A stretch of 64,000 bases of DNA from Thermoproteota archaeon (GTDB taxonomy: Archaea > Korarchaeota > Korarchaeia > Korarchaeales > Korarchaeaceae): positions 1-64,000 of the forward strand of contig JAOZGJ010000101.1 of NCBI GenBank assembly GCA_027491785.1. The letters run 5' to 3'. The notes under the pieces are model-generated. The model was not told the DNA's origin. It made no database searches and saw only the letters and a list, made by a program, of their open reading frames with translations. The position numbers and the translations under genes were made by a program. Positions 1-64,000 of the stretch are shown piece after piece (the first letter of the stretch is position 1; every line of letters starts with the position of its first letter).

Positions 1-695
1 TCGTTGCAGTGAAAAATTTGAGCTTTAAAGTGAGGGAAGGGATTATATTTGGGCTACTTGGCCCAAACGGTGCCGGTAAGACAACCACCTTAAGGATGAT
101 CTATGGAGCGCTCAGGCCCACATCTGGGACAGCTAAGGTACTAGGTATAAACGTAGTTAAGGAACCTCTGAAGGCCAAGAAGTTGATGGGAATACTTCCT
201 GAGGATACTGGCATCTATCCAAGGTTAACTGCGGAAGAGAACCTAATATACTTTGGAAAGTTAAGGGGAATGAAGGAGGATGTCTTAAGGAAGAGAATAG
301 AGGAGCTCCTAGATATTCTTAAATTGAAGGAGAAGCGTTATGTTATAGCAGACAAGCTATCAAGGGGTCAAAAGCAGAAGGTCGCTTTTGCTAGGGCAAT
401 ATTGGATGAGCCTCCCGTCTTGCTCTTAGACGAGCCAACCTTAGGGGTAGATGTCATGAGCGCTAGGGAAATCAGAAGGCTGATAAAGGAATATGCTTCC
501 TCAGGAAAAACGGTAGTGCTCTCCACTCATAACATGTGGGAGGTAGAGAAGCTATGCGAGAAGATAGGGATAATCAGTAACGGACAACTTAGATATCTGG
601 GAAGTAAGGACGAATTGGAAAAAATCTCAGGAGAGAAGGAATTCGAAGACGTATTCGTCAGGCTTGTGAGGGGGGAGGTTATTGAAGCTGTTTAA
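1..695 (+). CDS. ABC transporter ATP-binding protein (5' partial)
   Basis: This is the ATPase subunit of an ABC exporter and would power the permease encoded immediately downstream. The Walker A GPNGAGKTT, the signature LSRGQKQK, the Walker B VLLLDEP and the switch histidine in STHNM are all visible. The frame is open to the left edge (reading VAVKNLSFKV), which matches the usual N-terminal region of this family, so the GTG at position 9 is probably internal and the true start lies outside the window. The stop overlaps the TTG start of the next gene by 14 nt, which implies translational coupling. The sequence resembles NatA/drug-exporter ATPases; the substrate is unknown. Confidence 0.93.
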   Translation, partial: VAVKNLSFKVREGIIFGLLGPNGAGKTTTLRMIYGALRPTSGTAKVLGINVVKEPLKAKKLMGILPEDTGIYPRLTAEENLIYFGKLRGMKEDVLRKRIEELLDILKLKEKRYVIADKLSRGQKQKVAFARAILDEPPVLLLDEPTLGVDVMSAREIRRLIKEYASSGKTVVLSTHNMWEVEKLCEKIGIISNGQLRYLGSKDELEKISGEKEFEDVFVRLVRGEVIEAV

Positions 696-2004
696 GTTTA
701 AGGTTAAGGATAAGGGGTCTTCAGGTATAGTTAAATTATCTAGAGGATTCGGACAGGCAGGTTATTCTCTTCCAGACAAGCCTTGGCTGATAGTAGCTTG
801 GAAGGAACTTCTAGAGTCATTTAGGGACAAGAGGACCATGATAAATGTAGTACTCTTGCCTATGATAATAATGCCCATAGTAATAGCCCTTCCAATGATG
901 ATGCTGAGTCCTAAAACGGTTCCTCCCAAGATAATCGTAGTTGTGGAAGATAAAGGAGCGATGGATCTAGCAAGAAGCATAAGAGAGCTGTATAATGAAT
1001 CTAGAGCCTATGTTACAATAACAACAAGCGAGGGTAACTATGTCAGTCTTATTCTAAATGGGGGAGCAGATCTAATCGTTGAAATACCTCCCGGTTTTTC
1101 ACGTAACATCTCACTGGGGAGAAGCGGTTATATAGTCTATTATTACGATCCCTATGGTGCGAGATCTTCCGTTGCCATGGATATGGTACAGGGTATAATA
1201 GGAGAATACTCTGAGAAGATTCTCAGAGAGAGATTGGCAGCGATTAACCTGAGTGAGCAGTATATAAGGCCTATAGCTACGATTGCTAAGCAAGTTACCT
1301 CTACTGGCAAGGTAGCCACGACAGGCGAGGTAATGACTGCTATGATACTCCCTATGATGGTGGGTCTAATAGCCATTACCGGCGCGGGTACTTTCGCTAT
1401 AGACATGATAGCGGGAGAAAGAGAGAGAAAGACTATAGAAGCTTTATTTACCTCTCCAGTTAGCAGAGGAGAGATATTATTAGGGAAATTCGGTGCCTTA
1501 ACAATTTTATCTATCATAAGCGGTGTATCGACCCTCCTTTCAGCGTTAATAGGGATAGGTTTAGCGGTGACATCTCTAACGGAGGCGACAGCGACAGCAG
1601 TAACACAGCCTCAGATATCTCAATTTATAGAAGCTTCTAATCTTCCTTACATAACAGCTGGTATACTGATTACAGTTGCCCTAGGTGGCTTGACAGGTAA
1701 TGCCATAATGGTTATAGCAGCCTCCTTTGCTAAGACATTTAAAGAAGCCCAACAATATGTTGGATTCCTGACTTTTGTTCTAATACTTCCTATGATAGCG
1801 ATACCCTATGCTCCGCAAGGCCTCTATTTCATCCTTAGAGTACTACCTATATCGAGCCTAGCGATGTTTGCGAGGGATATAATCGTTAATCCTGGGGATG
1901 TAATGCCTATAGTAACATCACTCGCTTCATCTGTAATCTACTTAGTTGTATTTCTATGGTTGAGTTCGAAAATGTTCGGAAGAGAGTCTGTGATATATGG
2001 TTGA
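682..2004 (+). CDS. ABC-2 type (NatB-like) exporter permease
   Basis: This 440-residue membrane protein pairs with the preceding ATPase. It has an N-terminal membrane segment near residues 55-75, a large external domain and about five more membrane segments in the C-terminal half. The cytoplasmic motif GERERKTIEALFTSPVSR, typical of ABC-2 permeases of the NatB group, lies just after the second membrane span. The TTG start at 682 follows a GGGGGGAGGTT ribosome-binding site inside the end of the ATPase gene. The pair looks like a complete two-gene exporter. The substrate cannot be read from sequence; sodium, peptide or drug export are all possible. Confidence 0.88.
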   Translation: MKLFKFKVKDKGSSGIVKLSRGFGQAGYSLPDKPWLIVAWKELLESFRDKRTMINVVLLPMIIMPIVIALPMMMLSPKTVPPKIIVVVEDKGAMDLARSIRELYNESRAYVTITTSEGNYVSLILNGGADLIVEIPPGFSRNISLGRSGYIVYYYDPYGARSSVAMDMVQGIIGEYSEKILRERLAAINLSEQYIRPIATIAKQVTSTGKVATTGEVMTAMILPMMVGLIAITGAGTFAIDMIAGERERKTIEALFTSPVSRGEILLGKFGALTILSIISGVSTLLSALIGIGLAVTSLTEATATAVTQPQISQFIEASNLPYITAGILITVALGGLTGNAIMVIAASFAKTFKEAQQYVGFLTFVLILPMIAIPYAPQGLYFILRVLPISSLAMFARDIIVNPGDVMPIVTSLASSVIYLVVFLWLSSKMFGRESVIYG

Positions 2005-2056
2005 GCTATTGTTTAAGTTTTTCAATTACCTTACCCTAACCTTTGCGGTGTTCTAG

Positions 2057-3229
2057 GTGAAGGTCGTTATTGTTGGGTTTGGGTTAGGCGGCTTAGGTTC
2101 AGCGAGGCATATAGCTGAACAAGTTCCAGATGCTAAGATCACCGTAGTAGGGGATGAGAAGCCTTACGTTAGGCATAAGCTAAGGTTAGTAACTCAAGGC
2201 ATGGATTTATGGGTTAATACAAGGCACATAGAGTCCAAAGGAGTCGAGATTCTATTAGATAAGGTAACAAAGGTAAGGAGAGCACAGAAGGAGATCGTGC
2301 TATCAAATGGACAAACCATTCAATATGATTATCTAGTGTTGACAACTGGCTCTAACCCAACGATCCCTTCCAAATTGAAGGGAGGGGACAAATGTGCTGT
2401 ATTTAGGAGGCTTGAGGATGTACATAGATTGATAGATGAGAGACCAAACGAGGTCGCCATAATAGGCGCTAGCTTCGTCGCACTTCATGTGGCTGATGCA
2501 TCAAGAGCAATAGGGGCCAAGCCCAAGGTTATAGTTAGATCTAGGCTGATAAGAAGGAGCCTTGAGCCTGAACTCTCTGCCAAACTAGAAGAGTTCTTGG
2601 CTGAGAAGGGAGTAGAATTCGTTCATGGTAAACCAAAGGAAGTTCATGATGGTAAGGTGGAGCTAGAGGATGGAAGTGATGTGGCTTCTGAAATGACATT
2701 CATGGCAACGGGAGTTTCTCCCGAGATCACCCTAGCAAAGGAGGCAGGACTTGAATTGATGGATGGGTGGGTAATAAAGACAGATAGGCAAGGAAGGACA
2801 TCTGATCCCAATATCTTTGCGGTAGGAGATAATGCTACAGTGATGGATATACTGACAAATAAGCCTATTTACATGGGAATCGGCACGGCCGCGAGTATAA
2901 TGTCCCTAAACGTGGCTAAGGCACTAACAGGATTCAAGGCATCCTATAGAGTTCCTAGGTATCAGAGGGATGTCTTCTTCGGTGGCATTCATATGACATC
3001 AATAGGCTTAACTAGTATAGAAGCGGCTAAAGAAGGATTTGAAGTTGATAGGATGTACCTAAGCGGGGATGGATGGGGAGATCACGCCTATATAGTTTAC
3101 GATAAGAAAACGAAGAAGATTATAGGTTTCAGTTCAATATCAAAGCAGGATGTCGGTTGGAAGAGCATCGACGTTTTAATGGCTATGATTAGAAAATGGC
3201 CCCTGACAAAACTTGGATTTAATATATGA
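2057..3229 (+). CDS. FAD/NAD(P)-dependent oxidoreductase
   Basis: This 390-residue flavoprotein belongs to the pyridine-nucleotide-disulfide oxidoreductase fold family. The N-terminal FAD-binding GFGLGGLG lies at about residues 7-14, the central NAD(P)-binding IIGASFVALHVA around residues 137-148, and the C-terminal FAD site FAVGDNATV near residue 256. There is no CXXXXC redox disulfide and no obvious peroxidatic cysteine, so it is closer to ferredoxin, rubredoxin or nitrite reductase-type NADH reductases than to thioredoxin reductase. The GTG start follows GCGGTG. It stands alone between the exporter and a convergent Nudix gene, so its electron acceptor cannot be inferred. Confidence 0.85.
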   Translation: MKVVIVGFGLGGLGSARHIAEQVPDAKITVVGDEKPYVRHKLRLVTQGMDLWVNTRHIESKGVEILLDKVTKVRRAQKEIVLSNGQTIQYDYLVLTTGSNPTIPSKLKGGDKCAVFRRLEDVHRLIDERPNEVAIIGASFVALHVADASRAIGAKPKVIVRSRLIRRSLEPELSAKLEEFLAEKGVEFVHGKPKEVHDGKVELEDGSDVASEMTFMATGVSPEITLAKEAGLELMDGWVIKTDRQGRTSDPNIFAVGDNATVMDILTNKPIYMGIGTAASIMSLNVAKALTGFKASYRVPRYQRDVFFGGIHMTSIGLTSIEAAKEGFEVDRMYLSGDGWGDHAYIVYDKKTKKIIGFSSISKQDVGWKSIDVLMAMIRKWPLTKLGFNI

Positions 3230-3263
3230 AGTGGAAAGCCGTTAAACAGATACCTTTTTCATT

Positions 3264-3728
3264 CTAATATTCTAATCTATCGATTGCGATCTTCGTTTCC
3301 ATAACCTTTTTGGCCGCTATTATCATGAAATAAGCACCCTTCATTGTTTCATCCCTCAGTTCCATTTCCTTAACCTGACTTATGGTGAACCATCCCCAAT
3401 CATCATGCTCCTCCGGCCTTATGACGGGTTCCGCCCTGTCTATTATCGTCGTGTAAAGGGGGATTATGAATTCTACCTTCATCTCAGGATACAGTATTCC
3501 GAAAGTATCGACTGGTTTTATATCAAATGGACTCAGTTTAAAGCCTGTTTCCTCCTTCAATTCCCTTAGAGCGCCTCTTCTAGGAGATTCTCCGTACCTC
3601 AAACTTCCACCTGGGATCTCCCACCTTCCGCCATTCCTCTTGCTCCTTGCCCTCTTCAAGAGGAGAACCATCCCACTTTTGTCAAAGACCACTACACAAG
3701 GTACAACATGCATCTTCGTCTTCTTCAA
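3264..3728 (-). CDS. Nudix hydrolase
   Basis: This 154-residue protein carries a complete Nudix box, GX5EX7REUXEEXGU, seen as GGSLRYGESP...RELKEETGF near residues 40-63. Such enzymes hydrolyse nucleoside diphosphates linked to another group, often for nucleotide-pool sanitation or cofactor turnover. The TTG start at 3728 follows GCGGTGA. The gene overlaps the end of the upstream zinc-ribbon membrane protein gene by 4 nt, so the two are probably co-transcribed. Substrate specificity is not predictable from the sequence; the PGG and EE residues only confirm the fold and likely metal binding. Confidence 0.9.
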   Translation of the reverse strand: MKKTKMHVVPCVVVFDKSGMVLLLKRARSKRNGGRWEIPGGSLRYGESPRRGALRELKEETGFKLSPFDIKPVDTFGILYPEMKVEFIIPLYTTIIDRAEPVIRPEEHDDWGWFTISQVKEMELRDETMKGAYFMIIAAKKVMETKIAIDRLEY

Positions 3729-4159
3729 GATTTTTCACCGCTAGAAGCGAGGAGCGACTTTTTCTTCTGTTTAGGGGCCTTAGCGAATATCGAAACTATA
3801 ACCATCTGAGTACTGCACAGAGGACACTTATCCTGAGCGATCTTACCGACATAGTCGCCTTCTTTAAATGGCCTTAACATTTTTCTTCCACATTTAGGGC
3901 AATGTAATTCTGTTAATACTTCCTGTTTCTCTTCTTGGAAAGCCAGCCTAGCCTTTGCCATATCATATGCCACTTTAGCGGCAATACCAATACCAGCGAT
4001 TCCCATTAGAATATTGAGGAGGGCATCGTTCATTTTGTTAGATTCGAGGGATTGCATCCCTAAATAGAAGAATAGGAGAGAGATTAGCACTATACCTATC
4101 ATAGACGCTGCCCAGAAAGCATAAAATCCAAAGGAAATCTTTTTCTTCTCTTCAGGCAT
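3725..4159 (-). CDS. small membrane protein with C-terminal zinc ribbon
   Basis: I do not recognise a named family for this 144-residue protein. It has two predicted membrane segments (about residues 9-33 and 44-63) followed by a cytoplasmic zinc ribbon with CPKCG and CPLC knuckles and a basic KQKKK tail. The ATG at 4159 is preferred over an upstream GTG because the GTG is part of the GGGTG ribosome-binding site. The gene is nested in an apparent operon: it overlaps the end of the DUF1512 gene by 8 nt and the Nudix gene by 4 nt, which suggests coupled translation. Function is unknown. Confidence 0.75.
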   Translation of the reverse strand: MPEEKKKISFGFYAFWAASMIGIVLISLLFFYLGMQSLESNKMNDALLNILMGIAGIGIAAKVAYDMAKARLAFQEEKQEVLTELHCPKCGRKMLRPFKEGDYVGKIAQDKCPLCSTQMVIVSIFAKAPKQKKKSLLASSGEKS

Positions 4160-5294
4160 TGGAGACACCCTCTAAAATATTTCCAACCCCCACTGTATTC
4201 CCTATACCAGCGATAAGCACAAAATCCCCTGGGAGAGTCTTAGATTCTATTGCCATTTCTATTCTCTTCAGCACCTCATCCACGGACTTGGCGATTTCCT
4301 CTCTCATTACAGTTATAGCATCCAGTGGATCTTCCTTTATAGCTATAGCATAGAGGGGTATGTTATACTTTGTAGCCACCTCCTCTATCCTGTATTTCTC
4401 AGGACCTGGATCTCCTATAGCTGCACCTATCCCCTCGACGACTTCCGCTGTAGGCTCTCCCTCAAGCTTTGCAGCCGCATCTATCATTATTATTAGGGAT
4501 ACGTTCCCATTTCTTCCTTCAACTATCCTCTCTATGGCAACACCTGGTCTTCCTACCTCCGACCCCGGTCCCTTTGCCTTTATGACGAAAACCCTCCTAC
4601 CCTTAATCTCTACCTCAGCCCCGACTATCTTCTCAGCTACTTCCTCTGGATTAGCGTGATTCATAAGCTTAAGAGCAACCATGGGGCCTATACTATCACC
4701 TATCGGTATCCCTTTTCTGAATGCTTCTCCAGCCTTCCAGTAAGCCTTAGCAGTCCTAAGTATTTCAGGTAGTAGCATTTGTATCTGAGCGATATAAATG
4801 AGGTTCTGGGTCTTCCTACCGAGTATGAAATAATGCCTGACTATCCTGTAGATCATATCTAAGGCTAGGACACCAGCTAATTGATCCCTTAGATTGGATC
4901 TCTTCCAATCATCCGCATTTGGGGCTACTTCTTTCATAAAGTTGTTTAAATGCTCTCTAGAGTTCTCAATTAGGTGCTCTAATCTCTTCACCGCGCCAAA
5001 GGGATCTAGGGTAACGGGTTCTATAATGAAGAACCCTTTTATCCTCTGGAAAAGAGATCTCACTTCTTCCTCAGATTTTCCATATTTAGAGGCTTCTTCC
5101 ACGAATTTAGTAGTAGCATCATTCATGTACTCCTCCAGCTTAGATAGAGCTTTCCTTATCTCGTTAATCCAAAGCTGGGCTTGCAGCTTACTTGCATAAA
5201 ATTGCATCACGGTTATAACCACTAGGAAAAGTATCCATGAAAGCCAATCGCTCTGACCAGTTTGCATGAGCCTCAGGATTGGTTCCTGACTCAA
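4152..5294 (-). CDS. DUF1512-type conserved archaeal protein
   Basis: This 380-residue protein resembles the archaeal DUF1512 family. It has one N-terminal membrane segment (about residues 18-32), then a mostly helical domain and a Gly-rich alpha/beta domain with conserved stretches such as KGPGSEVGRPG and IDAAAKLEGE. It would be anchored to the membrane with a large cytoplasmic domain. The TTG start follows GGAGGGAG. It heads a minus-strand group with the zinc-ribbon membrane protein and the Nudix hydrolase. The biochemical function of the family is not known to me. Confidence 0.8.
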   Translation of the reverse strand: MSQEPILRLMQTGQSDWLSWILFLVVITVMQFYASKLQAQLWINEIRKALSKLEEYMNDATTKFVEEASKYGKSEEEVRSLFQRIKGFFIIEPVTLDPFGAVKRLEHLIENSREHLNNFMKEVAPNADDWKRSNLRDQLAGVLALDMIYRIVRHYFILGRKTQNLIYIAQIQMLLPEILRTAKAYWKAGEAFRKGIPIGDSIGPMVALKLMNHANPEEVAEKIVGAEVEIKGRRVFVIKAKGPGSEVGRPGVAIERIVEGRNGNVSLIIMIDAAAKLEGEPTAEVVEGIGAAIGDPGPEKYRIEEVATKYNIPLYAIAIKEDPLDAITVMREEIAKSVDEVLKRIEMAIESKTLPGDFVLIAGIGNTVGVGNILEGVSNA

Positions 5295-5336
5295 TATTTC
5301 TCCCTCCTCACGAGACCAATTCCATGATACCTCGTT

Positions 5337-6329
5337 TTAAAACTTCCCGATCAAATCCTTGCCCTTCCTCTCATATCCCTTAACTCTCTCTAGAAGCGCA
5401 ACGTACATCATAGGAAGTAAAGCAGTTATTTCGCCGGGTATGAATGTTCTCTTAGCTTTCTTTGAAACTTTACCCCAACTGATTGCTTCCCTCTCCCTAG
5501 CTCCGCTGAGGCTTCCGTCCCATTCCACAGCAGTAGATATGTAAATTACGTAATCAAGCCCCTCCTTAAATTGATTCCACCATATTGTATGGTGCTTCGA
5601 TATACCGCCTCCCAAGATTAGAGCACCACTCTTTTTCATGGCGAAGGATATATTGGCGAGTTTTAACATGTCTCTGATTAGATCTAAGTAGAAATCCTTC
5701 TCCTGAGAAATTAGGCTCAAAGCTGTTCCAAAGGATGAGTCTAGAATTCCCGGGGAGAAAATGGATATGTGGGATTCATGTGCTGCTTTAAGCAAGGAAT
5801 CTTCACATAGCTGTCCTCCTAGGAAGTGAAGCAATTCGCTTGGAGAGAACCTCTCACCGAGGTTATCTATAGCCTTAGGTAACTCTTCTCTTACGAATTT
5901 CTCTATAACAGGCCCATAGTTACTAAATGGTATGAATATGTTACCGAGCCTGTGGATTCCACGGTCATATAATTCTTCATCATTCGCATCGAACGTACCA
6001 TGGTAATAGTTTGCAAAGCACCTAGCTATGTCATGATCTATTGCCCCACCAGTAGTTATCACGATATCGAAGAATTTTCTCTTAAGCATATCTATTAGTA
6101 ATCCTCTTACACCAGTTGAAACTATATCGGCGGGGAAGGAGAGAAAATTCACGGAATCTTCGTCTTTCAGCATTTCCTCTAGAATATCTACGCCTTCAGC
6201 GATAAATCTAGCTGTGAACCCTCCTGATCTCCCCATTTCATTGATTAAATCGGATATAGTCATTCCTGGATAGGGCCTCATGTCCTTAACAACCAACTCC
6301 ATTTTTATCAGGTAAGGATTCACGGGCAC
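5337..6329 (-). CDS. dys: deoxyhypusine synthase
   Basis: Transfers the aminobutyl group of spermidine to a lysine of initiation factor aIF5A, the first step of hypusine formation. The 330-residue protein has the family hallmarks: TTGGAIDHD in the NAD-binding region, the GGGISKHH segment, the EWDGSLSGA spermidine/NAD site and the WGKV segment containing the active-site lysine. The GTG at 6329 gives a short leader; an ATG nine codons later (6302, MELVVKDMRPYPGMT) fits family N-termini about equally well. It is divergent from a small gene only 18 nt away, so their promoters must overlap the coding ends. Confidence 0.95.
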   Translation of the reverse strand: MPVNPYLIKMELVVKDMRPYPGMTISDLINEMGRSGGFTARFIAEGVDILEEMLKDEDSVNFLSFPADIVSTGVRGLLIDMLKRKFFDIVITTGGAIDHDIARCFANYYHGTFDANDEELYDRGIHRLGNIFIPFSNYGPVIEKFVREELPKAIDNLGERFSPSELLHFLGGQLCEDSLLKAAHESHISIFSPGILDSSFGTALSLISQEKDFYLDLIRDMLKLANISFAMKKSGALILGGGISKHHTIWWNQFKEGLDYVIYISTAVEWDGSLSGAREREAISWGKVSKKAKRTFIPGEITALLPMMYVALLERVKGYERKGKDLIGKF

Positions 6330-6347
6330 TAATATAAGGGGATATCA

Positions 6348-6608
6348 TTGGCGGAGGAAAGGGTTGTAAAGGCCTTAAGTGAGTATCTAACGGTTCATGG
6401 GAGGAGGATTCTATCTAATGTAGGAGATCAGAGGGAAGTTAGAATAGAGATCAAAGCTCTCTTCAGATACTATGAGAAAGAGAACAAAGAAGATAGAATT
6501 ACATACCACCTAAATGGATTTAGGTGGAGAGGATGTAGAGCCGAAGGGAATTATATAGTTGTCCCTGTACACGTCATAGAGGAATTCGCTAAGGGGGGAG
6601 GAAAATAG
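6348..6608 (+). CDS. small hypothetical protein
   Basis: I do not recognise this 86-residue soluble protein. It is rich in charged residues, has one cysteine (RWRGCRAEG) and is predicted alpha/beta. The TTG start follows a GGGGAT ribosome-binding site. The gene ends with TAG at 6606-6608 right next to the HAD phosphatase gene and is probably co-transcribed with it. No domain, catalytic motif or membrane segment can be seen. The consistent reading frame, start signal and tight fit between neighbours argue that it is real. Confidence 0.65.
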   Translation: MAEERVVKALSEYLTVHGRRILSNVGDQREVRIEIKALFRYYEKENKEDRITYHLNGFRWRGCRAEGNYIVVPVHVIEEFAKGGGK

Positions 6609-6640
6609 GAAAAGGGAAGAGGAAAAGGGAAGACTACTTA

Positions 6641-7270
6641 GTGGCCTTTGATATGGATGGAACGCTTATTCCCATGGATAGCTCTTGGTCATTCATTCAC
6701 CGTATACTCGGGACTGTTAATGCTGCTTCAATCTATAGGAGGATGTATGAGGAGGGAAAGATAAGTTACAGGAAGTGGGCTGAACTTGATGTCTCTACGT
6801 GGAGAGATAAGGACTTCACCTTGGTCCTTAGTAAGGTAGAAGATCTGAACCTAATGGAGCATGCGAGGGAGTCCATATCGATTCTCAGGGAAAATGGATT
6901 TATAGTCGGCTTGATAAGCTCCGGCTTAGATATAGTGGCTAGGAAGGTGTGTAAAGAGCTAGATATGGATTTCTGTAGGTCAGCTACATTGAAGATAGTA
7001 AACGGCAAAGTCGTTGGTATAGATAAGGAATTAGCTCCAGAGTTGAAGGGATATGTGCTTAGATCCATAGCTAGGGATTATGGTATTTCCCTAAGTAGAA
7101 CGGCATTCGTAGGTGACGGAGATAGCGATCTATCCATTTTTCAGATGGATATAGGATTGAAGATAGCCTTTAGAGCGAGATCGGAACAGATCGTTAGGTT
7201 AGCTGACTATTCAGTGAAAGATCTACTTGAAGCCGCAAAGATACTCCTGATATGGAAAGGTTCGAATTGA
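6641..7270 (+). CDS. HAD-superfamily phosphatase (SerB-like)
   Basis: This 209-residue haloacid-dehalogenase-type phosphatase has motif I DMDGT at its very N-terminus, motif II in LISSG and motif III/IV in FVGDGDSDLS. Spacing and the alpha-helical cap between motifs I and II resemble phosphoserine phosphatase-like enzymes, but substrate residues cannot be assigned. The GTG at 6641 follows AAGGGAAG and is the first normal start codon after an in-frame stop. The open frame extends twelve codons upstream to an ATA that overlaps the preceding stop codon (see findings). It is probably co-transcribed with the small gene before it. Confidence 0.85.
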   Translation: MAFDMDGTLIPMDSSWSFIHRILGTVNAASIYRRMYEEGKISYRKWAELDVSTWRDKDFTLVLSKVEDLNLMEHARESISILRENGFIVGLISSGLDIVARKVCKELDMDFCRSATLKIVNGKVVGIDKELAPELKGYVLRSIARDYGISLSRTAFVGDGDSDLSIFQMDIGLKIAFRARSEQIVRLADYSVKDLLEAAKILLIWKGSN

Positions 7271-7319
7271 GTGGAAGTAAATCATTTACTTTATATCCCT
7301 CTATCGGAGCTACTATAGG

Positions 7320-8012
7320 ATGAATTGGAAGGTATTCACGCTGGATGATGAGAAAACAAAATTGCTGGGCCAAGAGATATCCAATGAATTAGGTCAGAAG
7401 ATAATAGAACTGCTTAAGTACCCCAAGAGTCCGAACGACTTAGCTAAGGAATTAAATCAGCCTCTAACTACTGTAATATTCCATATAGAAAAGCTAGTTA
7501 ATGCTGGGATTGCGAAGCCTATAGGAAAGATGGCAGGCAGGAGGGGGAGGAAAACGCTCTATACCTTAGTTTCTCCAGCCTTCCTAATCTTGCCTGTGAG
7601 GAAGGATGAGAGGGAATCCTTAATGAGGAACATTATGGAGCGTATGGCTCCTCCTAAGGAAATAATAGCGAGAAGTTTGATAATAGGATTGCTTGTAGCT
7701 ATCTTCATTGTTGGTATGCCTTGGTATCTCTTGGGATACAACGCACCTCAAGCCTTCAAGGCAAAAGTTGCAGCGACCACTACCAAGGCCAAGCCTGTAC
7801 CCCTAACTGAAACCATACCTACCGCCACGACATGGACAGGGGAGAAAGGAGGAACTAAGCAACCAGATTTGACCGCTACTTCATCTAAGACAAATCAAGA
7901 TCTCATGATAATGCTGATCTTTGGAGTAGCTGCCTCTCTCTTAGCTGCGCTGATCACCGCATTATGGATTCTCCATCGAGAGGGTCACCTTTACAGTGAA
8001 CATAGCCCTTGA
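7320..8012 (+). CDS. membrane-anchored ArsR/winged-helix regulator
   Basis: This 230-residue protein combines an N-terminal winged-helix DNA-binding domain of ArsR type (about residues 15-95, with ELNQPLTTVIFHIEKL as likely recognition region and the RRGRKTLY wing) with two membrane segments (about 116-138 and 195-216). These flank a Thr/Ala-rich, presumably extracellular linker of about 55 residues. Such a layout suits a one-component sensor that binds DNA while held in the membrane. A CTTTATATCC TATA-like box lies about 28 nt upstream of the ATG. No target operator is identified; neighbours are a HAD phosphatase and an unrelated small cysteine protein. Confidence 0.82.
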   Translation: MNWKVFTLDDEKTKLLGQEISNELGQKIIELLKYPKSPNDLAKELNQPLTTVIFHIEKLVNAGIAKPIGKMAGRRGRKTLYTLVSPAFLILPVRKDERESLMRNIMERMAPPKEIIARSLIIGLLVAIFIVGMPWYLLGYNAPQAFKAKVAATTTKAKPVPLTETIPTATTWTGEKGGTKQPDLTATSSKTNQDLMIMLIFGVAASLLAALITALWILHREGHLYSEHSP

Positions 8013-8214
8013 ACCTCCTGACATAGTTCGGGCAGCCCATACATATTAGGAAGCTGACCCTCTTCTCTAGTACCGGGCAATCGACAGCGTCTTTAGAGAA
8101 CTTAGATATTACCTTATTTCCATATAAATTTTTTAATTTTTCCTTATATTCCTTGGAAACCCTAATGGCTCTTTGCAACTTCACGACCGGTAGCTCATAT
8201 TTATGATCGGACAT
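7954..8214 (-). CDS. small four-cysteine protein
   Basis: This 86-residue protein has four cysteines in a C-X11-C-X2-C-X12-C arrangement in its C-terminal half (DCPV...ICMGC...HC), likely binding zinc or an Fe-S cluster; the N-terminal half is Lys-rich and helical. I cannot name the family. Its last 59 nt overlap the 3' end of the regulator gene on the other strand. Its ATG (8214) also lies within the region upstream of the divergent HAD gene. The preserved cysteine pattern makes it more than an antisense shadow. Confidence 0.65.
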   Translation of the reverse strand: MSDHKYELPVVKLQRAIRVSKEYKEKLKNLYGNKVISKFSKDAVDCPVLEKRVSFLICMGCPNYVRRFKGYVHCKGDPLDGESIMR

Positions 8215-8265
8215 CAGAAGGGCACCTCTCCGCTAGATTATTATGGCTCACCCATTAGAAGTAAT

Positions 8266-8949
8266 ATGCTTTACCTTCTCTTTGATTTTTGGAGAACTAT
8301 AGTAGATCCTCCAGATCTAGATTATTACTATAGATACAGAGTTGATAAGCTACTCGAGGTAAGTGGAAAGAGCGACAACTCTTCCGTGGATGAACTGCTA
8401 CCTATATATAAAAGGATATTGGATCTCTTTGATTCCAAAAGGAAAGCCAGTAGTATAGAAATTCCAGCTAGATTAGAGGTCTTAACTTTTCTCAGTCATA
8501 TAGGAATTGAAAGGCTTAGAGAAGAGCACATGAAGGCCTATGCTGCCCCTATGGTGGACCTGACAACGCTTAAACCTGGAGCCAAGCAAGTCCTCGAATA
8601 CCTTTCCAAGCGGGATTTCAATATGGCAATAGTTTCTAACACACCTTACCACGATATGGTGGTAGAGAAGTTAAGAAAGGAAGGCGTGCTCCAATTCTTC
8701 GACTCCGTCATATCTTCGCACAGAGTGGGGGTTAGGAAACCTCGGCAATTGATATTCGAATATGCATTAGAATCAATAGGAGGTAGCGTTAACAAGGCTG
8801 TTATGATAGGAGATTCACCCTACGAGGATATAATGGGCGCTAAGCGTTTAGGCATCAGAACCATATGGATGTTCAGAGAAGGATTTGATGTACCTCCATC
8901 AGATGGTATGATTAAGAGCTTGAGGGAATTACCTAGGATATTAGGGTGA
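8266..8949 (+). CDS. HAD-superfamily hydrolase
   Basis: This 227-residue HAD hydrolase is probably a phosphatase of the subfamily I type with an alpha-helical cap. The motif I region is LLFDFWRTIVD, where the second Asp of the usual DxD is Trp (DFW), a substitution seen in HAD members that are not ordinary phosphatases. Motif II is VSNTPYHD, the motif III lysine is in GVRKPRQ and motif IV is IGDSPYEDI. I chose ATG 8266 because the family normally begins just before motif I; an in-frame ATG at 8203 would add 21 unconserved residues. It stands 4 nt before the Trm112 gene. Confidence 0.82.
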   Translation: MLYLLFDFWRTIVDPPDLDYYYRYRVDKLLEVSGKSDNSSVDELLPIYKRILDLFDSKRKASSIEIPARLEVLTFLSHIGIERLREEHMKAYAAPMVDLTTLKPGAKQVLEYLSKRDFNMAIVSNTPYHDMVVEKLRKEGVLQFFDSVISSHRVGVRKPRQLIFEYALESIGGSVNKAVMIGDSPYEDIMGAKRLGIRTIWMFREGFDVPPSDGMIKSLRELPRILG

Positions 8950-8953
8950 TCTC

Positions 8954-9247
8954 TTGAGGAGGAGGCTACTGGATCTATTGGCCTGTCCGTCCTGCCATCA
9001 CTTTCCTCTAAAGCTGGTGGTAGAAACTGAAGAAGAAGTGGAAGGTCTACCTTCTATACCCGAGAAACCTTTATGCGAGAAATGGTGCGCTTACGCTGAG
9101 TCCAAGCCGAAAGATCCTGCTCTCTGCTTTGAATGCATGAAGAAAGACATAATATCAGGTAAGTTAATCTGCGAGAATTGCGGAGCAGAGTACATGATAG
9201 AGGCAGGAGTTCCGAGAATGCTGAAACCAGGCGTTGACAAATCGTAA
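8954..9247 (+). CDS. Trm112-family methyltransferase activator
   Basis: This 97-residue protein resembles Trm112/DUF343, small zinc proteins that stabilise and activate rRNA, tRNA and translation-factor methyltransferases. The characteristic opening MRRRLLDLLACPSCHHFPL and the closing LICENCGAEYMIEAGVPRML form the zinc knuckle. Between them is an insertion of about 45 residues with four more cysteines (CEKWC...CFEC), which may hold a second zinc. The TTG start follows GGTGATC. The gene is 4 nt after the HAD gene and probably co-transcribed. Confidence 0.85.
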   Translation: MRRRLLDLLACPSCHHFPLKLVVETEEEVEGLPSIPEKPLCEKWCAYAESKPKDPALCFECMKKDIISGKLICENCGAEYMIEAGVPRMLKPGVDKS

Positions 9248-9280
9248 TAACTACTCGCTCAATATCAGGGCGGTGGGAAG

Positions 9281-9796
9281 GTGCCTAAGATAGTTATAGT
9301 TAAGGGGGATATTACCGAGATGGAGGTGGATGCTATAGTTAACCCGGCAAATACCCACCTCTTGATGGGAGGTGGGGTAGCTGGAGCTATAAGGAGGAAA
9401 GGTGGTGAGGACATACAGAGAGAGGCCCTTAGAAAGTCGCCTATCAATATAGGAGAAGCAGTAGAGACGACAGCTGGGAATCTCAAGGCTAAATATGTGA
9501 TACACGCTCCAACTGTTAGATCTCCTGGAGGCAGGAGCAATCCCGAGTTTGTGAGAAAGGCTGTAAGAGCGGCAATAAGGAAGGCCGAGGAATTGGGACT
9601 TAGGAGTATAGCCTTCCCGGCCATGGGGGCTGGTATAGGCGGCGTACCTGTAGATATAGCAGTTAAAATAACTTTAGAGGAAGCATTAATGTCCAATCTC
9701 GATAAAGTCATACTGGTAGCTTGGAGCGATGAGGATTTCAGGATATTCCGGCATGTGACCTCCAAGATAGGTGTAAGAGCTTATATAGAGAAATAG
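9281..9796 (+). CDS. macro-domain (ADP-ribose-binding) protein
   Basis: A single-domain macro protein of 171 residues. Visible hallmarks are GDITEMEVDAIVNPANT and GGGVAGAIRRKGG in the ADP-ribose loop, then FPAMGAGIGGVP forming the phosphate-binding loop. Family members bind or hydrolyse ADP-ribose derivatives such as ADP-ribose 1-phosphate or O-acetyl-ADP-ribose, and a few remove ADP-ribose from macromolecules. The GTG start follows GGTGGGAAGG. It is the last protein gene before tRNA-Tyr. Confidence 0.92.
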   Translation: MPKIVIVKGDITEMEVDAIVNPANTHLLMGGGVAGAIRRKGGEDIQREALRKSPINIGEAVETTAGNLKAKYVIHAPTVRSPGGRSNPEFVRKAVRAAIRKAEELGLRSIAFPAMGAGIGGVPVDIAVKITLEEALMSNLDKVILVAWSDEDFRIFRHVTSKIGVRAYIEK

Positions 9797-9834
9797 GTTT
9801 CTCTTGAGCCATGCATCGAGATATGAGATAAAAA

Positions 9835-9842
9835 TTAATATA
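9835..9842 (+). promoter_or_regulatory. TATA box of tRNA-Tyr
   Basis: TTAATATA is centred about 28 nt before the first base of tRNA-Tyr, the normal archaeal distance for TBP-directed transcription of a mature-5'-end-proximal tRNA transcript. Confidence 0.55.
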
Positions 9843-9866
9843 GGGAGCTACTATCTACCTAGATGG

Positions 9867-9986
9867 CGGGGCGTAGCTCAGCCTGGCAGAGCGGCCGGCT
9901 GTAGAGGGCGCCGGGTGGCGCTCCGTCAGCGGCCCGTTCTCACAGATACCGGCAGGCCGGGGGTTCAAGTCCCCCCGCCCCGACCA
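9867..9986 (+). tRNA. tRNA-Tyr (GUA) with intron
   Basis: The acceptor stem CGGGGCG (9867-9873) pairs with CGCCCCG (9976-9982), followed by discriminator A and an encoded CCA. The D stem is GCTC/GAGC, the anticodon stem GCCGG/CCGGC, the anticodon GTA (9901-9903) and the T arm GGGGG-TTCAAGT-CCCCC. The C1:G72 pair is the archaeal tRNA-Tyr identity element. A 43-nt intron (9905-9947) sits after position 37. CTGT (9899-9902) pairs with ACAG (9942-9945) as the 4-bp central helix between 3-nt bulges AGA and ATA, a canonical bulge-helix-bulge cut after the second bulge base. Confidence 0.96.
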
Positions 9987-10345
9987 CTATATACCCTCTT
10001 CAATATGTAACTCCCGAGTAATGTCCTCTCCAAGTCTCTAGCTAGAATCTCATTGGATGCCTCCTCTAATGTCCTAAGATCCATGAGCTTGACCACCCTA
10101 TATACTAGCCTCCTCAGGGAGTCGTGCTCATCGCATATATGAAACAGGTCCTCATCAGCGAGCATGATCCCCCTTTGAATGAGCGAGTAAACTGCTATTT
10201 TTAGTCTATCATCGAATATTAGCTCAGAAATTTCTGAATATCTATCTTTCAATTCAGAGAAAGCGTTAGATATATCATCATCCGTTGGATTTCCTCCCTC
10301 CTTCAACTTACTCAGTACTTCCTCAAGCTTACCTCTTTGATGCAT
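9965..10345 (-). CDS. hypothetical helical protein
   Basis: I do not recognise this 126-residue, Lys/Glu/Asp-rich, probably all-helical protein; there are no membrane segments or catalytic motifs. The ATG at 10345 lies about 30 nt from ATATATTT (10372-10379 read on this strand), consistent with leaderless transcription, which supports the gene being expressed. Its stop codon lies inside tRNA-Tyr on the opposite strand, a 22-nt overlap. The last residues (SGRGGGT) are encoded by the tRNA T-arm and acceptor and so are unlikely to be conserved. Confidence 0.55.
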   Translation of the reverse strand: MHQRGKLEEVLSKLKEGGNPTDDDISNAFSELKDRYSEISELIFDDRLKIAVYSLIQRGIMLADEDLFHICDEHDSLRRLVYRVVKLMDLRTLEEASNEILARDLERTLLGSYILKRVYSGRGGGT

Positions 10346-10371
10346 CACTAAAATTGCATAAGTAAGAGGTA

Positions 10372-10379
10372 AAATATAT
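10372..10379. promoter_or_regulatory. TATA-like box between divergent units
   Basis: AAATATAT is centred 27-30 nt from the start of the minus-strand hypothetical gene and about 30 nt before the possible C/D RNA on the plus strand. It could serve either direction. Confidence 0.4.
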
Positions 10380-10405
10380 CTAGTCTAGTAAGCTAATCCT
10401 AACTA

Positions 10406-10472
10406 GGGATGAAGAGCGGTCGGCTTCCTTAACTTGAGCATCAGCGATGATGACGTGGTCCTCCCCCGACCC
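10406..10472 (+). ncRNA. possible C/D box guide RNA (weak)
   Basis: The layout is GGG, then ATGAAGA (10409-10415), a long middle part, a perfect C-type box ATGATGA (10447-10453), a 12-nt spacer CGTGGTCCTCCC, CCGA (10466-10469) and CCC. The GGG/CCC ends could form a terminal stem, and the 12-nt spacer matches the better candidate at 21463. Against it: the D box is CCGA rather than CTGA, there is no clear D' box, and the middle region is too long. The rest of the 170-nt gap holds nothing else I recognise. Confidence 0.25.
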
Positions 10473-10522
10473 AACCTTATCTTCCTCAATCCTTATAGTA
10501 ATCTGCATCCCTAAGATTCTCA

Positions 10523-11206
10523 ATGAACCTGAAAGTTCTTACCTTACTCTTCCTCTCATTGCTTATCGCTATATCTTCCTTAGTCTACTGGCGTCCCAGC
10601 ATCATAGAATATGAATGGTTTTTGATCTTGGTTATATGGGTTATCTTTGTAATTTTCATTCTATCTAAATGGGTTGCCGAGAAACAGAACTTATACGTTG
10701 CTAGGAAAACTATTCATATATTAGCTGGGGGCTTGGTAGCTTTTCTCTCCCCTTACATATTCAAATCACCAGCAATCCCATTGATCGGAGGCGTAGGTAT
10801 GCTTGCCTTGACCCTACTTCCCCGGCTCAAGGGAGAGAGGATGGATTGGTTTCAGGTGGAGGAGAACTTGGGGGAGGTATGGTTTTGCATAACCTGGACT
10901 GTAGTGATAGTGGGACTATGGTATATCGATTTGAGGGCCGGGATAGCTGCTGCCCTCTTCATGTCGGTTGGCGATGGCATTACGGGGATAGTTAGGAACA
11001 AGGTATATAGGAGATGGACTAAAGGCTTGGCAGGAAGCATCGCCATGCTCTTAGTAACCCTCCTTATAGGGTGGTATTATAAGGGAATCTCTGGTATAAT
11101 AGGAGCGTTAGCAGCGACTTTGGTGGAGAAATGGCCCAAGATAGACGACAATATAACAGTTCCCTTGATATCAGCAATGATCATGGTTCTAATACCGGGT
11201 GGTTGA
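10523..11206 (+). CDS. dolichol/phytol kinase-like CTP-dependent membrane enzyme (first copy)
   Basis: This 227-residue protein with about seven membrane segments belongs to the CTP-transferring kinase family that includes dolichol kinase (SEC59), DGK1 and phytol kinase. Family motifs are visible: ARKTIHILAGG at about residue 63, SVGDGITGIV at about 151, the KGLAGSIAM loop and a C-terminal EKWPKIDDNITVPL. It probably phosphorylates a polyprenol-type lipid. It is followed by a second member of the same family with no spacer, a tandem pair that may work together. Confidence 0.75.
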   Translation: MNLKVLTLLFLSLLIAISSLVYWRPSIIEYEWFLILVIWVIFVIFILSKWVAEKQNLYVARKTIHILAGGLVAFLSPYIFKSPAIPLIGGVGMLALTLLPRLKGERMDWFQVEENLGEVWFCITWTVVIVGLWYIDLRAGIAAALFMSVGDGITGIVRNKVYRRWTKGLAGSIAMLLVTLLIGWYYKGISGIIGALAATLVEKWPKIDDNITVPLISAMIMVLIPGG

Positions 11207-11207
11207 A

Positions 11208-11840
11208 TTGAGAATCAATGAGATATTGAGGAAGCTCATACATATAGCGTTCTCTTCCGTTTTACTGATTCCTCTCTTTTTCTCTTCTATAATAGATCCA
11301 GCGATAACGTATGCTGCCGCCCTCGCTTTAGGAGGATGGATCTATTCCATGCAGGTTAAGGGTCCCCCTCAATGGCTCAAGGCTAGTATGCAGATCCCTC
11401 AGCCAAGGGGTATGGAGGTAGTTCTAGACTCATTCAATCATCTCGTCCATCTGGTTGAGAGAGACTATGAAAGGAGAGCTGGATGGCTAGGCGCTTTATC
11501 CGGATTAATAGGTGTAACCTCGACGTATTTTCTGTTTGGATTACTGGCTTTTTATGGGATACTAGCTCTAATTCTAACTGACGGCATTTCCTCCATAGTT
11601 GGAATACTCTTAGGTAAGGTTAGGATCCCTTTATCAGATGGAACAGTTGAAGGAACCCTTGCAGGCTTCCTCTCCTACTGCGGAGTCCTTGTATACCTGA
11701 CGGGCAGTCTCCAGTTGGCCATCTTGATAGCTACTACATCGTCTATAGCAGAGCTCTACGGTGGAGAGGATAACATATCTGTTCCGATAGTCTCTACACT
11801 AGTCGCCTTTCTCCTAGGCGCCCCTGTTCTCCTTTCGTAG
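11208..11840 (+). CDS. dolichol/phytol kinase-like membrane protein (second copy)
   Basis: This 210-residue membrane protein is of the same family as the gene before it: LRKLIHIAF near the start, LTDGISSIVGILLGK in the middle, DGTVEGTLAG as the phosphate loop and AELYGGEDNISVP at the end. The TTG at 11208 is preferred to the GTG at 11199 because GGGTGGT forms its ribosome-binding site. The two copies differ in length and loop residues, so they are not a recent duplication. They may be subunits of one enzyme or act on different lipids. Confidence 0.7.
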   Translation: MRINEILRKLIHIAFSSVLLIPLFFSSIIDPAITYAAALALGGWIYSMQVKGPPQWLKASMQIPQPRGMEVVLDSFNHLVHLVERDYERRAGWLGALSGLIGVTSTYFLFGLLAFYGILALILTDGISSIVGILLGKVRIPLSDGTVEGTLAGFLSYCGVLVYLTGSLQLAILIATTSSIAELYGGEDNISVPIVSTLVAFLLGAPVLLS

Positions 11841-11947
11841 AGCGGCTAGCAACTAGCATATCTAGGGATTTATGATCGGTTGGGCCTAAATATCCTAACA
11901 TATCTTTATGTAATTTAAGCGAGGACATAGGCCGAAAGGTGCATGAC

Positions 11948-13078
11948 ATGATACCTATAGCTAGGCCCTGCTTAGGTGAGGATGAGATAAGAGAGGTAAG
12001 GAGAGTACTAGAGTCAGGCATGATTGCCCAAGGCGAATTAGTAAGGAAATTCGAGGAAGAATTTGCCTCCTATGTGGGAAGCAAGTATGCTATAGCGGTA
12101 TCTAGTGGAACTGCAGCCCTTCACGTTGCCCTAATATCTTTAGGTGTAGGTCCTAGAGACGAAGTTGCAGTCCCAAGCTATACCTTCTATTCCACGGCAT
12201 CATCGGTGATCCTATCTGGAGCTAGACCTGTTTTCATTGATGTTGATATTAGAACAGGCACGATGGATCCAAGGGATTTAGCTAGTAAGATTAATGAAAG
12301 GGTGAGGGCGGTAATTCCTGTGCACATACATGGTCATCCAGCAGATCTAGATTCCATTAGAGAGGTAATAGGAGAGAAGGAGATATATGTACTAGAGGAC
12401 TCCGCTCAGGCTCATGGCGCTCTCTATAAGGGATCTAAGGTGGGGAGTCTAGGAGAAGCTGGAGCTTTCAGCTTTTACCCAACGAAGAACATGACCACTG
12501 GGGAAGGAGGAATAATAACTACTGATGATGAATATGTATACGAGCGAGCGAGAGCTATAAGGGATCAGGGACAGGTCTCAAAGTACGAGCATTACTACAT
12601 AGGGTTCAATTATAGAATGACCGAGATAAATGCCGCTATAGGGATCGTGCAACTGAGAAAGCTGGATAAATTCAATGCCAGAAGGAAAGAAATTGCTTCC
12701 ATATACACGCAGGAGCTCTCTGGACTGGTTGATACGCCCTTCGTAGCCGAATGGGCCGATCCCGTATGGCACCTCTATCCTGTGAGGGTAAGGGAGAAGA
12801 GGGATGAGGCGGTAAATAGACTTAGAGAGCTTGGTATTTTAGCTAGACCTGCATACCCGATGCCTCTTCAAAAGCAACCCGTGATGTCTAAACTAGCAAA
12901 TAGGGAGTACAATTACCTCCACGTACTCTTCGAGGGATTAGATTATTCAGAAATCGAGACACCTAATGCCGAGAAACTGACAAAGGAGCTGTTATACCTC
13001 CCTATATATTCATGTATGAAAGATGAGGAAGTGGAGGAGGTAGTGGAGAAGGCGAGGAATGTGTTTAAGTCCCTTTAA
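11948..13078 (+). CDS. DegT/DnrJ/EryC1/StrS-type PLP aminotransferase
   Basis: This 376-residue pyridoxal-phosphate enzyme aminates a keto-sugar nucleotide, probably for surface glycans. The typical opening is IARPCLGEDEI; the cofactor region includes SSGTAALHVAL, EDSAQAHGA and the Schiff-base lysine in FYPTKNMTTGEGG, followed by RDQGQ and GFNYRMTEINAAIG. The ATG at 11948 follows AAGGTG and fits family N-termini better than the GTG at 11939. The end overlaps the convergent pyrG by 14 nt. No other sugar-nucleotide gene is adjacent; a UDP-sugar dehydrogenase lies 26 kb away. Confidence 0.9.
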   Translation: MIPIARPCLGEDEIREVRRVLESGMIAQGELVRKFEEEFASYVGSKYAIAVSSGTAALHVALISLGVGPRDEVAVPSYTFYSTASSVILSGARPVFIDVDIRTGTMDPRDLASKINERVRAVIPVHIHGHPADLDSIREVIGEKEIYVLEDSAQAHGALYKGSKVGSLGEAGAFSFYPTKNMTTGEGGIITTDDEYVYERARAIRDQGQVSKYEHYYIGFNYRMTEINAAIGIVQLRKLDKFNARRKEIASIYTQELSGLVDTPFVAEWADPVWHLYPVRVREKRDEAVNRLRELGILARPAYPMPLQKQPVMSKLANREYNYLHVLFEGLDYSEIETPNAEKLTKELLYLPIYSCMKDEEVEEVVEKARNVFKSL

Positions 13079-14693
13079 CTGCCTCAATAAATGAGAGGTA
13101 TACCGGGCTTGGATTTCCTGGCCTAGATTTGAACTCTGGATGAAATTGAACCCCGACAAAGTAGGGATGGCCTTCCACCTCGAAAGCATTGATAATCCTA
13201 CCGGTAACGTCAATTGCTGCTATTTTATATCCTCTCTCAGACATTCTCTCCGCATATTCCCTGATTATATGATATCGATGCCTGAATCTCTCAACAACTC
13301 TCTCCCTGCCGTAAGCCTTGCGAAGAGTCCCTTCTAGAAGTAGAACCTCATGTCCTCCAAGTCTCATGGTCCCTCCTATCTCATCTACTTGTTTCTGTTC
13401 AGGTAGAAGGTCAACAACGGGCCAAGGGGTGGTTGGATCTATCTCCGTTGAGTTTGCCCTAGCCCATCCCATGAACTCCCTTGCAAATGCGACTGTAGCT
13501 AGTTGAGCGCCGAAACATATACCTAGGAAAGGTTTCTTCTGCTTTAATGCCCACGTGGCTGCAGATATCATCCCTTCTGTTCCTCTGGAACCAAAACCAG
13601 GTGTTAGTAAGATTCCATCAGATTCTTTAAGCTTATCCCATCCATTTCCCTTCTCTAAACCTTCTGAATCTACAGGAACTATCTGAGGCCTTATTCCTGC
13701 TTCAGCTCCGGCATGTTTTATGGCTTCAACTATGGATATATAGACATCAGACATCCTCCAATATTTTCCTACCATTGCTATTTTTCTCGGTTTTCCTTCT
13801 CTAAACCTTCTTACTATCCCTTCCCATCCACTCATATCTGGTTTTCCCTTCAACCCAAGTTTTCTCTCGATTTTACTTCCTAAACCTTCTCTTTCAAGGT
13901 ATAATGGAAGACCATACACGATGTCTAGATCTGGATCCTCGAAAACAGCATCATATGGAACGCTTGCATATAAGGCGAGTTTTTTCTTCACCTTCTCGGG
14001 TAGAGGAGATGATGTTCTGGCTATAACGAAATCAGGTGGTAATCCAGCTGCTAGAACTTCTCTAAAGAATAGTTGTGCAGGCTTGGTCTTAAACTCACCA
14101 AGGGTCTCTACGAAGGGAACATAGGTCACATGGATATGTACTGAGTTACCTGCTCCGACCTCTAACCTCATCTGTCTCAATGCTTCCACGAAGGCCATAG
14201 CCTCGTAATCACCAACAGTCCCTCCAAGCTCTACTATCATTATATCTGGATTTTCCCTCTCAGCTACAAGATATACCCTTTTCTTTATCTCTTCTGTGAC
14301 GTGAGGGATTAGCCTTATCGTCTGCCCTAGATAGACGCCCTTTCTCTCGCCTAGTATGACACTAAGCATTATCTGACCGCTAGTTATGTTGTTAGAGGGA
14401 TGCATGTTTATGCCCAGAAATCTCTCATAATGGCCGAAATCTTCATCTATCTCAGCTATATTAAATTCCACACCCTTACCTGGACGAAAATGCCATACTT
14501 CCTCTGTTACAAAGACTTCACCATGCTCAACCGGGTTAAGCGTACCTGGATCTGGATTTAGGTAAGGATCTATCTTTATCATTGAAATGGAGAATCCTCT
14601 CGATTGCATCAGTTTCCCAATGGAGGCCGCTATTACCCCCTTACCTAAACCACTAATTACTCCGCCTGTAACCAGAATTAACTTAAAGCTCAC
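13065..14693 (-). CDS. pyrG: CTP synthase
   Basis: Converts UTP, ATP and glutamine to CTP. The 542-residue protein has the full family layout: an N-terminal synthetase domain opening with LILVTGGVISGLGKG and containing KIDPYLNPDPGTLNP, and a C-terminal class I glutaminase domain with GICFGAQLATVAF (catalytic Cys) and FHPEF followed by a conserved tail. The GTG start is near a TATA-like TTTTTATG about 30 nt upstream, consistent with a short leader. It is a single gene between a convergent aminotransferase and an unrelated exported-protein gene. Confidence 0.97.
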   Translation of the reverse strand: MSFKLILVTGGVISGLGKGVIAASIGKLMQSRGFSISMIKIDPYLNPDPGTLNPVEHGEVFVTEEVWHFRPGKGVEFNIAEIDEDFGHYERFLGINMHPSNNITSGQIMLSVILGERKGVYLGQTIRLIPHVTEEIKKRVYLVAERENPDIMIVELGGTVGDYEAMAFVEALRQMRLEVGAGNSVHIHVTYVPFVETLGEFKTKPAQLFFREVLAAGLPPDFVIARTSSPLPEKVKKKLALYASVPYDAVFEDPDLDIVYGLPLYLEREGLGSKIERKLGLKGKPDMSGWEGIVRRFREGKPRKIAMVGKYWRMSDVYISIVEAIKHAGAEAGIRPQIVPVDSEGLEKGNGWDKLKESDGILLTPGFGSRGTEGMISAATWALKQKKPFLGICFGAQLATVAFAREFMGWARANSTEIDPTTPWPVVDLLPEQKQVDEIGGTMRLGGHEVLLLEGTLRKAYGRERVVERFRHRYHIIREYAERMSERGYKIAAIDVTGRIINAFEVEGHPYFVGVQFHPEFKSRPGNPSPVYLSFIEAVKGT

Positions 14694-14780
14694 GTATTAG
14701 CTCTTAGAGTAGGTCACATAAAAACTTGAGAACCACGGTGCCTACTGCGTATAATTACAGATTTTCACACTCAATCCGTT

Positions 14781-14802
14781 TTTCCTTCAATAAAAAAGGA
14801 AA
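14781..14802. terminator. short hairpin with T-tracts after exported-protein gene
   Basis: TTTCCTT (14781-14787) and AAGGAAA (14796-14802) form a 7-bp inverted repeat with T/A runs on both sides, directly after the stop codon of the minus-strand gene. It could be a terminator in that direction; the stem is weak. Confidence 0.3.
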
Positions 14803-15594
14803 TCATGGAAAACTCTTTGGCTGAACCGGAGGATTAAATACATTAGCTGAAACTGAATAAGAGATCGTTCTTGCTATTCCCTCATATCTGATAACATCCT
14901 TCCCATCGGAGGATTTCCATAGAGATAGGAAGTAACCCGGTATACCGTCTGATGTGATACATATTTCTATATATGCTAATCCCATTTTTTCACTTCCATG
15001 CACCATCATTTTCTCCTGCTTCTTTACGTAGTAACAGTAACAGGTTTTACCGGCATACTTCCTAGTACCGTTGTAAACGGGGCTTTTGAAGCCCTTGCCT
15101 TCTTTAACAGGATCGTTCACTTGAGGCTTATTTTCTCCCTGAGATGATGGGTACTGTCCCTCTTTGACCTTAAAACACTGCCAGTTTTGCTGAGCTTGCT
15201 TAAAGCAAATTATATAGCTGCTAGTGCCGTTCCTTATACTTATATATCGACCTTGAGGTGTGCTCAGATCGAATCTATTCCTCGTTCCCTTGACGTACAT
15301 GCTCGCAGTTCCCTCCTTCTTTAAGTTCTCATATAGATCATAAGTAACGGAAAACTCACCTTTCTTGAGGAATAGAGAGCTAAAGTTTGGGCCTTTCTCT
15401 GCACCAGTCTTCGTTTGAGTATTACCTCCGCCAGTTGATACTGCTGTAGTTGATGTACCTCCATGTCCGCTGCTGGATGTCACTGTCCCGAGCAGAGATG
15501 GAGCTACTCCTTTTGAAATTGCCATATACGCAGAACCGAGCACTATAACTACTATTATTACCACTCCAATGACTACGAGGCTATCTCTATTCAT
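14803..15594 (-). CDS. membrane-anchored exported protein
   Basis: I do not recognise this 263-residue protein. One N-terminal membrane segment (residues about 6-27, VVIGVVIIVVIVLG) is followed by a Ser/Thr/Gly-rich linker and a beta-rich external domain with six cysteines and several Asn-X-Ser/Thr glycosylation sites. The ATG at 15594 follows GGGTGATT; an in-frame ATG at 15618 lacks such a site. It lies 102 nt after cytochrome b on the same strand and could be part of that operon, but it has no CXXCH haem site or copper ligands, so a respiratory role is only a guess. Confidence 0.72.
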   Translation of the reverse strand: MNRDSLVVIGVVIIVVIVLGSAYMAISKGVAPSLLGTVTSSSGHGGTSTTAVSTGGGNTQTKTGAEKGPNFSSLFLKKGEFSVTYDLYENLKKEGTASMYVKGTRNRFDLSTPQGRYISIRNGTSSYIICFKQAQQNWQCFKVKEGQYPSSQGENKPQVNDPVKEGKGFKSPVYNGTRKYAGKTCYCYYVKKQEKMMVHGSEKMGLAYIEICITSDGIPGYFLSLWKSSDGKDVIRYEGIARTISYSVSANVFNPPVQPKSFP

Positions 15595-15696
15595 TGATAG
15601 AATCACCCTAATCAGCATAATAAGGATTTGTGATCGAAAGTCGAGGTTTTATCTATTGTTAGGTGAAGTTAAAAGGAAGATGAGAATAAGAAAAAA

Positions 15697-17115
15697 TTAT
15701 GGAGTTATCATGGGTTTGGTTATGTATTTAACGTCAATAGTGGTCACTTTAGCGGCAAATAGAGCCCATCCAAAGGCTATTGTAAAGATACCGAAGTAGA
15801 AACCTGCAAGGTTATAATCATGATTGAGATGTGCTTGTACTCCTAAGGCAAACGATATGATCTCTACTACCAGCATAAGGAGAAATATATACCTCCCCCA
15901 CTCTAAGGCTAGAGGGTAGTGCCTAACTCTTTTAGCGGGAGGTCTTCTATTTGGTGGGACTGGCTTGGATGTATACCTAGCAGCTGGTATCCCAGTGACT
16001 ATTGCCACGACGGCTCCCACAACTAAAGCATTGATCAAGGGGATCTGCTGTCCTGGTGTGATCATTCCATATATAGTAAAAACAATAAACTCTCCTACCA
16101 TTATAGCCCCATAGACTGTTGCTATTCTCCTGTTCCTTGGATGTCTACTATAAACAGGATCTATCCAAGGCATAAGGACGAATATAAGCAGTAGTATACC
16201 TGGCACGATCAATCCAGCAAATACCGGGTCTACTCCTGTCTTTATGCCTGCATATACGGCCATCAAGTACCACTCGGGCTGACCAACGGGGAGCTGTTTT
16301 GTTGGAAGGAACTTCTTACCTAATTCAGGTGGAAAAACTGCTGCTGTTACTATTAATGCTCCTAGAACCACGAAAATAGCCGAAATCTCTGTGAGGATAT
16401 GGTTCGGGAAGAAGGGTACAGCAGGCTCGGGTTCTGAGCCATCATATGGTGGGGATACGTGATGCTCATGAATCGAGAGGAAGTGAAGTAAAACCAAGAT
16501 AAATATTAAGCCGCCTAACATGACGTGATAGGCCAGATAACGACCGACTATCTCGTCGTATGTACCTGTCCCATATATTAAAACAGCCAGAGGCTTACCA
16601 CCAGGTATACTCGAGACTAAAGTCCTCCCAATTCTAATAGCCTCTCCTGCAATGTGATCCAACCTTAAGGAATAACCAGTTACTCCAGCCAATATGGCTA
16701 ACAGACCAGTTAATATCCCAATTATGTAAGTAAGTTCATGAGGGTTCTTATAGCTCCCTAGAAAGTAGACCCTCAGAAAGTGGAGGATAGCTATGAAGAT
16801 CATTAAGTTCGCACCATAGAAATGCAGGCCCCTTATTATGGATCCGTATGCAACATCGTGGGTTATTCTTACTATACTATCGTAAGCCATGTTAGTTTCT
16901 CCGAAGACTGGAATGTAAAACATGAGTAGTAATAAGCCCGTTAACGCCTGTATTATGAACATTAAGGTTGTGAGACCTCCTAAGCTGTAAACTGGATGAA
17001 GGGAATGTCTCCATACAATAGAAGTAGTGAATTCTTTCATCCCCAGCTTATCAACAAACCAGTCGACAATCCAAGAGAGGCAGCTCTTTTCCTTCTTCTC
17101 CTCTAATTCTTCCAT
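15697..17115 (-). CDS. cytochrome b of a bc1-type complex
   Basis: This 472-residue membrane protein is the di-haem subunit of a quinol-oxidising complex. Haem ligands are His98/His112 and His197/His211, both pairs separated by 13 residues as in bc1 complexes, and the quinol-site PEWY motif is at about 280-283. The b and subunit-IV-like halves are fused, with extra membrane segments at the C-terminus. The ATG at 17115 overlaps the Rieske stop as TAATG and follows AGGGTGG, so the in-frame GTG at 17124 is rejected. No cytochrome c1 gene is nearby. Confidence 0.94.
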   Translation of the reverse strand: MEELEEKKEKSCLSWIVDWFVDKLGMKEFTTSIVWRHSLHPVYSLGGLTTLMFIIQALTGLLLLMFYIPVFGETNMAYDSIVRITHDVAYGSIIRGLHFYGANLMIFIAILHFLRVYFLGSYKNPHELTYIIGILTGLLAILAGVTGYSLRLDHIAGEAIRIGRTLVSSIPGGKPLAVLIYGTGTYDEIVGRYLAYHVMLGGLIFILVLLHFLSIHEHHVSPPYDGSEPEPAVPFFPNHILTEISAIFVVLGALIVTAAVFPPELGKKFLPTKQLPVGQPEWYLMAVYAGIKTGVDPVFAGLIVPGILLLIFVLMPWIDPVYSRHPRNRRIATVYGAIMVGEFIVFTIYGMITPGQQIPLINALVVGAVVAIVTGIPAARYTSKPVPPNRRPPAKRVRHYPLALEWGRYIFLLMLVVEIISFALGVQAHLNHDYNLAGFYFGIFTIAFGWALFAAKVTTIDVKYITKPMITP

Positions 17116-17618
17116 TATTTCCACCCTAATGCATATATATCTCCTTTTTCATCTATTTTGAGCTTTATTTGAGGAAGTGGTTTCTTTGGAGGACCAGCAA
17201 GCACATCTCCAGTAATTTCATCAAATTTACCAGCATGGCAGGGACAATATATATCATCATTAGGTTCCAAGTGGACTATGCATCCCAGATGAGTGCATAC
17301 AGCACTAAAGGCCTTAAATTCCGTACCTGCTTTTTGGGCTAGCTCGGGTCTCAATCTTATCAGTATGGAGGGATGTTGCCCCCTGCTTCCATCGGGATTA
17401 ATGGGCATGAGGAACTGTAACTGAGAATTTGGTTTTAGGTCTTTCTTATTAGCTATTCTCATGGGTAGCTTCTTTTCTTCTCCTCCGCCAACCTTTCCAA
17501 CAACTACTCTTTCAGAAGAAAGGAATTCTACTAAAGGAACACCTGCAGCGGCAGCTGCTAGTGCTACTGAAACAACTAATCCTCCCTTTATGAAATCCCT
17601 TCTAGTAACATCTACCAT
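17115..17618 (-). CDS. Rieske [2Fe-2S] protein, Tat-exported
   Basis: This 167-residue iron-sulfur partner of cytochrome b passes electrons from quinol to an external acceptor. A twin-arginine signal RRDFIKGG at residues 6-13 precedes a membrane anchor, so it is exported folded through Tat. Cluster ligands are Cys108/His110 in CTHLGC and Cys125/His128 in CPCHAG, with Cys113 and Cys127 as the stabilising disulfide. It sits between the small membrane protein and cytochrome b with TAATG overlaps at both ends, so the three are translated together. Confidence 0.95.
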   Translation of the reverse strand: MVDVTRRDFIKGGLVVSVALAAAAAGVPLVEFLSSERVVVGKVGGGEEKKLPMRIANKKDLKPNSQLQFLMPINPDGSRGQHPSILIRLRPELAQKAGTEFKAFSAVCTHLGCIVHLEPNDDIYCPCHAGKFDEITGDVLAGPPKKPLPQIKLKIDEKGDIYALGWK

Positions 17619-17791
17619 TACTCCTCACCCTCTGGGATACCCAAACTCCTAGAGTAACATACGTATATAACGAGTCCTATTATGAACATGGCTGCGAGTC
17701 CCGTAAGAACCCATATCTGTGTTATTGGATTAAAAGTACTTTGGAGATAATGTTGAGCACCAGAAATGATTTTGGAAATTAACTCGATCAT
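17618..17791 (-). CDS. 57-residue single-span membrane protein of the bc complex operon
   Basis: A short gene found by reading upstream of the Rieske gene. It encodes 57 residues opening MIELISKIISGAQHYL, with one membrane segment (about residues 25-47, WVLTGLAAMFIIGLVIYVCY) and an acidic tail GIPEGEE. The ATG at 17791 follows GAGGTGC, and its TAA overlaps the Rieske ATG as TAATG, the same coupling used between Rieske and cytochrome b. A CTTATAAG TATA-like box lies about 35 nt upstream. By position and topology it is likely a small structural subunit of the complex. I know no named homologue. Confidence 0.7.
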   Translation of the reverse strand: MIELISKIISGAQHYLQSTFNPITQIWVLTGLAAMFIIGLVIYVCYSRSLGIPEGEE

Positions 17792-17935
17792 ACAAACGCA
17801 CCTCTAATCTGAGAGACCTCTTATAAGTCTAACCTAAAAATAAATAAAATTTCCGTCGGATAATTGGTTATATTTATCTACATATTAATTAGCTAGAATT
17901 AAATTAATTTTAGTTAATGCGTCTTATGTTAAGAG

Positions 17936-17943
17936 ATATATAT
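17936..17943 (+). promoter_or_regulatory. TATA box of the sdh operon
   Basis: ATATATAT is centred about 25 nt before position 17965, placing the transcript start just before the leader hairpin. The rest of the 228-nt divergent gap is very AT-rich and also carries the promoter of the bc operon. Confidence 0.55.
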
Positions 17944-17973
17944 GGAAAAGGCCTCAGGAACATTTATCTTATT

Positions 17974-18011
17974 GACCTTCTCGGGAGAGAAGGTCCCTTA
18001 AGAAAGGGAGG
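17974..18011 (+). promoter_or_regulatory. sdh leader with two competing hairpins
   Basis: Hairpin 1 pairs GACCTTCTC (17974-17982) with GAGAAGGTC (17987-17995) over a GGGA loop. Hairpin 2 pairs TCCCTT (17994-17999) with AAGGGA (18004-18009), covering most of the ribosome-binding site GGGAGG before the sdhA TTG. They share two bases, so full formation of both is hindered. Regulation by folding or temperature is an inference. Confidence 0.4.
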
Positions 18012-18019
18012 TAATTATT

Positions 18020-19738
18020 TTGGCTGAGGTGATTACCACCGATGTTGTTATTATTGGATCAGGCTTAGCTGGTCTAAGGGCTGCAATAGAAGCTGCTAGA
18101 AGAAGTGAAGGAAAGCTAGAGGTCTCTGTTGTCACGAAAGTTCATGCCATGAGGTCGCATTCCGTTGCTTATGCAGGAGGGACAGCAGGTATGCTCTATC
18201 CCGATGAGGGGGACAGTTTCGATCTACATGCCTACGATACCATAAAGGGAGCTGCGTGGCTTGCTGATCAGGATGCAGTAGAGCTATTTGTTAGGCTCGC
18301 TCCTCAGGAGATATATCAGTTAGATCATTGGGGCATGCCATGGGCCAGAAGGCCTGATGGAAGGATAAATCAGAGGAGGTTTGGAGGACATAGTTTTCCT
18401 AGGGCCTGCTTCGCAGCCGATAAGACTGGCTTATATGCCATGCAGACCCTTTACGATACCTCCTTAAAGTACGATAACATAAAGTTCTACCATGAGTTCT
18501 TTGTTACATCCCTTCTAATAGAGGACGGCGAATTCAGGGGCATCACAGCTATAGAACTTAGAACAGGAGACTTTTACCTATTTAAAGCCAAGGCCGGTGT
18601 TTTAGCTACTGGAGGAGCTGGTAGGTTGTACTCATTCACCACATATTCTCATTCCTCGACTGCTGATGGAATGGCTATGGCCTATAGAGCTGGTTTGCCA
18701 TTGAAGGACCAGGAGTTCTTCCAGTTTCATCCTACTGGCTTAGTACCATCTGGAATATTGATATCAGAGGCTGTTAGAGGAGAGGGAGGTTATCTGCTGA
18801 ATAACAAGGGAGAAAGATTCATGAAGAGATATGCGCCAGAAAGGATGGAGCTTGCACCTAGGGATGTGGTTTCTAAGGCTGAGATGACAGAGATACTAGA
18901 AGGTAGAGGGTTTGAAGGTCCTGGTGGGTTAGATTATGTTTTACTTGATATGAGACATCTTGGTGAGGACAAAATAAATGAAAGGCTTCCTCACATAAGG
19001 GAGACAGCGATCAGATTTGCAGGCGTTGACCCCGTAGAGGAGCCAATGCCGGTGAGACCCGTTGCCCATTACAGCATGGGAGGGGTGCACGCTAACATTT
19101 ATGGTGCTACTCCTGCTAGAGGGCTCTGGGCTGCAGGAGAGGTAGCTTGCATCAGCTTACATGGAGCTAATAGGCTGGGAACGAACTCCTCCATTGATTG
19201 CCTAGTTTACGGCATGTTAACCGGAAGGCAGGCAGCTGAGTATGCCATGAAAAATCATATAAGGGATGTTTCGCCGGAAAAAGTTGCTAATGAGGAGAAG
19301 AGGATCTTTGATCGTATCCTTAAGGGCGCTACAGGTGAGAATCCATATCAGATAAGGAGGGAAATGCAGGACACAATGTCCAAACACGTATATGTATTTA
19401 GAGATGAGAAAGGACTTAAAGAGGCAATTAAAAAGCTTAAAGAGCTGAGAGAGAGATTCGGTGAAGGCCATGTGGCCGATAAAAGTAGGGAGTACAACAC
19501 GAACCTAGTTCACGTCCTTGAGTTAGATGCTATGCTTGAGGTAGCTTATGTAGTTGCCAGAGCTGCCTTAAACAGAACTGAGACCAGGGGAGCCCATACC
19601 AGATTAGATTATCCCAAGAGAGATGATAAGAACTGGCTGAAGCATACCTTGATAGCTAGAGGGCCTGATGGCGAACCACAGTTCAGCTACCTTCCCGTGG
19701 TGATAACTAAGTGGCCTCCCACCGAGAGGAAGTATTGA
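18020..19738 (+). CDS. sdhA: succinate dehydrogenase flavoprotein subunit
   Basis: Oxidises succinate to fumarate (or the reverse) with covalently bound FAD. The 572-residue protein shows GSGLAGLRAA for FAD binding, SHSVAYAGG containing the histidine that normally carries FAD, FHPTGL, the catalytic-region VRGEGG, HYSMGG and LHGANRLGTNS. The TTG start is preceded by GGGAGGTAATT. It leads a four-gene sdhACDB operon with gaps of about 10 nt and is divergent from the bc1-type genes, so electrons from succinate probably enter the quinone pool that the bc complex drains. Confidence 0.97.
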   Translation: MAEVITTDVVIIGSGLAGLRAAIEAARRSEGKLEVSVVTKVHAMRSHSVAYAGGTAGMLYPDEGDSFDLHAYDTIKGAAWLADQDAVELFVRLAPQEIYQLDHWGMPWARRPDGRINQRRFGGHSFPRACFAADKTGLYAMQTLYDTSLKYDNIKFYHEFFVTSLLIEDGEFRGITAIELRTGDFYLFKAKAGVLATGGAGRLYSFTTYSHSSTADGMAMAYRAGLPLKDQEFFQFHPTGLVPSGILISEAVRGEGGYLLNNKGERFMKRYAPERMELAPRDVVSKAEMTEILEGRGFEGPGGLDYVLLDMRHLGEDKINERLPHIRETAIRFAGVDPVEEPMPVRPVAHYSMGGVHANIYGATPARGLWAAGEVACISLHGANRLGTNSSIDCLVYGMLTGRQAAEYAMKNHIRDVSPEKVANEEKRIFDRILKGATGENPYQIRREMQDTMSKHVYVFRDEKGLKEAIKKLKELRERFGEGHVADKSREYNTNLVHVLELDAMLEVAYVVARAALNRTETRGAHTRLDYPKRDDKNWLKHTLIARGPDGEPQFSYLPVVITKWPPTERKY

Positions 19739-19747
19739 GGTGATTAT

Positions 19748-20173
19748 ATGGGGGCTGAAAGGGAGTATGAAGAGTATTACGCTAAGAATATGAGGGGAAT
19801 TTCTGGTTGGTTTAAAGTAAGAGCTTATACGTTGGAAAGATGGCTTTATGCAGCTCATAGGGTAACGGGAGTTCTCATAGTCCTATGGATCATAACCCAC
19901 CTATACTATGTGGGTTGGCATCCCGGTGTATGGTGGGATGCATTGCTCGGTTTGGTGATTACATTCCATGTAGCTAATGGTATCAGGCTCATCCTAGTTG
20001 AGCTAGGACTGGGAATAGGCAAACCATTAAGAGTAAAGAAGCCCTCTCAGAGGCCAGTATCTATAGAGGGAGTACAGAAGTACATTATAGTTGCTTCTCT
20101 CGCGCTCTTCATCATACTTGCCGTAGTCTGGTCGTACTATGCCCTTCTAGTTAAGCCTCTGATGGGAGGGTGA
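19748..20173 (+). CDS. sdhC: succinate dehydrogenase cytochrome b anchor
   Basis: This 141-residue anchor with three membrane segments carries haem and the quinone site of complex II. AAHRVTGVL (His37), His51 in ITHLYYVGW and FHVANGIR (His74, residues 73-80) correspond to the conserved haem and quinone region of the SdhC family. The ATG start follows GAGGTGATT. It lies between the flavoprotein and a second anchor. The tail after residue 120 forms the last span (ASLALFIILAVVWSYY). Confidence 0.9.
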   Translation: MGAEREYEEYYAKNMRGISGWFKVRAYTLERWLYAAHRVTGVLIVLWIITHLYYVGWHPGVWWDALLGLVITFHVANGIRLILVELGLGIGKPLRVKKPSQRPVSIEGVQKYIIVASLALFIILAVVWSYYALLVKPLMGG

Positions 20174-20183
20174 GGTGATATCC

Positions 20184-20504
20184 ATGAGAGAGTCTACGAT
20201 CATGTTTCTTCACTATTTTGCCGCTATAGTGATTATTATAACAGGATTTATCCATTTATTAGCGAATAACGATCCAACAATAGGTCCTTTGATAAAAAAT
20301 AATACAGCTCTTTATGTGGGCAATATGGCGATATTCCTAGCTGCCCTCCTCTACCATGCCCTAAATGGTGTGAGAGTTATATTGATCGAAATGGTACCTA
20401 ACAGGTGTTGGACCAGGTGGATAGGCTGGGGCCTCCTTATAATAGGGATTATAGTATACGCAGCTGGGCTTCAGGTTTTGCTTATGGCTCTCGGCTTAGT
20501 ATGA
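20184..20504 (+). CDS. sdhD: succinate dehydrogenase second membrane anchor
   Basis: The second anchor has 106 residues and three membrane segments. Conserved histidines are His10, His24 and His58, the last in YHALNGVR, a motif nearly identical to FHVANGIR of the preceding subunit, so the two anchors appear to be homologous. The ATG at 20184 is preferred because the GTG at 20175 belongs to the GAGGTGAT ribosome-binding site. Together the two anchors supply enough His residues for one or two b haems. Confidence 0.85.
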   Translation: MRESTIMFLHYFAAIVIIITGFIHLLANNDPTIGPLIKNNTALYVGNMAIFLAALLYHALNGVRVILIEMVPNRCWTRWIGWGLLIIGIIVYAAGLQVLLMALGLV

Positions 20505-20514
20505 GGTGATAAAG

Positions 20515-21384
20515 ATGGCGGAAGCTAAAGAATTTGTTCTTCCTCCAGAGGTAATAGAAGAAACTATAAAGGCTTCAAAGGAATTATGGAAGCCTATAGG
20601 GAAGGTAAAATTCAGGATATATCGCTATAATCCTAAGGAAGATTATGCTCCTCACTGGGAAGAATATGATGTTGAGGTTTCGAAGGGGACTACTGTCCTA
20701 GATGCTCTCCTCTTCATAAAGGGTGAGATAGATTCTACGGTTAGCTTTAGATATTCTTGCAGGATGGGACTATGCGGTTCTTGTGCCATGATGATAAATG
20801 GGAAGCAGATGCTCGCTTGCCAGACTAGAGTCGTCGACGTAGTGGGAGAGAAAGGTGTTGTGGAGTTAAGACCTCTAGATAACTTTCCTGTAGAGAGAGA
20901 TCTGGCTGCTGACTTCACCAAGTTCTTTGAGAAGCATAAGGCAGTAAAGCCTTACATAATAAGGAGAGATGAAGTTGAACTAAATTACCCAACTGGGCCT
21001 TATAAGCAGCCTCCTGATGAATACGCGAAATTCTACCAATTTACAGATTGTATTAAATGTGGCGCATGTCTATCAGCCTGTCCTACAGCTGCTACCGATT
21101 ATGAATACCTAGGACCTCAAGCTCTAGCTCAGGCTTACAGGTACAGCATAGACAACAGGGATGAAGGGTTCAATGAGAGGTTAGCTGTAATAGATACGGC
21201 GCATGGATGTTGGCGTTGTCATTTCGCTGCTTCATGCTCGGATGTATGTCCCAGAGGGGTTGATCCTGCTCAGGGAATACAGCTACTTAAGGGCCTCATA
21301 ATAAAGAAGAAGCTAGGCTACAAGATGCATAGACCAGCTGAAGCTTTACCTGCTAAGGTTAAGCCTAAGGAGAAGGAAGAGTAA
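20515..21384 (+). CDS. sdhB: succinate dehydrogenase iron-sulfur subunit
   Basis: This 289-residue protein wires electrons from the flavoprotein to the membrane. A plant-type [2Fe-2S] site (CRMGLCGSC with a later Cys in MLAC) lies in the N-terminal half. A [4Fe-4S] site CIKCGACLSACP and a third cluster site CWRCHFAASCSDVCP lie in the C-terminal half, consistent with complex II. The N-terminal extension of about 30 residues and the Lys/Glu-rich tail are longer than in bacteria. ATG 20515 follows GAGGTGAT; the GTG at 20506 is part of that site. Last gene of the operon. Confidence 0.95.
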   Translation: MAEAKEFVLPPEVIEETIKASKELWKPIGKVKFRIYRYNPKEDYAPHWEEYDVEVSKGTTVLDALLFIKGEIDSTVSFRYSCRMGLCGSCAMMINGKQMLACQTRVVDVVGEKGVVELRPLDNFPVERDLAADFTKFFEKHKAVKPYIIRRDEVELNYPTGPYKQPPDEYAKFYQFTDCIKCGACLSACPTAATDYEYLGPQALAQAYRYSIDNRDEGFNERLAVIDTAHGCWRCHFAASCSDVCPRGVDPAQGIQLLKGLIIKKKLGYKMHRPAEALPAKVKPKEKEE

Positions 21385-21434
21385 CCCTCCTCTCTCATAC
21401 ATTTCATTTTTACTCTTTATAGCATAGTTACTCC

Positions 21435-21441
21435 TTATAAA
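21435..21441 (+). promoter_or_regulatory. TATA box of the C/D guide RNA
   Basis: TTATAAA is centred 25 nt upstream of the first stem base of the guide RNA at 21463, the standard archaeal spacing, supporting an independent transcription unit. Confidence 0.55.
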
Positions 21442-21462
21442 TTGGTTCTTCTCTGTTAATTT

Positions 21463-21518
21463 GGGAGATGAGGAAGACTAAGAGCTGATTAATGAAGATT
21501 TTGCCGAGTCCTGATCCC
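21463..21518 (+). ncRNA. C/D box 2'-O-methylation guide RNA
   Basis: All parts of an archaeal C/D RNA are present in order: terminal stem GGGA, box C variant ATGAGGA (21468-21474), 10-nt guide AGACTAAGAG, box D' CTGA (21485-21488), 3-nt spacer, box C' ATGAAGA (21492-21498), 12-nt guide TTTTGCCGAGTC, box D CTGA (21511-21514) and closing TCCC. A TATA box lies 25 nt upstream. The D guide is complementary to GACTCGGCAAAA, which resembles the domain IV region of 23S rRNA (ACTAGGCAAAAT in E. coli). By the D+5 rule the methylated base would be the C of GACTC. The remaining 145 nt up to ogg show nothing clear. Confidence 0.8.
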
Positions 21519-21664
21519 TTATAATGTTTTTATCCTAGAAATGGAGTCCTGAGACATTGGATGGGATATATAGGATGAGAAAGGACGGAATTATGGTAAA
21601 ATGTTAAAGTAGTACAGGGTATGCCCTAGACTTGCTTAGATTAAAAATTAGAACGGTGATAAGG

Positions 21665-22300
21665 TTGAATAAAATCAGCGATATAGTAATGGAAGTAAAA
21701 AAATTAAAAGAAAGTAGTATAGCGAAGATAGTAAAAGAGAGGATAAAGGAGTTCGAGGAAATTGGTAAAGGTAGTAATGAGGAGATATTTAAGGAGTTAG
21801 CTTTCTGTCTGCTAACTGCAAATTACAGTGCTGAAGGTGGAATGAAAATACAAAGATTATTGGATGAAGGTTTAATAACACTTCCTGAAGAGGAACTAGA
21901 AAGGAGATTAAGGGATCTGGGACATCGTTTTCCCAAGACCAGAGCCAAATACATAGTTAATGCTAGGAAGCTTATTCCAAGGCTTAAGGATATTTTAGGA
22001 AGCTTAAATGATGAAAAAGCTTTAAGGGAATGGCTTGTAAAGAACGTTAAAGGATTGGGATACAAAGAAGCAAGCCACTTCCTTAGAAATGTAGGATTCA
22101 AAAATCTAGCCATAGTAGATTTTCATATTGTGGATTTACTGGTTAGATATGGCCTGATAGAGAAGCCAAAAAGCATGACTAAAAGGAGATATATGGAGAT
22201 AGAGGACCTGTTAGAGCAGATAGCGCGGGAAACGGAGCTAAGTCTCGCGGAGCTCGACCTATACCTTTGGTACATGGAAACAGGAAAGATTCTTAAATAG
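21665..22300 (+). CDS. ogg: 8-oxoguanine DNA glycosylase/AP lyase (Ogg2-like)
   Basis: Removes 8-oxoguanine and cleaves the resulting abasic site. The 211-residue protein resembles the short archaeal Ogg2 group: a helix-hairpin-helix NVKGLGYKEASHFLRNVG with the catalytic lysine in GYKEA, followed by the conserved Asp in VDFHIVDLL. It lacks the eukaryotic-type N-terminal domain. The TTG at 21665 follows GGTGATAAGG; in-frame codons upstream to 21632 lack such a signal. Transcribed in the same direction as queT, 25 nt away. Confidence 0.88.
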   Translation: MNKISDIVMEVKKLKESSIAKIVKERIKEFEEIGKGSNEEIFKELAFCLLTANYSAEGGMKIQRLLDEGLITLPEEELERRLRDLGHRFPKTRAKYIVNARKLIPRLKDILGSLNDEKALREWLVKNVKGLGYKEASHFLRNVGFKNLAIVDFHIVDLLVRYGLIEKPKSMTKRRYMEIEDLLEQIARETELSLAELDLYLWYMETGKILK

Positions 22301-22325
22301 GAATTAGAGGACTCTAGGAGGACCT

Positions 22326-22793
22326 ATGAAGACTAACTTGAGTCAGGAAATAGCTTCCTTATCCGTCATAGCTGCCGCTTATGCAGTTTTGACACTTGTC
22401 CTAGCGCCTATATCTTTCTATGCCATACAAGTCAGGATTGCTGATGCCTTGCTTGCATTATCTGTGGCTATGGGACCTCCAGCTATCTTAGGGACAACCT
22501 TGGGCTGCTTCATTGCAAATATGCTTGGTCCCTTTGGGATAATGGATGCATTAGGCGGGTCCTTAGCAAATCTAGTGGCCACTACGATAGCATGGAAGCT
22601 TAGAAAGAGACCTTACCTAGCCTTGGCCCAGCTCCCAATAACAGTCTCCCTAATAGTCTCCATGTATTTGAATCAGCTTTTGAACCTTCCATTCCTAGAG
22701 ATGTTCCTCTATATTCTTATAGGATCCATAATATCCATCGATGTGATAGGATTAGCTCTTCTTAAGGCCTACCAAAAGCTATACCATACCTAG
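22326..22793 (+). CDS. queT: QueT-type transporter
   Basis: This 155-residue integral membrane protein with five or six membrane segments resembles the QueT family of ECF substrate-binding components for queuosine precursors. The family pattern is seen in YAIQVRIADALLAL and GCFIANMLGPFGIMDALGGSLANL. In archaea a 7-deazaguanine precursor could feed archaeosine synthesis; that is an inference. No energy-coupling ATPases are encoded nearby. The ATG at 22326 follows AGGAGG. Confidence 0.82.
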   Translation: MKTNLSQEIASLSVIAAAYAVLTLVLAPISFYAIQVRIADALLALSVAMGPPAILGTTLGCFIANMLGPFGIMDALGGSLANLVATTIAWKLRKRPYLALAQLPITVSLIVSMYLNQLLNLPFLEMFLYILIGSIISIDVIGLALLKAYQKLYHT

Positions 22794-22862
22794 GGTTCGT
22801 TAATAGGCTTATTTTTACTTTGATTTTTTCGATAGTAAATGAAATGATATTTCTCTGGGAGT

Positions 22863-22911
22863 TATATTAACATAAGATCGACAAGCTCATGTTAATATAT
22901 TTTTTATTTAT
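22863..22911 (+). terminator. hairpin with T-tract downstream of queT
   Basis: TATATTAACAT (22863-22873) and ATGTTAATATA (22889-22899) are a perfect 11-bp inverted repeat with a 15-nt loop, followed by TTTTTTATTTATTTT. Located 70 nt after the queT stop and 120 nt before the HMG-CoA synthase gene, it best fits a terminator; an operator role is also possible. Further downstream a CTATAAAC box near 22970 may serve the next operon. Confidence 0.5.
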
Positions 22912-23021
22912 TTTCTCTCCGTAACATAATGATTTTTAATGTATCAAGGAGGTAGAGGTTGGTAAAATCTATAAACGCCGATTAGATCAGCTATACCCAT
23001 CAATTCTAACAGGGTGATTAT

Positions 23022-24107
23022 ATGAGAGCAGATAGGAGAGTAGGTATAGTTGGGTGGGGAGTTTACATTCCTAAATGGAGGATAAGATCAGAAGAACTTG
23101 CTAGAGGATGGGGCAGAGATTGGAATAGATATGCGGCAGGCATAATGGTTCAAGAAAAGAGCGTACCGGGCATAGACGAAGATACATTCACCATAGCATA
23201 TGAGGCTTCAATTAATGCCCTGAGGAGAGCCCGTATAGATGCTTCTAAGCTGAGAGCAGTCTATGTAGGAACAGAATCTAAGCCCTATGCAGTTAAGACC
23301 ACAGCTACTATGCTTATAGAGGCTTTAGGGGCTGGAGGAGAGAAGAGACTCACCACAGGAGCTGACTACGAGTTCGCCTGTAAAGCAGGTACTGAAGCAG
23401 TACAAGCGATTATAGGGCTTATAGGATCTAATATGATAGATTATGGACTTGCAGTAGGGGCCGATACTGCCCAGGGAGCTCCTGGAGATGCTCTAGAGTA
23501 CACTGCAGCTGCTGGAGGTGCTGCATATGTGCTAGGCCCAGTAACGGATTCAGTAGCTATCATAGAAGCCTCTCTCTCCCATGTGACAGATACGCCTGAT
23601 TTCTGGAGAAGGCAGCATGAGCATTATCCGGCTCATACAAGGGCCTTTACAGGCGGACCTGCTTATTTCAAGCATATAATGACAGCGGCAAAAGAGTTAA
23701 TGGATTTCATGGGAATGAGACCCGAAGATTATGATTATGCTATATTCCACCAGCCAAACGGTAAGTATCCGCTAAGAGTAGGCACTAGACTTGGTTTCAC
23801 TCCGGATAAGGTAAAGCCTGGTCTGATGACTCCTTACATAGGGAATACGTACAGTGGGTCAGCGCTGGTTGGTTTAGCAGCTGTCCTAGATCAGGCAAAG
23901 CCAGGGCAGCGTATCCTAGTTGTGTCATTCGGCTCTGGAGCCGGTAGCGATGCATTTCATATAGAGGTCACCGATGGTATTGAGGAAGTACAGGATCTTG
24001 CTCCTAAAACGCTAGATTATGTTAATAGAAAAGAATACGTTGATTATACGACTTATGCTCGCTATAGAAGAATGATACGTATGCTTCATGATTTCAGCTC
24101 TTACTAG
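23022..24107 (+). CDS. hydroxymethylglutaryl-CoA synthase (archaeal type)
   Basis: Condenses acetoacetyl-CoA and acetyl-CoA to HMG-CoA for isoprenoid lipid synthesis. The 361-residue protein is a typical archaeal member. The nucleophilic Cys120 is in YEFACKAGTEA, Glu85 in VGTESKPYAVK, and the catalytic histidine is in IFHQPNGKYP. Its ATG follows AGGGTGATT. The next two genes encode a thiolase-family protein and a DUF35 protein, matching the archaeal three-protein complex that channels acetoacetyl-CoA between thiolase and synthase. Confidence 0.95.
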   Translation: MRADRRVGIVGWGVYIPKWRIRSEELARGWGRDWNRYAAGIMVQEKSVPGIDEDTFTIAYEASINALRRARIDASKLRAVYVGTESKPYAVKTTATMLIEALGAGGEKRLTTGADYEFACKAGTEAVQAIIGLIGSNMIDYGLAVGADTAQGAPGDALEYTAAAGGAAYVLGPVTDSVAIIEASLSHVTDTPDFWRRQHEHYPAHTRAFTGGPAYFKHIMTAAKELMDFMGMRPEDYDYAIFHQPNGKYPLRVGTRLGFTPDKVKPGLMTPYIGNTYSGSALVGLAAVLDQAKPGQRILVVSFGSGAGSDAFHIEVTDGIEEVQDLAPKTLDYVNRKEYVDYTTYARYRRMIRMLHDFSSY

Positions 24108-24118
24108 GGTGATGATTT

Positions 24119-25249
24119 ATGGTATACATAATTGGAGCTGGTCTAACTAATGTCGGAAATCATTGGGATAAGTCTTTAAGGCACCTCGCAGTTGAGGCAT
24201 CTCTAAAGGCATTGGAAGATTGCAGTAAGGATGTAGACTACATAGTTGTCGCAAATGCCTTATCAGGAGTTGTCAGTGGACAGGAAAATCTTGGCTCTTA
24301 CGTGGCTACCCATTTAGGTAAGATAGGTATTCCCGCAGTTAAGGTCGAAGCCGCTGGGGCTTCTGGAGGTGCTGCTGTTCTCTTAGCCAGTAGCTTAATA
24401 TCCTCTGAGATGGCAGACAGGGTGCTCGTTGTAGGTGTAGAGAAGGTTACAGATTATACGGCCCTCGAAGATTCCAATTCAGCTCTCTCTACATCGATAG
24501 ATTCGGAATATGAGGCTTTCCATGGAGGGACGCTGGATGCCATGCATGCTTTGATTATGAGGGCTTACATGAGGAAGTATAATTTACCTAAGGAAGAGTT
24601 TTCTTACCTTCCCCTGCTCATGCATGAAAATGCTGTGGATACCCCTCATGCTCAGCTCAGATTTAAGTTGAAGCCAGAAAGCTACTCTTCCTCCCCAGTT
24701 ATAGCAGAACCTCTAACAATGCTTGATTTAGCACCCCTAGGGGATGGAGCAGCAGCAGTTGTATTGTCTAAGAATGCTGAAGGTAGTAACGGGAATGCCG
24801 AGATAGTCTCCTCTGGGCAAGCCACTGATTCTATATCCATATATAGGAGGAAAGACCTGACAGAGATGCCCTCCATAAAAGCCGCTCTTAAGAGAGCCTT
24901 AGAGAGAACAGAATTCAAGCCAGACTTCTACATAATACACGATTATTCTAGTGTTATGGGGTATATAGCCGTGGAAGAGTTGGGATTAACAGAGAGAGGA
25001 AAAGCATACCATCTATTTAGTAGTGGGGAAGCTAGGAGAGACGGATCCACCCCCATAAATCCAGAGGGAGGACTGAAAGCCAGAGGCAATCCTGTTGGAG
25101 CTACTGGGGTGTACCAGGTGGCTGAGGCATATCTACAAGTGACCGAGAGAGCGAAAGGATGGCAGGTTAAGGGAGCTAAGAGCGGATTAACTCTCAGCAT
25201 TGGGGGAGTGGGAAGCAATTCTGTAATTCACTTGATTAGGGAGGTGTGA
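24119..25249 (+). CDS. thiolase-family protein lacking the usual nucleophilic Cys
   Basis: This 376-residue thiolase fold protein sits in the HMG-CoA synthase operon. In archaeal complexes this position makes acetoacetyl-CoA from two acetyl-CoA. Here the motif that normally reads C-x-S-G is VEAAGASGG, with Gly80 at the nucleophile position (codon GGG at 24356-24358), and the usual GHPxGATG is GNPVGATG (Asn324). His274 in HDYSS and SIGGVGS near the C-terminus remain. The fold and context are clear, but catalysis by the normal mechanism is doubtful unless another residue substitutes. It may instead act as a structural partner in the complex. Confidence 0.85.
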   Translation: MVYIIGAGLTNVGNHWDKSLRHLAVEASLKALEDCSKDVDYIVVANALSGVVSGQENLGSYVATHLGKIGIPAVKVEAAGASGGAAVLLASSLISSEMADRVLVVGVEKVTDYTALEDSNSALSTSIDSEYEAFHGGTLDAMHALIMRAYMRKYNLPKEEFSYLPLLMHENAVDTPHAQLRFKLKPESYSSSPVIAEPLTMLDLAPLGDGAAAVVLSKNAEGSNGNAEIVSSGQATDSISIYRRKDLTEMPSIKAALKRALERTEFKPDFYIIHDYSSVMGYIAVEELGLTERGKAYHLFSSGEARRDGSTPINPEGGLKARGNPVGATGVYQVAEAYLQVTERAKGWQVKGAKSGLTLSIGGVGSNSVIHLIREV

Positions 25250-25252
25250 GGT

Positions 25253-25663
25253 ATGTGGGCATATTGGCAAAGTGTACCCGCTCACTGGAGGGAAATACCA
25301 GCTAGATATAGGCTAGAAGGTGGTAAATGTAGAGATTGCGGCTATACAATGATACCTAAGGAGGATGTATGTCCTGTTTGTGGTTCCACCAACATCGAGA
25401 CGATCAAGCTTCCTAGGAAGGGAAAGATACTAAATCACACTGTTGTATGGAATGCTCCTAGAGGATATGAGTACTACACGCCATACGTACTGGCCATTGT
25501 AGAGTTAGAAGATGGAAGTAGGGTAATGGCCCAGTTAACTGATATTTCTCCTTCAGAAGTAAAAGAAGGAATGGAAGTGGAGATGGTAATAAGGAAAACT
25601 AAGGTAAGCGGAGAATCAGGTATTATAGCCTACTCATACAAGTTCAGACCGGTAATCCGGTGA
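25253..25663 (+). CDS. DUF35 zinc-ribbon/OB-fold protein of the HMG-CoA synthase complex
   Basis: This 136-residue protein has a rubredoxin-like zinc ribbon (CRDCGYTMIPKEDVCPVCG at about residues 24-42) followed by an OB fold (GKILNHTVVW onward). Archaeal DUF35 proteins bridge thiolase and HMG-CoA synthase and bind CoA in the shared active-site tunnel. It is 3 nt after the thiolase gene, so the three genes form one operon. The arrangement supports complex formation even though the thiolase looks catalytically altered. Confidence 0.92.
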   Translation: MWAYWQSVPAHWREIPARYRLEGGKCRDCGYTMIPKEDVCPVCGSTNIETIKLPRKGKILNHTVVWNAPRGYEYYTPYVLAIVELEDGSRVMAQLTDISPSEVKEGMEVEMVIRKTKVSGESGIIAYSYKFRPVIR

Positions 25664-25729
25664 TCTCTCTTTCTCTACTATCCTACTTACTTTACTTTAT
25701 TTTTTATTTATTTTATACCAGAAAGGAAG

Positions 25730-27058
25730 ATGACCCTGCACTATAGAGGAAGAGTTGGTAATGTACTCTCTAGCTTGGGAATAGAGGATTATGACAGGAT
25801 ACGCGTCATAAAGGATGAGGAAGTTTACGAGGGTATTCTAATACCTAGACCGGAGATCTTGGATGATGAGCATCTCATAATAAAGCTTGATAATGGATAT
25901 AACATAGGGATAAACATAGAAGGAGCTAAAATAGAGCTAATCAGCAAAGAGAAGCCTTCTAGAGAGAAGAAAATACCTGAGTTAAAGTACAAGGAGGATT
26001 TACCCTTTGTTCCCCTAATAGTTACCGGAGGAACGATAACTTCTAAGGTTGATTATTCTACCGGTGCCGTTATAACCCACGAGAAACCGGAAGAATTGCT
26101 TGATATTGTACCTGAGCTTGCTAACATTATTAACACGAAGTATATTACTCTGTTCTCGGAATTCAGTGAGAACCTCACACCAAGCCACTGGAAGCTCATA
26201 GCTAGAGCCGTATATGAACAGTTGAGAGGAGGAGCTGATGGTGTCCTCATAGCCCATGGTACTGATACCATGCATTACACAGCAGCCGCTTTATCATTCA
26301 TGCTCCGTAACCTAGATAAACCGGTAGTCCTTGTAGGATCGCAGAGGTCCATAGATAGACCCTCTACAGACGCTGTTCTAAATTTAATAGCTGCAGCTAG
26401 GGTCGCTGCAGAAAGCCCTATAGCTGAATCGGTCATTGTGATGCATGGTGGCCCAAGCGATGAATATGCCCATGTCATAAGGGGAGTGAGAGCTAGGAAG
26501 ATGCACACGTCCAGAAGAGATGCTTTTCAGCCTATAAATGAGCCACCTATTGCGAGAGTGACGTATGATGACGTGAAACTTTTAACAGAAAACTTCAGGA
26601 GGAGGAAGGAAGGACCTAGTGAAGTAGAGCTTGACGATGCGTTAGATCCTAATGTGGCCTTAGTGCAGATATGGCCAGGAATTCCAAATGGTTATCTCTC
26701 TACTCTCGCCGAGAGATTTAAGGGATTAGTTTTGGCTGGTACTGGGTTAGGTCATACTCCTAGGTACTTAATCCCGGAGATAGCTGAAATAGTGAGAGAC
26801 GGGGTTCCTGTAGTAATTACTTCCCAATGCCTATTTGGTAGGGTGAACCTCAATGTATATGAAACAGGAAGGAGGCTCCTAATGGCTGGCGCAATATCTG
26901 GGGAGGATATGTTACCAGAAGTGGCTTTGGTAAAGTTGATGTATGTATTAGGGCACACAGATGATCTTGAGGAGGTTAGAAAGATGATGAAGGAGGACAT
27001 GGCTGGAGAGATTGGGGCACACTTGGGACTTAATGTATTTCCTCCTTGCTGGAGGTGA
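25730..27058 (+). CDS. gatD: Glu-tRNA(Gln) amidotransferase subunit D
   Basis: This is the glutaminase/asparaginase-like subunit of the archaeal amidotransferase that converts Glu-tRNA(Gln) to Gln-tRNA(Gln). The 442-residue protein has the N-terminal beta-barrel domain typical of GatD and an asparaginase I domain with VTGGTITS, IAHGTDTMHYTA and VLVGSQRS motifs carrying the catalytic threonines, Asp and Lys region. The ATG follows AAAGGAAG, with an AT-rich TATTTTATA promoter region before it. GatE follows 4 nt downstream. Confidence 0.96.
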   Translation: MTLHYRGRVGNVLSSLGIEDYDRIRVIKDEEVYEGILIPRPEILDDEHLIIKLDNGYNIGINIEGAKIELISKEKPSREKKIPELKYKEDLPFVPLIVTGGTITSKVDYSTGAVITHEKPEELLDIVPELANIINTKYITLFSEFSENLTPSHWKLIARAVYEQLRGGADGVLIAHGTDTMHYTAAALSFMLRNLDKPVVLVGSQRSIDRPSTDAVLNLIAAARVAAESPIAESVIVMHGGPSDEYAHVIRGVRARKMHTSRRDAFQPINEPPIARVTYDDVKLLTENFRRRKEGPSEVELDDALDPNVALVQIWPGIPNGYLSTLAERFKGLVLAGTGLGHTPRYLIPEIAEIVRDGVPVVITSQCLFGRVNLNVYETGRRLLMAGAISGEDMLPEVALVKLMYVLGHTDDLEEVRKMMKEDMAGEIGAHLGLNVFPPCWR

Positions 27059-27062
27059 CGTC

Positions 27063-28958
27063 ATGAACTTTAACTATAAAGATCTGGGACTTAAAGTTGG
27101 CCTTGAGATCCATCAAAGGCTTGATTCGCATAAACTCTTCTGTAAATGTCCATCCATTATGAGGGAGGATGAACCTGATTCTTGGATTAGGAGAAAACTG
27201 GGTATCTCTTATAGCGAGCTAGGATCAGTAGATCCTGCCGCTAGATTTGAATCGTTAAGAAAGAGGGAATTTCTTTATGGCGTGTATTACGATAATACGT
27301 GCGAGGTTGAAGCAGACGAAGCCCCCCCATATCCATTAAATGAAGATGCCCTAGAGATCTCTCTAACCATAGCCCTGATGCTGAAGATGAAACCTATAGA
27401 TGAGGTTCATGTCATGAGGAAAATAGTAGTAGATGGAAGTAACACTACTGGTTTTCAGAGAACTGCCCTCGTAGCAATCGGAGGAAATGAAAGCGGTATA
27501 GAGACTAAATGGGGTTTTGTTAGGATGGCTACTCTCTGTTTGGAGGAAGAATCTGCTTATATAGTAGAAAGTAGGCCTGAACTAGCTAGATATAGGCTAG
27601 ATAGGCTAGGCATACCCCTAGTAGAGCTAGCAACCAAACCAGATATTTGGCATCCGGATCAAGCTAAGGAAGCAGCTCTTAAGCTGGGGAGAATGCTCAG
27701 AGCTACTGGTAGAGTTCAAAGGGGATTAGGTACGATAAGGCAGGATATAAACGTATCAATAAGGGATGGCGCTAGGCAGGAGATAAAGGGTGTGCAAGAT
27801 TTGGATCTTATACCGGAGATAATAAGAAGAGAAGTTCAGAGACAGGTAAATCTCATAAAAATTAGGGATATTTTGAGATCTAGGGGAATTAAAGAGGAAC
27901 ATTTGAGGGCACCTATAATAGATGTGACGAACGCTTTAGCTAATTCTAAGTCCCATCTCATAAGGAGAGCGCTAGCTAGGGGGGATAAAATATATGGAAT
28001 GAGAGTTATTGGATTCTCTGGTATAATAGGAAGAGAGGTTCAGCCAGGAAGAAGATTCGGAACGGAACTTTCCGATTACGCTAAGGTATTTGGAGGGGTC
28101 AAGGGGATACTGCATGGGGATGAGTTACCTAACTATGGAATAGATGAGGGTGATATCAGTAAGGTAAGGTCGGAGTTATCGTGTGAGAAAGGAGATTCAT
28201 TTATCCTCATTATGGGCAAGAGAGAATCCGTTGAACTGGCTTTTAAGTCCATAGAGGAAAGGCTCATATATGCCCTTAAAGGGGTTCCTAATGAGACTAG
28301 GAGGGCATTGCCTGATGGTAACACTTCCTTCCTAAGACCCATGCCCGGATCAGCTAGAATGTATCCTGAAACTGATATTTTACCAGTTAAAACAGGACCT
28401 CTCATTGAAAGGATAGGTTCCCTTCCGTCGGCTCCGGAACAAGTTGTTAGGAGGTTGATCGATCAGTATAACCTTACGGAAGATCTTGCTTGGGAATTAT
28501 TTGATGAGGGTAAGGTGCTTATCTTCGAGAAAATAGCAAAGTATAACGTCCCTACTAGATTTCTGGCCTCGATGCTTGTGTCAATGGTTAGATCCTTAAG
28601 GAGAGAAGGAGAACCTGTTGAGAAGCTCAAGGAAGAGAGTTTCGATGAGATCGCTAGGCTCTTAGGAGAAGGAAAACTGGCTAAGGAAGCTGTACCAGAA
28701 GTTTTAAGAGCCCTTGCAAGGGGAGATTATTCAAGTGCCGAAGATTACATCAAAGATCACCATTTATCGATGGAGAAATTAGATTCCCTAATAGAGGATG
28801 TCATAAGGAAGAATTCTGATATCGTTATGGAAAGAGGCAAGAGGGCCTTTGGTATGATAATGGGGGAGGTTATGAGGGAGGTTAGAGGGAAGATAGATGG
28901 AGCTGTAGTAAGTAGAAAGGTGAAAGAGAAGCTAGAAGAATTCCTCCAAACTGGTTGA
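27063..28958 (+). CDS. gatE: Glu-tRNA(Gln) amidotransferase subunit E
   Basis: This is the tRNA-binding and kinase subunit that phosphorylates Glu-tRNA(Gln) and accepts ammonia from GatD. The 631-residue protein shows KVGLEIHQRLD near the start, a GatB/E core with the CKCP zinc site, an inserted AspRS-like domain and the C-terminal YqeY-like helical tail. I chose ATG 27063, preceded by GGAGGTGA, rather than the in-frame GTG at 27012 inside gatD. Its 3' end overlaps the convergent DNA polymerase gene by 27 nt. Confidence 0.96.
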   Translation: MNFNYKDLGLKVGLEIHQRLDSHKLFCKCPSIMREDEPDSWIRRKLGISYSELGSVDPAARFESLRKREFLYGVYYDNTCEVEADEAPPYPLNEDALEISLTIALMLKMKPIDEVHVMRKIVVDGSNTTGFQRTALVAIGGNESGIETKWGFVRMATLCLEEESAYIVESRPELARYRLDRLGIPLVELATKPDIWHPDQAKEAALKLGRMLRATGRVQRGLGTIRQDINVSIRDGARQEIKGVQDLDLIPEIIRREVQRQVNLIKIRDILRSRGIKEEHLRAPIIDVTNALANSKSHLIRRALARGDKIYGMRVIGFSGIIGREVQPGRRFGTELSDYAKVFGGVKGILHGDELPNYGIDEGDISKVRSELSCEKGDSFILIMGKRESVELAFKSIEERLIYALKGVPNETRRALPDGNTSFLRPMPGSARMYPETDILPVKTGPLIERIGSLPSAPEQVVRRLIDQYNLTEDLAWELFDEGKVLIFEKIAKYNVPTRFLASMLVSMVRSLRREGEPVEKLKEESFDEIARLLGEGKLAKEAVPEVLRALARGDYSSAEDYIKDHHLSMEKLDSLIEDVIRKNSDIVMERGKRAFGMIMGEVMREVRGKIDGAVVSRKVKEKLEEFLQTG

Positions 28959-31421
28959 TCTCCTTTCCCTAACTATACTGTCGAAATCCATATCCAAGGA
29001 GTCGAGGATCTGCTCGAAAGTTGTCTTCATTATTTCTAGGTATTTTCCTTTATCTATCTGGGATTTATTGGCTAGTTCAATGGGCATGACCCCTTCTCTA
29101 CTTCTAACTTTAACGTATCTTATCACCTGACCAGGTACTATTCTATGACCCATGCTCTCCATCATCCTAGCTACTTTGACATGTTGCGGAGTTGTCTTTT
29201 TGTAGCTATCCAGTCTTTTGGACAGCATAGTTCTGAAGGCTAGGTCCTCTAGATCGAACTCGCCCAATTCTAACCTATTAACATAGGATCTTATGGTCTC
29301 AGTCACTCTTCTCTTGGCTTCCTCAAACTCCTCTGGAGATTTGACGCTCCTCAGAATTTCTAGAACCTCATTAAATGCGTCCTTAACGAATTTAGGCACA
29401 TTTCTTTTCTTACCTAATAGACCTTTTACATCCACAACGCCTTCTCTTGTGACCCCTAAATAGTTTTTCTTGAGTTTAGATAGGACTACATAACGATACC
29501 ATTTATCTAGCTCCAGATCTATACCAAGTTTGGATTCTATTGTAGCTTCTAAGGATTCAATGCTTTTCTCTGTAGCTTGCTTTATAAATAAGCTGTCTGT
29601 ATCTCCATATATTACTTCTAGCCCCATTTTCTTAGCTTCCTCTATTGAGAGGATCATTGCCTTTCTTGCGAGAGCTGTAATCATCTCAGCTGCTGGTGGA
29701 GAATATAAGGGGAAGTTTTCGTAACCAAAAACGCCGTAAGAGGCATTAAGAAATACCTTAAGGCTTCTTTGAACAGTATCGTACCACTTCCTCAGCTCTT
29801 CATTCTTTTCTTCCTTGGCCCTCCTTTTATATCTTCTGACCCTTACGTCTCTGAGAGCTTGTATTATATAGGGGATTATACCTAACCCCTTCTTACATAT
29901 CCAATGAGGTAGCTCCTTAACTGGCTTATTGCTCTTACAGTCAATGTGCGGGCAATTTATTGTCTCGAAACTGACCTTCCACCTGCCTATTATCGAAGGG
30001 TAAAGGCTTGCGAAATCCATAACAGCCACATTGAAGTGAACTCCTGGCACGGGTTCAAGTACTATGGCCCCCATATACTTCTTCCCTTTTATTATAGCCT
30101 GGGAGTATGTTCTTTCTCCTCTAATGGCCTTTATTTCATTTTGTTCTGGAATCAACCAGTTCCTCCTTCTGTATTCGAAGAATATCATATTTTTTATCCA
30201 CGATGAAACGCCCTGCCTAGATACCTCCTCCAAAGACATCTTGCTTATTCTCGATAGAAGAAACAATAGGTGTATTAGCTCTCCAGACCCTATATTTCCC
30301 AGTTTAAAGGTAAGTTCTGCATCTTGTAAGCAATATTCAGCTAAATCTTTCACTCTAACGGAATAGAAGTCTCTAGTTCCCAGCTGAATTTTCCTCTCAC
30401 CCAACAGAGCTTCAGCTACTTCATCCAGCGTATATCCTAAATATTTGTTGCTAAATACATATACTTGTATTGATTTGTTACTAAAAAGCTTGTATAGATC
30501 TATATGCATTCCAGTATCTAGCAAGGCGCGATCTCTCTCCAGCCTTATGGGCCTATCACTTACTCCTAGCTCCCTAGCCCTTCTAGCTAAGTAAGGCATA
30601 TCGAAGTTATCTCCATTATAAGTGAAGATGAGAGGATATCCTGAGATTATATCGAGGACAGATCTTATAAGCCTCCCTTCGTTTTCATATTTCACAATAT
30701 TAGCTCCATTTCCCAGCCTGTCTGGTATCTCTCCCCCTCTAGCTAGCACGTGAACTTCCTTCCTCCCTTCGCTATCTACCAAGGCTACAGCAGCGACAGG
30801 CCTGTCTGGCTTCGTTGGATCTGGGATGCGATCTGGAGATGAGAGAACCTCTATATCAAAAGCTGCATTACGAATAGATGGTGAGGGTTCATCGAATAGG
30901 GGTATAAATGACTCCAAGATTTCCTTCACTTTGGGATCAAGATCCTTAAATTCTTCAGGTAAAGCCCCTCTTAATGAAGTTCCCTTCAGGTTGCCCTCCT
31001 CATCTATTTCATAGGAACATCCAGGTATCAGTCCTCTATCGTAAACGTAACAATCATAGTACTTTATCTTAGCCTCCCAGACATTATATCCGCTCTTGAC
31101 TAGCTCATCTCTCATATTATGAGATGATCCGCCGATTGCTAGTGGATCTTTGGCTTCTATTTTAGTTAATTCGATTTGTTGGTCCCGGAGAATATCGTAT
31201 TTCTTAACTGAGGAAATACTATAAATCCTAGAGGCAATGTTAGGAGATAGAACTTTTTCTATAATATTCGGAGGGGCATCCGTAAGGAGGTATGGTTTGT
31301 GGCCTGTATTGTCTTTTACCAAGAAAACCTGGCCATTCTCCGGATCGTAAAACTTCAATATAGCAGCTTTATCATTTCCTGAATAAAACACCGAGAGTAG
31401 GATACCCTTTCTGACAAGCAT
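28932..31421 (-). CDS. family-B DNA polymerase with intact proofreading domain
   Basis: This 829-residue replicative-type polymerase has an N-terminal uracil-recognition domain, exonuclease motifs I (Asp189-Ile-Glu191), II (NGDNFDMPYL near 269-277) and III (YCLQDAE, Asp367), and polymerase motifs A (DFASLYPSI near 469), B (KVFLNASYG, Lys555) and C (YGDTDS, 605-610). All expected acidic residues are present, so both polymerisation and 3'-5' proofreading should work. A Cys-rich insertion after motif A (CPHIDC and later Cys509) may bind zinc. It probably has a near-leaderless transcript from the palindromic TATA at 31444-31453. Confidence 0.96.
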   Translation of the reverse strand: MLVRKGILLSVFYSGNDKAAILKFYDPENGQVFLVKDNTGHKPYLLTDAPPNIIEKVLSPNIASRIYSISSVKKYDILRDQQIELTKIEAKDPLAIGGSSHNMRDELVKSGYNVWEAKIKYYDCYVYDRGLIPGCSYEIDEEGNLKGTSLRGALPEEFKDLDPKVKEILESFIPLFDEPSPSIRNAAFDIEVLSSPDRIPDPTKPDRPVAAVALVDSEGRKEVHVLARGGEIPDRLGNGANIVKYENEGRLIRSVLDIISGYPLIFTYNGDNFDMPYLARRARELGVSDRPIRLERDRALLDTGMHIDLYKLFSNKSIQVYVFSNKYLGYTLDEVAEALLGERKIQLGTRDFYSVRVKDLAEYCLQDAELTFKLGNIGSGELIHLLFLLSRISKMSLEEVSRQGVSSWIKNMIFFEYRRRNWLIPEQNEIKAIRGERTYSQAIIKGKKYMGAIVLEPVPGVHFNVAVMDFASLYPSIIGRWKVSFETINCPHIDCKSNKPVKELPHWICKKGLGIIPYIIQALRDVRVRRYKRRAKEEKNEELRKWYDTVQRSLKVFLNASYGVFGYENFPLYSPPAAEMITALARKAMILSIEEAKKMGLEVIYGDTDSLFIKQATEKSIESLEATIESKLGIDLELDKWYRYVVLSKLKKNYLGVTREGVVDVKGLLGKKRNVPKFVKDAFNEVLEILRSVKSPEEFEEAKRRVTETIRSYVNRLELGEFDLEDLAFRTMLSKRLDSYKKTTPQHVKVARMMESMGHRIVPGQVIRYVKVRSREGVMPIELANKSQIDKGKYLEIMKTTFEQILDSLDMDFDSIVRERRSTSLEEFF

Positions 31422-31443
31422 CCCAAGTAAGTTAAGAGGTGGC

Positions 31444-31453
31444 TATTTAAATA
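31444..31453. promoter_or_regulatory. palindromic TATA box shared by polB and the exported-protein gene
   Basis: TATTTAAATA is a perfect palindrome centred 27 nt from the polB ATG and 41 nt from the divergent ATG. It is the only TATA-like element in the 68-nt gap, so it probably drives both genes. Confidence 0.55.
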
Positions 31454-31489
31454 AAGGATGTAGTTAGGGTTTGTCGAAAGGTGTGAAAC

Positions 31490-32455
31490 ATGAGAAAGCT
31501 TAGGGCGATATTGCTAGCGTCCATTATTCTTATGAGCCTTAGCGTGTTACCAACTCACTCATCGAGGCCCATGCCTAAGGTAACCATAGAGATTCATAAG
31601 GATCTATCCGCCACGATGAAAGCGGAGGTATTTCGCCTAATTCATGAGCCAGAGACCCTTTACTTCTCCAATGTATTGAAGGCTCCCATACTTAATTGGA
31701 TAAATTACAGCGGAAACATAACGTTAGACATGACACAAGCCGGTCCCAGAGGAGCTTACTCTATGATAGCTATTCCTAGACCAGGAGAACCGACAAGAAG
31801 AGCGAGCTTCTTTACTAAAGCCGCAGCAGCTGGTCAATTTAATAATGCAACCGTTTATACAATGATGAATTTCTTCTATGGCGATAAGTTCCTTCTCTTA
31901 TACGGAATAAGATGGAACTTTGTGAATGTAACGTACAGGATCACTCCGTTCGTAAACTATACTGGGATAACAGCGATAGCGTCTTGTTCAACGAAGGATA
32001 ATAAGATCAAGCACGTCGGTGTATCATATAAAACCGAAACCCAAGCTGTCACCGGTGCTATGATAGTGGACTACAAAGTCACGGTAGATACTCTGCCTTT
32101 AGATCTGAGGAAAAGTACAAGTGGCTACTATTATATAGACCTGACTCCTCTAACCATGGCCTTACCCAATGATATATCTGCTAACGTATGGGTTAACTTC
32201 ACTAACAATGATATAGAAGTTTTGGGAGGGAGCCCTACTCCTAAGCTAGTATTATGGAATGATGCTCTATGGGAGTTCGTTCCTCAACTCCAAGAAAGCG
32301 GAAAATCTTTAATAGTCATAATACAAAAAACAGAACCTCACTTCCCTCTGCAAGAAATACTTCTAGCTTCTATACCTCCAATAATAGTTGGCGCATATGT
32401 ATATTGGAGGATAAAGTTTGAAAGAGAGCGTAAAGGCAGATCTAAGGAGAAATGA
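31490..32455 (+). CDS. exported membrane-anchored protein, unknown function
   Basis: I do not recognise this 321-residue protein. It has a signal peptide (about residues 1-25, LLASIILMSLSVLP then THSS), a beta-rich external domain with numerous Asn-X-Ser/Thr sites (for example NYSGN, NATV, NVT, NYT), and a C-terminal membrane segment (about 287-305) with a basic Arg/Lys tail. It therefore sits on the outside of the cell, probably glycosylated. The ATG follows AAAGGTG. The end overlaps the convergent HAD gene by 14 nt. Its layout resembles the larger exported protein at 54381 but the sequences are not obviously related. Confidence 0.75.
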   Translation: MRKLRAILLASIILMSLSVLPTHSSRPMPKVTIEIHKDLSATMKAEVFRLIHEPETLYFSNVLKAPILNWINYSGNITLDMTQAGPRGAYSMIAIPRPGEPTRRASFFTKAAAAGQFNNATVYTMMNFFYGDKFLLLYGIRWNFVNVTYRITPFVNYTGITAIASCSTKDNKIKHVGVSYKTETQAVTGAMIVDYKVTVDTLPLDLRKSTSGYYYIDLTPLTMALPNDISANVWVNFTNNDIEVLGGSPTPKLVLWNDALWEFVPQLQESGKSLIVIIQKTEPHFPLQEILLASIPPIIVGAYVYWRIKFERERKGRSKEK

Positions 32456-33146
32456 TCCTTTCTATTATTTTTAAAGCTAAAGGCAAACTATAACCATAGC
32501 CAGGTCCTCCTACTACAATATCTGCCTCCTTTTTCACATCTTCAGGTGCATTAGGAAGAGTTATTGATAGACCAGCGATGGAGAACATGCTAATGTCATT
32601 ATGAGAATCTCCTATTGCCACAACGTTATCACAGTTCACACCAAGTCTCTCACATAAAATGAGGAGGCCATTCCCCTTACTAACTCCTCTTGGAAGTATA
32701 TGCAGGGCATAACCACTAGATGTCGTCTTTACATTGAAGCCCATCTCATACAGATCTTTCTTTAACCTTTCTTGGTCTTCTGGTTTCATTCTAAGCGCTA
32801 TATCTACAAATCTGAACTTGGAATCCTCAGATAAATATCTATAGTACCCCTTCTTCATTAAAAATTTCCTTACATTCTCCATCTCCTTAAAATCTCCTTT
32901 TAGTATCTCCAGGGTACCTATGTAGATTACTGCACCATTCTCCGCTATGCCCATTACCTCGTTACATGGCCTCAGGTACACTGTGAGGGCGTACGCGATG
33001 GGATAAGGGTTTCCGGTAACCAATGCTATGGGTACCCTCTTACCTAATGATCTCAGTGATTTAACAGCACCTAGGTTGATATAGGGTTCCTTATAAGTTA
33101 TAGTACCATCCACATCTACAGCTACTAGGCTAACAGTTTCAAGCAT
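32442..33146 (-). CDS. HAD phosphatase, Cof/phosphoglycolate phosphatase-like
   Basis: This 234-residue HAD phosphatase has a C2-type cap. Motif I is VDVDGTIT, motif II VTGNPYP, the motif III lysine is in RGVSKGNGL and motif IV is IGDSHNDISMF. It resembles archaeal phosphoglycolate phosphatase and sucrose/trehalose-phosphatase-like proteins; the exact substrate is not clear. The ATG at 33146 is preceded by GGAGGTG; an in-frame ATG at 33215 would overlap the divergent ribosomal gene and add unconserved residues. Confidence 0.85.
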   Translation of the reverse strand: MLETVSLVAVDVDGTITYKEPYINLGAVKSLRSLGKRVPIALVTGNPYPIAYALTVYLRPCNEVMGIAENGAVIYIGTLEILKGDFKEMENVRKFLMKKGYYRYLSEDSKFRFVDIALRMKPEDQERLKKDLYEMGFNVKTTSSGYALHILPRGVSKGNGLLILCERLGVNCDNVVAIGDSHNDISMFSIAGLSITLPNAPEDVKKEADIVVGGPGYGYSLPLALKIIERIISP

Positions 33147-33193
33147 TTTTATAAACACCTCCGATGTATGCCAACCGAGGGAGGTAAAGAAGG

Positions 33194-33664
33194 TTGCCAA
33201 CATGGGGATACTCATACAGCGCTAAGAGTGAACGGGAGGCAATGGCTTCTGGAAGGGATTTAAGAGTATCTTTTAAGGAGACAGTAGAGCTTCTGAGGAG
33301 CATTAGAGGTAAGAAGCTCTCTGAAGCTTATCAGATACTGGATGATGTAATAGCTCTGAAGAGAGCTATCCCCTTCAGGAGGTTTAAGAGAAGCGTGCCC
33401 CACAGAAAGGGGTTAAAGGGATGGAAGCCGGGCAGGTATCCTGTGAAAGCAGCCAAGCTTGTGAAGAAGATCCTGAAAAGCGCGGAGCATAACGCGACAA
33501 GTAAGGACCTAGATCCAGATAACCTTTATGTCAAGCATGCTGCTGCTCAAACAGGTGCAAAGCTCAAGAGAATATTTCCTAGGGCATATGGGAGGGCTAC
33601 TCCCAGGGTTGAGCAGATGGTTCACGTGGAGATAGTACTGGAGGAGAGGGAGGAAGGAGAATGA
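33194..33664 (+). CDS. rpl22: 50S ribosomal protein uL22
   Basis: This 156-residue ribosomal protein lines the peptide exit tunnel. The conserved core runs from KETVELLRSIRGKKL through the basic loop and ends in RAYGRATPR followed by VEIVLEE, the universal uL22 signature. The N-terminal WGYSY motif is typical of archaea. The TTG start follows GAGGTAAAGAAGG. It opens a cluster with uS3, uL29, Rnp1 and uS17; the usual upstream partner uS19 is missing. Confidence 0.96.
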   Translation: MPTWGYSYSAKSEREAMASGRDLRVSFKETVELLRSIRGKKLSEAYQILDDVIALKRAIPFRRFKRSVPHRKGLKGWKPGRYPVKAAKLVKKILKSAEHNATSKDLDPDNLYVKHAAAQTGAKLKRIFPRAYGRATPRVEQMVHVEIVLEEREEGE

Positions 33665-34488
33665 GTAGTACTAAGACCCAGCCTAGTTATAAGAAGGTAG
33701 TTCAAGAGGGTATCGTCCGATATTCCTTGCATGAGCTTATGGAAAAGGTAGCCGAGAAGGCGGGCTTTCACGGAGTTGATATATCTTCCACACCGGTGAG
33801 GGACATAATAACCGTTTATGTGGAGAGGCCTGGCATAATAATAGGAAGAGGGGGAAAGGCATCTAAGAGGATAGGTGAGATGATAAAAGAGACTTTAGGA
33901 GTTTCTAATCCTTATATTCAAGCTAAGAAAGTGGAAGAACCTTTTTTAAGCGCGAGAATAGTAGCTAGCTATATAGCTAGGAGAATCGCTAGAGGGGAGA
34001 GGCATAAGAAGGTAGCTTTTTCTGCCCTCAGACGTGTCATGATGGCAGGAGCTAAGGGAGTAGAGATAAGGCTTTCTGGTAAATTTGGCGGCCAGAGAGC
34101 GAGAGAGGAGAGATTTAGGGCAGGGGTTATTTACAGATGCGGGCAAGATCAAATAGAAAAGGTTGACTATGCAGTAAGGCATATACTCATGCCCCAAGGT
34201 ATTATAGGAGTGAAGGTTAGGATAGTAAGACCCGATGTAAAGAGAGCAGATGAAATAAGGGTAAATGAGGAATTAATAGAGGAAATTAGACAGAAACTCA
34301 GTGAGGAGAGAGAGAAGCTAGCTGCATCGGAAGTCAGTGTAGAAGTTCCTGAGGAACTTGCCGAGGCCGTAGAACCATCTATTGAGGAGGAGAGCCAAGG
34401 AGAGGAACAAGAAAGCTCTAATATAGGAGAGGAGGAAAATAAAGGCGATTCTTCCGAGGAGGTGAGTGAGGATGCCGAAGGTGGTTGA
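33661..34488 (+). CDS. rps3: 30S ribosomal protein uS3
   Basis: This 275-residue protein is located at the mRNA entry site. The KH domain shows IIGRGGKASKRIGE (near residue 60), followed by the C-terminal domain with RRVMMAGAKGVEIRLSGK and GVKVRIVRPD. It has a Glu/Ser-rich acidic tail of about 55 residues, longer than in most relatives and probably disordered. The ATG overlaps the uL22 stop by 4 nt. Confidence 0.96.
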   Translation: MSSTKTQPSYKKVVQEGIVRYSLHELMEKVAEKAGFHGVDISSTPVRDIITVYVERPGIIIGRGGKASKRIGEMIKETLGVSNPYIQAKKVEEPFLSARIVASYIARRIARGERHKKVAFSALRRVMMAGAKGVEIRLSGKFGGQRAREERFRAGVIYRCGQDQIEKVDYAVRHILMPQGIIGVKVRIVRPDVKRADEIRVNEELIEEIRQKLSEEREKLAASEVSVEVPEELAEAVEPSIEEESQGEEQESSNIGEEENKGDSSEEVSEDAEGG

Positions 34489-34672
34489 GGAGTTAAAGGG
34501 AATGACTAACGACGAGTTATTGGAGAGATTAAGGGAGGTTGAAAAGGAATACTTTCTAATGGAGGCCAAAAGGTTATTAGGTGCAGCTGAGAAGATACAT
34601 TTAAGTAGATCTTTGAGAAAGGAAAAAGCTAGGATTCTAACAATTCTTAGAGAGAGGGGGATTAAGCTATAG
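34472..34672 (+). CDS. rpl29: 50S ribosomal protein uL29
   Basis: This 66-residue coiled-coil protein near the tunnel exit has the expected MTNDELLERLREVEKEYFLMEAKR pattern in parts (ELLERLREVEKEYF) and the closing KARILTILRERG. ATG 34472 follows GGAGGTGA; the GTG at 34466 is an alternative. It overlaps the end of uS3 by 17 nt. Its TAG stop at 34670-34672 overlaps the proposed AUA start of rnp1. Confidence 0.92.
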   Translation: MPKVVEELKGMTNDELLERLREVEKEYFLMEAKRLLGAAEKIHLSRSLRKEKARILTILRERGIKL

Positions 34673-34941
34673 CGCCAATAAAGCAATCTAACATCCTTTA
34701 TCATGAACTGATAGGGCTAGAGGTGAGATTATTGTTAACTCCTAATTTGAGAGAGATCAATACTGGGGGTCGGGTCATATATGAGACTAAGAATACCTTG
34801 ATAATAAGAACTGGAAAAGGCGACTCCGTAATACCTAAGGAGAAGAGGGTGTTTTTATTTAGACTATCGAATGGTAAACAGGTTATTGTATCTGGTGATA
34901 GATTGATAGGAAGGCCCGAGGAAAGGGTGAAGAAAGCATGA
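34669..34941 (+). CDS. rnp1: RNase P protein component 1 (Rpp29/Pop4)
   Basis: This protein subunit helps the catalytic RNA remove tRNA 5' leaders. The core contains GGRVIYETKNTLIIRTGKG and SGDRLIGRPEERVKK, typical of archaeal Rnp1. The first ordinary start codon is GTG 34723, but the open frame upstream encodes SNILYHELIGLEVRLL, matching the conserved N-terminal HELIGL of the family, with no ATG, GTG or TTG before the in-frame stop at 34663-34665. I therefore place the start at ATA 34669, which overlaps the uL29 stop as ATAG and has GGGGG 8 nt upstream. Length is 90 residues from ATA, or 72 from GTG. Confidence 0.85.
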   Translation: MAPIKQSNILYHELIGLEVRLLLTPNLREINTGGRVIYETKNTLIIRTGKGDSVIPKEKRVFLFRLSNGKQVIVSGDRLIGRPEERVKKA

Positions 34942-35270
34942 GAAAGTTGCCTGAAGGTCTGATTAATGATGTTATTCCCCCTGAGAAGGAATGTAATGAC
35001 GATAAGTGTCCATGGCATGGATCTATCTCTATTAGGGGTAGAGCTATTATAGGGAGAGTATTGAGCACCAAGATGACGGGCACTATAACGGTTCTAGTGG
35101 AACATCTACAATATAAACCAAAATATAAGAGGTATGAGAGAAGGAGAAGTAAGATTCATGCTCATCTACCACCATGTATAGATATTAGCGAGGGAGATGT
35201 CGTAAAAATAGTAGAGACTAGAAGAATAGCCAAAACAGTGAGCTATGTTGTGCTAGGTAAGGTTAGGTAG
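34938..35270 (+). CDS. rps17: 30S ribosomal protein uS17
   Basis: This 110-residue ribosomal protein binds 16S rRNA. Recognisable parts are CPWHGSISIRGR, GTITVLVEHLQY, the basic RYERRRSKIHAHLPPC and GDVVKIVETRRIAKT. Its ATG overlaps the rnp1 stop as ATGA. It is the last gene of the cluster, since the usual next genes (uL14, uL24) are replaced by a convergent gcvT that overlaps its end by 8 nt. Confidence 0.96.
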   Translation: MRKLPEGLINDVIPPEKECNDDKCPWHGSISIRGRAIIGRVLSTKMTGTITVLVEHLQYKPKYKRYERRRSKIHAHLPPCIDISEGDVVKIVETRRIAKTVSYVVLGKVR

Positions 35271-36372
35271 ATACCTTCTTTCTCCTCCATCCATACCTAT
35301 CCTCATCGTAAAATGGTAGCTTAGACACTCTCACTGTTATCTCTTTTATTCCTTTCACCACTAGTTTCTCTCCTATTTCTGCTAAGTCGGGTGAAATATA
35401 TCCCATCCCTATTCCTTTACCGACTGTGGGGCTGAAGGTTCCACTAGTAACTATTCCTACACGCTTTCCGTCCTTGTATATTAGATCTCCTCTCCTTGGG
35501 GAGTTTCTCGTCTCACTCAGAAGACCGACCCTTATCCTCGATATACCTTCCTGCCTTACCTTCTCTAGGGATTCCTTACCTACGAAGTATTCCTTAGAAA
35601 GATTAACGGCGAAATCTAGCTTGGCCTCAAAAGGATTGATATCTTCTTCTATATCATTCCCATAGAGGACAAGTCCTGCTTCGAGTCTGAGGATATCCCT
35701 AGCTACTAAACCACAAGGAACTGCCCCCAATTCGATTAAAGAATTGAATGTCTTCTCTGCCCATCCGATATCCCATGTTACCATTTCATATCCATCCTCT
35801 CCAGTATACCCTGTTGTACTTAGGACGTAAGCAGCTCCATCTTGCCTGCCTTCTACGACTCTGAATTTTCGGAGATTATATGTTGTGCCTAGTACTTTAT
35901 GGGCAAGTTCTTTAGCCATTGGGCCCTGAATAGCTATCATAACAGTTTTTAAGGTTTCATCACTCATTTTGATGTTTATATCTCTCCATTTTGAAAGGAG
36001 ATTTTGGAACCAATTCCATATCTTCTCTCTGTTAGATGCGTTAGCGACAAACAATACTTTATCGTCAGATAATTTAAAAACCACGTTATCGTCTTTTATG
36101 CCGCCATGTTCATTTAGAGTTAGCGTATATCTGGTCCTATTGTTTGATATTTTTATATTGTTAGATGTAGCTCTTTGGAGGAATTCTATAACATCCGGAC
36201 CCTCTAGGATGAACCTTCCCATGTGGGAAATATCGAATATTCCGGCATAATTTCTCACAGTTAAGGCCTCCTTCAATGAATTTGTGTATTTCATTGGCAT
36301 ATTCCATCCGGCGAATTCGAAGAATTTCGCACCTAGTTTAGCGTGAAGGTTCTCGAGCGATAATCTAAGCAT
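35263..36372 (-). CDS. gcvT: aminomethyltransferase (glycine cleavage T protein)
   Basis: Transfers the aminomethyl-derived one-carbon unit from H protein to tetrahydrofolate or tetrahydromethanopterin, releasing ammonia. The 369-residue protein starts with LHAKLGAKFFEFAGWNMP, contains IFDISHMGRF with the conserved Asp, the TTGYTGEDGYE motif and RDILRLEAGLVLYGND. No P, H or L protein gene is in the window. The ATG follows GGTGGTGGCAGG. It is divergent from a GlcD-like gene with a 12-bp palindrome in the gap. Confidence 0.94.
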   Translation of the reverse strand: MLRLSLENLHAKLGAKFFEFAGWNMPMKYTNSLKEALTVRNYAGIFDISHMGRFILEGPDVIEFLQRATSNNIKISNNRTRYTLTLNEHGGIKDDNVVFKLSDDKVLFVANASNREKIWNWFQNLLSKWRDINIKMSDETLKTVMIAIQGPMAKELAHKVLGTTYNLRKFRVVEGRQDGAAYVLSTTGYTGEDGYEMVTWDIGWAEKTFNSLIELGAVPCGLVARDILRLEAGLVLYGNDIEEDINPFEAKLDFAVNLSKEYFVGKESLEKVRQEGISRIRVGLLSETRNSPRRGDLIYKDGKRVGIVTSGTFSPTVGKGIGMGYISPDLAEIGEKLVVKGIKEITVRVSKLPFYDEDRYGWRRKKVST

Positions 36373-36390
36373 CCTGCCACCACCATCAAA

Positions 36391-36402
36391 TTCCTTAAGG
36401 AA
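36391..36402. promoter_or_regulatory. 12-bp palindrome between gcvT and glcD-like gene
   Basis: TTCCTTAAGGAA is a perfect palindrome in the 73-nt divergent gap, 19 nt from the gcvT start. It may be an operator for a dimeric regulator; chance is possible for one 12-mer. Confidence 0.35.
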
Positions 36403-36445
36403 AAGTTATTACATTTTCTGGATCTATCCTGATCTCAGGGTTAAC

Positions 36446-37783
36446 ATGTCTGAGGAGCCTGCTATAAAAGCTGTTGAGGAAATTGCCTCTCAATTAGGTG
36501 AAAAGTACGTTCTAATTGAGGATTTAGATAGATCCGCCTATTCTTACGATGCATCTGGGATGAGACACGTTCCTTCAGCTGTAGTCCGACCTACCGAAAC
36601 CGAAGATATATCGTTTATCATCGAGGTAGCCAATAGGTATGGGGTACCCTTAGTGCCGAGAGGGTCAGGAACTTCTCTGGTTGGAGGTCCCCTTCCCATC
36701 GAGGGCGGTATCGTAGTAGATATGCAGATGATGAATAAAATTATAGACAAGGATGATTACACCGGTCTTGTTAGGGCTGAAACTGGTTTAAGAGTATATG
36801 ATCTTAACAATATCCTGCCAGGCAGGTTTATGCCGATAAATCCGGACGGTACTGGATTTTCAACGATAGGAGGTCTTATAGCGGAAGATGCTGCTTCTCC
36901 CTTATCTGTCAAATATAGCACCATGGCTGCGATGGTCTTAGGATTGGAAGTAGTCTTACCTACGGGAGAAGCTCTTCTAGTGGAACAACCTGGTCCTCCT
37001 AGTAAGAGGAATATCCTTGACCTGCTCATAGGATCCGAGGGTACTTTGGGGATATTTACATCCGCTCTTCTAAAACTCCCCTTGAAACCTAAGCATAGAG
37101 TTGCATATAGGATAGAGATGATCGATATATCTGATGCTATATCTATTCAAACGGCAGTTAAGAGAGAAGAGATCTCTATAGCCGGCTTTGAGGCTTATCA
37201 CAATTATAAGGAGTTAATTGGTGAGGGAGGAGCTGAAGCTATCTCTTTTTTAGAGATATCTGGAACAGAAGAATGCGTAGATGTATGGGGTTCTAAGCTT
37301 AGATCAATTTTTAAGGAACTGGATATACCCTTCGAGGAAATAAGCATTAACGAGGCAGATGATATATGGATAAGGAGGAAAAGCATTTATGAGCTTGCGA
37401 AAAGAAGAGAGGTTGCCATGAGGGTTGTAAGCCTACAGGTTCATACCCATCTCACCAGAGATGCTATTCAAGAGGTGGATAGAACAGGATCTAGGCTTAA
37501 GCTTCCTGTAGTTACCGTATTTAATCCATTGTTAGGATGGGTAATGGCCATTTTCCTCTATGACCCAACAGATGAAAGAGAGATCGAGAGAACAGATAAA
37601 GCTGCATCTAATGTGATAGACAGGGCCATAGCTTTAGGTGGCTCTATAGGTTTTGGAGTAGGGGCAGGTATTACCAAGATAACTTCTGATATGGATGAGG
37701 GATTTGTATCTACTTTTTCCAAAGTTAAGGAAGCAGTTGATCCCAACTGGATAATGAACCCTGGAAAGCTGATTGAGAGGTGA
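36446..37783 (+). CDS. FAD-linked oxidase, GlcD/D-lactate dehydrogenase-like
   Basis: This 445-residue flavoprotein of the PCMH/FAD-oxidase C family probably oxidises a 2-hydroxy acid such as glycolate or D-lactate. The FAD-binding loop is VPRGSGTSLVGG (about residue 70), followed by TIGGLIAEDA and IGSEGTLGIF; the C-terminus ends WIMNPGKL. The normal C-terminal EHGIG, whose His is near the substrate, is replaced by GVGAG in GGSIGFGVGAGITK, so substrate or mechanism may differ. The next gene, a cysteine-rich Fe-S subunit, overlaps closely; together they look like a GlcD-GlcF dehydrogenase. Confidence 0.85.
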   Translation: MSEEPAIKAVEEIASQLGEKYVLIEDLDRSAYSYDASGMRHVPSAVVRPTETEDISFIIEVANRYGVPLVPRGSGTSLVGGPLPIEGGIVVDMQMMNKIIDKDDYTGLVRAETGLRVYDLNNILPGRFMPINPDGTGFSTIGGLIAEDAASPLSVKYSTMAAMVLGLEVVLPTGEALLVEQPGPPSKRNILDLLIGSEGTLGIFTSALLKLPLKPKHRVAYRIEMIDISDAISIQTAVKREEISIAGFEAYHNYKELIGEGGAEAISFLEISGTEECVDVWGSKLRSIFKELDIPFEEISINEADDIWIRRKSIYELAKRREVAMRVVSLQVHTHLTRDAIQEVDRTGSRLKLPVVTVFNPLLGWVMAIFLYDPTDEREIERTDKAASNVIDRAIALGGSIGFGVGAGITKITSDMDEGFVSTFSKVKEAVDPNWIMNPGKLIER

Positions 37784-37788
37784 AAATA

Positions 37789-38868
37789 GTGGAATTTAGC
37801 CTAGATTTAATGAAGGAATTAAGCCGATGCATAGGATGCGGTGCCTGCAATATCTCCTGTCCTATGTTTCATATAAGCGATTATAGAGAGACGGAAGGTG
37901 CTAGAGCTAGAATAAAGCTTATATCTATGTTAGGGAGTGGCAAGATGGATCTCACAGAGGAATTCCTTAGGTACATATTCACGTGCATGAATTGCGGCCT
38001 TTGTACGGATCTTTGTCCGGTGGGAATAGAGGTCTTTGATGTGATAGTAAAATCCCGATCCTCTCTAGTAGACATGGGTTATGTACCTCTAGTAACAGTA
38101 GATATGAGAGATGCCAAGAGGCGAACCGGAAGCCCCATAGGAGAAGGACTGACTAAGGGAGTCTGGCTACCTCCAGATTTCCAACCTAAGAAGGATGCAG
38201 ATATCCTTTTCTTTGCTGGATGTTGGGTTCATACAGCTCCCGATGTAGCCATCACTATGAGTAAAATCCTGCAGAAGATAGCCCCAAACATGACACCTGC
38301 AGGTCCAAATGAACCATGCTGCGGAGGGCTTCTGAGAGTAATAGGGGAGAAAGATAGTTCAGAAGAGTCTAAGAACGAATTGCTGAAATATATCAGGGAT
38401 CTCTCCCCTAAGTCAGTTGTATCCGGATGTTCTCTATGCGCTAGTTTATTTCCAGATCTTAGTATGAAATATTTCTCATCTTTCGTAGAAGAGGCACTGA
38501 ATTCCGGTAAAATAAGGACTAAGAGCATGAAAGGGAAGAAAAATAGAGTTTTCCTACTGAGATCTTGTCGATCTGATGGTGCTGCAGAAAGGATATTAAA
38601 CAGGATAAAGAACGCTAACGTTATCGATGCTCCCGATTGGATTTGTTGCGACTGCGGAGCTAGTTTGATCTACCAAGCAGATCCAGAAAAGTTCGATAGG
38701 TGGTTTAAGAGAGTATCAGAGATAGCAAGCGACTCGAATGCTGATTACTTGGTTATAGAGGAAACCGCTTGCTATTCCATGATCTCGAAGCTATTAGAAG
38801 GGAAAAACAAGTATAAGGGAATGAAGATATTATCATTTCCTAGCTTTTTAATCAGTTATATCTCATAG
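37789..38868 (+). CDS. Fe-S (CCG-domain) subunit, GlcF/HdrD-like
   Basis: This 359-residue electron-transfer partner of the preceding flavoprotein has two ferredoxin sites, CIGCGACNISCP and CMNCGLCTDLCP, in the first 90 residues, then two cysteine-rich regions: EPCCGG with GCSLC, and WICCDCGAS, as in CCG domains of GlcF, LldE and HdrB/D. The GTG at 37789 with GAGAGGTGA upstream is preferred over GTG 37780, which overlaps the previous stop. The acceptor is probably the quinone pool; this is inferred. Confidence 0.85.
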   Translation: MEFSLDLMKELSRCIGCGACNISCPMFHISDYRETEGARARIKLISMLGSGKMDLTEEFLRYIFTCMNCGLCTDLCPVGIEVFDVIVKSRSSLVDMGYVPLVTVDMRDAKRRTGSPIGEGLTKGVWLPPDFQPKKDADILFFAGCWVHTAPDVAITMSKILQKIAPNMTPAGPNEPCCGGLLRVIGEKDSSEESKNELLKYIRDLSPKSVVSGCSLCASLFPDLSMKYFSSFVEEALNSGKIRTKSMKGKKNRVFLLRSCRSDGAAERILNRIKNANVIDAPDWICCDCGASLIYQADPEKFDRWFKRVSEIASDSNADYLVIEETACYSMISKLLEGKNKYKGMKILSFPSFLISYIS

Positions 38869-40244
38869 AGATGGTTTATTTTTATCATTCTCTCCTCTAG
38901 TCTTCCAAAGGACCTACCGACCGATACATAGATAAATCCAGCTTCTTCCGCTTCAGATGGATCGAATAATAATCTTCCATCAAAGAGAATGACCTGTCTT
39001 TTATTGATATTTCTCCTTAACTTAGCTAAGTCGATAAACTTGAACTCACTATGATCTGTAACAAAGGCTAAGGCATCTGCATCCTTAATGGCTTCCATAA
39101 TATCAGAAACGTACTTACCTCCAAAGGAGAATTTAACTAGTGGATCATATATTTTCACAACATGGCCTCTATTTATGAGATCTTTAACGAAGGGCTCTGC
39201 CGGGGACTCTCTTATATCTGGAACATCTCCCTTGTATGTCACCCCTAAGACGGCTATAGTGCCGGTGCTCCCTCCATTCATCCTTCTAATTATATCATCT
39301 AGGATCATGGCATAGTGGTGAGGCATCTCAGAATTTATGCCTCTAGCATTCCTTATCAGTTCTGGCAAGTATCCATTCTCTTTTGATGCCCAAAAGAGAA
39401 ATAAGGGGTCCTTTGTCAGACAGCTTCCCCCTACACCTATTCCTGGAACCAGCATATGAACCCTCGGATGTCTGTTGGATAGCCTCCTAACATCCCTTAC
39501 ATCGAGGCCTAGAACTTCACATATCCTTGCTACTTCATTGGCAAATGCTATATTTACATCTCTATAGGAGTTCTCAACTAATTTAACCACCTCTGCTGTG
39601 AGTGGATCTGTTATCTCTATATCTGCTTTCACAAATGAACTATAGAGAAGCTTAGCTAGCTGACCTGATCTCTCATCGATCGCACCTATGATCCTAAAGT
39701 TATTTACTAGTTCGTGGAGGAGATTACCTGGAAGGGCCCTTTCTGGACAATAAGCCAGAAAGATATCTCGACCTATTTTCAACCCATGTCCTTCGACCTC
39801 AGGAATTATTATATCATAAAATGTCCTAGGTGGGAGAGTACTCTCTACTACTATAAGCCCGCCGGTTCTTACCAGTTCTAAGGCATTTTCTAGGGCTTCT
39901 AATACCATACTTATATTTGGCCCGTTTCTGCCCTTTGGCGTCGGAACCGCTATTATTATTACGTCGGATCCAATGAGATCCTCGAGTCTGCTTGTTGGCA
40001 TGTATTTTTTGCCTTTTAATTCACTGATTAAATTTTTTATCCCTTTTTCCTTAGCAAGCCTAGTCTTTCCAAGTAAAAGCTCCTTTATTAAATCTCGGTT
40101 AATGTCGTATCCGTACACGGAAAAGCCCGCTTTAGCTATAAGAAGAGATGTCGGTAATCCTATATATCCCTGACCAATGACCGAGACTTTAGCCTCCTTG
40201 GATTTAATGACAGTCTCTAGATCTTCAACTAGGACCCTCTTCAT
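38856..40244 (-). CDS. UDP-sugar 6-dehydrogenase (UDP-ManNAc/UDP-glucose dehydrogenase family)
   Basis: This 462-residue NAD-dependent four-electron oxidoreductase converts a UDP-sugar to its uronic acid, probably for surface glycans or N-glycosylation. The Rossmann site is VIGQGYIGLP, the substrate region contains VESTLPP and YCPERALPGN, the catalytic cysteine is in GVGGSCLTKDP and the C-terminal domain includes GVTYKGDVPDIRESPA. ERALPGN and the overall pattern favour UDP-N-acetyl-mannosamine dehydrogenase (WecC-like), but the substrate is not certain. The end overlaps the convergent Fe-S gene by 13 nt. Confidence 0.9.
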   Translation of the reverse strand: MKRVLVEDLETVIKSKEAKVSVIGQGYIGLPTSLLIAKAGFSVYGYDINRDLIKELLLGKTRLAKEKGIKNLISELKGKKYMPTSRLEDLIGSDVIIIAVPTPKGRNGPNISMVLEALENALELVRTGGLIVVESTLPPRTFYDIIIPEVEGHGLKIGRDIFLAYCPERALPGNLLHELVNNFRIIGAIDERSGQLAKLLYSSFVKADIEITDPLTAEVVKLVENSYRDVNIAFANEVARICEVLGLDVRDVRRLSNRHPRVHMLVPGIGVGGSCLTKDPLFLFWASKENGYLPELIRNARGINSEMPHHYAMILDDIIRRMNGGSTGTIAVLGVTYKGDVPDIRESPAEPFVKDLINRGHVVKIYDPLVKFSFGGKYVSDIMEAIKDADALAFVTDHSEFKFIDLAKLRRNINKRQVILFDGRLLFDPSEAEEAGFIYVSVGRSFGRLEERMIKINHLYEI

Positions 40245-40339
40245 TTTTACTCAAGTATCATCACGACAGATCTCTAAAAATAGTGGCATTGAAAAGATCG
40301 AAATACATTGAAACAGAGCCTGAAAATACACCGAAGAAC

Positions 40340-40543
40340 TCAAACTAGCGTTCCTTCCCTTTCTCTTACCTTTAGCCTAGTTATGTATCCCGCTATCCTG
40401 TTTCTATACACCTTTGACTTTATTTCAGCTATCTGGGACAACATCCTTTTATTATACTCAAAATCTTCAGTCCATAGATCAGGATACTTCTTCACTAGCT
40501 TATAAGCGGTTCTCTTTATTATCTTCTCTCTAACGGTCCCCAT
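40340..40543 (-). CDS. rps17e: 30S ribosomal protein eS17
   Basis: This 67-residue archaeal/eukaryotic ribosomal protein was recognised from MGTVREKIIKRTAYKLVKKY, the DFEYNKRMLSQIAEI core and NRIAGYITRL. The family start coincides with the ATG at 40543. The open frame continues 68 codons upstream without a stop, giving a possible longer form (see findings). There is no Shine-Dalgarno sequence at 40543, but GATTTAAAAG lies about 34 nt upstream and could direct a short-leader transcript. Stands alone between the UDP-sugar dehydrogenase and the H/ACA RNA. Confidence 0.85.
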   Translation of the reverse strand: MGTVREKIIKRTAYKLVKKYPDLWTEDFEYNKRMLSQIAEIKSKVYRNRIAGYITRLKVREREGTLV

Positions 40544-40707
40544 CGTAGATCTATATAGCAAGATACCTTCCTCTTTTAAATCTTTAGATAAGCATAAATG
40601 AGCTACAAATCGATTAGGTAGTCCCTCTAAAAGGTCAGCTAGTAAGCTTCTTCTACTTACCGATCTATCTAACATATCTATTTGGTAGTGTAAACGGACC
40701 GAAGAGA

Positions 40708-40715
40708 TTATATTT
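40708..40715. promoter_or_regulatory. TATA box of the H/ACA RNA
   Basis: TTATATTT is centred about 26 nt before the first stem base at 40737. Read on the other strand it is also 35-40 nt before an in-frame ATG (40678) upstream of eS17, so it may be bidirectional. The remaining part of the 300-nt region 40544-40845 holds this element, the H/ACA RNA and the uncertain eS17 upstream frame. Confidence 0.5.
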
Positions 40716-40736
40716 GCGGCAAGTGTCGTATAACAG

Positions 40737-40820
40737 CCGCCCACCACTTAATGACCCCGTAGATAGAGAGGAAAGCGTGGGCTGATCAATGATCTACGGG
40801 GATTAGTTGGTGGGCGGACA
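40737..40820 (+). ncRNA. H/ACA box pseudouridylation guide RNA (single hairpin)
   Basis: The lower stem CCGCCCACCA (40737-40746) pairs with TGGTGGGCGG (40808-40817). An internal loop (CTTAATGA / ATTAGT) would be the pseudouridylation pocket, and the upper stem CCCCGTAGAT (40755-40764) pairs with ATCTACGGGG (40792-40801). A 27-nt apical part may hold a K-turn/K-loop (GAGGA and CTGA-like segments). ACA follows the lower stem at once (40818-40820), 16 nt after the upper stem, within the 14-16 nt rule. A TATA box is 26 nt upstream. The target is not identified. It ends 25 nt before dnaG. Confidence 0.72.
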
Positions 40821-40845
40821 TTTCCAAAATAGGAGGATGATTAAT

Positions 40846-42048
40846 TTGGCTGATAATTTGAGGAAGGATGGTTTTCATCATAAATATATAGCCAAATTAG
40901 AGGTTATAGTTAATGGTGTAGTGGAAACAAGTGATGTGATAGGCGCTATCTTTGGCCAATTAGAGGGACTCTTAGGTCCAGAGTTGGAGCTTAAAGAACT
41001 TCAGAGGACAGGTAAGATCGGTAGAATAAATATTAGAATGAGGAGAGAGGGGGATAAATCTAGAGGTATTGTGGAGCTCTATTCGGGACTCGATAAGGTC
41101 AGGACAGCATTATTAGCGGCAGCCATGGAAACAGTAGACAAGGTTGGTCCTTATCCAGCTAAATTCAGGCTTATAAGGATATTAGATGATAGGGAAGAGA
41201 GAAGAAATGATATAGCGAAAAGGGCTGCTGAAATTCTAAGGAAGTGGTCTGTGGAGAGGGAAGATAGTTTTAGGAAATTAATAGAATTTGTTCAGAGGGA
41301 AAGCGCCAAGTCCAATTTCATACTCTATGGAGAGGAAGAATTACCAGCTACAAGGGGGATAGAAGATGCAGAGGAGATCATCGTAGTTGAGGGAAGGGCT
41401 GATGTAATAAATCTCCTAAAGTACGGATATGATAATGTCATAGCCATGGGAGGGGCTGTAGAGAAGGTTCCTAAGTCTTTGATTAAGCTGATCTCAGAGA
41501 AGGAGGCCATTGCTTTCGTAGATGGAGATAGAGGAGGAGAAATGGTTCTAAGAACACTACTGGAACAAACCGATATAGACTATGTAGCTAGAGCTCCTGA
41601 AGGAAAAGTTGTAGAGGAAATGACTGCTAAAGAGATAAGAAAGGCGTTATCATCTCTTATTCCAGCAGACGACGTCAGAAGGGAGTTGGGGATTTCCCCT
41701 CCCAAGGAAGAGAAGCCTTTAGCTATTCAGAAAGTAAGAACAACCGAGGAGGATGAGAAGCTATCTAGAATACCAGAGATGCTCAGGGAGTACTACTTGA
41801 TGGTTAAAGATACGGACAAGGTACTCTTAATGGATGACGACCTTCATATACTCAAGGAGATTTCGGTAGGAGATCTACTTAACGAACTTAATGACTCAAG
41901 AGGCGTGAGATACATAGTTTATGATAGGATAGTGACGCAGAGAATTGTAGATAAGGCATACGAAGTTGGAGTTAGAGCTATAGTGGGAGGAATTGCTAAG
42001 GATATAGTGAGAAGGCCCACTGGGATTTCTATCTATACAACCCAGTAG
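40846..42048 (+). CDS. dnaG: DnaG-type TOPRIM primase
   Basis: This 400-residue archaeal DnaG homologue is found with the exosome and also able to make RNA primers in some archaea. The TOPRIM domain shows IIVVEGRADVINLLKYGYDNVIAMGG and the acidic FVDGDRGGEM region. The C-terminal part after residue 270 is the archaeal-specific domain. The TTG at 40846 follows AGGAGGATGAT; earlier in-frame ATG 40837 and GTG 40807 fall in the ribosome-binding site and guide RNA. It is followed within 9 nt by pelA. Confidence 0.94.
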   Translation: MADNLRKDGFHHKYIAKLEVIVNGVVETSDVIGAIFGQLEGLLGPELELKELQRTGKIGRINIRMRREGDKSRGIVELYSGLDKVRTALLAAAMETVDKVGPYPAKFRLIRILDDREERRNDIAKRAAEILRKWSVEREDSFRKLIEFVQRESAKSNFILYGEEELPATRGIEDAEEIIVVEGRADVINLLKYGYDNVIAMGGAVEKVPKSLIKLISEKEAIAFVDGDRGGEMVLRTLLEQTDIDYVARAPEGKVVEEMTAKEIRKALSSLIPADDVRRELGISPPKEEKPLAIQKVRTTEEDEKLSRIPEMLREYYLMVKDTDKVLLMDDDLHILKEISVGDLLNELNDSRGVRYIVYDRIVTQRIVDKAYEVGVRAIVGGIAKDIVRRPTGISIYTTQ

Positions 42049-42057
42049 GTGCCATCA

Positions 42058-43134
42058 TTGAGGATATTAGAACAAGATAGAAAAAAGGGATTCATTAGGC
42101 TCAGAATAGATACCTTGGATGATCTTTACTGGCTTCTATCGATCATAGAACCTGGAGACTTGATAACAATGAAAACTACCCGAAGAATCAAGCAAGATGG
42201 TATTAGAGCAGATAGTGGGGAGAGAGTTCCAATGACCTTAACGTTAGAGGTAGAGAAGGTAAAGATAGATCAATATTCTGAAAGACTCAGGGTAACAGGT
42301 ATCGTAAGAGTTGGACCTGAGAAGTTTGGAATTCAAGGGCAACATCATACTCTTAACGTAACGGAGGGCTCGATAATAAAGATTGAAAAGAAGAAATGGA
42401 ATAAGCTTCACTTAGATATACTGAAAAGAGCCGAAGAATATTCGAAAAAAGGAAATGTTATTTTAGTAGCGATGGACGACGAGGGAGCTACAGTAGCGAA
42501 GCTAAATGCCTATAGGGCTGAGGAAATTGCTTATGTTAGATCTAGCCTCCCGCCTAAGGGAGGCGACCCAAGAAGGAGAAGTGACTCTGAGAGGAGATAT
42601 TATAGCGATTTATATAGATTACTTGATGAATTAAATTCCAGAATAAATCCTGAAACTATAATAATTGGAGGACCTGGTTATACTAAGGATAAGTTTCTCT
42701 CCTATATAAAGGAGAAGAAATCCAGCATATTAGAGAAGATTAGATTAGGAGGAGCAAGCAATTCTACATTCTCCGGCATATTAGAGATGATAAAGAGGGG
42801 AGATATAGAGAAGGTAACGAAAGAATTCACCTTAGCTCGCGATATGAAATCTGTAGATAATATATTCGAGCTTCTAGCTAGGAGCTCTAGATTAGTTACT
42901 TATGGGCTTAAAGAGGTAAGCAAGGCTGTGGAATATGGTGCAGCAGAAGAAGTATTAGTAGTTAGCTCTCTCCTCTTTAATCCTAAGACTAGAGAGGAAG
43001 TCCTTTCTCTACTGGAAAAGTGCAATGAAACCAATGCCAAATTTCATATAATAGATGCGAAAAGCGAACCTGGAGAAAAATTAGCCTCCTTAGGAGGTAT
43101 AGCTGCTAAGTTAAGATATCAGATATCTGATTAG
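42058..43134 (+). CDS. pelA: aPelota, ribosome rescue factor
   Basis: This 358-residue Dom34/Pelota homologue, with aABCE1, splits stalled ribosomes and mediates mRNA quality control. The N-terminal Sm-like domain begins [25 protein letters not shown], the middle domain has [13 protein letters not shown] and the C-terminal L7Ae-like domain spans roughly 250-350 ([19 protein letters not shown]). It lacks the GGQ of release factors, as expected. The TTG at 42058 matches family N-termini (MRILE) with GGTG upstream, so the GTG at 42049 is rejected. Confidence 0.95.
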
Positions 43135-43135
43135 A

Positions 43136-43843
43136 TTAAAGAAAGTCCTCACTTAATCTTTTTCTGAACCCCTTCTTCAACCTCTTAAGCCTTAAAACTG
43201 CTTCTTCGAAGCTTTCTCTAGGCATAAGACGATAGTTCAGGTAGAGTCCCGTTGTTCCAACAATACTTCTCTTAGTAAGTACCTTCACCCTCTCCTCTAC
43301 TGATTCCCTTCTAATGCCTAGTACTTTAGCCACTGCTCCCTCATATCCCTTCACTGGATATTCTAAGTGGCCTTCTTTGTTGGGTACTATTAATTTCAAT
43401 TTTTTATTGACTCCTGGGACCCTAATACCGGATAATATATCTTTTAAACAGACTTCTCCACCAAATTTATAGAATTCTTCCTCTTTCTCCCTTAGTTTTC
43501 CAATAGGAAGAGACACCGTTATCCTATCTCTAAAGTAGATGTAGTATTTTGGGGTGCTCTGTGGAGTGGCTTGAGTTATTTCTCTAAAGAGTGGGCTATC
43601 TAAGTATGCAGAGAGATGCTCTTCTAGTAGAGAAAGGGGCAGTGTTGGCTCTATTATTATAATATCAATGTCGCTTCCTTGATGGATATCGCCCCTTGCT
43701 ATGCTTCCATATGCATAGGCAATAATTCCAATCTCTTCTAATATTTTAAGGACGATTTTCGCTTTATCTCTCTTCTTAGATAGAATTTTCCATTGCTCTG
43801 GGCTATAAAAGATCTTAGCCTCTGGTTTTATATCGAGCGTCAT
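43136..43843 (-). CDS. nucleotidyltransferase-domain protein
   Basis: This 235-residue protein has a polymerase-beta-like nucleotidyltransferase motif: AYGSIARGDIHQGSDIDI (about residues 47-64) gives GS and the metal-binding D-x-D. A central beta region and a helical C-terminal part follow; the latter (KGYEGAVAKVLGI and RESVEERVKVL) may be a substrate-recognition domain. The ATG at 43843 is chosen; an in-frame upstream GTG/ATG at 44047 would run through the divergent zinc-finger gene and encode unconserved residues. It may be an RNA- or protein-modifying transferase; unknown. Convergent with pelA, 1 nt apart. Confidence 0.78.
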   Translation of the reverse strand: MTLDIKPEAKIFYSPEQWKILSKKRDKAKIVLKILEEIGIIAYAYGSIARGDIHQGSDIDIIIIEPTLPLSLLEEHLSAYLDSPLFREITQATPQSTPKYYIYFRDRITVSLPIGKLREKEEEFYKFGGEVCLKDILSGIRVPGVNKKLKLIVPNKEGHLEYPVKGYEGAVAKVLGIRRESVEERVKVLTKRSIVGTTGLYLNYRLMPRESFEEAVLRLKRLKKGFRKRLSEDFL

Positions 43844-43856
43844 AGTGATCAATCTT

Positions 43857-44549
43857 ATGATATATGAAAATGCTACTAAAAAGGAACTTAGGTGCAGCAG
43901 GTGCGGGTCTAAAGAAGTAATTTTAATTAGAAGATATTCAGGAGAAGCCTTATGTCGTAAATGTTTGAGAGAGTCCCTCTTATCTAGAATGAGGAGATCC
44001 GTAAGTAAATACAATCTACTAGCAAGGAATGATAGCCTGCTATACATTAGAACGAGACTCCCTTACGATAATGTCTTATGGGAGCTTTTTCGAGACATGG
44101 AATCAGAGTTTCCCGTTAAGATAGATTCCATATATACTGATATGGAGTTACCTGATGAGCTATGGAATTCCCTCTATGGCATGGCTAGGGAGATTTTAGA
44201 AGGGAAGAAGCTAGTACTTCCCCTCATCTTAGATGACGTCGTGGCCCTCTTCCTTAGGTTCATATTTCGAGGATCCCCTAGTATTCTCATTATTAGGGGA
44301 AGAGTGTTCTTAGCTATGAGGGAGATAAGCACTATGATCACACCTTTTGTTGAGATCCCCATTGAGGAAGCATGGGCTCTCTCCAAAGGTAAAGTTAATG
44401 ATATGGATATACTAGGCTATATATCTGGAAATAATTTTTTAAATATGGCCTTTAAATTAGAAAAGGTTAATCCAGGAGCCAGATTTCACTTCTTAAGATC
44501 TCTTGAGAGATTAGATCTATTGAGATCGATAGGCATAATTTTTAGATAG
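43857..44549 (+). CDS. degenerate TtuA/Ncs6-like protein with zinc finger
   Basis: This 230-residue protein has the N-terminal zinc finger of tRNA 2-thiolation enzymes (Cys13/Cys16, Cys33/Cys36: CSRCG...CRKCL, then SVSKYNLL). It also has later segments resembling that family: LDDVVALFLRFIFRG (cf. the DD-x-x-x-T-x-L-M-R-x-x-R-G region) and NPGARFHFLRSLERL near the end. The SGGKDS PP-loop is replaced by IRTRLPYDN and there is no cysteine outside the finger, so neither ATP adenylation nor an Fe-S site is expected. ATG 43857 has GTGATC upstream. This is likely a pseudo-enzyme, possibly a partner of an active TtuA elsewhere. Family assignment is by eye. Confidence 0.65.
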   Translation: MIYENATKKELRCSRCGSKEVILIRRYSGEALCRKCLRESLLSRMRRSVSKYNLLARNDSLLYIRTRLPYDNVLWELFRDMESEFPVKIDSIYTDMELPDELWNSLYGMAREILEGKKLVLPLILDDVVALFLRFIFRGSPSILIIRGRVFLAMREISTMITPFVEIPIEEAWALSKGKVNDMDILGYISGNNFLNMAFKLEKVNPGARFHFLRSLERLDLLRSIGIIFR

Positions 44550-44591
44550 GATGAGATAGGGGAAGTTGAAGTCTTCTAACAGGGGAGAGTT

Positions 44592-46031
44592 ATGTCGGAA
44601 AGAGAGGCCTTTGAGCTCACACCTAAGGAAGAGAATTTCTCCAGATGGTTTGACGAGGTTCTCTTTAAGGCTGAGATCTTAGACGAGAGATATCCTGTGA
44701 AAGGTATGTATGTATGGCTACCTTTTGGATACGAATTAATGGAAAATGTAATGAGCATAATGGAACGTTTAATGAGAGAAACAGGGCATAAAAGAGTCTA
44801 CTTTCCTGGTGTAGTTCCAGAGAGAGTGCTGGGAAGAGAATTCAGGTTCATAAAGGGATTTGAGGATTCTATCTATTGGATCACTAGGTTAGGAAGGCAA
44901 AATATAGAAGAAAAGCTAGCTCTGAGGCCTACCAGTGAAGCTATAATGTATGAAGTCCTAAATAGATGGATTACGAGCTACAAAGACCTACCACTTAGAA
45001 TCTATCAAATAGTACCTGTGTATAGGTATGAAACAAAGGCAACGAGACCTATGCTTAGAGTAAGGGAGATCGCTTTCTTCAAGGAGGGCCATACATTTCA
45101 TGCTACCTATGAAGATGCAGTTAAGCAAGTAGAGTTAGGTGTTAAAATTTACAGGAAGTTTTATGACGAGCTTCTTATCCCTTACGTAGTAGTCAAGACA
45201 ACGCCTTGGGATACGTTCCCAGGGGCAAAGTACAACTATGATATCTTAACCATAATGCCAGATGGAAAGGCATTAGAGCTGGGCAGCGTGATAAATTTCG
45301 GAGATCTATTTGCTAAAGCTTATGGCCTCGAATACATGGATGAAAATGGAGAGAGAAGACATGTCAACACAACATCCTTTGGAATTTCCGAGAGATCACT
45401 TGCAGCTCTAATATCGATACATGGAGACAATAGGGGGCTAAAGTTACCACCCAAGCTAGCTCCCATCCAAATAGTAATAGTACCCATAATATCTAAGGGG
45501 TACGAGGAGAAGATAATGGAGTATTGCAAGGAGATATCTGGTATGCTATCCAAGGAATTCAGGGTATTTTTGGACGATAGTGAAGATAGACCTGGATATA
45601 AATTTTACAAGTGGGAGATGAAAGGTGTACCCATTAGAGTAGAGATAGGAAGGAAGGAGTACGAAGAAGGAACGCTGACAATATTTAGAAGAGACACCAT
45701 GGAAAGGATAAAGATTCCATCCGATGATGCTATAGCTTCTTTGAACAGCACTATGAAAGATATAGAAGATAACATGAGATCTCAGGCTAAGAAGTACTTT
45801 AGCGAGAGAACAGTCCACGCCACCAGCATAGAGGAGATAAAAGAAAACGTTGGAGATAAGATGGTTTCCTTTGCATGGTGCGGACTAGATGAATGCGGGC
45901 ATGAGGTCGAAGAGGAAGTTGGATACGGCATCCTTGGATATGAAGAAAATGCGCTTGCTGGTTCAGGAGAAAAATGCGTTATTTGCGGTAGAGAGGCAAA
46001 ACATAAAGCTTGGATAGGAAGATCCTATTGA
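44592..46031 (+). CDS. proS: prolyl-tRNA synthetase (archaeal/eukaryotic type)
   Basis: A class II synthetase of 479 residues. Motif 2 region VPVYRYETKATRPMLRVREIAFFKEGHT, motif 3 HGDNRGLKLPP and the anticodon-binding domain after residue 290 (IQIVIVPI) are recognisable. The archaeal C-terminal zinc domain contains CGLDECG and CVICGREAKHKAWIGRSY, ending in the conserved Tyr. Full length. It starts 42 nt after the TtuA-like gene and could be co-transcribed. Confidence 0.96.
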   Translation: MSEREAFELTPKEENFSRWFDEVLFKAEILDERYPVKGMYVWLPFGYELMENVMSIMERLMRETGHKRVYFPGVVPERVLGREFRFIKGFEDSIYWITRLGRQNIEEKLALRPTSEAIMYEVLNRWITSYKDLPLRIYQIVPVYRYETKATRPMLRVREIAFFKEGHTFHATYEDAVKQVELGVKIYRKFYDELLIPYVVVKTTPWDTFPGAKYNYDILTIMPDGKALELGSVINFGDLFAKAYGLEYMDENGERRHVNTTSFGISERSLAALISIHGDNRGLKLPPKLAPIQIVIVPIISKGYEEKIMEYCKEISGMLSKEFRVFLDDSEDRPGYKFYKWEMKGVPIRVEIGRKEYEEGTLTIFRRDTMERIKIPSDDAIASLNSTMKDIEDNMRSQAKKYFSERTVHATSIEEIKENVGDKMVSFAWCGLDECGHEVEEEVGYGILGYEENALAGSGEKCVICGREAKHKAWIGRSY

Positions 46032-46157
46032 TTTTCCTTCGTATCCCATTTTATCCGACATATTTTGAGCATCTCTATGGCTCCTAAACTCAGAGAACCT
46101 GAGGGCTAAAGGCAAACCTTTATTTTCGCCATACGCCAGACCACTTGGGGGAAATAT

Positions 46158-46499
46158 ATGCCAAAAAAGAGGAAAAACAGGGGTAGGAAACTAGGTGGTT
46201 CAGGCCATGAGAGGATAGTTCAGTGTTATCAGTGTGGTAGAGCCATACCAGCTGATAAAGCTGTGAAGGTAACTAGGTGGATCTCTCCCGTAGGGGGAAG
46301 CCTAGGTAGGGATCTCGAGAGGCAGGGGGCATATATCTCAAAGAGGTTAGAGACTAGATATTACTGCATAAGCTGCGCGGTATATCTAGGGATCGTGAAA
46401 CCAAGGGCTGAGGAGGAAAGGCGTGTAGCTGTTCCTTTGAATAGATCCTATAGAAAGAGAAGGTCTTCTAAGTTACCACTTAAGTTCTTAAAAGTGTGA
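46158..46499 (+). CDS. rps26e: 30S ribosomal protein eS26
   Basis: This 113-residue ribosomal protein is shared by eukaryotes and part of the archaea, mostly TACK groups. MPKKRKNRGR, the zinc pair CYQCGRAIPADKAVK and YYCISCAVYLGIV are clear; the basic C-terminus follows. The ATG is preceded by GGGGGAAAT. A CTTTATTTTC box lies about 40 nt upstream. Its presence is one of the better lineage hints in the window. Confidence 0.95.
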   Translation: MPKKRKNRGRKLGGSGHERIVQCYQCGRAIPADKAVKVTRWISPVGGSLGRDLERQGAYISKRLETRYYCISCAVYLGIVKPRAEEERRVAVPLNRSYRKRRSSKLPLKFLKV

Positions 46500-46503
46500 G
46501 GAA

Positions 46504-48717
46504 TCAAAACCACTCTTCAAGCCCCCTTGTTGCCTTCTCTGATATCCCTACCTTCTTTAGTGATGATACCGTCCTCTCCATAACTTGATCGAATAATCTA
46601 ACGTAATACCCTATATCTAGGTCAGGCACATCGAAGAAAGCAGCTGGTCTTGCTCTTTCATTGACATTCCCCGGTCCCTTTACTATCAGTATTCTGAGCA
46701 CTTGCCCCCTGTGAACATCTATACCTTTCTTATTCAGGAGCCAAGAGGCTACGTAGAACCCTTTTGTTTTTCTCTCGAACCTCCCGAGCTCCTTCCCCAT
46801 CGTTTCCATTATTATGAGATCTTCCTTTTCCACCTGCCTATTTAATATTTTATTCCTAAAATTATTTATTTCTCTCTTGATTTCCTCTAAATCCTTGCCC
46901 TTAAGGGCCATTTCTACTACTTTCCTCTGAGCTTCCTTAATTATCTTGGGATAATCTCTCCTGACGAATTCGAATCCTTTAGCCACTAATCTTCCGTTAA
47001 CAAGGTGAGCGTACTTTTTCTTTGCAAGGTAGAGCCCTTTTTCTGCAATGTACTCTAATTCAAGCCTTATTGGTAGCTTTTCATTTATCTCGTCAGGGAG
47101 TGATGTATAGATGGTTGAGTTCCCTCCTATCAATTGAATACCATCTGTATCTATGTAAATAGTTGTTAGACCCTTGCTTTCCGCATACTCCTTTACTCTT
47201 TTGATATAATACCTTCCTAGAGCAGAGGTCAGCTTTGCAGCATTTAAATTCATTAGAAGAGCATTTGACCATCCCATATATCCGTACATTGCATTTGTAA
47301 CTACTTTTACAGCCCTCTGAATTGAATCGAGCCTCTTAAATTCTGGACTATCTGCTGGTAGGCTCCTCATTTGAGATTTTATCTTGGATCTCTCCTCCAT
47401 CAGCTCCATGACAAGCGTCGGTATTAATCCTCTAATATCTCGGCACACATTAGCTGAGATCCCCTCCACCTCGATCTTCTCAACTTCATTGCAGAGCCCT
47501 AGAGGGGGATTAACCGTCTCAAAGCTTATATTATGATGAGCCATTATGGAAGGGTACATACTCGCAAAATCCCAATAGCAGATCTCTTCATATAACCCTG
47601 GAGATCTTAACCAGACGTATCCTCCAACATAACCGCTCTCCTTACGTGGTTCCTTAGTAGAGAAGACCCATCCCATTTTCTTAGCTTCCTTAATTATGTA
47701 CGACTCAACTATTTCACCTACTGGTGTTCTTATGAGCTTATGGATGGGTCTCATGGTCAATTTAGATAATTCCACTTGATGATCCATAAGTTTTCCATAT
47801 ATTTCTCTAATAGTGGAAAGCTTATTCTTTAAATAAGATAAAGTATTATTTCTGTCTGATTTCCATGCTTCTGCTATCCTAAATTTCATAAGAACTTTCG
47901 GCCTCGTTACTCCTATTTCATCGGCCAGTTCGTACCAAGTCCTCTCTGGCAATTGGGGGAAATCCCTCCAAGCAATTGGAAATAGATCCAAGTTGGCCCT
48001 TCCTCTTATCCTATTCTCCACTAATATTGTTCCCCTAAAGAATCTCCCAGTTTCTTTAGGCTCCGATCCATCTCTTCCTATAGATAATTTAATTCCATGG
48101 TATTGGGATCTCGCCTTTAGATGTTTAAGTTCATCAGCATCATGACCATAGCCAGCTAAGGCATCAGGATTCTCCTTTTTAATTAATGAGATGAATTCCT
48201 CAATGACCTGTTTATCATCTTCATCGGTAGTAGATATTATCTCTATTGGGCCATCATCTATTGCATAGGCTATAGCTACTATTGGGCTCTTTCCTTCCAA
48301 GGGAAAACCATCCTCGCTATATACAAGTCCCGAGAAGAAGAGTTTCTTTAACTCCTCTTGACCCCTCGGAGACCCTAGTGATGCTAAATCATCATCCAAT
48401 TCGCTGAAGGGTATTAAACCTCTATCTACGCTAAGTTGAAACCAAGGCGGTATTTCCAAATCAAATGGCTTTTCTACTTTCTTAGCTGCTTTCTTCCTAG
48501 ATTTATCGTCCAGAAAACTGAACTTCACTAGCTCTTTATCTATGCCGAGCACCTTTGCCCGAACTTTTTCCTTCTCTATAAATCCAGAGACCTTGTTTTC
48601 CTCTTCAGGTAGTGTATAGAAGTATGGGTTATGTCTTATCTTCTTACTGGATCCACCAGCGAACCATATCTCAATAACCCCATCTAGGTTCTCGAGATGA
48701 AAATATACTCCTGGCAT
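46504..48717 (-). CDS. family-B DNA polymerase with degenerate exonuclease
   Basis: The second B-family polymerase has 737 residues. Polymerase motif A is DFASMYPSI (383-391), motif B KVVTNAMYG with Lys471, and motif C YIDTDG (521-526), which keeps both catalytic Asp residues though the usual YGDTDS is altered. The exonuclease motifs appear lost. The motif I region reads FFSGLVYSEDGFP (about 127-139) instead of FDIE...FP; motif II reads GYGHDADEL instead of N-x-x-x-FD; and motif III reads YLKNKL instead of Y-x-x-x-D. It is thus probably an active but non-proofreading polymerase, for example for translesion or repair synthesis. Divergent from thiI, convergent with eS26. Confidence 0.93.
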   Translation of the reverse strand: MPGVYFHLENLDGVIEIWFAGGSSKKIRHNPYFYTLPEEENKVSGFIEKEKVRAKVLGIDKELVKFSFLDDKSRKKAAKKVEKPFDLEIPPWFQLSVDRGLIPFSELDDDLASLGSPRGQEELKKLFFSGLVYSEDGFPLEGKSPIVAIAYAIDDGPIEIISTTDEDDKQVIEEFISLIKKENPDALAGYGHDADELKHLKARSQYHGIKLSIGRDGSEPKETGRFFRGTILVENRIRGRANLDLFPIAWRDFPQLPERTWYELADEIGVTRPKVLMKFRIAEAWKSDRNNTLSYLKNKLSTIREIYGKLMDHQVELSKLTMRPIHKLIRTPVGEIVESYIIKEAKKMGWVFSTKEPRKESGYVGGYVWLRSPGLYEEICYWDFASMYPSIMAHHNISFETVNPPLGLCNEVEKIEVEGISANVCRDIRGLIPTLVMELMEERSKIKSQMRSLPADSPEFKRLDSIQRAVKVVTNAMYGYMGWSNALLMNLNAAKLTSALGRYYIKRVKEYAESKGLTTIYIDTDGIQLIGGNSTIYTSLPDEINEKLPIRLELEYIAEKGLYLAKKKYAHLVNGRLVAKGFEFVRRDYPKIIKEAQRKVVEMALKGKDLEEIKREINNFRNKILNRQVEKEDLIIMETMGKELGRFERKTKGFYVASWLLNKKGIDVHRGQVLRILIVKGPGNVNERARPAAFFDVPDLDIGYYVRLFDQVMERTVSSLKKVGISEKATRGLEEWF

Positions 48718-48772
48718 TCCGCTCCAACGATATTGTTTTTGGCGAGAGCTATAAGGTTACCCGGTGGGCCTT

Positions 48773-49897
48773 GTGGAAAATTTTAATTCAGTGATAGTCA
48801 GATACTCTGAAATAGGGCTTAAAAGTTCTCATGTTAGAAGAGAAATGGAGAGAAGGCTCATTAAGAACCTGGAGGAGGCTTATAGGAATGAAGGAGTTTA
48901 TTTCCTGAGAATCGTGAAGAGGGCCAGTAGGATTATCGTCTATACATCGGATCCCAAAGTGAGAGAGGTGACCAAGTTAGTTTTCGGTATAAAATCTTAT
49001 AGCCCTGCTCTAGAAATTGAAACAGATATTGAAGAGTTGAAAGCTGTTGCTTTATCAATAGCAGAAGGAAAGCAGGGGAGCTTTGCTGTTAGAGTGCGTA
49101 GAATTACTAAGGAATTTCCTTTAACATCGATAGAGGTTGCTAAGCTTATCGGATTCGTTATAAAGGAACAAACGGGCAGATCTGTTAACCTGAACGATCC
49201 TGATCAGGAGATTCTCATCGAGATAATTGGAAGAAAGACTTACGTGACTGATGAGAGGATAGAGGGATATGGTGGCCTTCCAGTTGGTACACAAGGTAAG
49301 GTCTTAGCACTCATATCAAGTGGAATAGATAGTCCTGTGGCGGCATGGCTGCTTATGAAGCGTGGAGCCCATGTTATTCCGGTCCACTTTAAGAAGACCG
49401 ATGAGGAAGAAGGCGGCTTTATGAGACTCGTATCCGTATTGAAGAGATTTTCCTATGGAACGGAATTCAAACCTATTGTAATAGAACATGCTTCTACTTT
49501 GAGAAATTACCTACAGAAGGGTGCTAGAGAATGGATTTGCCTCCTATGTAAGAGAAGGATGCTTATCTTAGCTAATAAAGTTGCTAATGAACTTGGAGCG
49601 AGTGCTATAGTTACAGGAGATTCTTTAGGTCAGGTGGCATCACAAACCTTAGAGAACTTAGAAGTCGAGAGCCGCTGTCTAGAGAAGCCTGTACTTAGAC
49701 CTTTGATAGGTATGGATAAGGAAGAAATTGTGAGAATAGCTAAGGAGATAGGTACATATGACATTTCCATAACCTATGATGTAGCATGTCCTTTTGTCCC
49801 AAAGAAGCCCAAGACTAAAGGTAAATGGAACCAATTCTTGAAAATCGTAAGGAAGGTTGGTGCAAATGATCTCATCGATGTTTGTAAAGGGGCTTAG
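48773..49897 (+). CDS. thiI: tRNA 4-thiouridine synthase ThiI
   Basis: Adenylates and thiolates uridine 8 of tRNA. The 374-residue protein has the ferredoxin-like and THUMP domains in the first 170 residues, a PP-loop ISSGIDSPVA near residue 185, a CLLC pair and TGDSLGQVASQTLENL. It lacks the C-terminal rhodanese domain of E. coli ThiI, as in other archaea, so sulfur must come by another route. The GTG at 48773 with GGTGGG upstream is preferred; GTG 48764 is possible. The last 9 nt overlap the 5S rRNA gene on the other strand. Confidence 0.93.
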   Translation: MENFNSVIVRYSEIGLKSSHVRREMERRLIKNLEEAYRNEGVYFLRIVKRASRIIVYTSDPKVREVTKLVFGIKSYSPALEIETDIEELKAVALSIAEGKQGSFAVRVRRITKEFPLTSIEVAKLIGFVIKEQTGRSVNLNDPDQEILIEIIGRKTYVTDERIEGYGGLPVGTQGKVLALISSGIDSPVAAWLLMKRGAHVIPVHFKKTDEEEGGFMRLVSVLKRFSYGTEFKPIVIEHASTLRNYLQKGAREWICLLCKRRMLILANKVANELGASAIVTGDSLGQVASQTLENLEVESRCLEKPVLRPLIGMDKEEIVRIAKEIGTYDISITYDVACPFVPKKPKTKGKWNQFLKIVRKVGANDLIDVCKGA

Positions 49898-50016
49898 CAG
49901 CTTCCGTGTTTCCCGAGCCCTTACGGAGCTCAGTACTCCACAGAACGCGGCCAGGCTTAACTTCCGGGTTCGGAATGGGTCCGGGTGTGTCCCTGGCCGC
50001 TATGGCCGCTCGCCCC
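49889..50016 (-). rRNA. rrf: 5S ribosomal RNA
   Basis: Read on the minus strand the gene contains the universal CCATTCCGAACCCGGAAG, TTAAGCCTGGCCGCG and the GAGTACTGAG region of archaeal 5S rRNA. GGGGC at the 5' end (50012-50016) pairs with GCCCC at the 3' end (49889-49893) as helix I, giving about 128 nt. TTTATAAA at 50040-50047 is 27 nt upstream. No 16S, 23S or tRNA gene is adjacent, so it is a separately transcribed 5S gene. Confidence 0.95.
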
Positions 50017-50039
50017 TCATCAGCGAATATCTAATTTCA

Positions 50040-50047
50040 TTTATAAA
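50040..50047 (-). promoter_or_regulatory. TATA box of 5S rRNA
   Basis: TTTATAAA, a palindrome, is centred 27 nt from the 5' end of 5S rRNA on the minus strand. It also lies about 54 nt from the ileS start on the plus strand and might contribute there. Confidence 0.6.
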
Positions 50048-50097
50048 CTTGAAGGTACTCGTAGGTGTGAACGCGCGGTCATGAGGTGGCCCCCAGA

Positions 50098-53055
50098 ATG
50101 AGTAGAGTTAGACAGCTGACTAGAAATTTCAACCCTAAGAAGTATGAGCCTGAGATCTTAAACTTCTGGGAGGAGAATAAGATCTATGAGAAGTTGAGGG
50201 AACTTAAAAAAGGTAAAAAACAATTCCATTTCCTAGATGGACCACCATATCCATCTTCGGATATGCCTCATCCAGGAACTGTTTGGAATAAAATACTAAA
50301 GGATACAGTTATCCGATTTAAGAGAGGAGAGGGATTTAATGTACTCGACAAGCCCGGGTGGGATACTCATGGGCTTCCCATAGAGGTTATGACAGAGAAA
50401 TCCCTAGGATTCTCGTCTAAGAAAGATATAGAGGAATATGGCATAGATAAGTTTGTTAAAAAATGTAAGGAGCTTGCCACTAAGAATCTTAAATCTATGG
50501 CTAATCATTTCAAGGAATTCGCGGTATCAATGGATTGGGACAACCCTTACAGAACTTATGAGAGGGATTACATAGAAAGCGCATGGTGGGGCGTGAAGAA
50601 GATTTGGGAGAATAATAGGCTATACCAGGGAAAGAGACCTGTCCATTGGTGTCCTAGATGTGAAACCGTTCTCTCTGATTACGAAGTCAGTGAAAACTAC
50701 AAAGATATAATGGATCCCTCTATCTATGTCAAATTTAAGGTCTTAGGAAAGGAAAGAGAATATCTCCTCATATGGACAACAACTCCGTGGACCTTGCCAG
50801 GAAATGTAGCCGTCATGGTTCATCCTGAAGAAACGTACGTCAGGGTAAGAGTAGGTGAGGATATACTAATACTTGCGAGAGCTAGGCTAGAGAAAGTTAT
50901 GAAAGAGGCTGGTATAGAAGATTACAGCATACTGGAAGAGTTTAAGGGAAGAGATCTTGATGGAATGAGATATGAACATCCACTAGAAGATATTATAGAA
51001 GTCCAGAGAGAACTAAGGGATGTTCATAGGGTTGTGCTCAGTGAAGAGTTCGTTACCATGGAAGAGGGAAGTGGATGCGTGCATAGTGCTCCGGGCCATG
51101 GAAAGGAAGACTTTGAGGTTGGAAGAAAATACAATCTCCCAGTAGTTAGTCCAGTTGATGAGAGAGGTAGATTCACTAAGGAAGCTGGAAAATATGAAGG
51201 TCTTCGAGTAAGGGAAGCTAATTCAGTGATAATAGAAGACCTAAGGGAGAGAGGCGCTCTCTTTCATCAAGGAACAATCATACATAAATATCCTGTCTGC
51301 TGGAGATGCGATACCCCCCTAATAATAAGAACAACAGCCCAGTGGTTCGTTAGATTAACCGATTTGAGAGAGAAACTACTAAAAGAGAGTGGCAAAGCTA
51401 AGTGGATCCCTAGATGGGGAGGGGAAAGACGGTTTAGAGACTGGCTACTTGGTCTAGAGGATTGGATAATCTCTAGGCAGAGATATTGGGGTATTCCGCT
51501 GCCCATTTGGAAATGCGATAGATGTGGAAATATAGAGGTAATAGGCTCAGCTAAGGAATTGGAGGAAAAATCGGGCACTCATTTAGAGGACCTCCACAGA
51601 CCTTGGGTAGATAAAGTAACTTGGAAATGTCCTAAGTGTGGGGGAACCATGAGAAGGATACCGGATATAATGGATGTTTGGTACGATTCGGGTATATCGT
51701 TCTTCGCTAGCTTAGGTTATCCATACAAGAATGAAGGGATGTTCAGCGAGATATTTCCCGTAGACTTCATAACGGAAGGGCATGATCAGGTAAGAGGATG
51801 GTTCTTTTCTCTTCTTAGGATGGGAACTCTTCTCTTTGATAGCGTGCCCTATAAATCGGTCTTAATGCATGGTTTCATGCTAGATGAAAAAGGGAGGGAA
51901 ATGCACAAGAGATTAGGAAACTATGTGCCACCTCCTGATATAATTAAAAAGGCATCAAGGGATTCATTCAGGTTCTTCGTACTTACTAAGGTCCCATGGC
52001 AGGATTTGAGGTTCTCATGGAGAGGATTAGAGGAAATTCAAAGGAAGCTGTCGGTAATATGGAATATCTACGTATTTGCGACTACGTACCTCAGAGATAG
52101 AGAAATTGGGGCGCTTCCCCCTATGAGCGATCTAGATCCAGTTAATAGATGGGTGCTTTCCAGACTTAACTCCATGAAAAAGGCAGTCAGGGAATACATG
52201 AACGAGTATCATATACATATGGCGAGTAATGAAGTCTTAAGCTTCCTGCTAGATGATATAAGTCATTTATACCTCAGGGTAGCTCGAAGGAAATTGAGAT
52301 CTAAGGATAAAGCGATCTCTGATCTGTGGTCCAGAGTACTTTATCATGTTTTGAAGGAATCGCTGCCTTATTTATCTCTATTCGCCCCATTGATGGCAGA
52401 GAAGATATATCAGGAATCTTTCAGGCAAGATAATGATCCTGAGAGTATAAATTTCGTTTTGCTCGGCCCTCATAGATCCGAATTTATAGATGAAGAGTTA
52501 GAGAATATGATGAATTATGTAAGAGAAATTGTGAGCTCTTCTGGGTTCGCTAGGTCTAATGCAGGGATCAAGAAGAGACAGCCTCTGAAAGAGATGATTA
52601 TAGTATCTAGCGATCCTATGACCATGAAAGCTGTTAACTCCCTGAAGGATGTGCTATTAATTGAAGCCAACGTCAGAGAAGTAAGGGTTGGAGAACAGCC
52701 AGTTGATGGAAACTGGTCAGAAGCCAGCTTTAGTACAGGTAAGGTATTCTTGAATCTAGAAATGGGCGAGGAAGAAATTTTAGCGGGTTTAGCTAGAGAA
52801 GTTATTAGGAGAATACAGTCGATGAGAAAGGAGTTAGGCCTAACTATAGGAGTAGAGAGAATAGAGATCTACATAAGGGGAAGCGATGCTATACACAAGG
52901 CTGTTAAGACGTTTTACGATGATATACTATGGGACTCAGATGCCAATTCCATAAAAGTTGTGAAGAGCGATGAAGAGGTGCCTAGCAGCTCCTTTGGAAA
53001 GGAATGGAAGATAAATAATGAGAAGGTGTTCATATGGATAAAGAAAGTGAAGTAA
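50098..53055 (+). CDS. ileS: isoleucyl-tRNA synthetase
   Basis: A class I synthetase of 985 residues. The HIGH-like element is DMPHPGTVWNK, the KMSKS-like loop reads REMHKRLGNYV, and the editing domain contains LLIWTTTPWTLPGN and GHGKEDFEVG. WCPRCETVLSDYEV and a C-terminal zinc-type pair (CDRCGN, CPKCGG) are present, with the usual archaeal C-terminal extension. ATG 50098 follows GAGGTGG; the GTG at 50086 is in that site. It overlaps the next synthetase gene by 22 nt, implying one transcript. Confidence 0.95.
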   Translation: MSRVRQLTRNFNPKKYEPEILNFWEENKIYEKLRELKKGKKQFHFLDGPPYPSSDMPHPGTVWNKILKDTVIRFKRGEGFNVLDKPGWDTHGLPIEVMTEKSLGFSSKKDIEEYGIDKFVKKCKELATKNLKSMANHFKEFAVSMDWDNPYRTYERDYIESAWWGVKKIWENNRLYQGKRPVHWCPRCETVLSDYEVSENYKDIMDPSIYVKFKVLGKEREYLLIWTTTPWTLPGNVAVMVHPEETYVRVRVGEDILILARARLEKVMKEAGIEDYSILEEFKGRDLDGMRYEHPLEDIIEVQRELRDVHRVVLSEEFVTMEEGSGCVHSAPGHGKEDFEVGRKYNLPVVSPVDERGRFTKEAGKYEGLRVREANSVIIEDLRERGALFHQGTIIHKYPVCWRCDTPLIIRTTAQWFVRLTDLREKLLKESGKAKWIPRWGGERRFRDWLLGLEDWIISRQRYWGIPLPIWKCDRCGNIEVIGSAKELEEKSGTHLEDLHRPWVDKVTWKCPKCGGTMRRIPDIMDVWYDSGISFFASLGYPYKNEGMFSEIFPVDFITEGHDQVRGWFFSLLRMGTLLFDSVPYKSVLMHGFMLDEKGREMHKRLGNYVPPPDIIKKASRDSFRFFVLTKVPWQDLRFSWRGLEEIQRKLSVIWNIYVFATTYLRDREIGALPPMSDLDPVNRWVLSRLNSMKKAVREYMNEYHIHMASNEVLSFLLDDISHLYLRVARRKLRSKDKAISDLWSRVLYHVLKESLPYLSLFAPLMAEKIYQESFRQDNDPESINFVLLGPHRSEFIDEELENMMNYVREIVSSSGFARSNAGIKKRQPLKEMIIVSSDPMTMKAVNSLKDVLLIEANVREVRVGEQPVDGNWSEASFSTGKVFLNLEMGEEEILAGLAREVIRRIQSMRKELGLTIGVERIEIYIRGSDAIHKAVKTFYDDILWDSDANSIKVVKSDEEVPSSSFGKEWKINNEKVFIWIKKVK

Positions 53056-54311
53056 GAGTCCATGGATGGGTCAGCGAAGTTAGAGATTTAGGGAGAGTCA
53101 GGTTTATAGTCTTAAGAAACTGGAATGAGAAAATACAGTTAACACTGAAGAAAGGCGTTACACCGGACGATCTATTCGATATAGCTGGGAGTCTAACTCA
53201 AGAATCCGTTATAGAAGCTGTTGGTAAGGAGGTGAAGGAAAAGAGAGCTAGGTCTGTTGATAGAGAGATATTACCTAGAACAATCAGAGTCCATTCCATA
53301 TCTCAACCTAAACTCCCTTTAGATCCAAATTGGAAAGTCCCCGCTTTACTATCCACTAGGTTGGACAATAGGCCCTTGGATCTTAGAAGGCCAAAAATAC
53401 AGGCTATATTTAAGATAGAATCTTCTCTTGTTGCTGGAATGGAAGAATGGTTGAGAGATAATGGCTTTCTAAGGGTATTTACCCCCGCTATAATAGGAGC
53501 TGCTAGTGAAAGCGGAGCAGAAGTGTTCAAGGTTCAATACTTTAACAGAGATGCTTATTTAAGGCAGGATCCACAGCTTCATAGACAGCTAACTATATTA
53601 GGAGGCTTTGAGAGGATATATGATTTAGGAGTTAATTGGAGAGCGGAGCTCAGCCATACTCCAAGGCATTTGAGCGAATTCAGATCGATGGCTGTGGAGT
53701 TGGCTTTTATAGAGAATGAGCAAGATACTATGAGGATAGAAGAAGAGCTCATCAAGGCTGGGATAAGGAAGATCATTGAGGAGAGGGAGAAAGAATTAGA
53801 GCTCCTTGGTATAGAGTTAAGCTTACCTAGGACGCCTTTTCCCGAGCTGAGATTCCCTCAAATATATGAAATATTGGAGGAGATGGGAAAGGAGATAGAG
53901 TATGGAGAAGATTATGATACAGAATCAGAAAAGCTTCTCTGGGAATATGTTAAGCAGGAATACAATACAGATTTCTTTTTCGTGAATAGATTTCCCTTTA
54001 AAGCGAAACCTTTCTATGTAATGAGAGAGGACGATCTATGGGCTAGAAGTGTAGATTTGTTATATAAAGGTTTAGAACTTAGCTCTGGCGGCCAAAGGGA
54101 GCATAGATATGATGTATTAATCTCCCAAATTATGGAAAAGGGCCTGAATCCAAAGAACCTAGAATGGTTCACTAGATTTTTCTCTTATGGAGCGCCTCCC
54201 CATGGAGGATTTGCTATAGGAATAGAGAGATTGATCATGAAACTGCTCGACCTAGATAATATAAAAGAGGCAGCCCTCTTCCCCAGAGACCCTGAAAGGG
54301 TACTGCCTTAA
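53034..54311 (+). CDS. aspS: aspartyl-tRNA synthetase (archaeal type)
   Basis: A class IIb synthetase of 425 residues. An N-terminal OB fold (VHGWVSEVRDLGRVRFIVLRN) binds the anticodon; the catalytic core has motif 2 NWRAELSHTPRHLSEF and motif 3 GGFAIGIERL. The usual QSPQLYKQ reads RQDPQLHRQ, so two normally conserved residues differ (Tyr to His, Lys to Arg). Whether it charges only tRNA-Asp or also tRNA-Asn cannot be told from the sequence; no asparaginyl-specific transamidase is in the window. Start ATG lies inside ileS with AAGGTG upstream. Confidence 0.9.
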   Translation: MDKESEVRVHGWVSEVRDLGRVRFIVLRNWNEKIQLTLKKGVTPDDLFDIAGSLTQESVIEAVGKEVKEKRARSVDREILPRTIRVHSISQPKLPLDPNWKVPALLSTRLDNRPLDLRRPKIQAIFKIESSLVAGMEEWLRDNGFLRVFTPAIIGAASESGAEVFKVQYFNRDAYLRQDPQLHRQLTILGGFERIYDLGVNWRAELSHTPRHLSEFRSMAVELAFIENEQDTMRIEEELIKAGIRKIIEEREKELELLGIELSLPRTPFPELRFPQIYEILEEMGKEIEYGEDYDTESEKLLWEYVKQEYNTDFFFVNRFPFKAKPFYVMREDDLWARSVDLLYKGLELSSGGQREHRYDVLISQIMEKGLNPKNLEWFTRFFSYGAPPHGGFAIGIERLIMKLLDLDNIKEAALFPRDPERVLP

Positions 54312-54380
54312 ATTCAGGAATAAAAATTCGGCGATAGCCGTCCAAACATAAAAATAGGTTCTCGATATGAGAAGTTTGAC

Positions 54381-56861
54381 ATGTGGAAAAGAAGAGTTCT
54401 TGCAATAGTAGCAGCATTACTAGTGCTGTTTATGGGATTTCCGAGGACCCTAGCGCAGCCTACAGGTTATATTAAGTATTATGGTGATGTACTCATCCCT
54501 AATACAAATAGTTCCTCTCAACTAGAGGTCTTGGAGGCTGAAATATATAGGGTTTACATATTAGCTAAGGTAGGTGAAAACGGCCTATTTGATTTAATAG
54601 AACATAATTCTACGTTTAATACAGTACTAATTAATGGAACTAACGTAACATTTGTCCTCAGGAAATCTTCTTCCATATATCAGCCAGTCAGGCATGGGAA
54701 TATTTCTAGGACCTCTAATCTGACGAAATATGGGTTAGTAGGTCCTTTCTTAGTTAGAATTTCCCAAGGGAAGATATTAGAAGTCTCTAAGATATCTAAT
54801 TTTGCCCCTCAAATAGAACTCCTAGAAGCGAAAGTCGGCGAAGAAGCTCGAGCTTTAATAGAAGGGAGGAATTTATCCGGCTTCTGGTATGAAGGTCTTA
54901 ATGGATGGGTTTTTCACCTGAACTGGACGCAGCCTGGAAATTTATCGGCCATTATAATACATAGAAATGGTACGATAATACCCTTCCGTGCAATTTTACA
55001 TGCTCTAAGTAGAGACATATCATTTAACATGAGCGGCAGCCCGTATGAGTGGGTACATATATCTATATCGAATGATTCGATATATCTTGATGCCAGAAGC
55101 ATCACTCTATCAGCCGTCAAACAGGTTAATGAGCTACCAATAGGGGAATTCTTTGGTTTCTATAAGTACAATTCTAGTGTCTTTCTTGTACATGAGACCA
55201 AGCTAAGGCATCTTTTATATAATGTAGTTACACCTGAAAAATGCAAAACTTGCATCATTGGAGGAGTAACTTACGTAGTAGATACTAATTTCAAATTGAA
55301 TATCAAGTTAGATATGCCGAGCGAAGGTATTGGTGGCTCTTTCATCCCTCTGACAGTATACCTGCCTGAAAATGTAACAAACGCAACTCTCTATGTTCCT
55401 GGGAAGAGAGCTATAATGCTAAATAGACTGGAAGTACCCTATCGTCTAATGCTATCCCTACCTCCTGTTAATGCCGATATTAAGGATTATGTCTATCTCA
55501 CCGCATACTCCAGTAATGGAGTATATGGCTTAAGAGAAAGTTTGAATATTCTTAAGGCATATGAAGCTAAATTGCTTAACGAAACTAGCATTTTCTTAGT
55601 TGGAGGTAGGGGTAACTTATACGTGTCAGTTGCAAACTTTGCGGCAGAGCCAATATCCCTAACTGATGCCCAAATAAACCTTACAACAAAGAAAGGAGAA
55701 GTATTATCTCTCAGATTTCCTCTCTCTATAAATTTACGAGGCAATAGCTCCCAAAGGATAATTCTGCCCTTAAATCTTCCTACAGGAGATTACGAAGCTG
55801 CAATTTCATTGGATATAAGGGACCATCTTGGGCATACGACTACAATATATGTGGGAGAGATATCTATCGTATCAACGGGGAGAGATCCCCTCAATACAGT
55901 AGTAACTTTGTCTCCCGCCACTCCTAACGTAGGAGACAAAGTTAAGCTCGGGATCACAATAACAAGTATGATCCCCCTAAGCGAGATCTTGGTAAGCACA
56001 AATGCCAGTAGTAACTTAGAACCAGTTTCAGAGACATCTAAGATACTTAAGGAAGTACCCGAGGGAAGCACTAAAAAGCTGAGCTTCCTGTTTAAGGCAA
56101 AGAACATCGGTCCTGCTAAGATATCCGTCCTGTTTTACTATAGAATAAAGGGCGAGAACTTCCAGAGATTTTATACCAAGGAAATTAAAGTACCCATAGG
56201 GGGCGTGCCGGGAAAAGCTTCTGTCGAGGTATCGGAGTCTAAAGTAAAAGTTGGTGAGAAGATTACTATTGATGTGAGAGTTGAGGATGTATCAGGAAAT
56301 CTGACAGTAGAACTCCCAAGAGAACTAGCTATAATAGAAGCTAATGGTAGGATTAAGGGGAACAGCATCGAGAGTACTGCCCCAGGAGAGATAAGAATAG
56401 TTGGGGCATTTAGAGAAAGTGGCGAATACACATTACCTACTTATGTATTGATTAATGGAAGTCTGTTAGTACCTTCTAATACCATTACCGTAAAGGTCAT
56501 CAGTAAGAGCAACGTAGGATACTTGGAAAAGGCTCTTAGATCTAAATTAGCCGACTTAATGAGAAGGTATAAGACATTAAAGGAAACTTCCGGTGGTTTG
56601 AGTCCTGATGAGAGGAGGAAGCTTGATCTAATAGAAAAGTCATTAGAGGAAATTGAGAGCTCGATAAATAGGGGAGAATTTGATAAGGCCAGTAAAATGC
56701 TGTCAAGTGTGGAGAATGAGATATCGTCCATGGAGGAGCATGCATTTTCCTCATTAGACCAAATTATGAGCGGCTTTATATATTTCCTCATTGGAGCCGG
56801 AATAGCTTCTGCTTTCCTCCTTGCTATTAGATTAAGAAAGGGAGAAAAGCATGGATCTTGA
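54381..56861 (+). CDS. large exported protein with C-terminal membrane anchor
   Basis: I do not recognise this 826-residue protein. A signal peptide (about 1-25, VLAIVAALLVLFMGF then LAQP) precedes a long beta-rich external region with many Asn-X-Ser/Thr sites and repeated Ig-like/CARDB-like segments around residues 410-705. The last 110 residues form a charged coiled coil (about 715-785), a membrane span (790-812) and a short basic tail. The domain order resembles archaeal cell-surface or envelope-associated proteins. The 3' end overlaps the degenerate DHH gene by 11 nt, an unexpected coupling of surface and nucleic-acid-type proteins. Confidence 0.78.
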   Translation: MWKRRVLAIVAALLVLFMGFPRTLAQPTGYIKYYGDVLIPNTNSSSQLEVLEAEIYRVYILAKVGENGLFDLIEHNSTFNTVLINGTNVTFVLRKSSSIYQPVRHGNISRTSNLTKYGLVGPFLVRISQGKILEVSKISNFAPQIELLEAKVGEEARALIEGRNLSGFWYEGLNGWVFHLNWTQPGNLSAIIIHRNGTIIPFRAILHALSRDISFNMSGSPYEWVHISISNDSIYLDARSITLSAVKQVNELPIGEFFGFYKYNSSVFLVHETKLRHLLYNVVTPEKCKTCIIGGVTYVVDTNFKLNIKLDMPSEGIGGSFIPLTVYLPENVTNATLYVPGKRAIMLNRLEVPYRLMLSLPPVNADIKDYVYLTAYSSNGVYGLRESLNILKAYEAKLLNETSIFLVGGRGNLYVSVANFAAEPISLTDAQINLTTKKGEVLSLRFPLSINLRGNSSQRIILPLNLPTGDYEAAISLDIRDHLGHTTTIYVGEISIVSTGRDPLNTVVTLSPATPNVGDKVKLGITITSMIPLSEILVSTNASSNLEPVSETSKILKEVPEGSTKKLSFLFKAKNIGPAKISVLFYYRIKGENFQRFYTKEIKVPIGGVPGKASVEVSESKVKVGEKITIDVRVEDVSGNLTVELPRELAIIEANGRIKGNSIESTAPGEIRIVGAFRESGEYTLPTYVLINGSLLVPSNTITVKVISKSNVGYLEKALRSKLADLMRRYKTLKETSGGLSPDERRKLDLIEKSLEEIESSINRGEFDKASKMLSSVENEISSMEEHAFSSLDQIMSGFIYFLIGAGIASAFLLAIRLRKGEKHGS

Positions 56862-57903
56862 TTCTTGGGCTAGAGAGGCGTATCGACTATTTGAATCTGG
56901 GATCTCCGGAGCGAGCAAGGCGGGAGTTATCTTCCCGCCAACACCTGATGGCATATCCTCTGCTGTCATAATAGCCGAGATACTCTCGCAGAAAGGATTG
57001 GAATCTGATTTCATAGTCTCGACGCCTGAGAATTTGCTAGATGCCATTGAATCATGCGTTGGAAAGTGCGATTCAATGATTTTCTTAGACCTGCCACCGC
57101 ATGGAAAGGGACCATTGCAAGTTTCCACTGAATTTTATAAGAGTACTATTATTATCGACCATGGTTCCTTGAGCTTTTCAAACTACAATTATGGGAGAAG
57201 TGTTATTAGGATAAATGCTGATATAGGAGGCATATCCACTGGCTTATTAGCATACTTCATTGCCTTACAGGTGAGTGAGAATAACGATATACTATCTTGG
57301 GTAGCAGCATCTGGATTCTATGGTGAATGTACCTCCAACCTATGCATAGATCTAGAAAAGAAGGCGATTTTATCATGGCCTGAGCTCATGGGGGGAAATT
57401 CCCTAGATAGAATATGGCAAATTCTTGTAGCATCATCCTATTTGGGAGAGGAATGGGTGCTCCTCGCCGTATCAGCTTTACAGGAATCATTTGATGATCC
57501 AAGCTGGTTTTTGAATGGAAATTCTGCAACTGCTAGCATTATAAGAAGTAAAGTGGAGGAGGTGCGGTCTGAGATAAGAGATATATTAGATGAGCCATAC
57601 CTCAAAAGGAGAAATTTCGGAGCGTGGGAGTCCCCAGAGCCATACCAGAGGTTCGTTTTATCTATGCTAGCGAGAAAAGAAATCGTAGAAAATGCCTTAT
57701 CTTTCTTCTACGATCCACCTCTTGGACTCATTTATTTAGTAGGGGACCCTAACATAGATCTATATGAAAAGATGTCCAGTTACTTAGAAAACTCTGAATG
57801 CTCTATCTTCGGAGGGAAAGGTTTCCTTTCTATAATAGTGGACTCCGAGTTTTTAAGGGATCTAATATACTCATTAAGCCGAAGGATCGATGAAGGGCTT
57901 TAA
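56851..57903 (+). CDS. degenerate DHH-family (RecJ/GAN/Cdc45-like) protein
   Basis: This 350-residue protein has the outline of a DHH phosphoesterase. FPPTPDGISSAVI (residues 28-40) stands where D-x-D-G-x-x-S is expected, IFLDLPP (Asp80) where the next metal Asp lies, IIDHGSL (Asp103-His104-Gly105) where DHH lies, and INADIGGISTGLLAY follows. Two metal ligands (the first Asp and second His) are missing, so nuclease or phosphodiesterase activity is unlikely. A DHHA1-like C-terminal domain may be present. Inactive relatives of this family include Cdc45 and archaeal RecJ-like replisome proteins; assignment to that group is only inference. Confidence 0.6.
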   Translation: MDLDSWAREAYRLFESGISGASKAGVIFPPTPDGISSAVIIAEILSQKGLESDFIVSTPENLLDAIESCVGKCDSMIFLDLPPHGKGPLQVSTEFYKSTIIIDHGSLSFSNYNYGRSVIRINADIGGISTGLLAYFIALQVSENNDILSWVAASGFYGECTSNLCIDLEKKAILSWPELMGGNSLDRIWQILVASSYLGEEWVLLAVSALQESFDDPSWFLNGNSATASIIRSKVEEVRSEIRDILDEPYLKRRNFGAWESPEPYQRFVLSMLARKEIVENALSFFYDPPLGLIYLVGDPNIDLYEKMSSYLENSECSIFGGKGFLSIIVDSEFLRDLIYSLSRRIDEGL

Positions 57904-57976
57904 CTATAATCTCCAGCGGCAGGATTATATGTTGTGTTTCTACTATCCAACATAGCCCATGGGAGGATGAGATGGT

Positions 57977-58309
57977 TTGCCGATTCGTGTCGCTGTTGCC
58001 ACAGATGATGGTAAGACTTTGAAGGATGGATCCTTCCATGATGCCAAGTTCTTTGCTATATACGATGTACTGGGTAGAAGCCCTACAAAAGTAGATACGA
58101 GAGTAAATACTAGGAAGGGAAGTAAGAGAGGACCTACTTCCGTCCTTGAAATTCTTAGGGACTGTGAGGTTCTCATAGCCAAGAAATTTGACGCCGAATT
58201 AAGGGAGGTTGTAGAGGCTAGAGGGATTATAGCTCTAGAGACCGATAAGGAAGATGTAGAATCGGCTGTTTTGGAAATAGCTGAAAAGATATCTAGGTTG
58301 AGCGGATAA
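57977..58309 (+). CDS. NifX/NifB-type dinitrogenase-cofactor-binding domain protein
   Basis: This 110-residue single-domain protein of the dinitrogenase iron-molybdenum cofactor family (NifX, NafY, C-terminal NifB fold) opens with IRVAVATDDGKTLKDGSFHDAKFFAIYD and contains LRDCEVLIAKKFD. In archaea without nitrogenase such small proteins are common and their role is not settled. The TTG start follows GGGAGGATGAG. It is 1 nt before the Thg1-like gene. No nif genes are present, so nitrogen fixation should not be inferred. Confidence 0.8.
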   Translation: MPIRVAVATDDGKTLKDGSFHDAKFFAIYDVLGRSPTKVDTRVNTRKGSKRGPTSVLEILRDCEVLIAKKFDAELREVVEARGIIALETDKEDVESAVLEIAEKISRLSG

Positions 58310-58310
58310 C

Positions 58311-59078
58311 ATGCCGAATTGGAAAGATAGAGAGATTTTCTCACGCTTAAATGTTCCAGAGGACTCTCCAGTAATAATTAGAGTTGATGGATGGAATTTC
58401 AGAAAGATAACAGAGAAGATTGGTCTTAAGAGACCTTATGATACTAGACTTGCAAAGTCACTTGCAGAGGCCTCATCAGAGCTGATGAGGATGGGATTTC
58501 CTATAGCATTCGCATTTACATTTTCTGATGAGATTTCTTTTCTCTTGGCTCCCCCTTTGCCTTGGAGGGGGAGGATAGAGAAGCTCATCACGATATTGGC
58601 ATCTTACACATCTGGCTATCTGTCTAAGGTATTCGATGAAGCACTAGCCTTCGATGGGAGGGTTGTATTTGTTAGAAATGAAGACGAGATCGTGGATTAT
58701 ATGAGGTGGAGGCAGTCAGAAGCTTGGAGAAATGCTTTAAACTCCTATGCCCTAAAAGCATTAGAGAATCAGGGTTTAAGCAGGAAGGATGCTGTGGAGG
58801 CCCTTAAGGGAAAGAAATCCAGCGAGCTTCATGATCTCATTTTCAAGAACCTTGGAGTGAATGTAAATGATGTCCCAGCATGGCAAAGGAGAGGTATCAT
58901 GATAAGGTGGATAATAAAGATTAAGAACAGCAATTTTGGTCCAGTTCAGAGAAGAAGTGTGAGAGTGGATTGGGATCTTCCCTTATTTTCAACTCCAGAG
59001 GGAAGGGACTATCTTCTAGAATCTATTAGTATAGGAATGTCAAGTTTTAGAGGGATGATGAGTTCTTCGGAGGGGTGA
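58311..59078 (+). CDS. thg1: Thg1-like 3'-5' nucleotide-adding enzyme
   Basis: Adds nucleotides to RNA 5' ends in the 3'-5' direction; archaeal Thg1-like proteins mainly repair truncated tRNA 5' ends, and some add G-1 to tRNA-His. The 255-residue protein has the metal site IIRVDGWNFRKIT, the second catalytic element FTFSDEISFLL and a conserved YASYTSG-like segment (ILASYTSGYLSK), with the family's usual length. The ATG follows the NifX-like stop by 1 nt and the phosphoesterase gene follows 6 nt later, giving a three-gene unit. Confidence 0.93.
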   Translation: MPNWKDREIFSRLNVPEDSPVIIRVDGWNFRKITEKIGLKRPYDTRLAKSLAEASSELMRMGFPIAFAFTFSDEISFLLAPPLPWRGRIEKLITILASYTSGYLSKVFDEALAFDGRVVFVRNEDEIVDYMRWRQSEAWRNALNSYALKALENQGLSRKDAVEALKGKKSSELHDLIFKNLGVNVNDVPAWQRRGIMIRWIIKIKNSNFGPVQRRSVRVDWDLPLFSTPEGRDYLLESISIGMSSFRGMMSSSEG

Positions 59079-59084
59079 CTCCTA

Positions 59085-59591
59085 TTGCTAGTAGGTGTTT
59101 TATCTGACTCTCACGATGATCTAATTTCTTTAGAGAGAGCTGTGGAAATATTTCAGAGAATTGGAGTCGATGAGATTGTCCACTTGGGAGATTTAGTATC
59201 TCCATTTGCATTAAAACCTATTTCTAACTCTGGTATTCCTTTCAGATTGCTAAAGGGTAACAATGATGCGGAGCCTTTGGTGACAATTATGACCCTAGAG
59301 AATGATGGTACTTACTATCCCAGCCCTGTTGAGATAGAATTAAGTGGAAAGAAAGCCTTACTCTTTCATGGATTTGGATCTAAGGACTTAACGAAGTTCA
59401 TAGCAATGCAAGCCGCTGCCAGTGGGAAGTATGAATTCGTACTCTATGGCCACACCCATGAGCTTCACATAGATATAGTTAACTCCTCCATGATAATAAA
59501 TCCAGGAGAGGCATGTGGAAAGCTAACTGGTAGGAAGACAGTCGTGATATTGGATACAAAAGAGAAGGATGCTGAGGTTATAGATCTATAG
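59085..59591 (+). CDS. MJ0936/YfcE-type metallophosphoesterase
   Basis: This 168-residue calcineurin-like phosphoesterase has the metal-binding pattern in order: SDSHDD, HLGDLV, KGNND, FHGFGS and YGHTHEL. Archaeal members hydrolyse model phosphodiesters; the natural substrate is uncertain. The TTG start follows GGGGTGA. The end overlaps the convergent aminotransferase gene by 6 nt. The grouping with a tRNA 5'-end enzyme may point to RNA-end processing, but that is speculative. Confidence 0.9.
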   Translation: MLVGVLSDSHDDLISLERAVEIFQRIGVDEIVHLGDLVSPFALKPISNSGIPFRLLKGNNDAEPLVTIMTLENDGTYYPSPVEIELSGKKALLFHGFGSKDLTKFIAMQAAASGKYEFVLYGHTHELHIDIVNSSMIINPGEACGKLTGRKTVVILDTKEKDAEVIDL

Positions 59592-60755
59592 GCTAGATAC
59601 GAATTCTCTTATTCTTCTCATACCTTCCACTATGTCCTCCATAGGACCAGCGAAGGATATCCTGAGATAACCCTCCCCTGCATCACCGAAAGCGGTGCCT
59701 GGTAGCAAAGCCACTCCGGCTTCTTCCAATAATCGGTTGGCCAGTTCATTAGAAGACATTCCTGTTCCCTTTATGTTAGGAAATGCATAGAAAGTAGCAG
59801 CTGGTTTGATCATTCTGAATCCCTTTATCTTATTTATCTCATCAAATATTACATCCCTCTTCCTCTGATAGTCCCTTACCATCTCAATTACCTCATCTTG
59901 AGGCCCTCTGATGGCCTGTATTGCAGCTACTTGGGTGAAGTTAGGAGGACATGATACAGCATTTGATTGTATCTTAGCTAATATATCGGCCACTTCTCTC
60001 TTCGCTACAGCATATCCAAGTCTATAACCAGTCATAGCCCACGTCTTGCTAAAACCGCTGATTAAGATAGTTACATCCTCAGCTCCTGGTATAGATAAGA
60101 CACTCTCATGCTTCTTTCCATCGAATATTATATCTTCGTATATCTCATCTGATATTATCAGGATATCTTTCTCCTTAGCAAGTTTCACAATCTCTTCAAG
60201 GTCCCTCCTCCGATAAATCCCACCTGTTGGATTGCTAGGTGTATTTATCACAATAGCCTTTGTTTTGTCGGTAACTTGAGCTAATATATCATCGACATCG
60301 GGCGAAAAGGCCCTCTCTTCCTTCAAAATCACCGGTTTGACTATTCCTCCCACGAACTTTGTCACACTTTCATATGATGGATAAGCTGGCATCGGTACTA
60401 TTACTTCATCTCCCGGGTCTACAAAGGCCATTATCGCAGCAAATATAGCCATTTTAGCCCCTACAGTAACCACAACGTTCTCGGGGGATATATCTATGCC
60501 TCTAGTACTGGATACTCTCTCAGCTATGGCTTCTCTGAGTTCGTATATTCCAGCCGATGGAGTATACTTAGTTTTCCCCTCATCTAACGCTTTTTTAGTC
60601 GCTTCAAGGACATGATTGGGCGGCTGATATCCTGGTTCCCCTATCTCTAGATGAACTATACTTTTTCCCTGCCTCTCCAGCTCTTTAGCCTTAGCAAGAA
60701 CAACAAAAGCACCCTCAACACCAAGAGAATTAACTCTAGATGCAAACTCAGGCAT
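59586..60755 (-). CDS. class I/II aminotransferase (aspartate aminotransferase-like)
   Basis: This 389-residue PLP enzyme of fold type I has VHLEIGEPGY near the N-terminus, VTVGAKMAI, NTPSNPTGG with the cofactor-ring Asn, SDEIYEDI and the Schiff-base lysine in ISGFSKTWAMTGYRLGY, and ends with the substrate-carboxylate arginine in YLRISFAG. Archaeal homologues act on aspartate, alanine or aromatic amino acids; specificity cannot be decided. Single gene with its own promoter region of 49 nt. Confidence 0.92.
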   Translation of the reverse strand: MPEFASRVNSLGVEGAFVVLAKAKELERQGKSIVHLEIGEPGYQPPNHVLEATKKALDEGKTKYTPSAGIYELREAIAERVSSTRGIDISPENVVVTVGAKMAIFAAIMAFVDPGDEVIVPMPAYPSYESVTKFVGGIVKPVILKEERAFSPDVDDILAQVTDKTKAIVINTPSNPTGGIYRRRDLEEIVKLAKEKDILIISDEIYEDIIFDGKKHESVLSIPGAEDVTILISGFSKTWAMTGYRLGYAVAKREVADILAKIQSNAVSCPPNFTQVAAIQAIRGPQDEVIEMVRDYQRKRDVIFDEINKIKGFRMIKPAATFYAFPNIKGTGMSSNELANRLLEEAGVALLPGTAFGDAGEGYLRISFAGPMEDIVEGMRRIREFVSSL

Positions 60756-60804
60756 AAACTAGGACCCCCTATCTGATGGCTAGCATTACTGAAAAAGTTT
60801 CAAG

Positions 60805-61815
60805 TCATTTATGGATGTCCTTGAGTACCAGCAGATAAGCTATGAATCCAAACACCAATTCGTTCAGGAATACTGTAATTGTTGAAGAAACGAGGGTTAT
60901 AGCTAAAGCATCTCCTTTGCTGAATCCCATAGCTGAAAGTAAACCTGTCATTACCCATTCTCTTATACCGGTATTTCCAGGTATACCTATTGGGATCAAT
61001 ACCATTATTATTGAGACAGAATAAATGAGAATACCCATCAAAGGATCTATCCAGTAGCCCAGCGCGTAAAAGTATATGAATATGGGCAGCATGTCGAATA
61101 TCCAGTTTAAGAATGCACAGGCTAAAGAGATCGCTAGCTCTTTCCTTTTCTTCATCAAATTCCTAAAGGCCTCTGAATACTCTATTACTATCTCCTTCAA
61201 TGTAGTAAAATCCCTTTTCAACTTTCTCTCGAAAAATTCTATCAGCCTAAGAAGTCGACTTTCTTCCATACTCAACTTGTATATCAGGTAAAAGGAGATT
61301 GTAAGCATTGCGATGGCTACAGTTACTGTAATAATGGTATTATGTCCTAAACCAACCAGATTTATAAGATAGGACATGCCCAGCACTATACTTACTATGA
61401 ACGGTACTATCATTACTACTCTATGAGCAACAATAGTCGATAGGGCTTGTCCTAAGGAAATTTTGGACTTTTTCGTTATGAAATATGTTCTAGCTACTTC
61501 CCCTGTAGTAGATCCAGCGGGAATAAGTAAATTTATAAACAAACTCGTCCATCCTATCAAGAATACATCTTTAAAGGGGGCTTTTCTCTCTAAAAGCTCG
61601 TACCATCCCATATTATAGAAGAAGACACCTAAATGAATCGATATGAAAGATAAAACTACTGGAATAAAGCCTATTGTCTTTAAGCTTTTCAGTGCTTTAT
61701 TTAAATCGAAGGCCGCAAGCAAAGGTATCATCAGGATTATTCCCAGCAGGAGAAGCAGTATGCTCTTCTTTCCGATGCGAGGTGTTCCCTCGTAGCTCAT
61801 CAGCAGCTCTACCAT
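60805..61815 (-). CDS. LPG synthase/flippase-like membrane protein (UPF0104)
   Basis: This 336-residue protein with about eight membrane segments resembles the lysylphosphatidylglycerol synthase transmembrane family (UPF0104). Family features are LLIPAGSTTGEVARTYF, AHRVVM and IPGNTGIREWVMTGLLSAMG. Archaeal members are suggested to flip or handle lipids or lipid-linked sugars. The start is uncertain: ATG 61815 is preferred since 61866 would overlap the upstream kinase gene by 35 nt; ATG 61800 is also possible. It follows the PfkB kinase gene by 16 nt. Confidence 0.85.
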   Translation of the reverse strand: MVELLMSYEGTPRIGKKSILLLLLGIILMIPLLAAFDLNKALKSLKTIGFIPVVLSFISIHLGVFFYNMGWYELLERKAPFKDVFLIGWTSLFINLLIPAGSTTGEVARTYFITKKSKISLGQALSTIVAHRVVMIVPFIVSIVLGMSYLINLVGLGHNTIITVTVAIAMLTISFYLIYKLSMEESRLLRLIEFFERKLKRDFTTLKEIVIEYSEAFRNLMKKRKELAISLACAFLNWIFDMLPIFIYFYALGYWIDPLMGILIYSVSIIMVLIPIGIPGNTGIREWVMTGLLSAMGFSKGDALAITLVSSTITVFLNELVFGFIAYLLVLKDIHK

Positions 61816-61831
61816 CCAGATATTAAAAGTA

Positions 61832-62764
61832 TTAACGCATGTTTCTACAATTATCTGCTTTACCATAGGAAATGAATTCCATTGCCACTACCTCATCCCA
61901 TACAGGTAATCCATATGATGTACCTGGTCTAGATATTGTTAAGGCTGCCGCGGCATTTGCTAATCTTATAGATTTTCCTGGAGGGAACCCTTTAGCTCTA
62001 GCAGCTAGATAGGCTGCTGCAAAGACATCCCCTGCACCTGTAGTGTCAACTACATTAACTGGTATTGCTCTCACGAAGCATTTCTCACCATCTATCCAAG
62101 CTAGTGATCCTCTAGCTCCCATCTTAATGAAAACCTCTTTGGGTCCCTCTCGAGCTATCATATGGGCCGCTCTCTCTGGATTTTCTTCCCCAGATAACAT
62201 TTTAGCCTCCTTTAAATTTAGGAATAATCTCTCAACTCCATTCAAAAGTTTCCAAACATCTTCCCTATTGTTCATTATTATCCTAGATCCTGGATCCCAG
62301 GACACACCTTCTTTTTCTTTTATTACGGTCTCAGCTATAGGTATCCTTACACTAGCCATATGCACTATATCAGCTGCTTTCAGTAAGTCCCTCCTGTTTA
62401 TTATGTCACTAGGAAGCAGTTCCTCGTTGGCTCCGGGGCTCTCTATCATCCTTCTATTCTCGCCTAAAACATTTAATATGACTACTAATCCAGATCTTCG
62501 TCCTTCTGCTATCTTTATATGGCTAATGTCTACTCCTCTAGCCTCTAAGGTGTGCAAATAAATTTTTCCTAATGGATCATCCCCCACCGAGGATATTATT
62601 GATACATCCATTCCGAGTCCTGCTAATGCCATTGCGAAATTAGAAGCCGAGCCTCCAGCACTAATTGTAGCAGCTAGCGCTTCCGATGCTTCATCTTGAT
62701 CTGGTATTCTATCTACAAAGACCGTTATATCTATGTTGGCATTTCCTATGGCTATGAACTTCAT
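61832..62764 (-). CDS. PfkB-family carbohydrate/nucleoside kinase
   Basis: This 310-residue ribokinase-type kinase has NANIDITVFVDRIP at the start, the GGSASNFAMALAGLG motif near residue 37 and the catalytic signature VDTTGAGDVFAAAYLA with its base Asp near residue 248. Relatives phosphorylate ribose, fructose, nucleosides or ADP-sugars; substrate choice is not evident. It overlaps tmk by 4 nt (ATGA) and precedes the flippase-like gene, so it belongs to a three-gene minus-strand operon. Confidence 0.9.
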   Translation of the reverse strand: MKFIAIGNANIDITVFVDRIPDQDEASEALAATISAGGSASNFAMALAGLGMDVSIISSVGDDPLGKIYLHTLEARGVDISHIKIAEGRRSGLVVILNVLGENRRMIESPGANEELLPSDIINRRDLLKAADIVHMASVRIPIAETVIKEKEGVSWDPGSRIIMNNREDVWKLLNGVERLFLNLKEAKMLSGEENPERAAHMIAREGPKEVFIKMGARGSLAWIDGEKCFVRAIPVNVVDTTGAGDVFAAAYLAARAKGFPPGKSIRLANAAAALTISRPGTSYGLPVWDEVVAMEFISYGKADNCRNMR

Positions 62765-63354
62765 TTTATCCCCCTTAACACCGAGAGAGTTATGTCAAGG
62801 ATCTCTCTAAAGACTTCCTCTTCGCGGCCGCTAGTATTCACCAAGTATGTTTTATTTTTCCAAGGATTCGAGTTTATTAATTTTAGATAGATATCCCTTA
62901 CTCTTCTAAGTTTATCGATAAGATGGTATCTCTCCCCGCTTTTCACTCTTTTTATCGCATCTTCGGGCTCTAGGTCAAGGTATATAACGATATCTGGCAT
63001 TCTTGCCCATCTATTTATGAAATAAACCCATTCTATAGGAAGTTCCGACCCCTGATAGGCAAGGGAAGAGAGGATGTATCTATCTGAGATAACTATCTTC
63101 CCTTCTTTGAGTAGAGGACTTATCCTCTCGTTATGATAGATTCTATCTGCTGCAAAAAGCAAAGCCAGTATTTTAGTATCGAACTCTAGTTCTCCTCTCA
63201 AAGCCTTCCTGATTATAGTCCCTATAGGACCCTTTGTTGGCTCCGAAGTCCATTCAGATTTGTACCCTAGATCTCTGAGCTTAAAATAAAGCCTTTTACT
63301 ATGGGTCGTTTTACCTGAACCATCTATTCCCTCGAAGGCGATTAGCATCAACAT
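62761..63354 (-). CDS. tmk: thymidylate kinase
   Basis: Phosphorylates dTMP to dTDP. The 197-residue protein has the P-loop FEGIDGSGKTT at residues 7-17, SEPTKGPIG, the DRYILSSLAYQG motif and a LID-region RYH. Normal length. It starts the minus-strand operon with pfkB and the flippase-like gene and is divergent from prs, with 45 nt between them (CGACTA and TAGTCG form a short inverted repeat there). Confidence 0.95.
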   Translation of the reverse strand: MLMLIAFEGIDGSGKTTHSKRLYFKLRDLGYKSEWTSEPTKGPIGTIIRKALRGELEFDTKILALLFAADRIYHNERISPLLKEGKIVISDRYILSSLAYQGSELPIEWVYFINRWARMPDIVIYLDLEPEDAIKRVKSGERYHLIDKLRRVRDIYLKLINSNPWKNKTYLVNTSGREEEVFREILDITLSVLRGIK

Positions 63355-63399
63355 GGAGCATCCGACTACCTTTTTAATCTCATAGTCGAATCTTAACTT

Positions 63400-64000
63400 A
63401 TGCTATTGGTGGGACCTGAAGATAATTTCAATAGGATTTTATCTGAGAGGATAGGAGCTAGCCTTATCCCGATGGAGAGGAGAGTATTCCCTGACGGTGA
63501 AGTCTGCCCTAGGGTCATGAATGAAGTTAGGGGAAGTGATGTGATCCTCTCATTAAGAATGAAGGCCGGAAGATGTAAACCAAATGAATATCTTTTGGAG
63601 GTATTGTTTACCATTAGAAACTTAAGGGAGCATATGAATTCAGGTGAGGTAACCTTAGTAATGCCTTATTTTCCCTACGCGCGGCAGGATGCTATATTTA
63701 GGTTAGGAGAGCCTCTTAGCTCTAAGTATGTTGCAGAGCTGCTTGAGAGCTCAGGAGTTAATAGAATAATAAGCATTACAGTTCATCTGCATAGGATAGG
63801 TAATTTCTCTAACTTATTTGATAGAACAGAAGCTATAAATCTAAGCGGATTCGAGTCCTTAGCAGAGGAGTTAAGGCTATTAGACCTGAGGAATCCCTTC
63901 ATCCTAGGACCAGATACCGAAAGCATAAATTGGGCTAGAGAATTGGCTGAATTTTACGGAGCTGAGGAGTATGATGCATTTACTAAGGAGAGAGATATCC
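63400..64000 (+). CDS. prs: ribose-phosphate pyrophosphokinase (3' partial)
   Basis: Makes PRPP from ribose 5-phosphate and ATP for nucleotide, histidine and tryptophan synthesis. Reading from ATG 63400 gives 200 residues running off the right edge. Recognisable parts are IPMERRVFPDGEV near the start, YFPYARQDAIFRLGEPLSSKYVAELL in the ATP/ribose region, and TVHLHRIGNF with the catalytic His. The PRPP-binding loop lies beyond the window. The short gap and absence of a Shine-Dalgarno sequence suggest a leaderless transcript. Confidence 0.94.
   Translation, partial: MLLVGPEDNFNRILSERIGASLIPMERRVFPDGEVCPRVMNEVRGSDVILSLRMKAGRCKPNEYLLEVLFTIRNLREHMNSGEVTLVMPYFPYARQDAIFRLGEPLSSKYVAELLESSGVNRIISITVHLHRIGNFSNLFDRTEAINLSGFESLAEELRLLDLRNPFILGPDTESINWARELAEFYGAEEYDAFTKERDI

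Follow-up and report, generated by a model that had tools for sequence, protein, structure and literature searches.

The archaeal U34 tRNA 2-thiolase NcsA has been described as one enzyme that acts on its own, and the pairing of Ncs6 with Ncs2 as a eukaryotic trait (PMC10067955). MmNcsA is reported to be a homodimer that is active alone (PMC10067955), and the literature searched yielded no account of an Ncs2-like protein in korarchaea or any other archaea. The korarchaeal DNA analysed here, a stretch of 64,000 nucleotides (the window), contains a gene that resembles these thiolases but lacks their catalytic motifs, which raises the question whether an archaeon, too, might divide the thiolase over an active and an inactive partner.

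Descent from tRNA thiolases and loss of the catalytic motifs

The gene, designated pseudo-NcsA, was found as originally predicted, on the forward strand with an ATG start and encoding 230 aa. Its recognizable elements in the window are the following.

43857..44549, + strand: pseudo-NcsA gene, a catalytically degenerate paralogue of the NcsA/TtuA tRNA 2-thiolases (family alignment, hhalign, fold, PDB profile)
43893..43964, + strand: N-terminal zinc finger, C13-xx-C16 ... RRYSGE ... C33-xx-C36 (PF22082, TtuA_LIM_N; family alignment)
43965..44021, + strand: basic helix C-terminal to the finger (LRESLLSRMRRSVSKYNLL), aligning with the corresponding NcsA helix
44052..44069, + strand: PP-loop position, TRLPYD versus SGGKDS in the active enzymes, the nucleotide-binding motif being lost (hhalign)
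44229..44237, + strand: LDD, the remnant of GHNLDD (GHN gone), with the CxYC helix upstream deleted (alignment)

Searches with the single pseudo-NcsA sequence yielded weak matches that covered the finger only (Pfam TtuA_LIM_N, 4.8e-5; NCBIfam NcsA, 2e-4). When 23 family members were aligned (A1), the alignment could be related to the active enzymes over 204 columns (hhalign 99.6%, E 3e-24) and to 40 reference NcsAs over 220 columns (hhalign 99.8%, E 1.5e-30), and a profile search of the PDB with the family returned TtuA PH0300 as the best match (6.4e-19), as well as NcsA (1.1e-17), over profile positions 2-214. The AlphaFold model of pseudo-NcsA (pLDDT 86.5) had its best structural match in TtuA 5ztb (Z 15.8 over 196 residues), and it also matched NcsA 6scy (Z 14.9). 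Pseudo-NcsA is homologous to the NcsA/TtuA tRNA thiolases over its whole length and has kept their fold, well beyond chance, and the relation to TtuA/Ncs6 that had been proposed from the letters holds by profile as well as by predicted fold. Ribosomal protein S14 was rejected as an identity for pseudo-NcsA, its weak matches covering the zinc finger only.

With NcsA (M. maripaludis 6scy, H. volcanii HVO_0580), pseudo-NcsA shares the fold, the full-length homology, the N-terminal zinc finger, the basic helix and the PGxxF/xxLRS C-terminal helix region, whereas it is about 90 residues shorter and lacks SGGKDS, the three [4Fe-4S] cysteines and the C-terminal finger. Compared with TtuA (the m5s2U54 thiolase; PH0300 5mko/3vrh, T. 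thermophilus 5ztb), it lacks the catalytic residues, and its finger is of the NcsA type. The only cysteines of the protein, C13, C16, C33 and C36, all reside in the finger, as had been read originally, and are invariant in the 23 members of the family alignment. Profile-profile alignment bore out that SKYNLL, LDDVVALFLRFIFRG and NPGARFHFLRSLERL follow the order of the same NcsA/TtuA elements, and hhalign placed SGGKDS on T66-D71, in agreement with the predicted degeneration of the PP-loop; the motif is absent from all 23 aligned rows. The CxYC helix corresponds to a deletion of ~35 residues, the third cluster cysteine falls in a gap, and all three [4Fe-4S] cluster cysteines are missing; among the aligned rows only L028 retains CxxC at the CxYC place. 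Unnoticed in the original prediction was the absence of the C-terminal zinc finger of NcsA/TtuA, the protein stopping about where this finger would start. Judged from these sequence features, pseudo-NcsA cannot be a thiolase by itself.

Distribution, selection and genomic neighbourhood

Of 26 Korarchaeia genomes, 23 encode pseudo-NcsA, and the remaining three are 63-71% complete. The gene is under purifying selection (dN/dS 0.08-0.25 in close Korarchaeum pairs). Degenerate copies were also encountered in the sister class (G026; those of G027 and G028 are partial) and in a few genomes beyond it, namely in G101 (a 'Desulfurococcales' MAG), G164, G660 and, with a different look, G468. The remnants of lost motifs, including the CxxC of L028 at the CxYC position, SGRGLD in G028 and SGCRDS in G660, look like steps between the enzyme and the korarchaeal form. 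In a tree, the dead copies of Korarchaeia, G026, G101 and G164 fell together (99/99) and that of G660 fell apart from them, which suggests that dead copies arose at least two times; this is a tentative conclusion owing to the very long branches, for which attraction is possible.

The protein of G468 (L246:8102-8836) is a different degenerate NcsA-like protein, which is without a PP-loop, keeps a C-terminal CxxC...CxxC finger and has a weak N-terminal finger. The NcsA of the same genome has a normal N-terminal finger.

The conserved neighbours of pseudo-NcsA in the window are listed below.

40807..42048, + strand: dnaG, primase
42049..43134, + strand: pelA (pelota)
43136..43843, - strand: nucleotidyltransferase (NTase, PF01909), divergent to pseudo-NcsA
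44592..46031, + strand: proS, proline--tRNA ligase, 42 bp downstream of pseudo-NcsA on the same strand
46158..46499, + strand: 30S ribosomal protein S26e

The order dnaG-pelA-NTase(-)-pseudo-NcsA(+)-proS-S26e is kept across Korarchaeia, and the location beside proS and pelA, which had originally been singled out for comparison with relatives, is conserved in them. proS is absent from its place in G017. Of the korarchaeal loci examined, nearly all have the NTase adjoining pseudo-NcsA, and no NTase was found next to the copy in G026. The NTase is divergent to pseudo-NcsA in G028 too and lies ~1 kb from the copy of the unrelated G164, and the association may therefore possibly be functional. In G003 (L200) the NTase open reading frame is in pieces.

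Complementary decay of the finger and the active site

Intact relatives, for which the original prediction had recommended a look elsewhere in the genome, exist in two types. One of them lies just outside the window.

C47:66756-67643: intact NcsA-type enzyme with SGGKDS and CTYC, 23 kb from pseudo-NcsA and not in one operon with it

This enzyme scored 165 bits with the NcsA model versus 121 with the TtuA model, and an intact TtuA-type enzyme is encoded on C41 of the same genome (156 versus 96 bits). All 23 Korarchaeia genomes with pseudo-NcsA also have an NcsA-type enzyme, and G022, a 98% complete genome with both pseudo-NcsA and NcsA, yielded no detectable TtuA.

The state of the finger and of the catalytic part was determined by splitting NcsAs just before the PP-loop. 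The reference set consisted of 40 NcsAs picked by a whole-length NcsA model with matches starting at model position 1-5, by which finger-less NcsAs are excluded; half-models were built ten times from a random two-thirds of these 40, and the remainder was scored. For the finger half, 39 held-out NcsAs scored 39-65 bits (median 55.5), the 18 korarchaeal NcsAs 15-33 (23.7) and the 23 korarchaeal pseudo-enzymes 30-58 (47.5). The catalytic half gave 247-360 bits for held-out NcsAs, 234-270 for korarchaeal NcsAs and 1-15 for the pseudo-enzymes. The ratio of finger to catalytic score, which corrects for general divergence, was 0.139-0.227 in the references and 0.059-0.126 in korarchaeal NcsA, without overlap. 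Likewise, Pfam PF22082 was matched at E<=0.001 by 29/40 reference NcsAs, 2/18 korarchaeal NcsAs, among which that of Methanodesulfokora (G022), and 16/23 pseudo-enzymes. By these sequence scores, pseudo-NcsA has kept the finger and lost the active site, and korarchaeal NcsA has kept the active site and has a decayed finger region. Korarchaeal NcsA retains its four finger cysteines, and its finger may therefore still work.

Outside Korarchaeia, the active NcsAs of G164 and G660 begin after the finger position (finger-half scores of 0.7 and 18.4), no finger was found upstream of either gene in any frame, and the dead copies of both genomes keep PF22082. The NcsA of G101 scored 30.5 for the finger half, below all references. 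In the sister class (G026, G027), the NcsA finger half scored a normal 48-62 bits despite the coexisting pseudo-enzyme, consistent with the dead copy having preceded the decay of its partner's finger. A further exception is G468, with its weak-finger dead copy beside an ordinary NcsA. Finally, NcsA-type matches starting after the N-terminal finger were found in G044, G058, G407 and G137, genomes in which no pseudo-NcsA was seen. Because finger-less NcsA thus also occurs in a few genomes without a detected pseudo-enzyme, the association between finger decay and pseudo-enzyme appears strong in Korarchaeia and is not a rule.

A candidate two-part U34 thiolase

That the two proteins have decayed in complementary parts provides independent support for the active/inactive pair that had been suggested originally, and the data are read most simply as pseudo-NcsA standing in for one protomer and contributing the finger. 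With moderate confidence, we regard pseudo-NcsA as probably being the subunit of a heteromeric U34 2-thiolase that handles the tRNA without taking part in catalysis, and as working like Ncs2/Ctu2 beside Ncs6/Ctu1. For this subunit we infer dimerisation, tRNA binding and U34 as the target: it would dimerise with NcsA, as a substitute for one of the two protomers in the NcsA homodimer, and its finger and basic helix would grip the anticodon stem-loop and thereby guide U34 into the PP-loop/[4Fe-4S] site of NcsA. NcsA would then adenylate U34 and transfer the sulfur, and the pseudo-subunit would do no chemistry. Counting against the pair are the four finger cysteines retained by korarchaeal NcsA, the Pfam finger matches of two of the 18 korarchaeal NcsAs (including that of G022), the genomes G026/G027 and G468, the finger-less NcsAs of G044, G058 and G137, the absence from pseudo-NcsA of a C-terminal finger such as Ncs2/Ctu2 retains, and the 23-kb distance from ncsA.

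Other explanations start from the same observations. A non-functional gene, either a decaying duplicate or a sequencing artefact, would agree with the loss of every catalytic motif from pseudo-NcsA, and it is refuted by the dN/dS of 0.08-0.25, the presence in 23/26 genomes, the invariant finger cysteines and the fixed synteny. Restoration of the PP-loop by a sequencing correction, which had been named as a possible refutation, is excluded because independent homologues carry the same lesions. More deserving of attention, although unlikely, is a repurposed RNA-binding scaffold that has left thiolation and serves some other RNA-related function together with its fixed neighbours (such as NTase, prolyl-tRNA synthetase, ribosome-related factors): the neighbourhood from dnaG to S26e is fixed across Korarchaeia, the NTase link recurs in G028 and G164, and ncsA is 23 kb away. 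Such a scaffold leaves the finger decay of the korarchaeal active NcsA, and the finger loss in G164 and G660, unexplained; moreover, proS is gone from its place in G017, and the copy in G026 has no NTase found next to it.

Regulation of an active relative is a common role of pseudo-enzymes, and pseudo-NcsA has kept a predicted RNA-binding finger without catalysis, as would befit a negative regulator or competitor of NcsA/TtuA that sequesters tRNA or forms inactive heterodimers. This role would predict neither decay of the finger in the regulated enzyme nor fixation in a whole class, which makes it improbable. Partnership with TtuA in s2T54 thiolation, rather than with NcsA, is conceivable in the window genome, where both intact enzymes occur and both are relatives of the homodimer type. 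It is nevertheless very improbable, given that pseudo-NcsA and NcsA persist in the 98% complete G022 in which TtuA was not detected, that the decayed finger belongs to NcsA, and that the pseudo-enzyme finger carries an RYSG-type motif, which 17/40 reference NcsAs share and which occurs in 0/18 korarchaeal NcsAs.

The preferred reading of pseudo-NcsA as an inactive thiolase subunit has a precedent in eukaryotes. Ctu1/Ctu2 has been modelled on the NcsA homodimer, with Ctu2 lacking the cluster cysteines and keeping its zinc sites, and the terminal zinc domains have been suggested to possibly clamp the anticodon loop (PMC10067955). Like Ncs2/Ctu2, pseudo-NcsA is a degenerate thiolase paralogue that has lost the cluster cysteines, keeps a zinc finger and co-occurs with an intact catalytic relative (PMC10067955 for the eukaryotic side). 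Unlike Ctu2, which has a zinc site at each terminus as well as extra regions (PMC10067955), it is short and has the N-terminal site only. PF10288 (CTU2) was matched neither by A4 members (E<=1) nor by A1 members (E<=0.001); this model is weakly specific, because 2/40 ordinary NcsAs match it. Pseudo-NcsA is likened to Ncs2 by its supposed mode of work, and orthology is not claimed. The same logic, by which a homomeric enzyme gives way to an active and an inactive subunit, applies to ADAT2/ADAT3, Trm6/Trm61 and the Sen splicing endonuclease (PMC10067955), which are eukaryotic examples and concern enzymes other than NcsA.

In a wider sense, the chances are about even that some archaea have an obligate two-part U34 thiolation, with the finger on an inactive subunit and the active site on an active one, which arose at least two times (in Korarchaeota with G101/G164, and in G660) in parallel to Ncs6/Ncs2. 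If true, the active/inactive split of the thiolase would not be unique to eukaryotes, and a heat-loving korarchaeon would offer small thermophilic proteins for the study of a complex that, in its human form, resisted purification as a recombinant complex (PMC10067955). Moreover, the complementary decay suggests, in testable form, that the N-terminal finger is what the inactive partner would contribute.

On C47, outside the window, a gene for a ubiquitin-like (SAMP2/ThiS-type) protein (L212:9025-9276, + strand) overlaps the start of ncsA. In nine Korarchaeia genomes the ubiquitin-like protein encoded by ncsA's neighbour is without the C-terminal GG and has a conserved TxHxSPV-type tail instead, and that of the sister class (G026) retains GG; the sulfur carrier of the korarchaeal system may be degenerate too.
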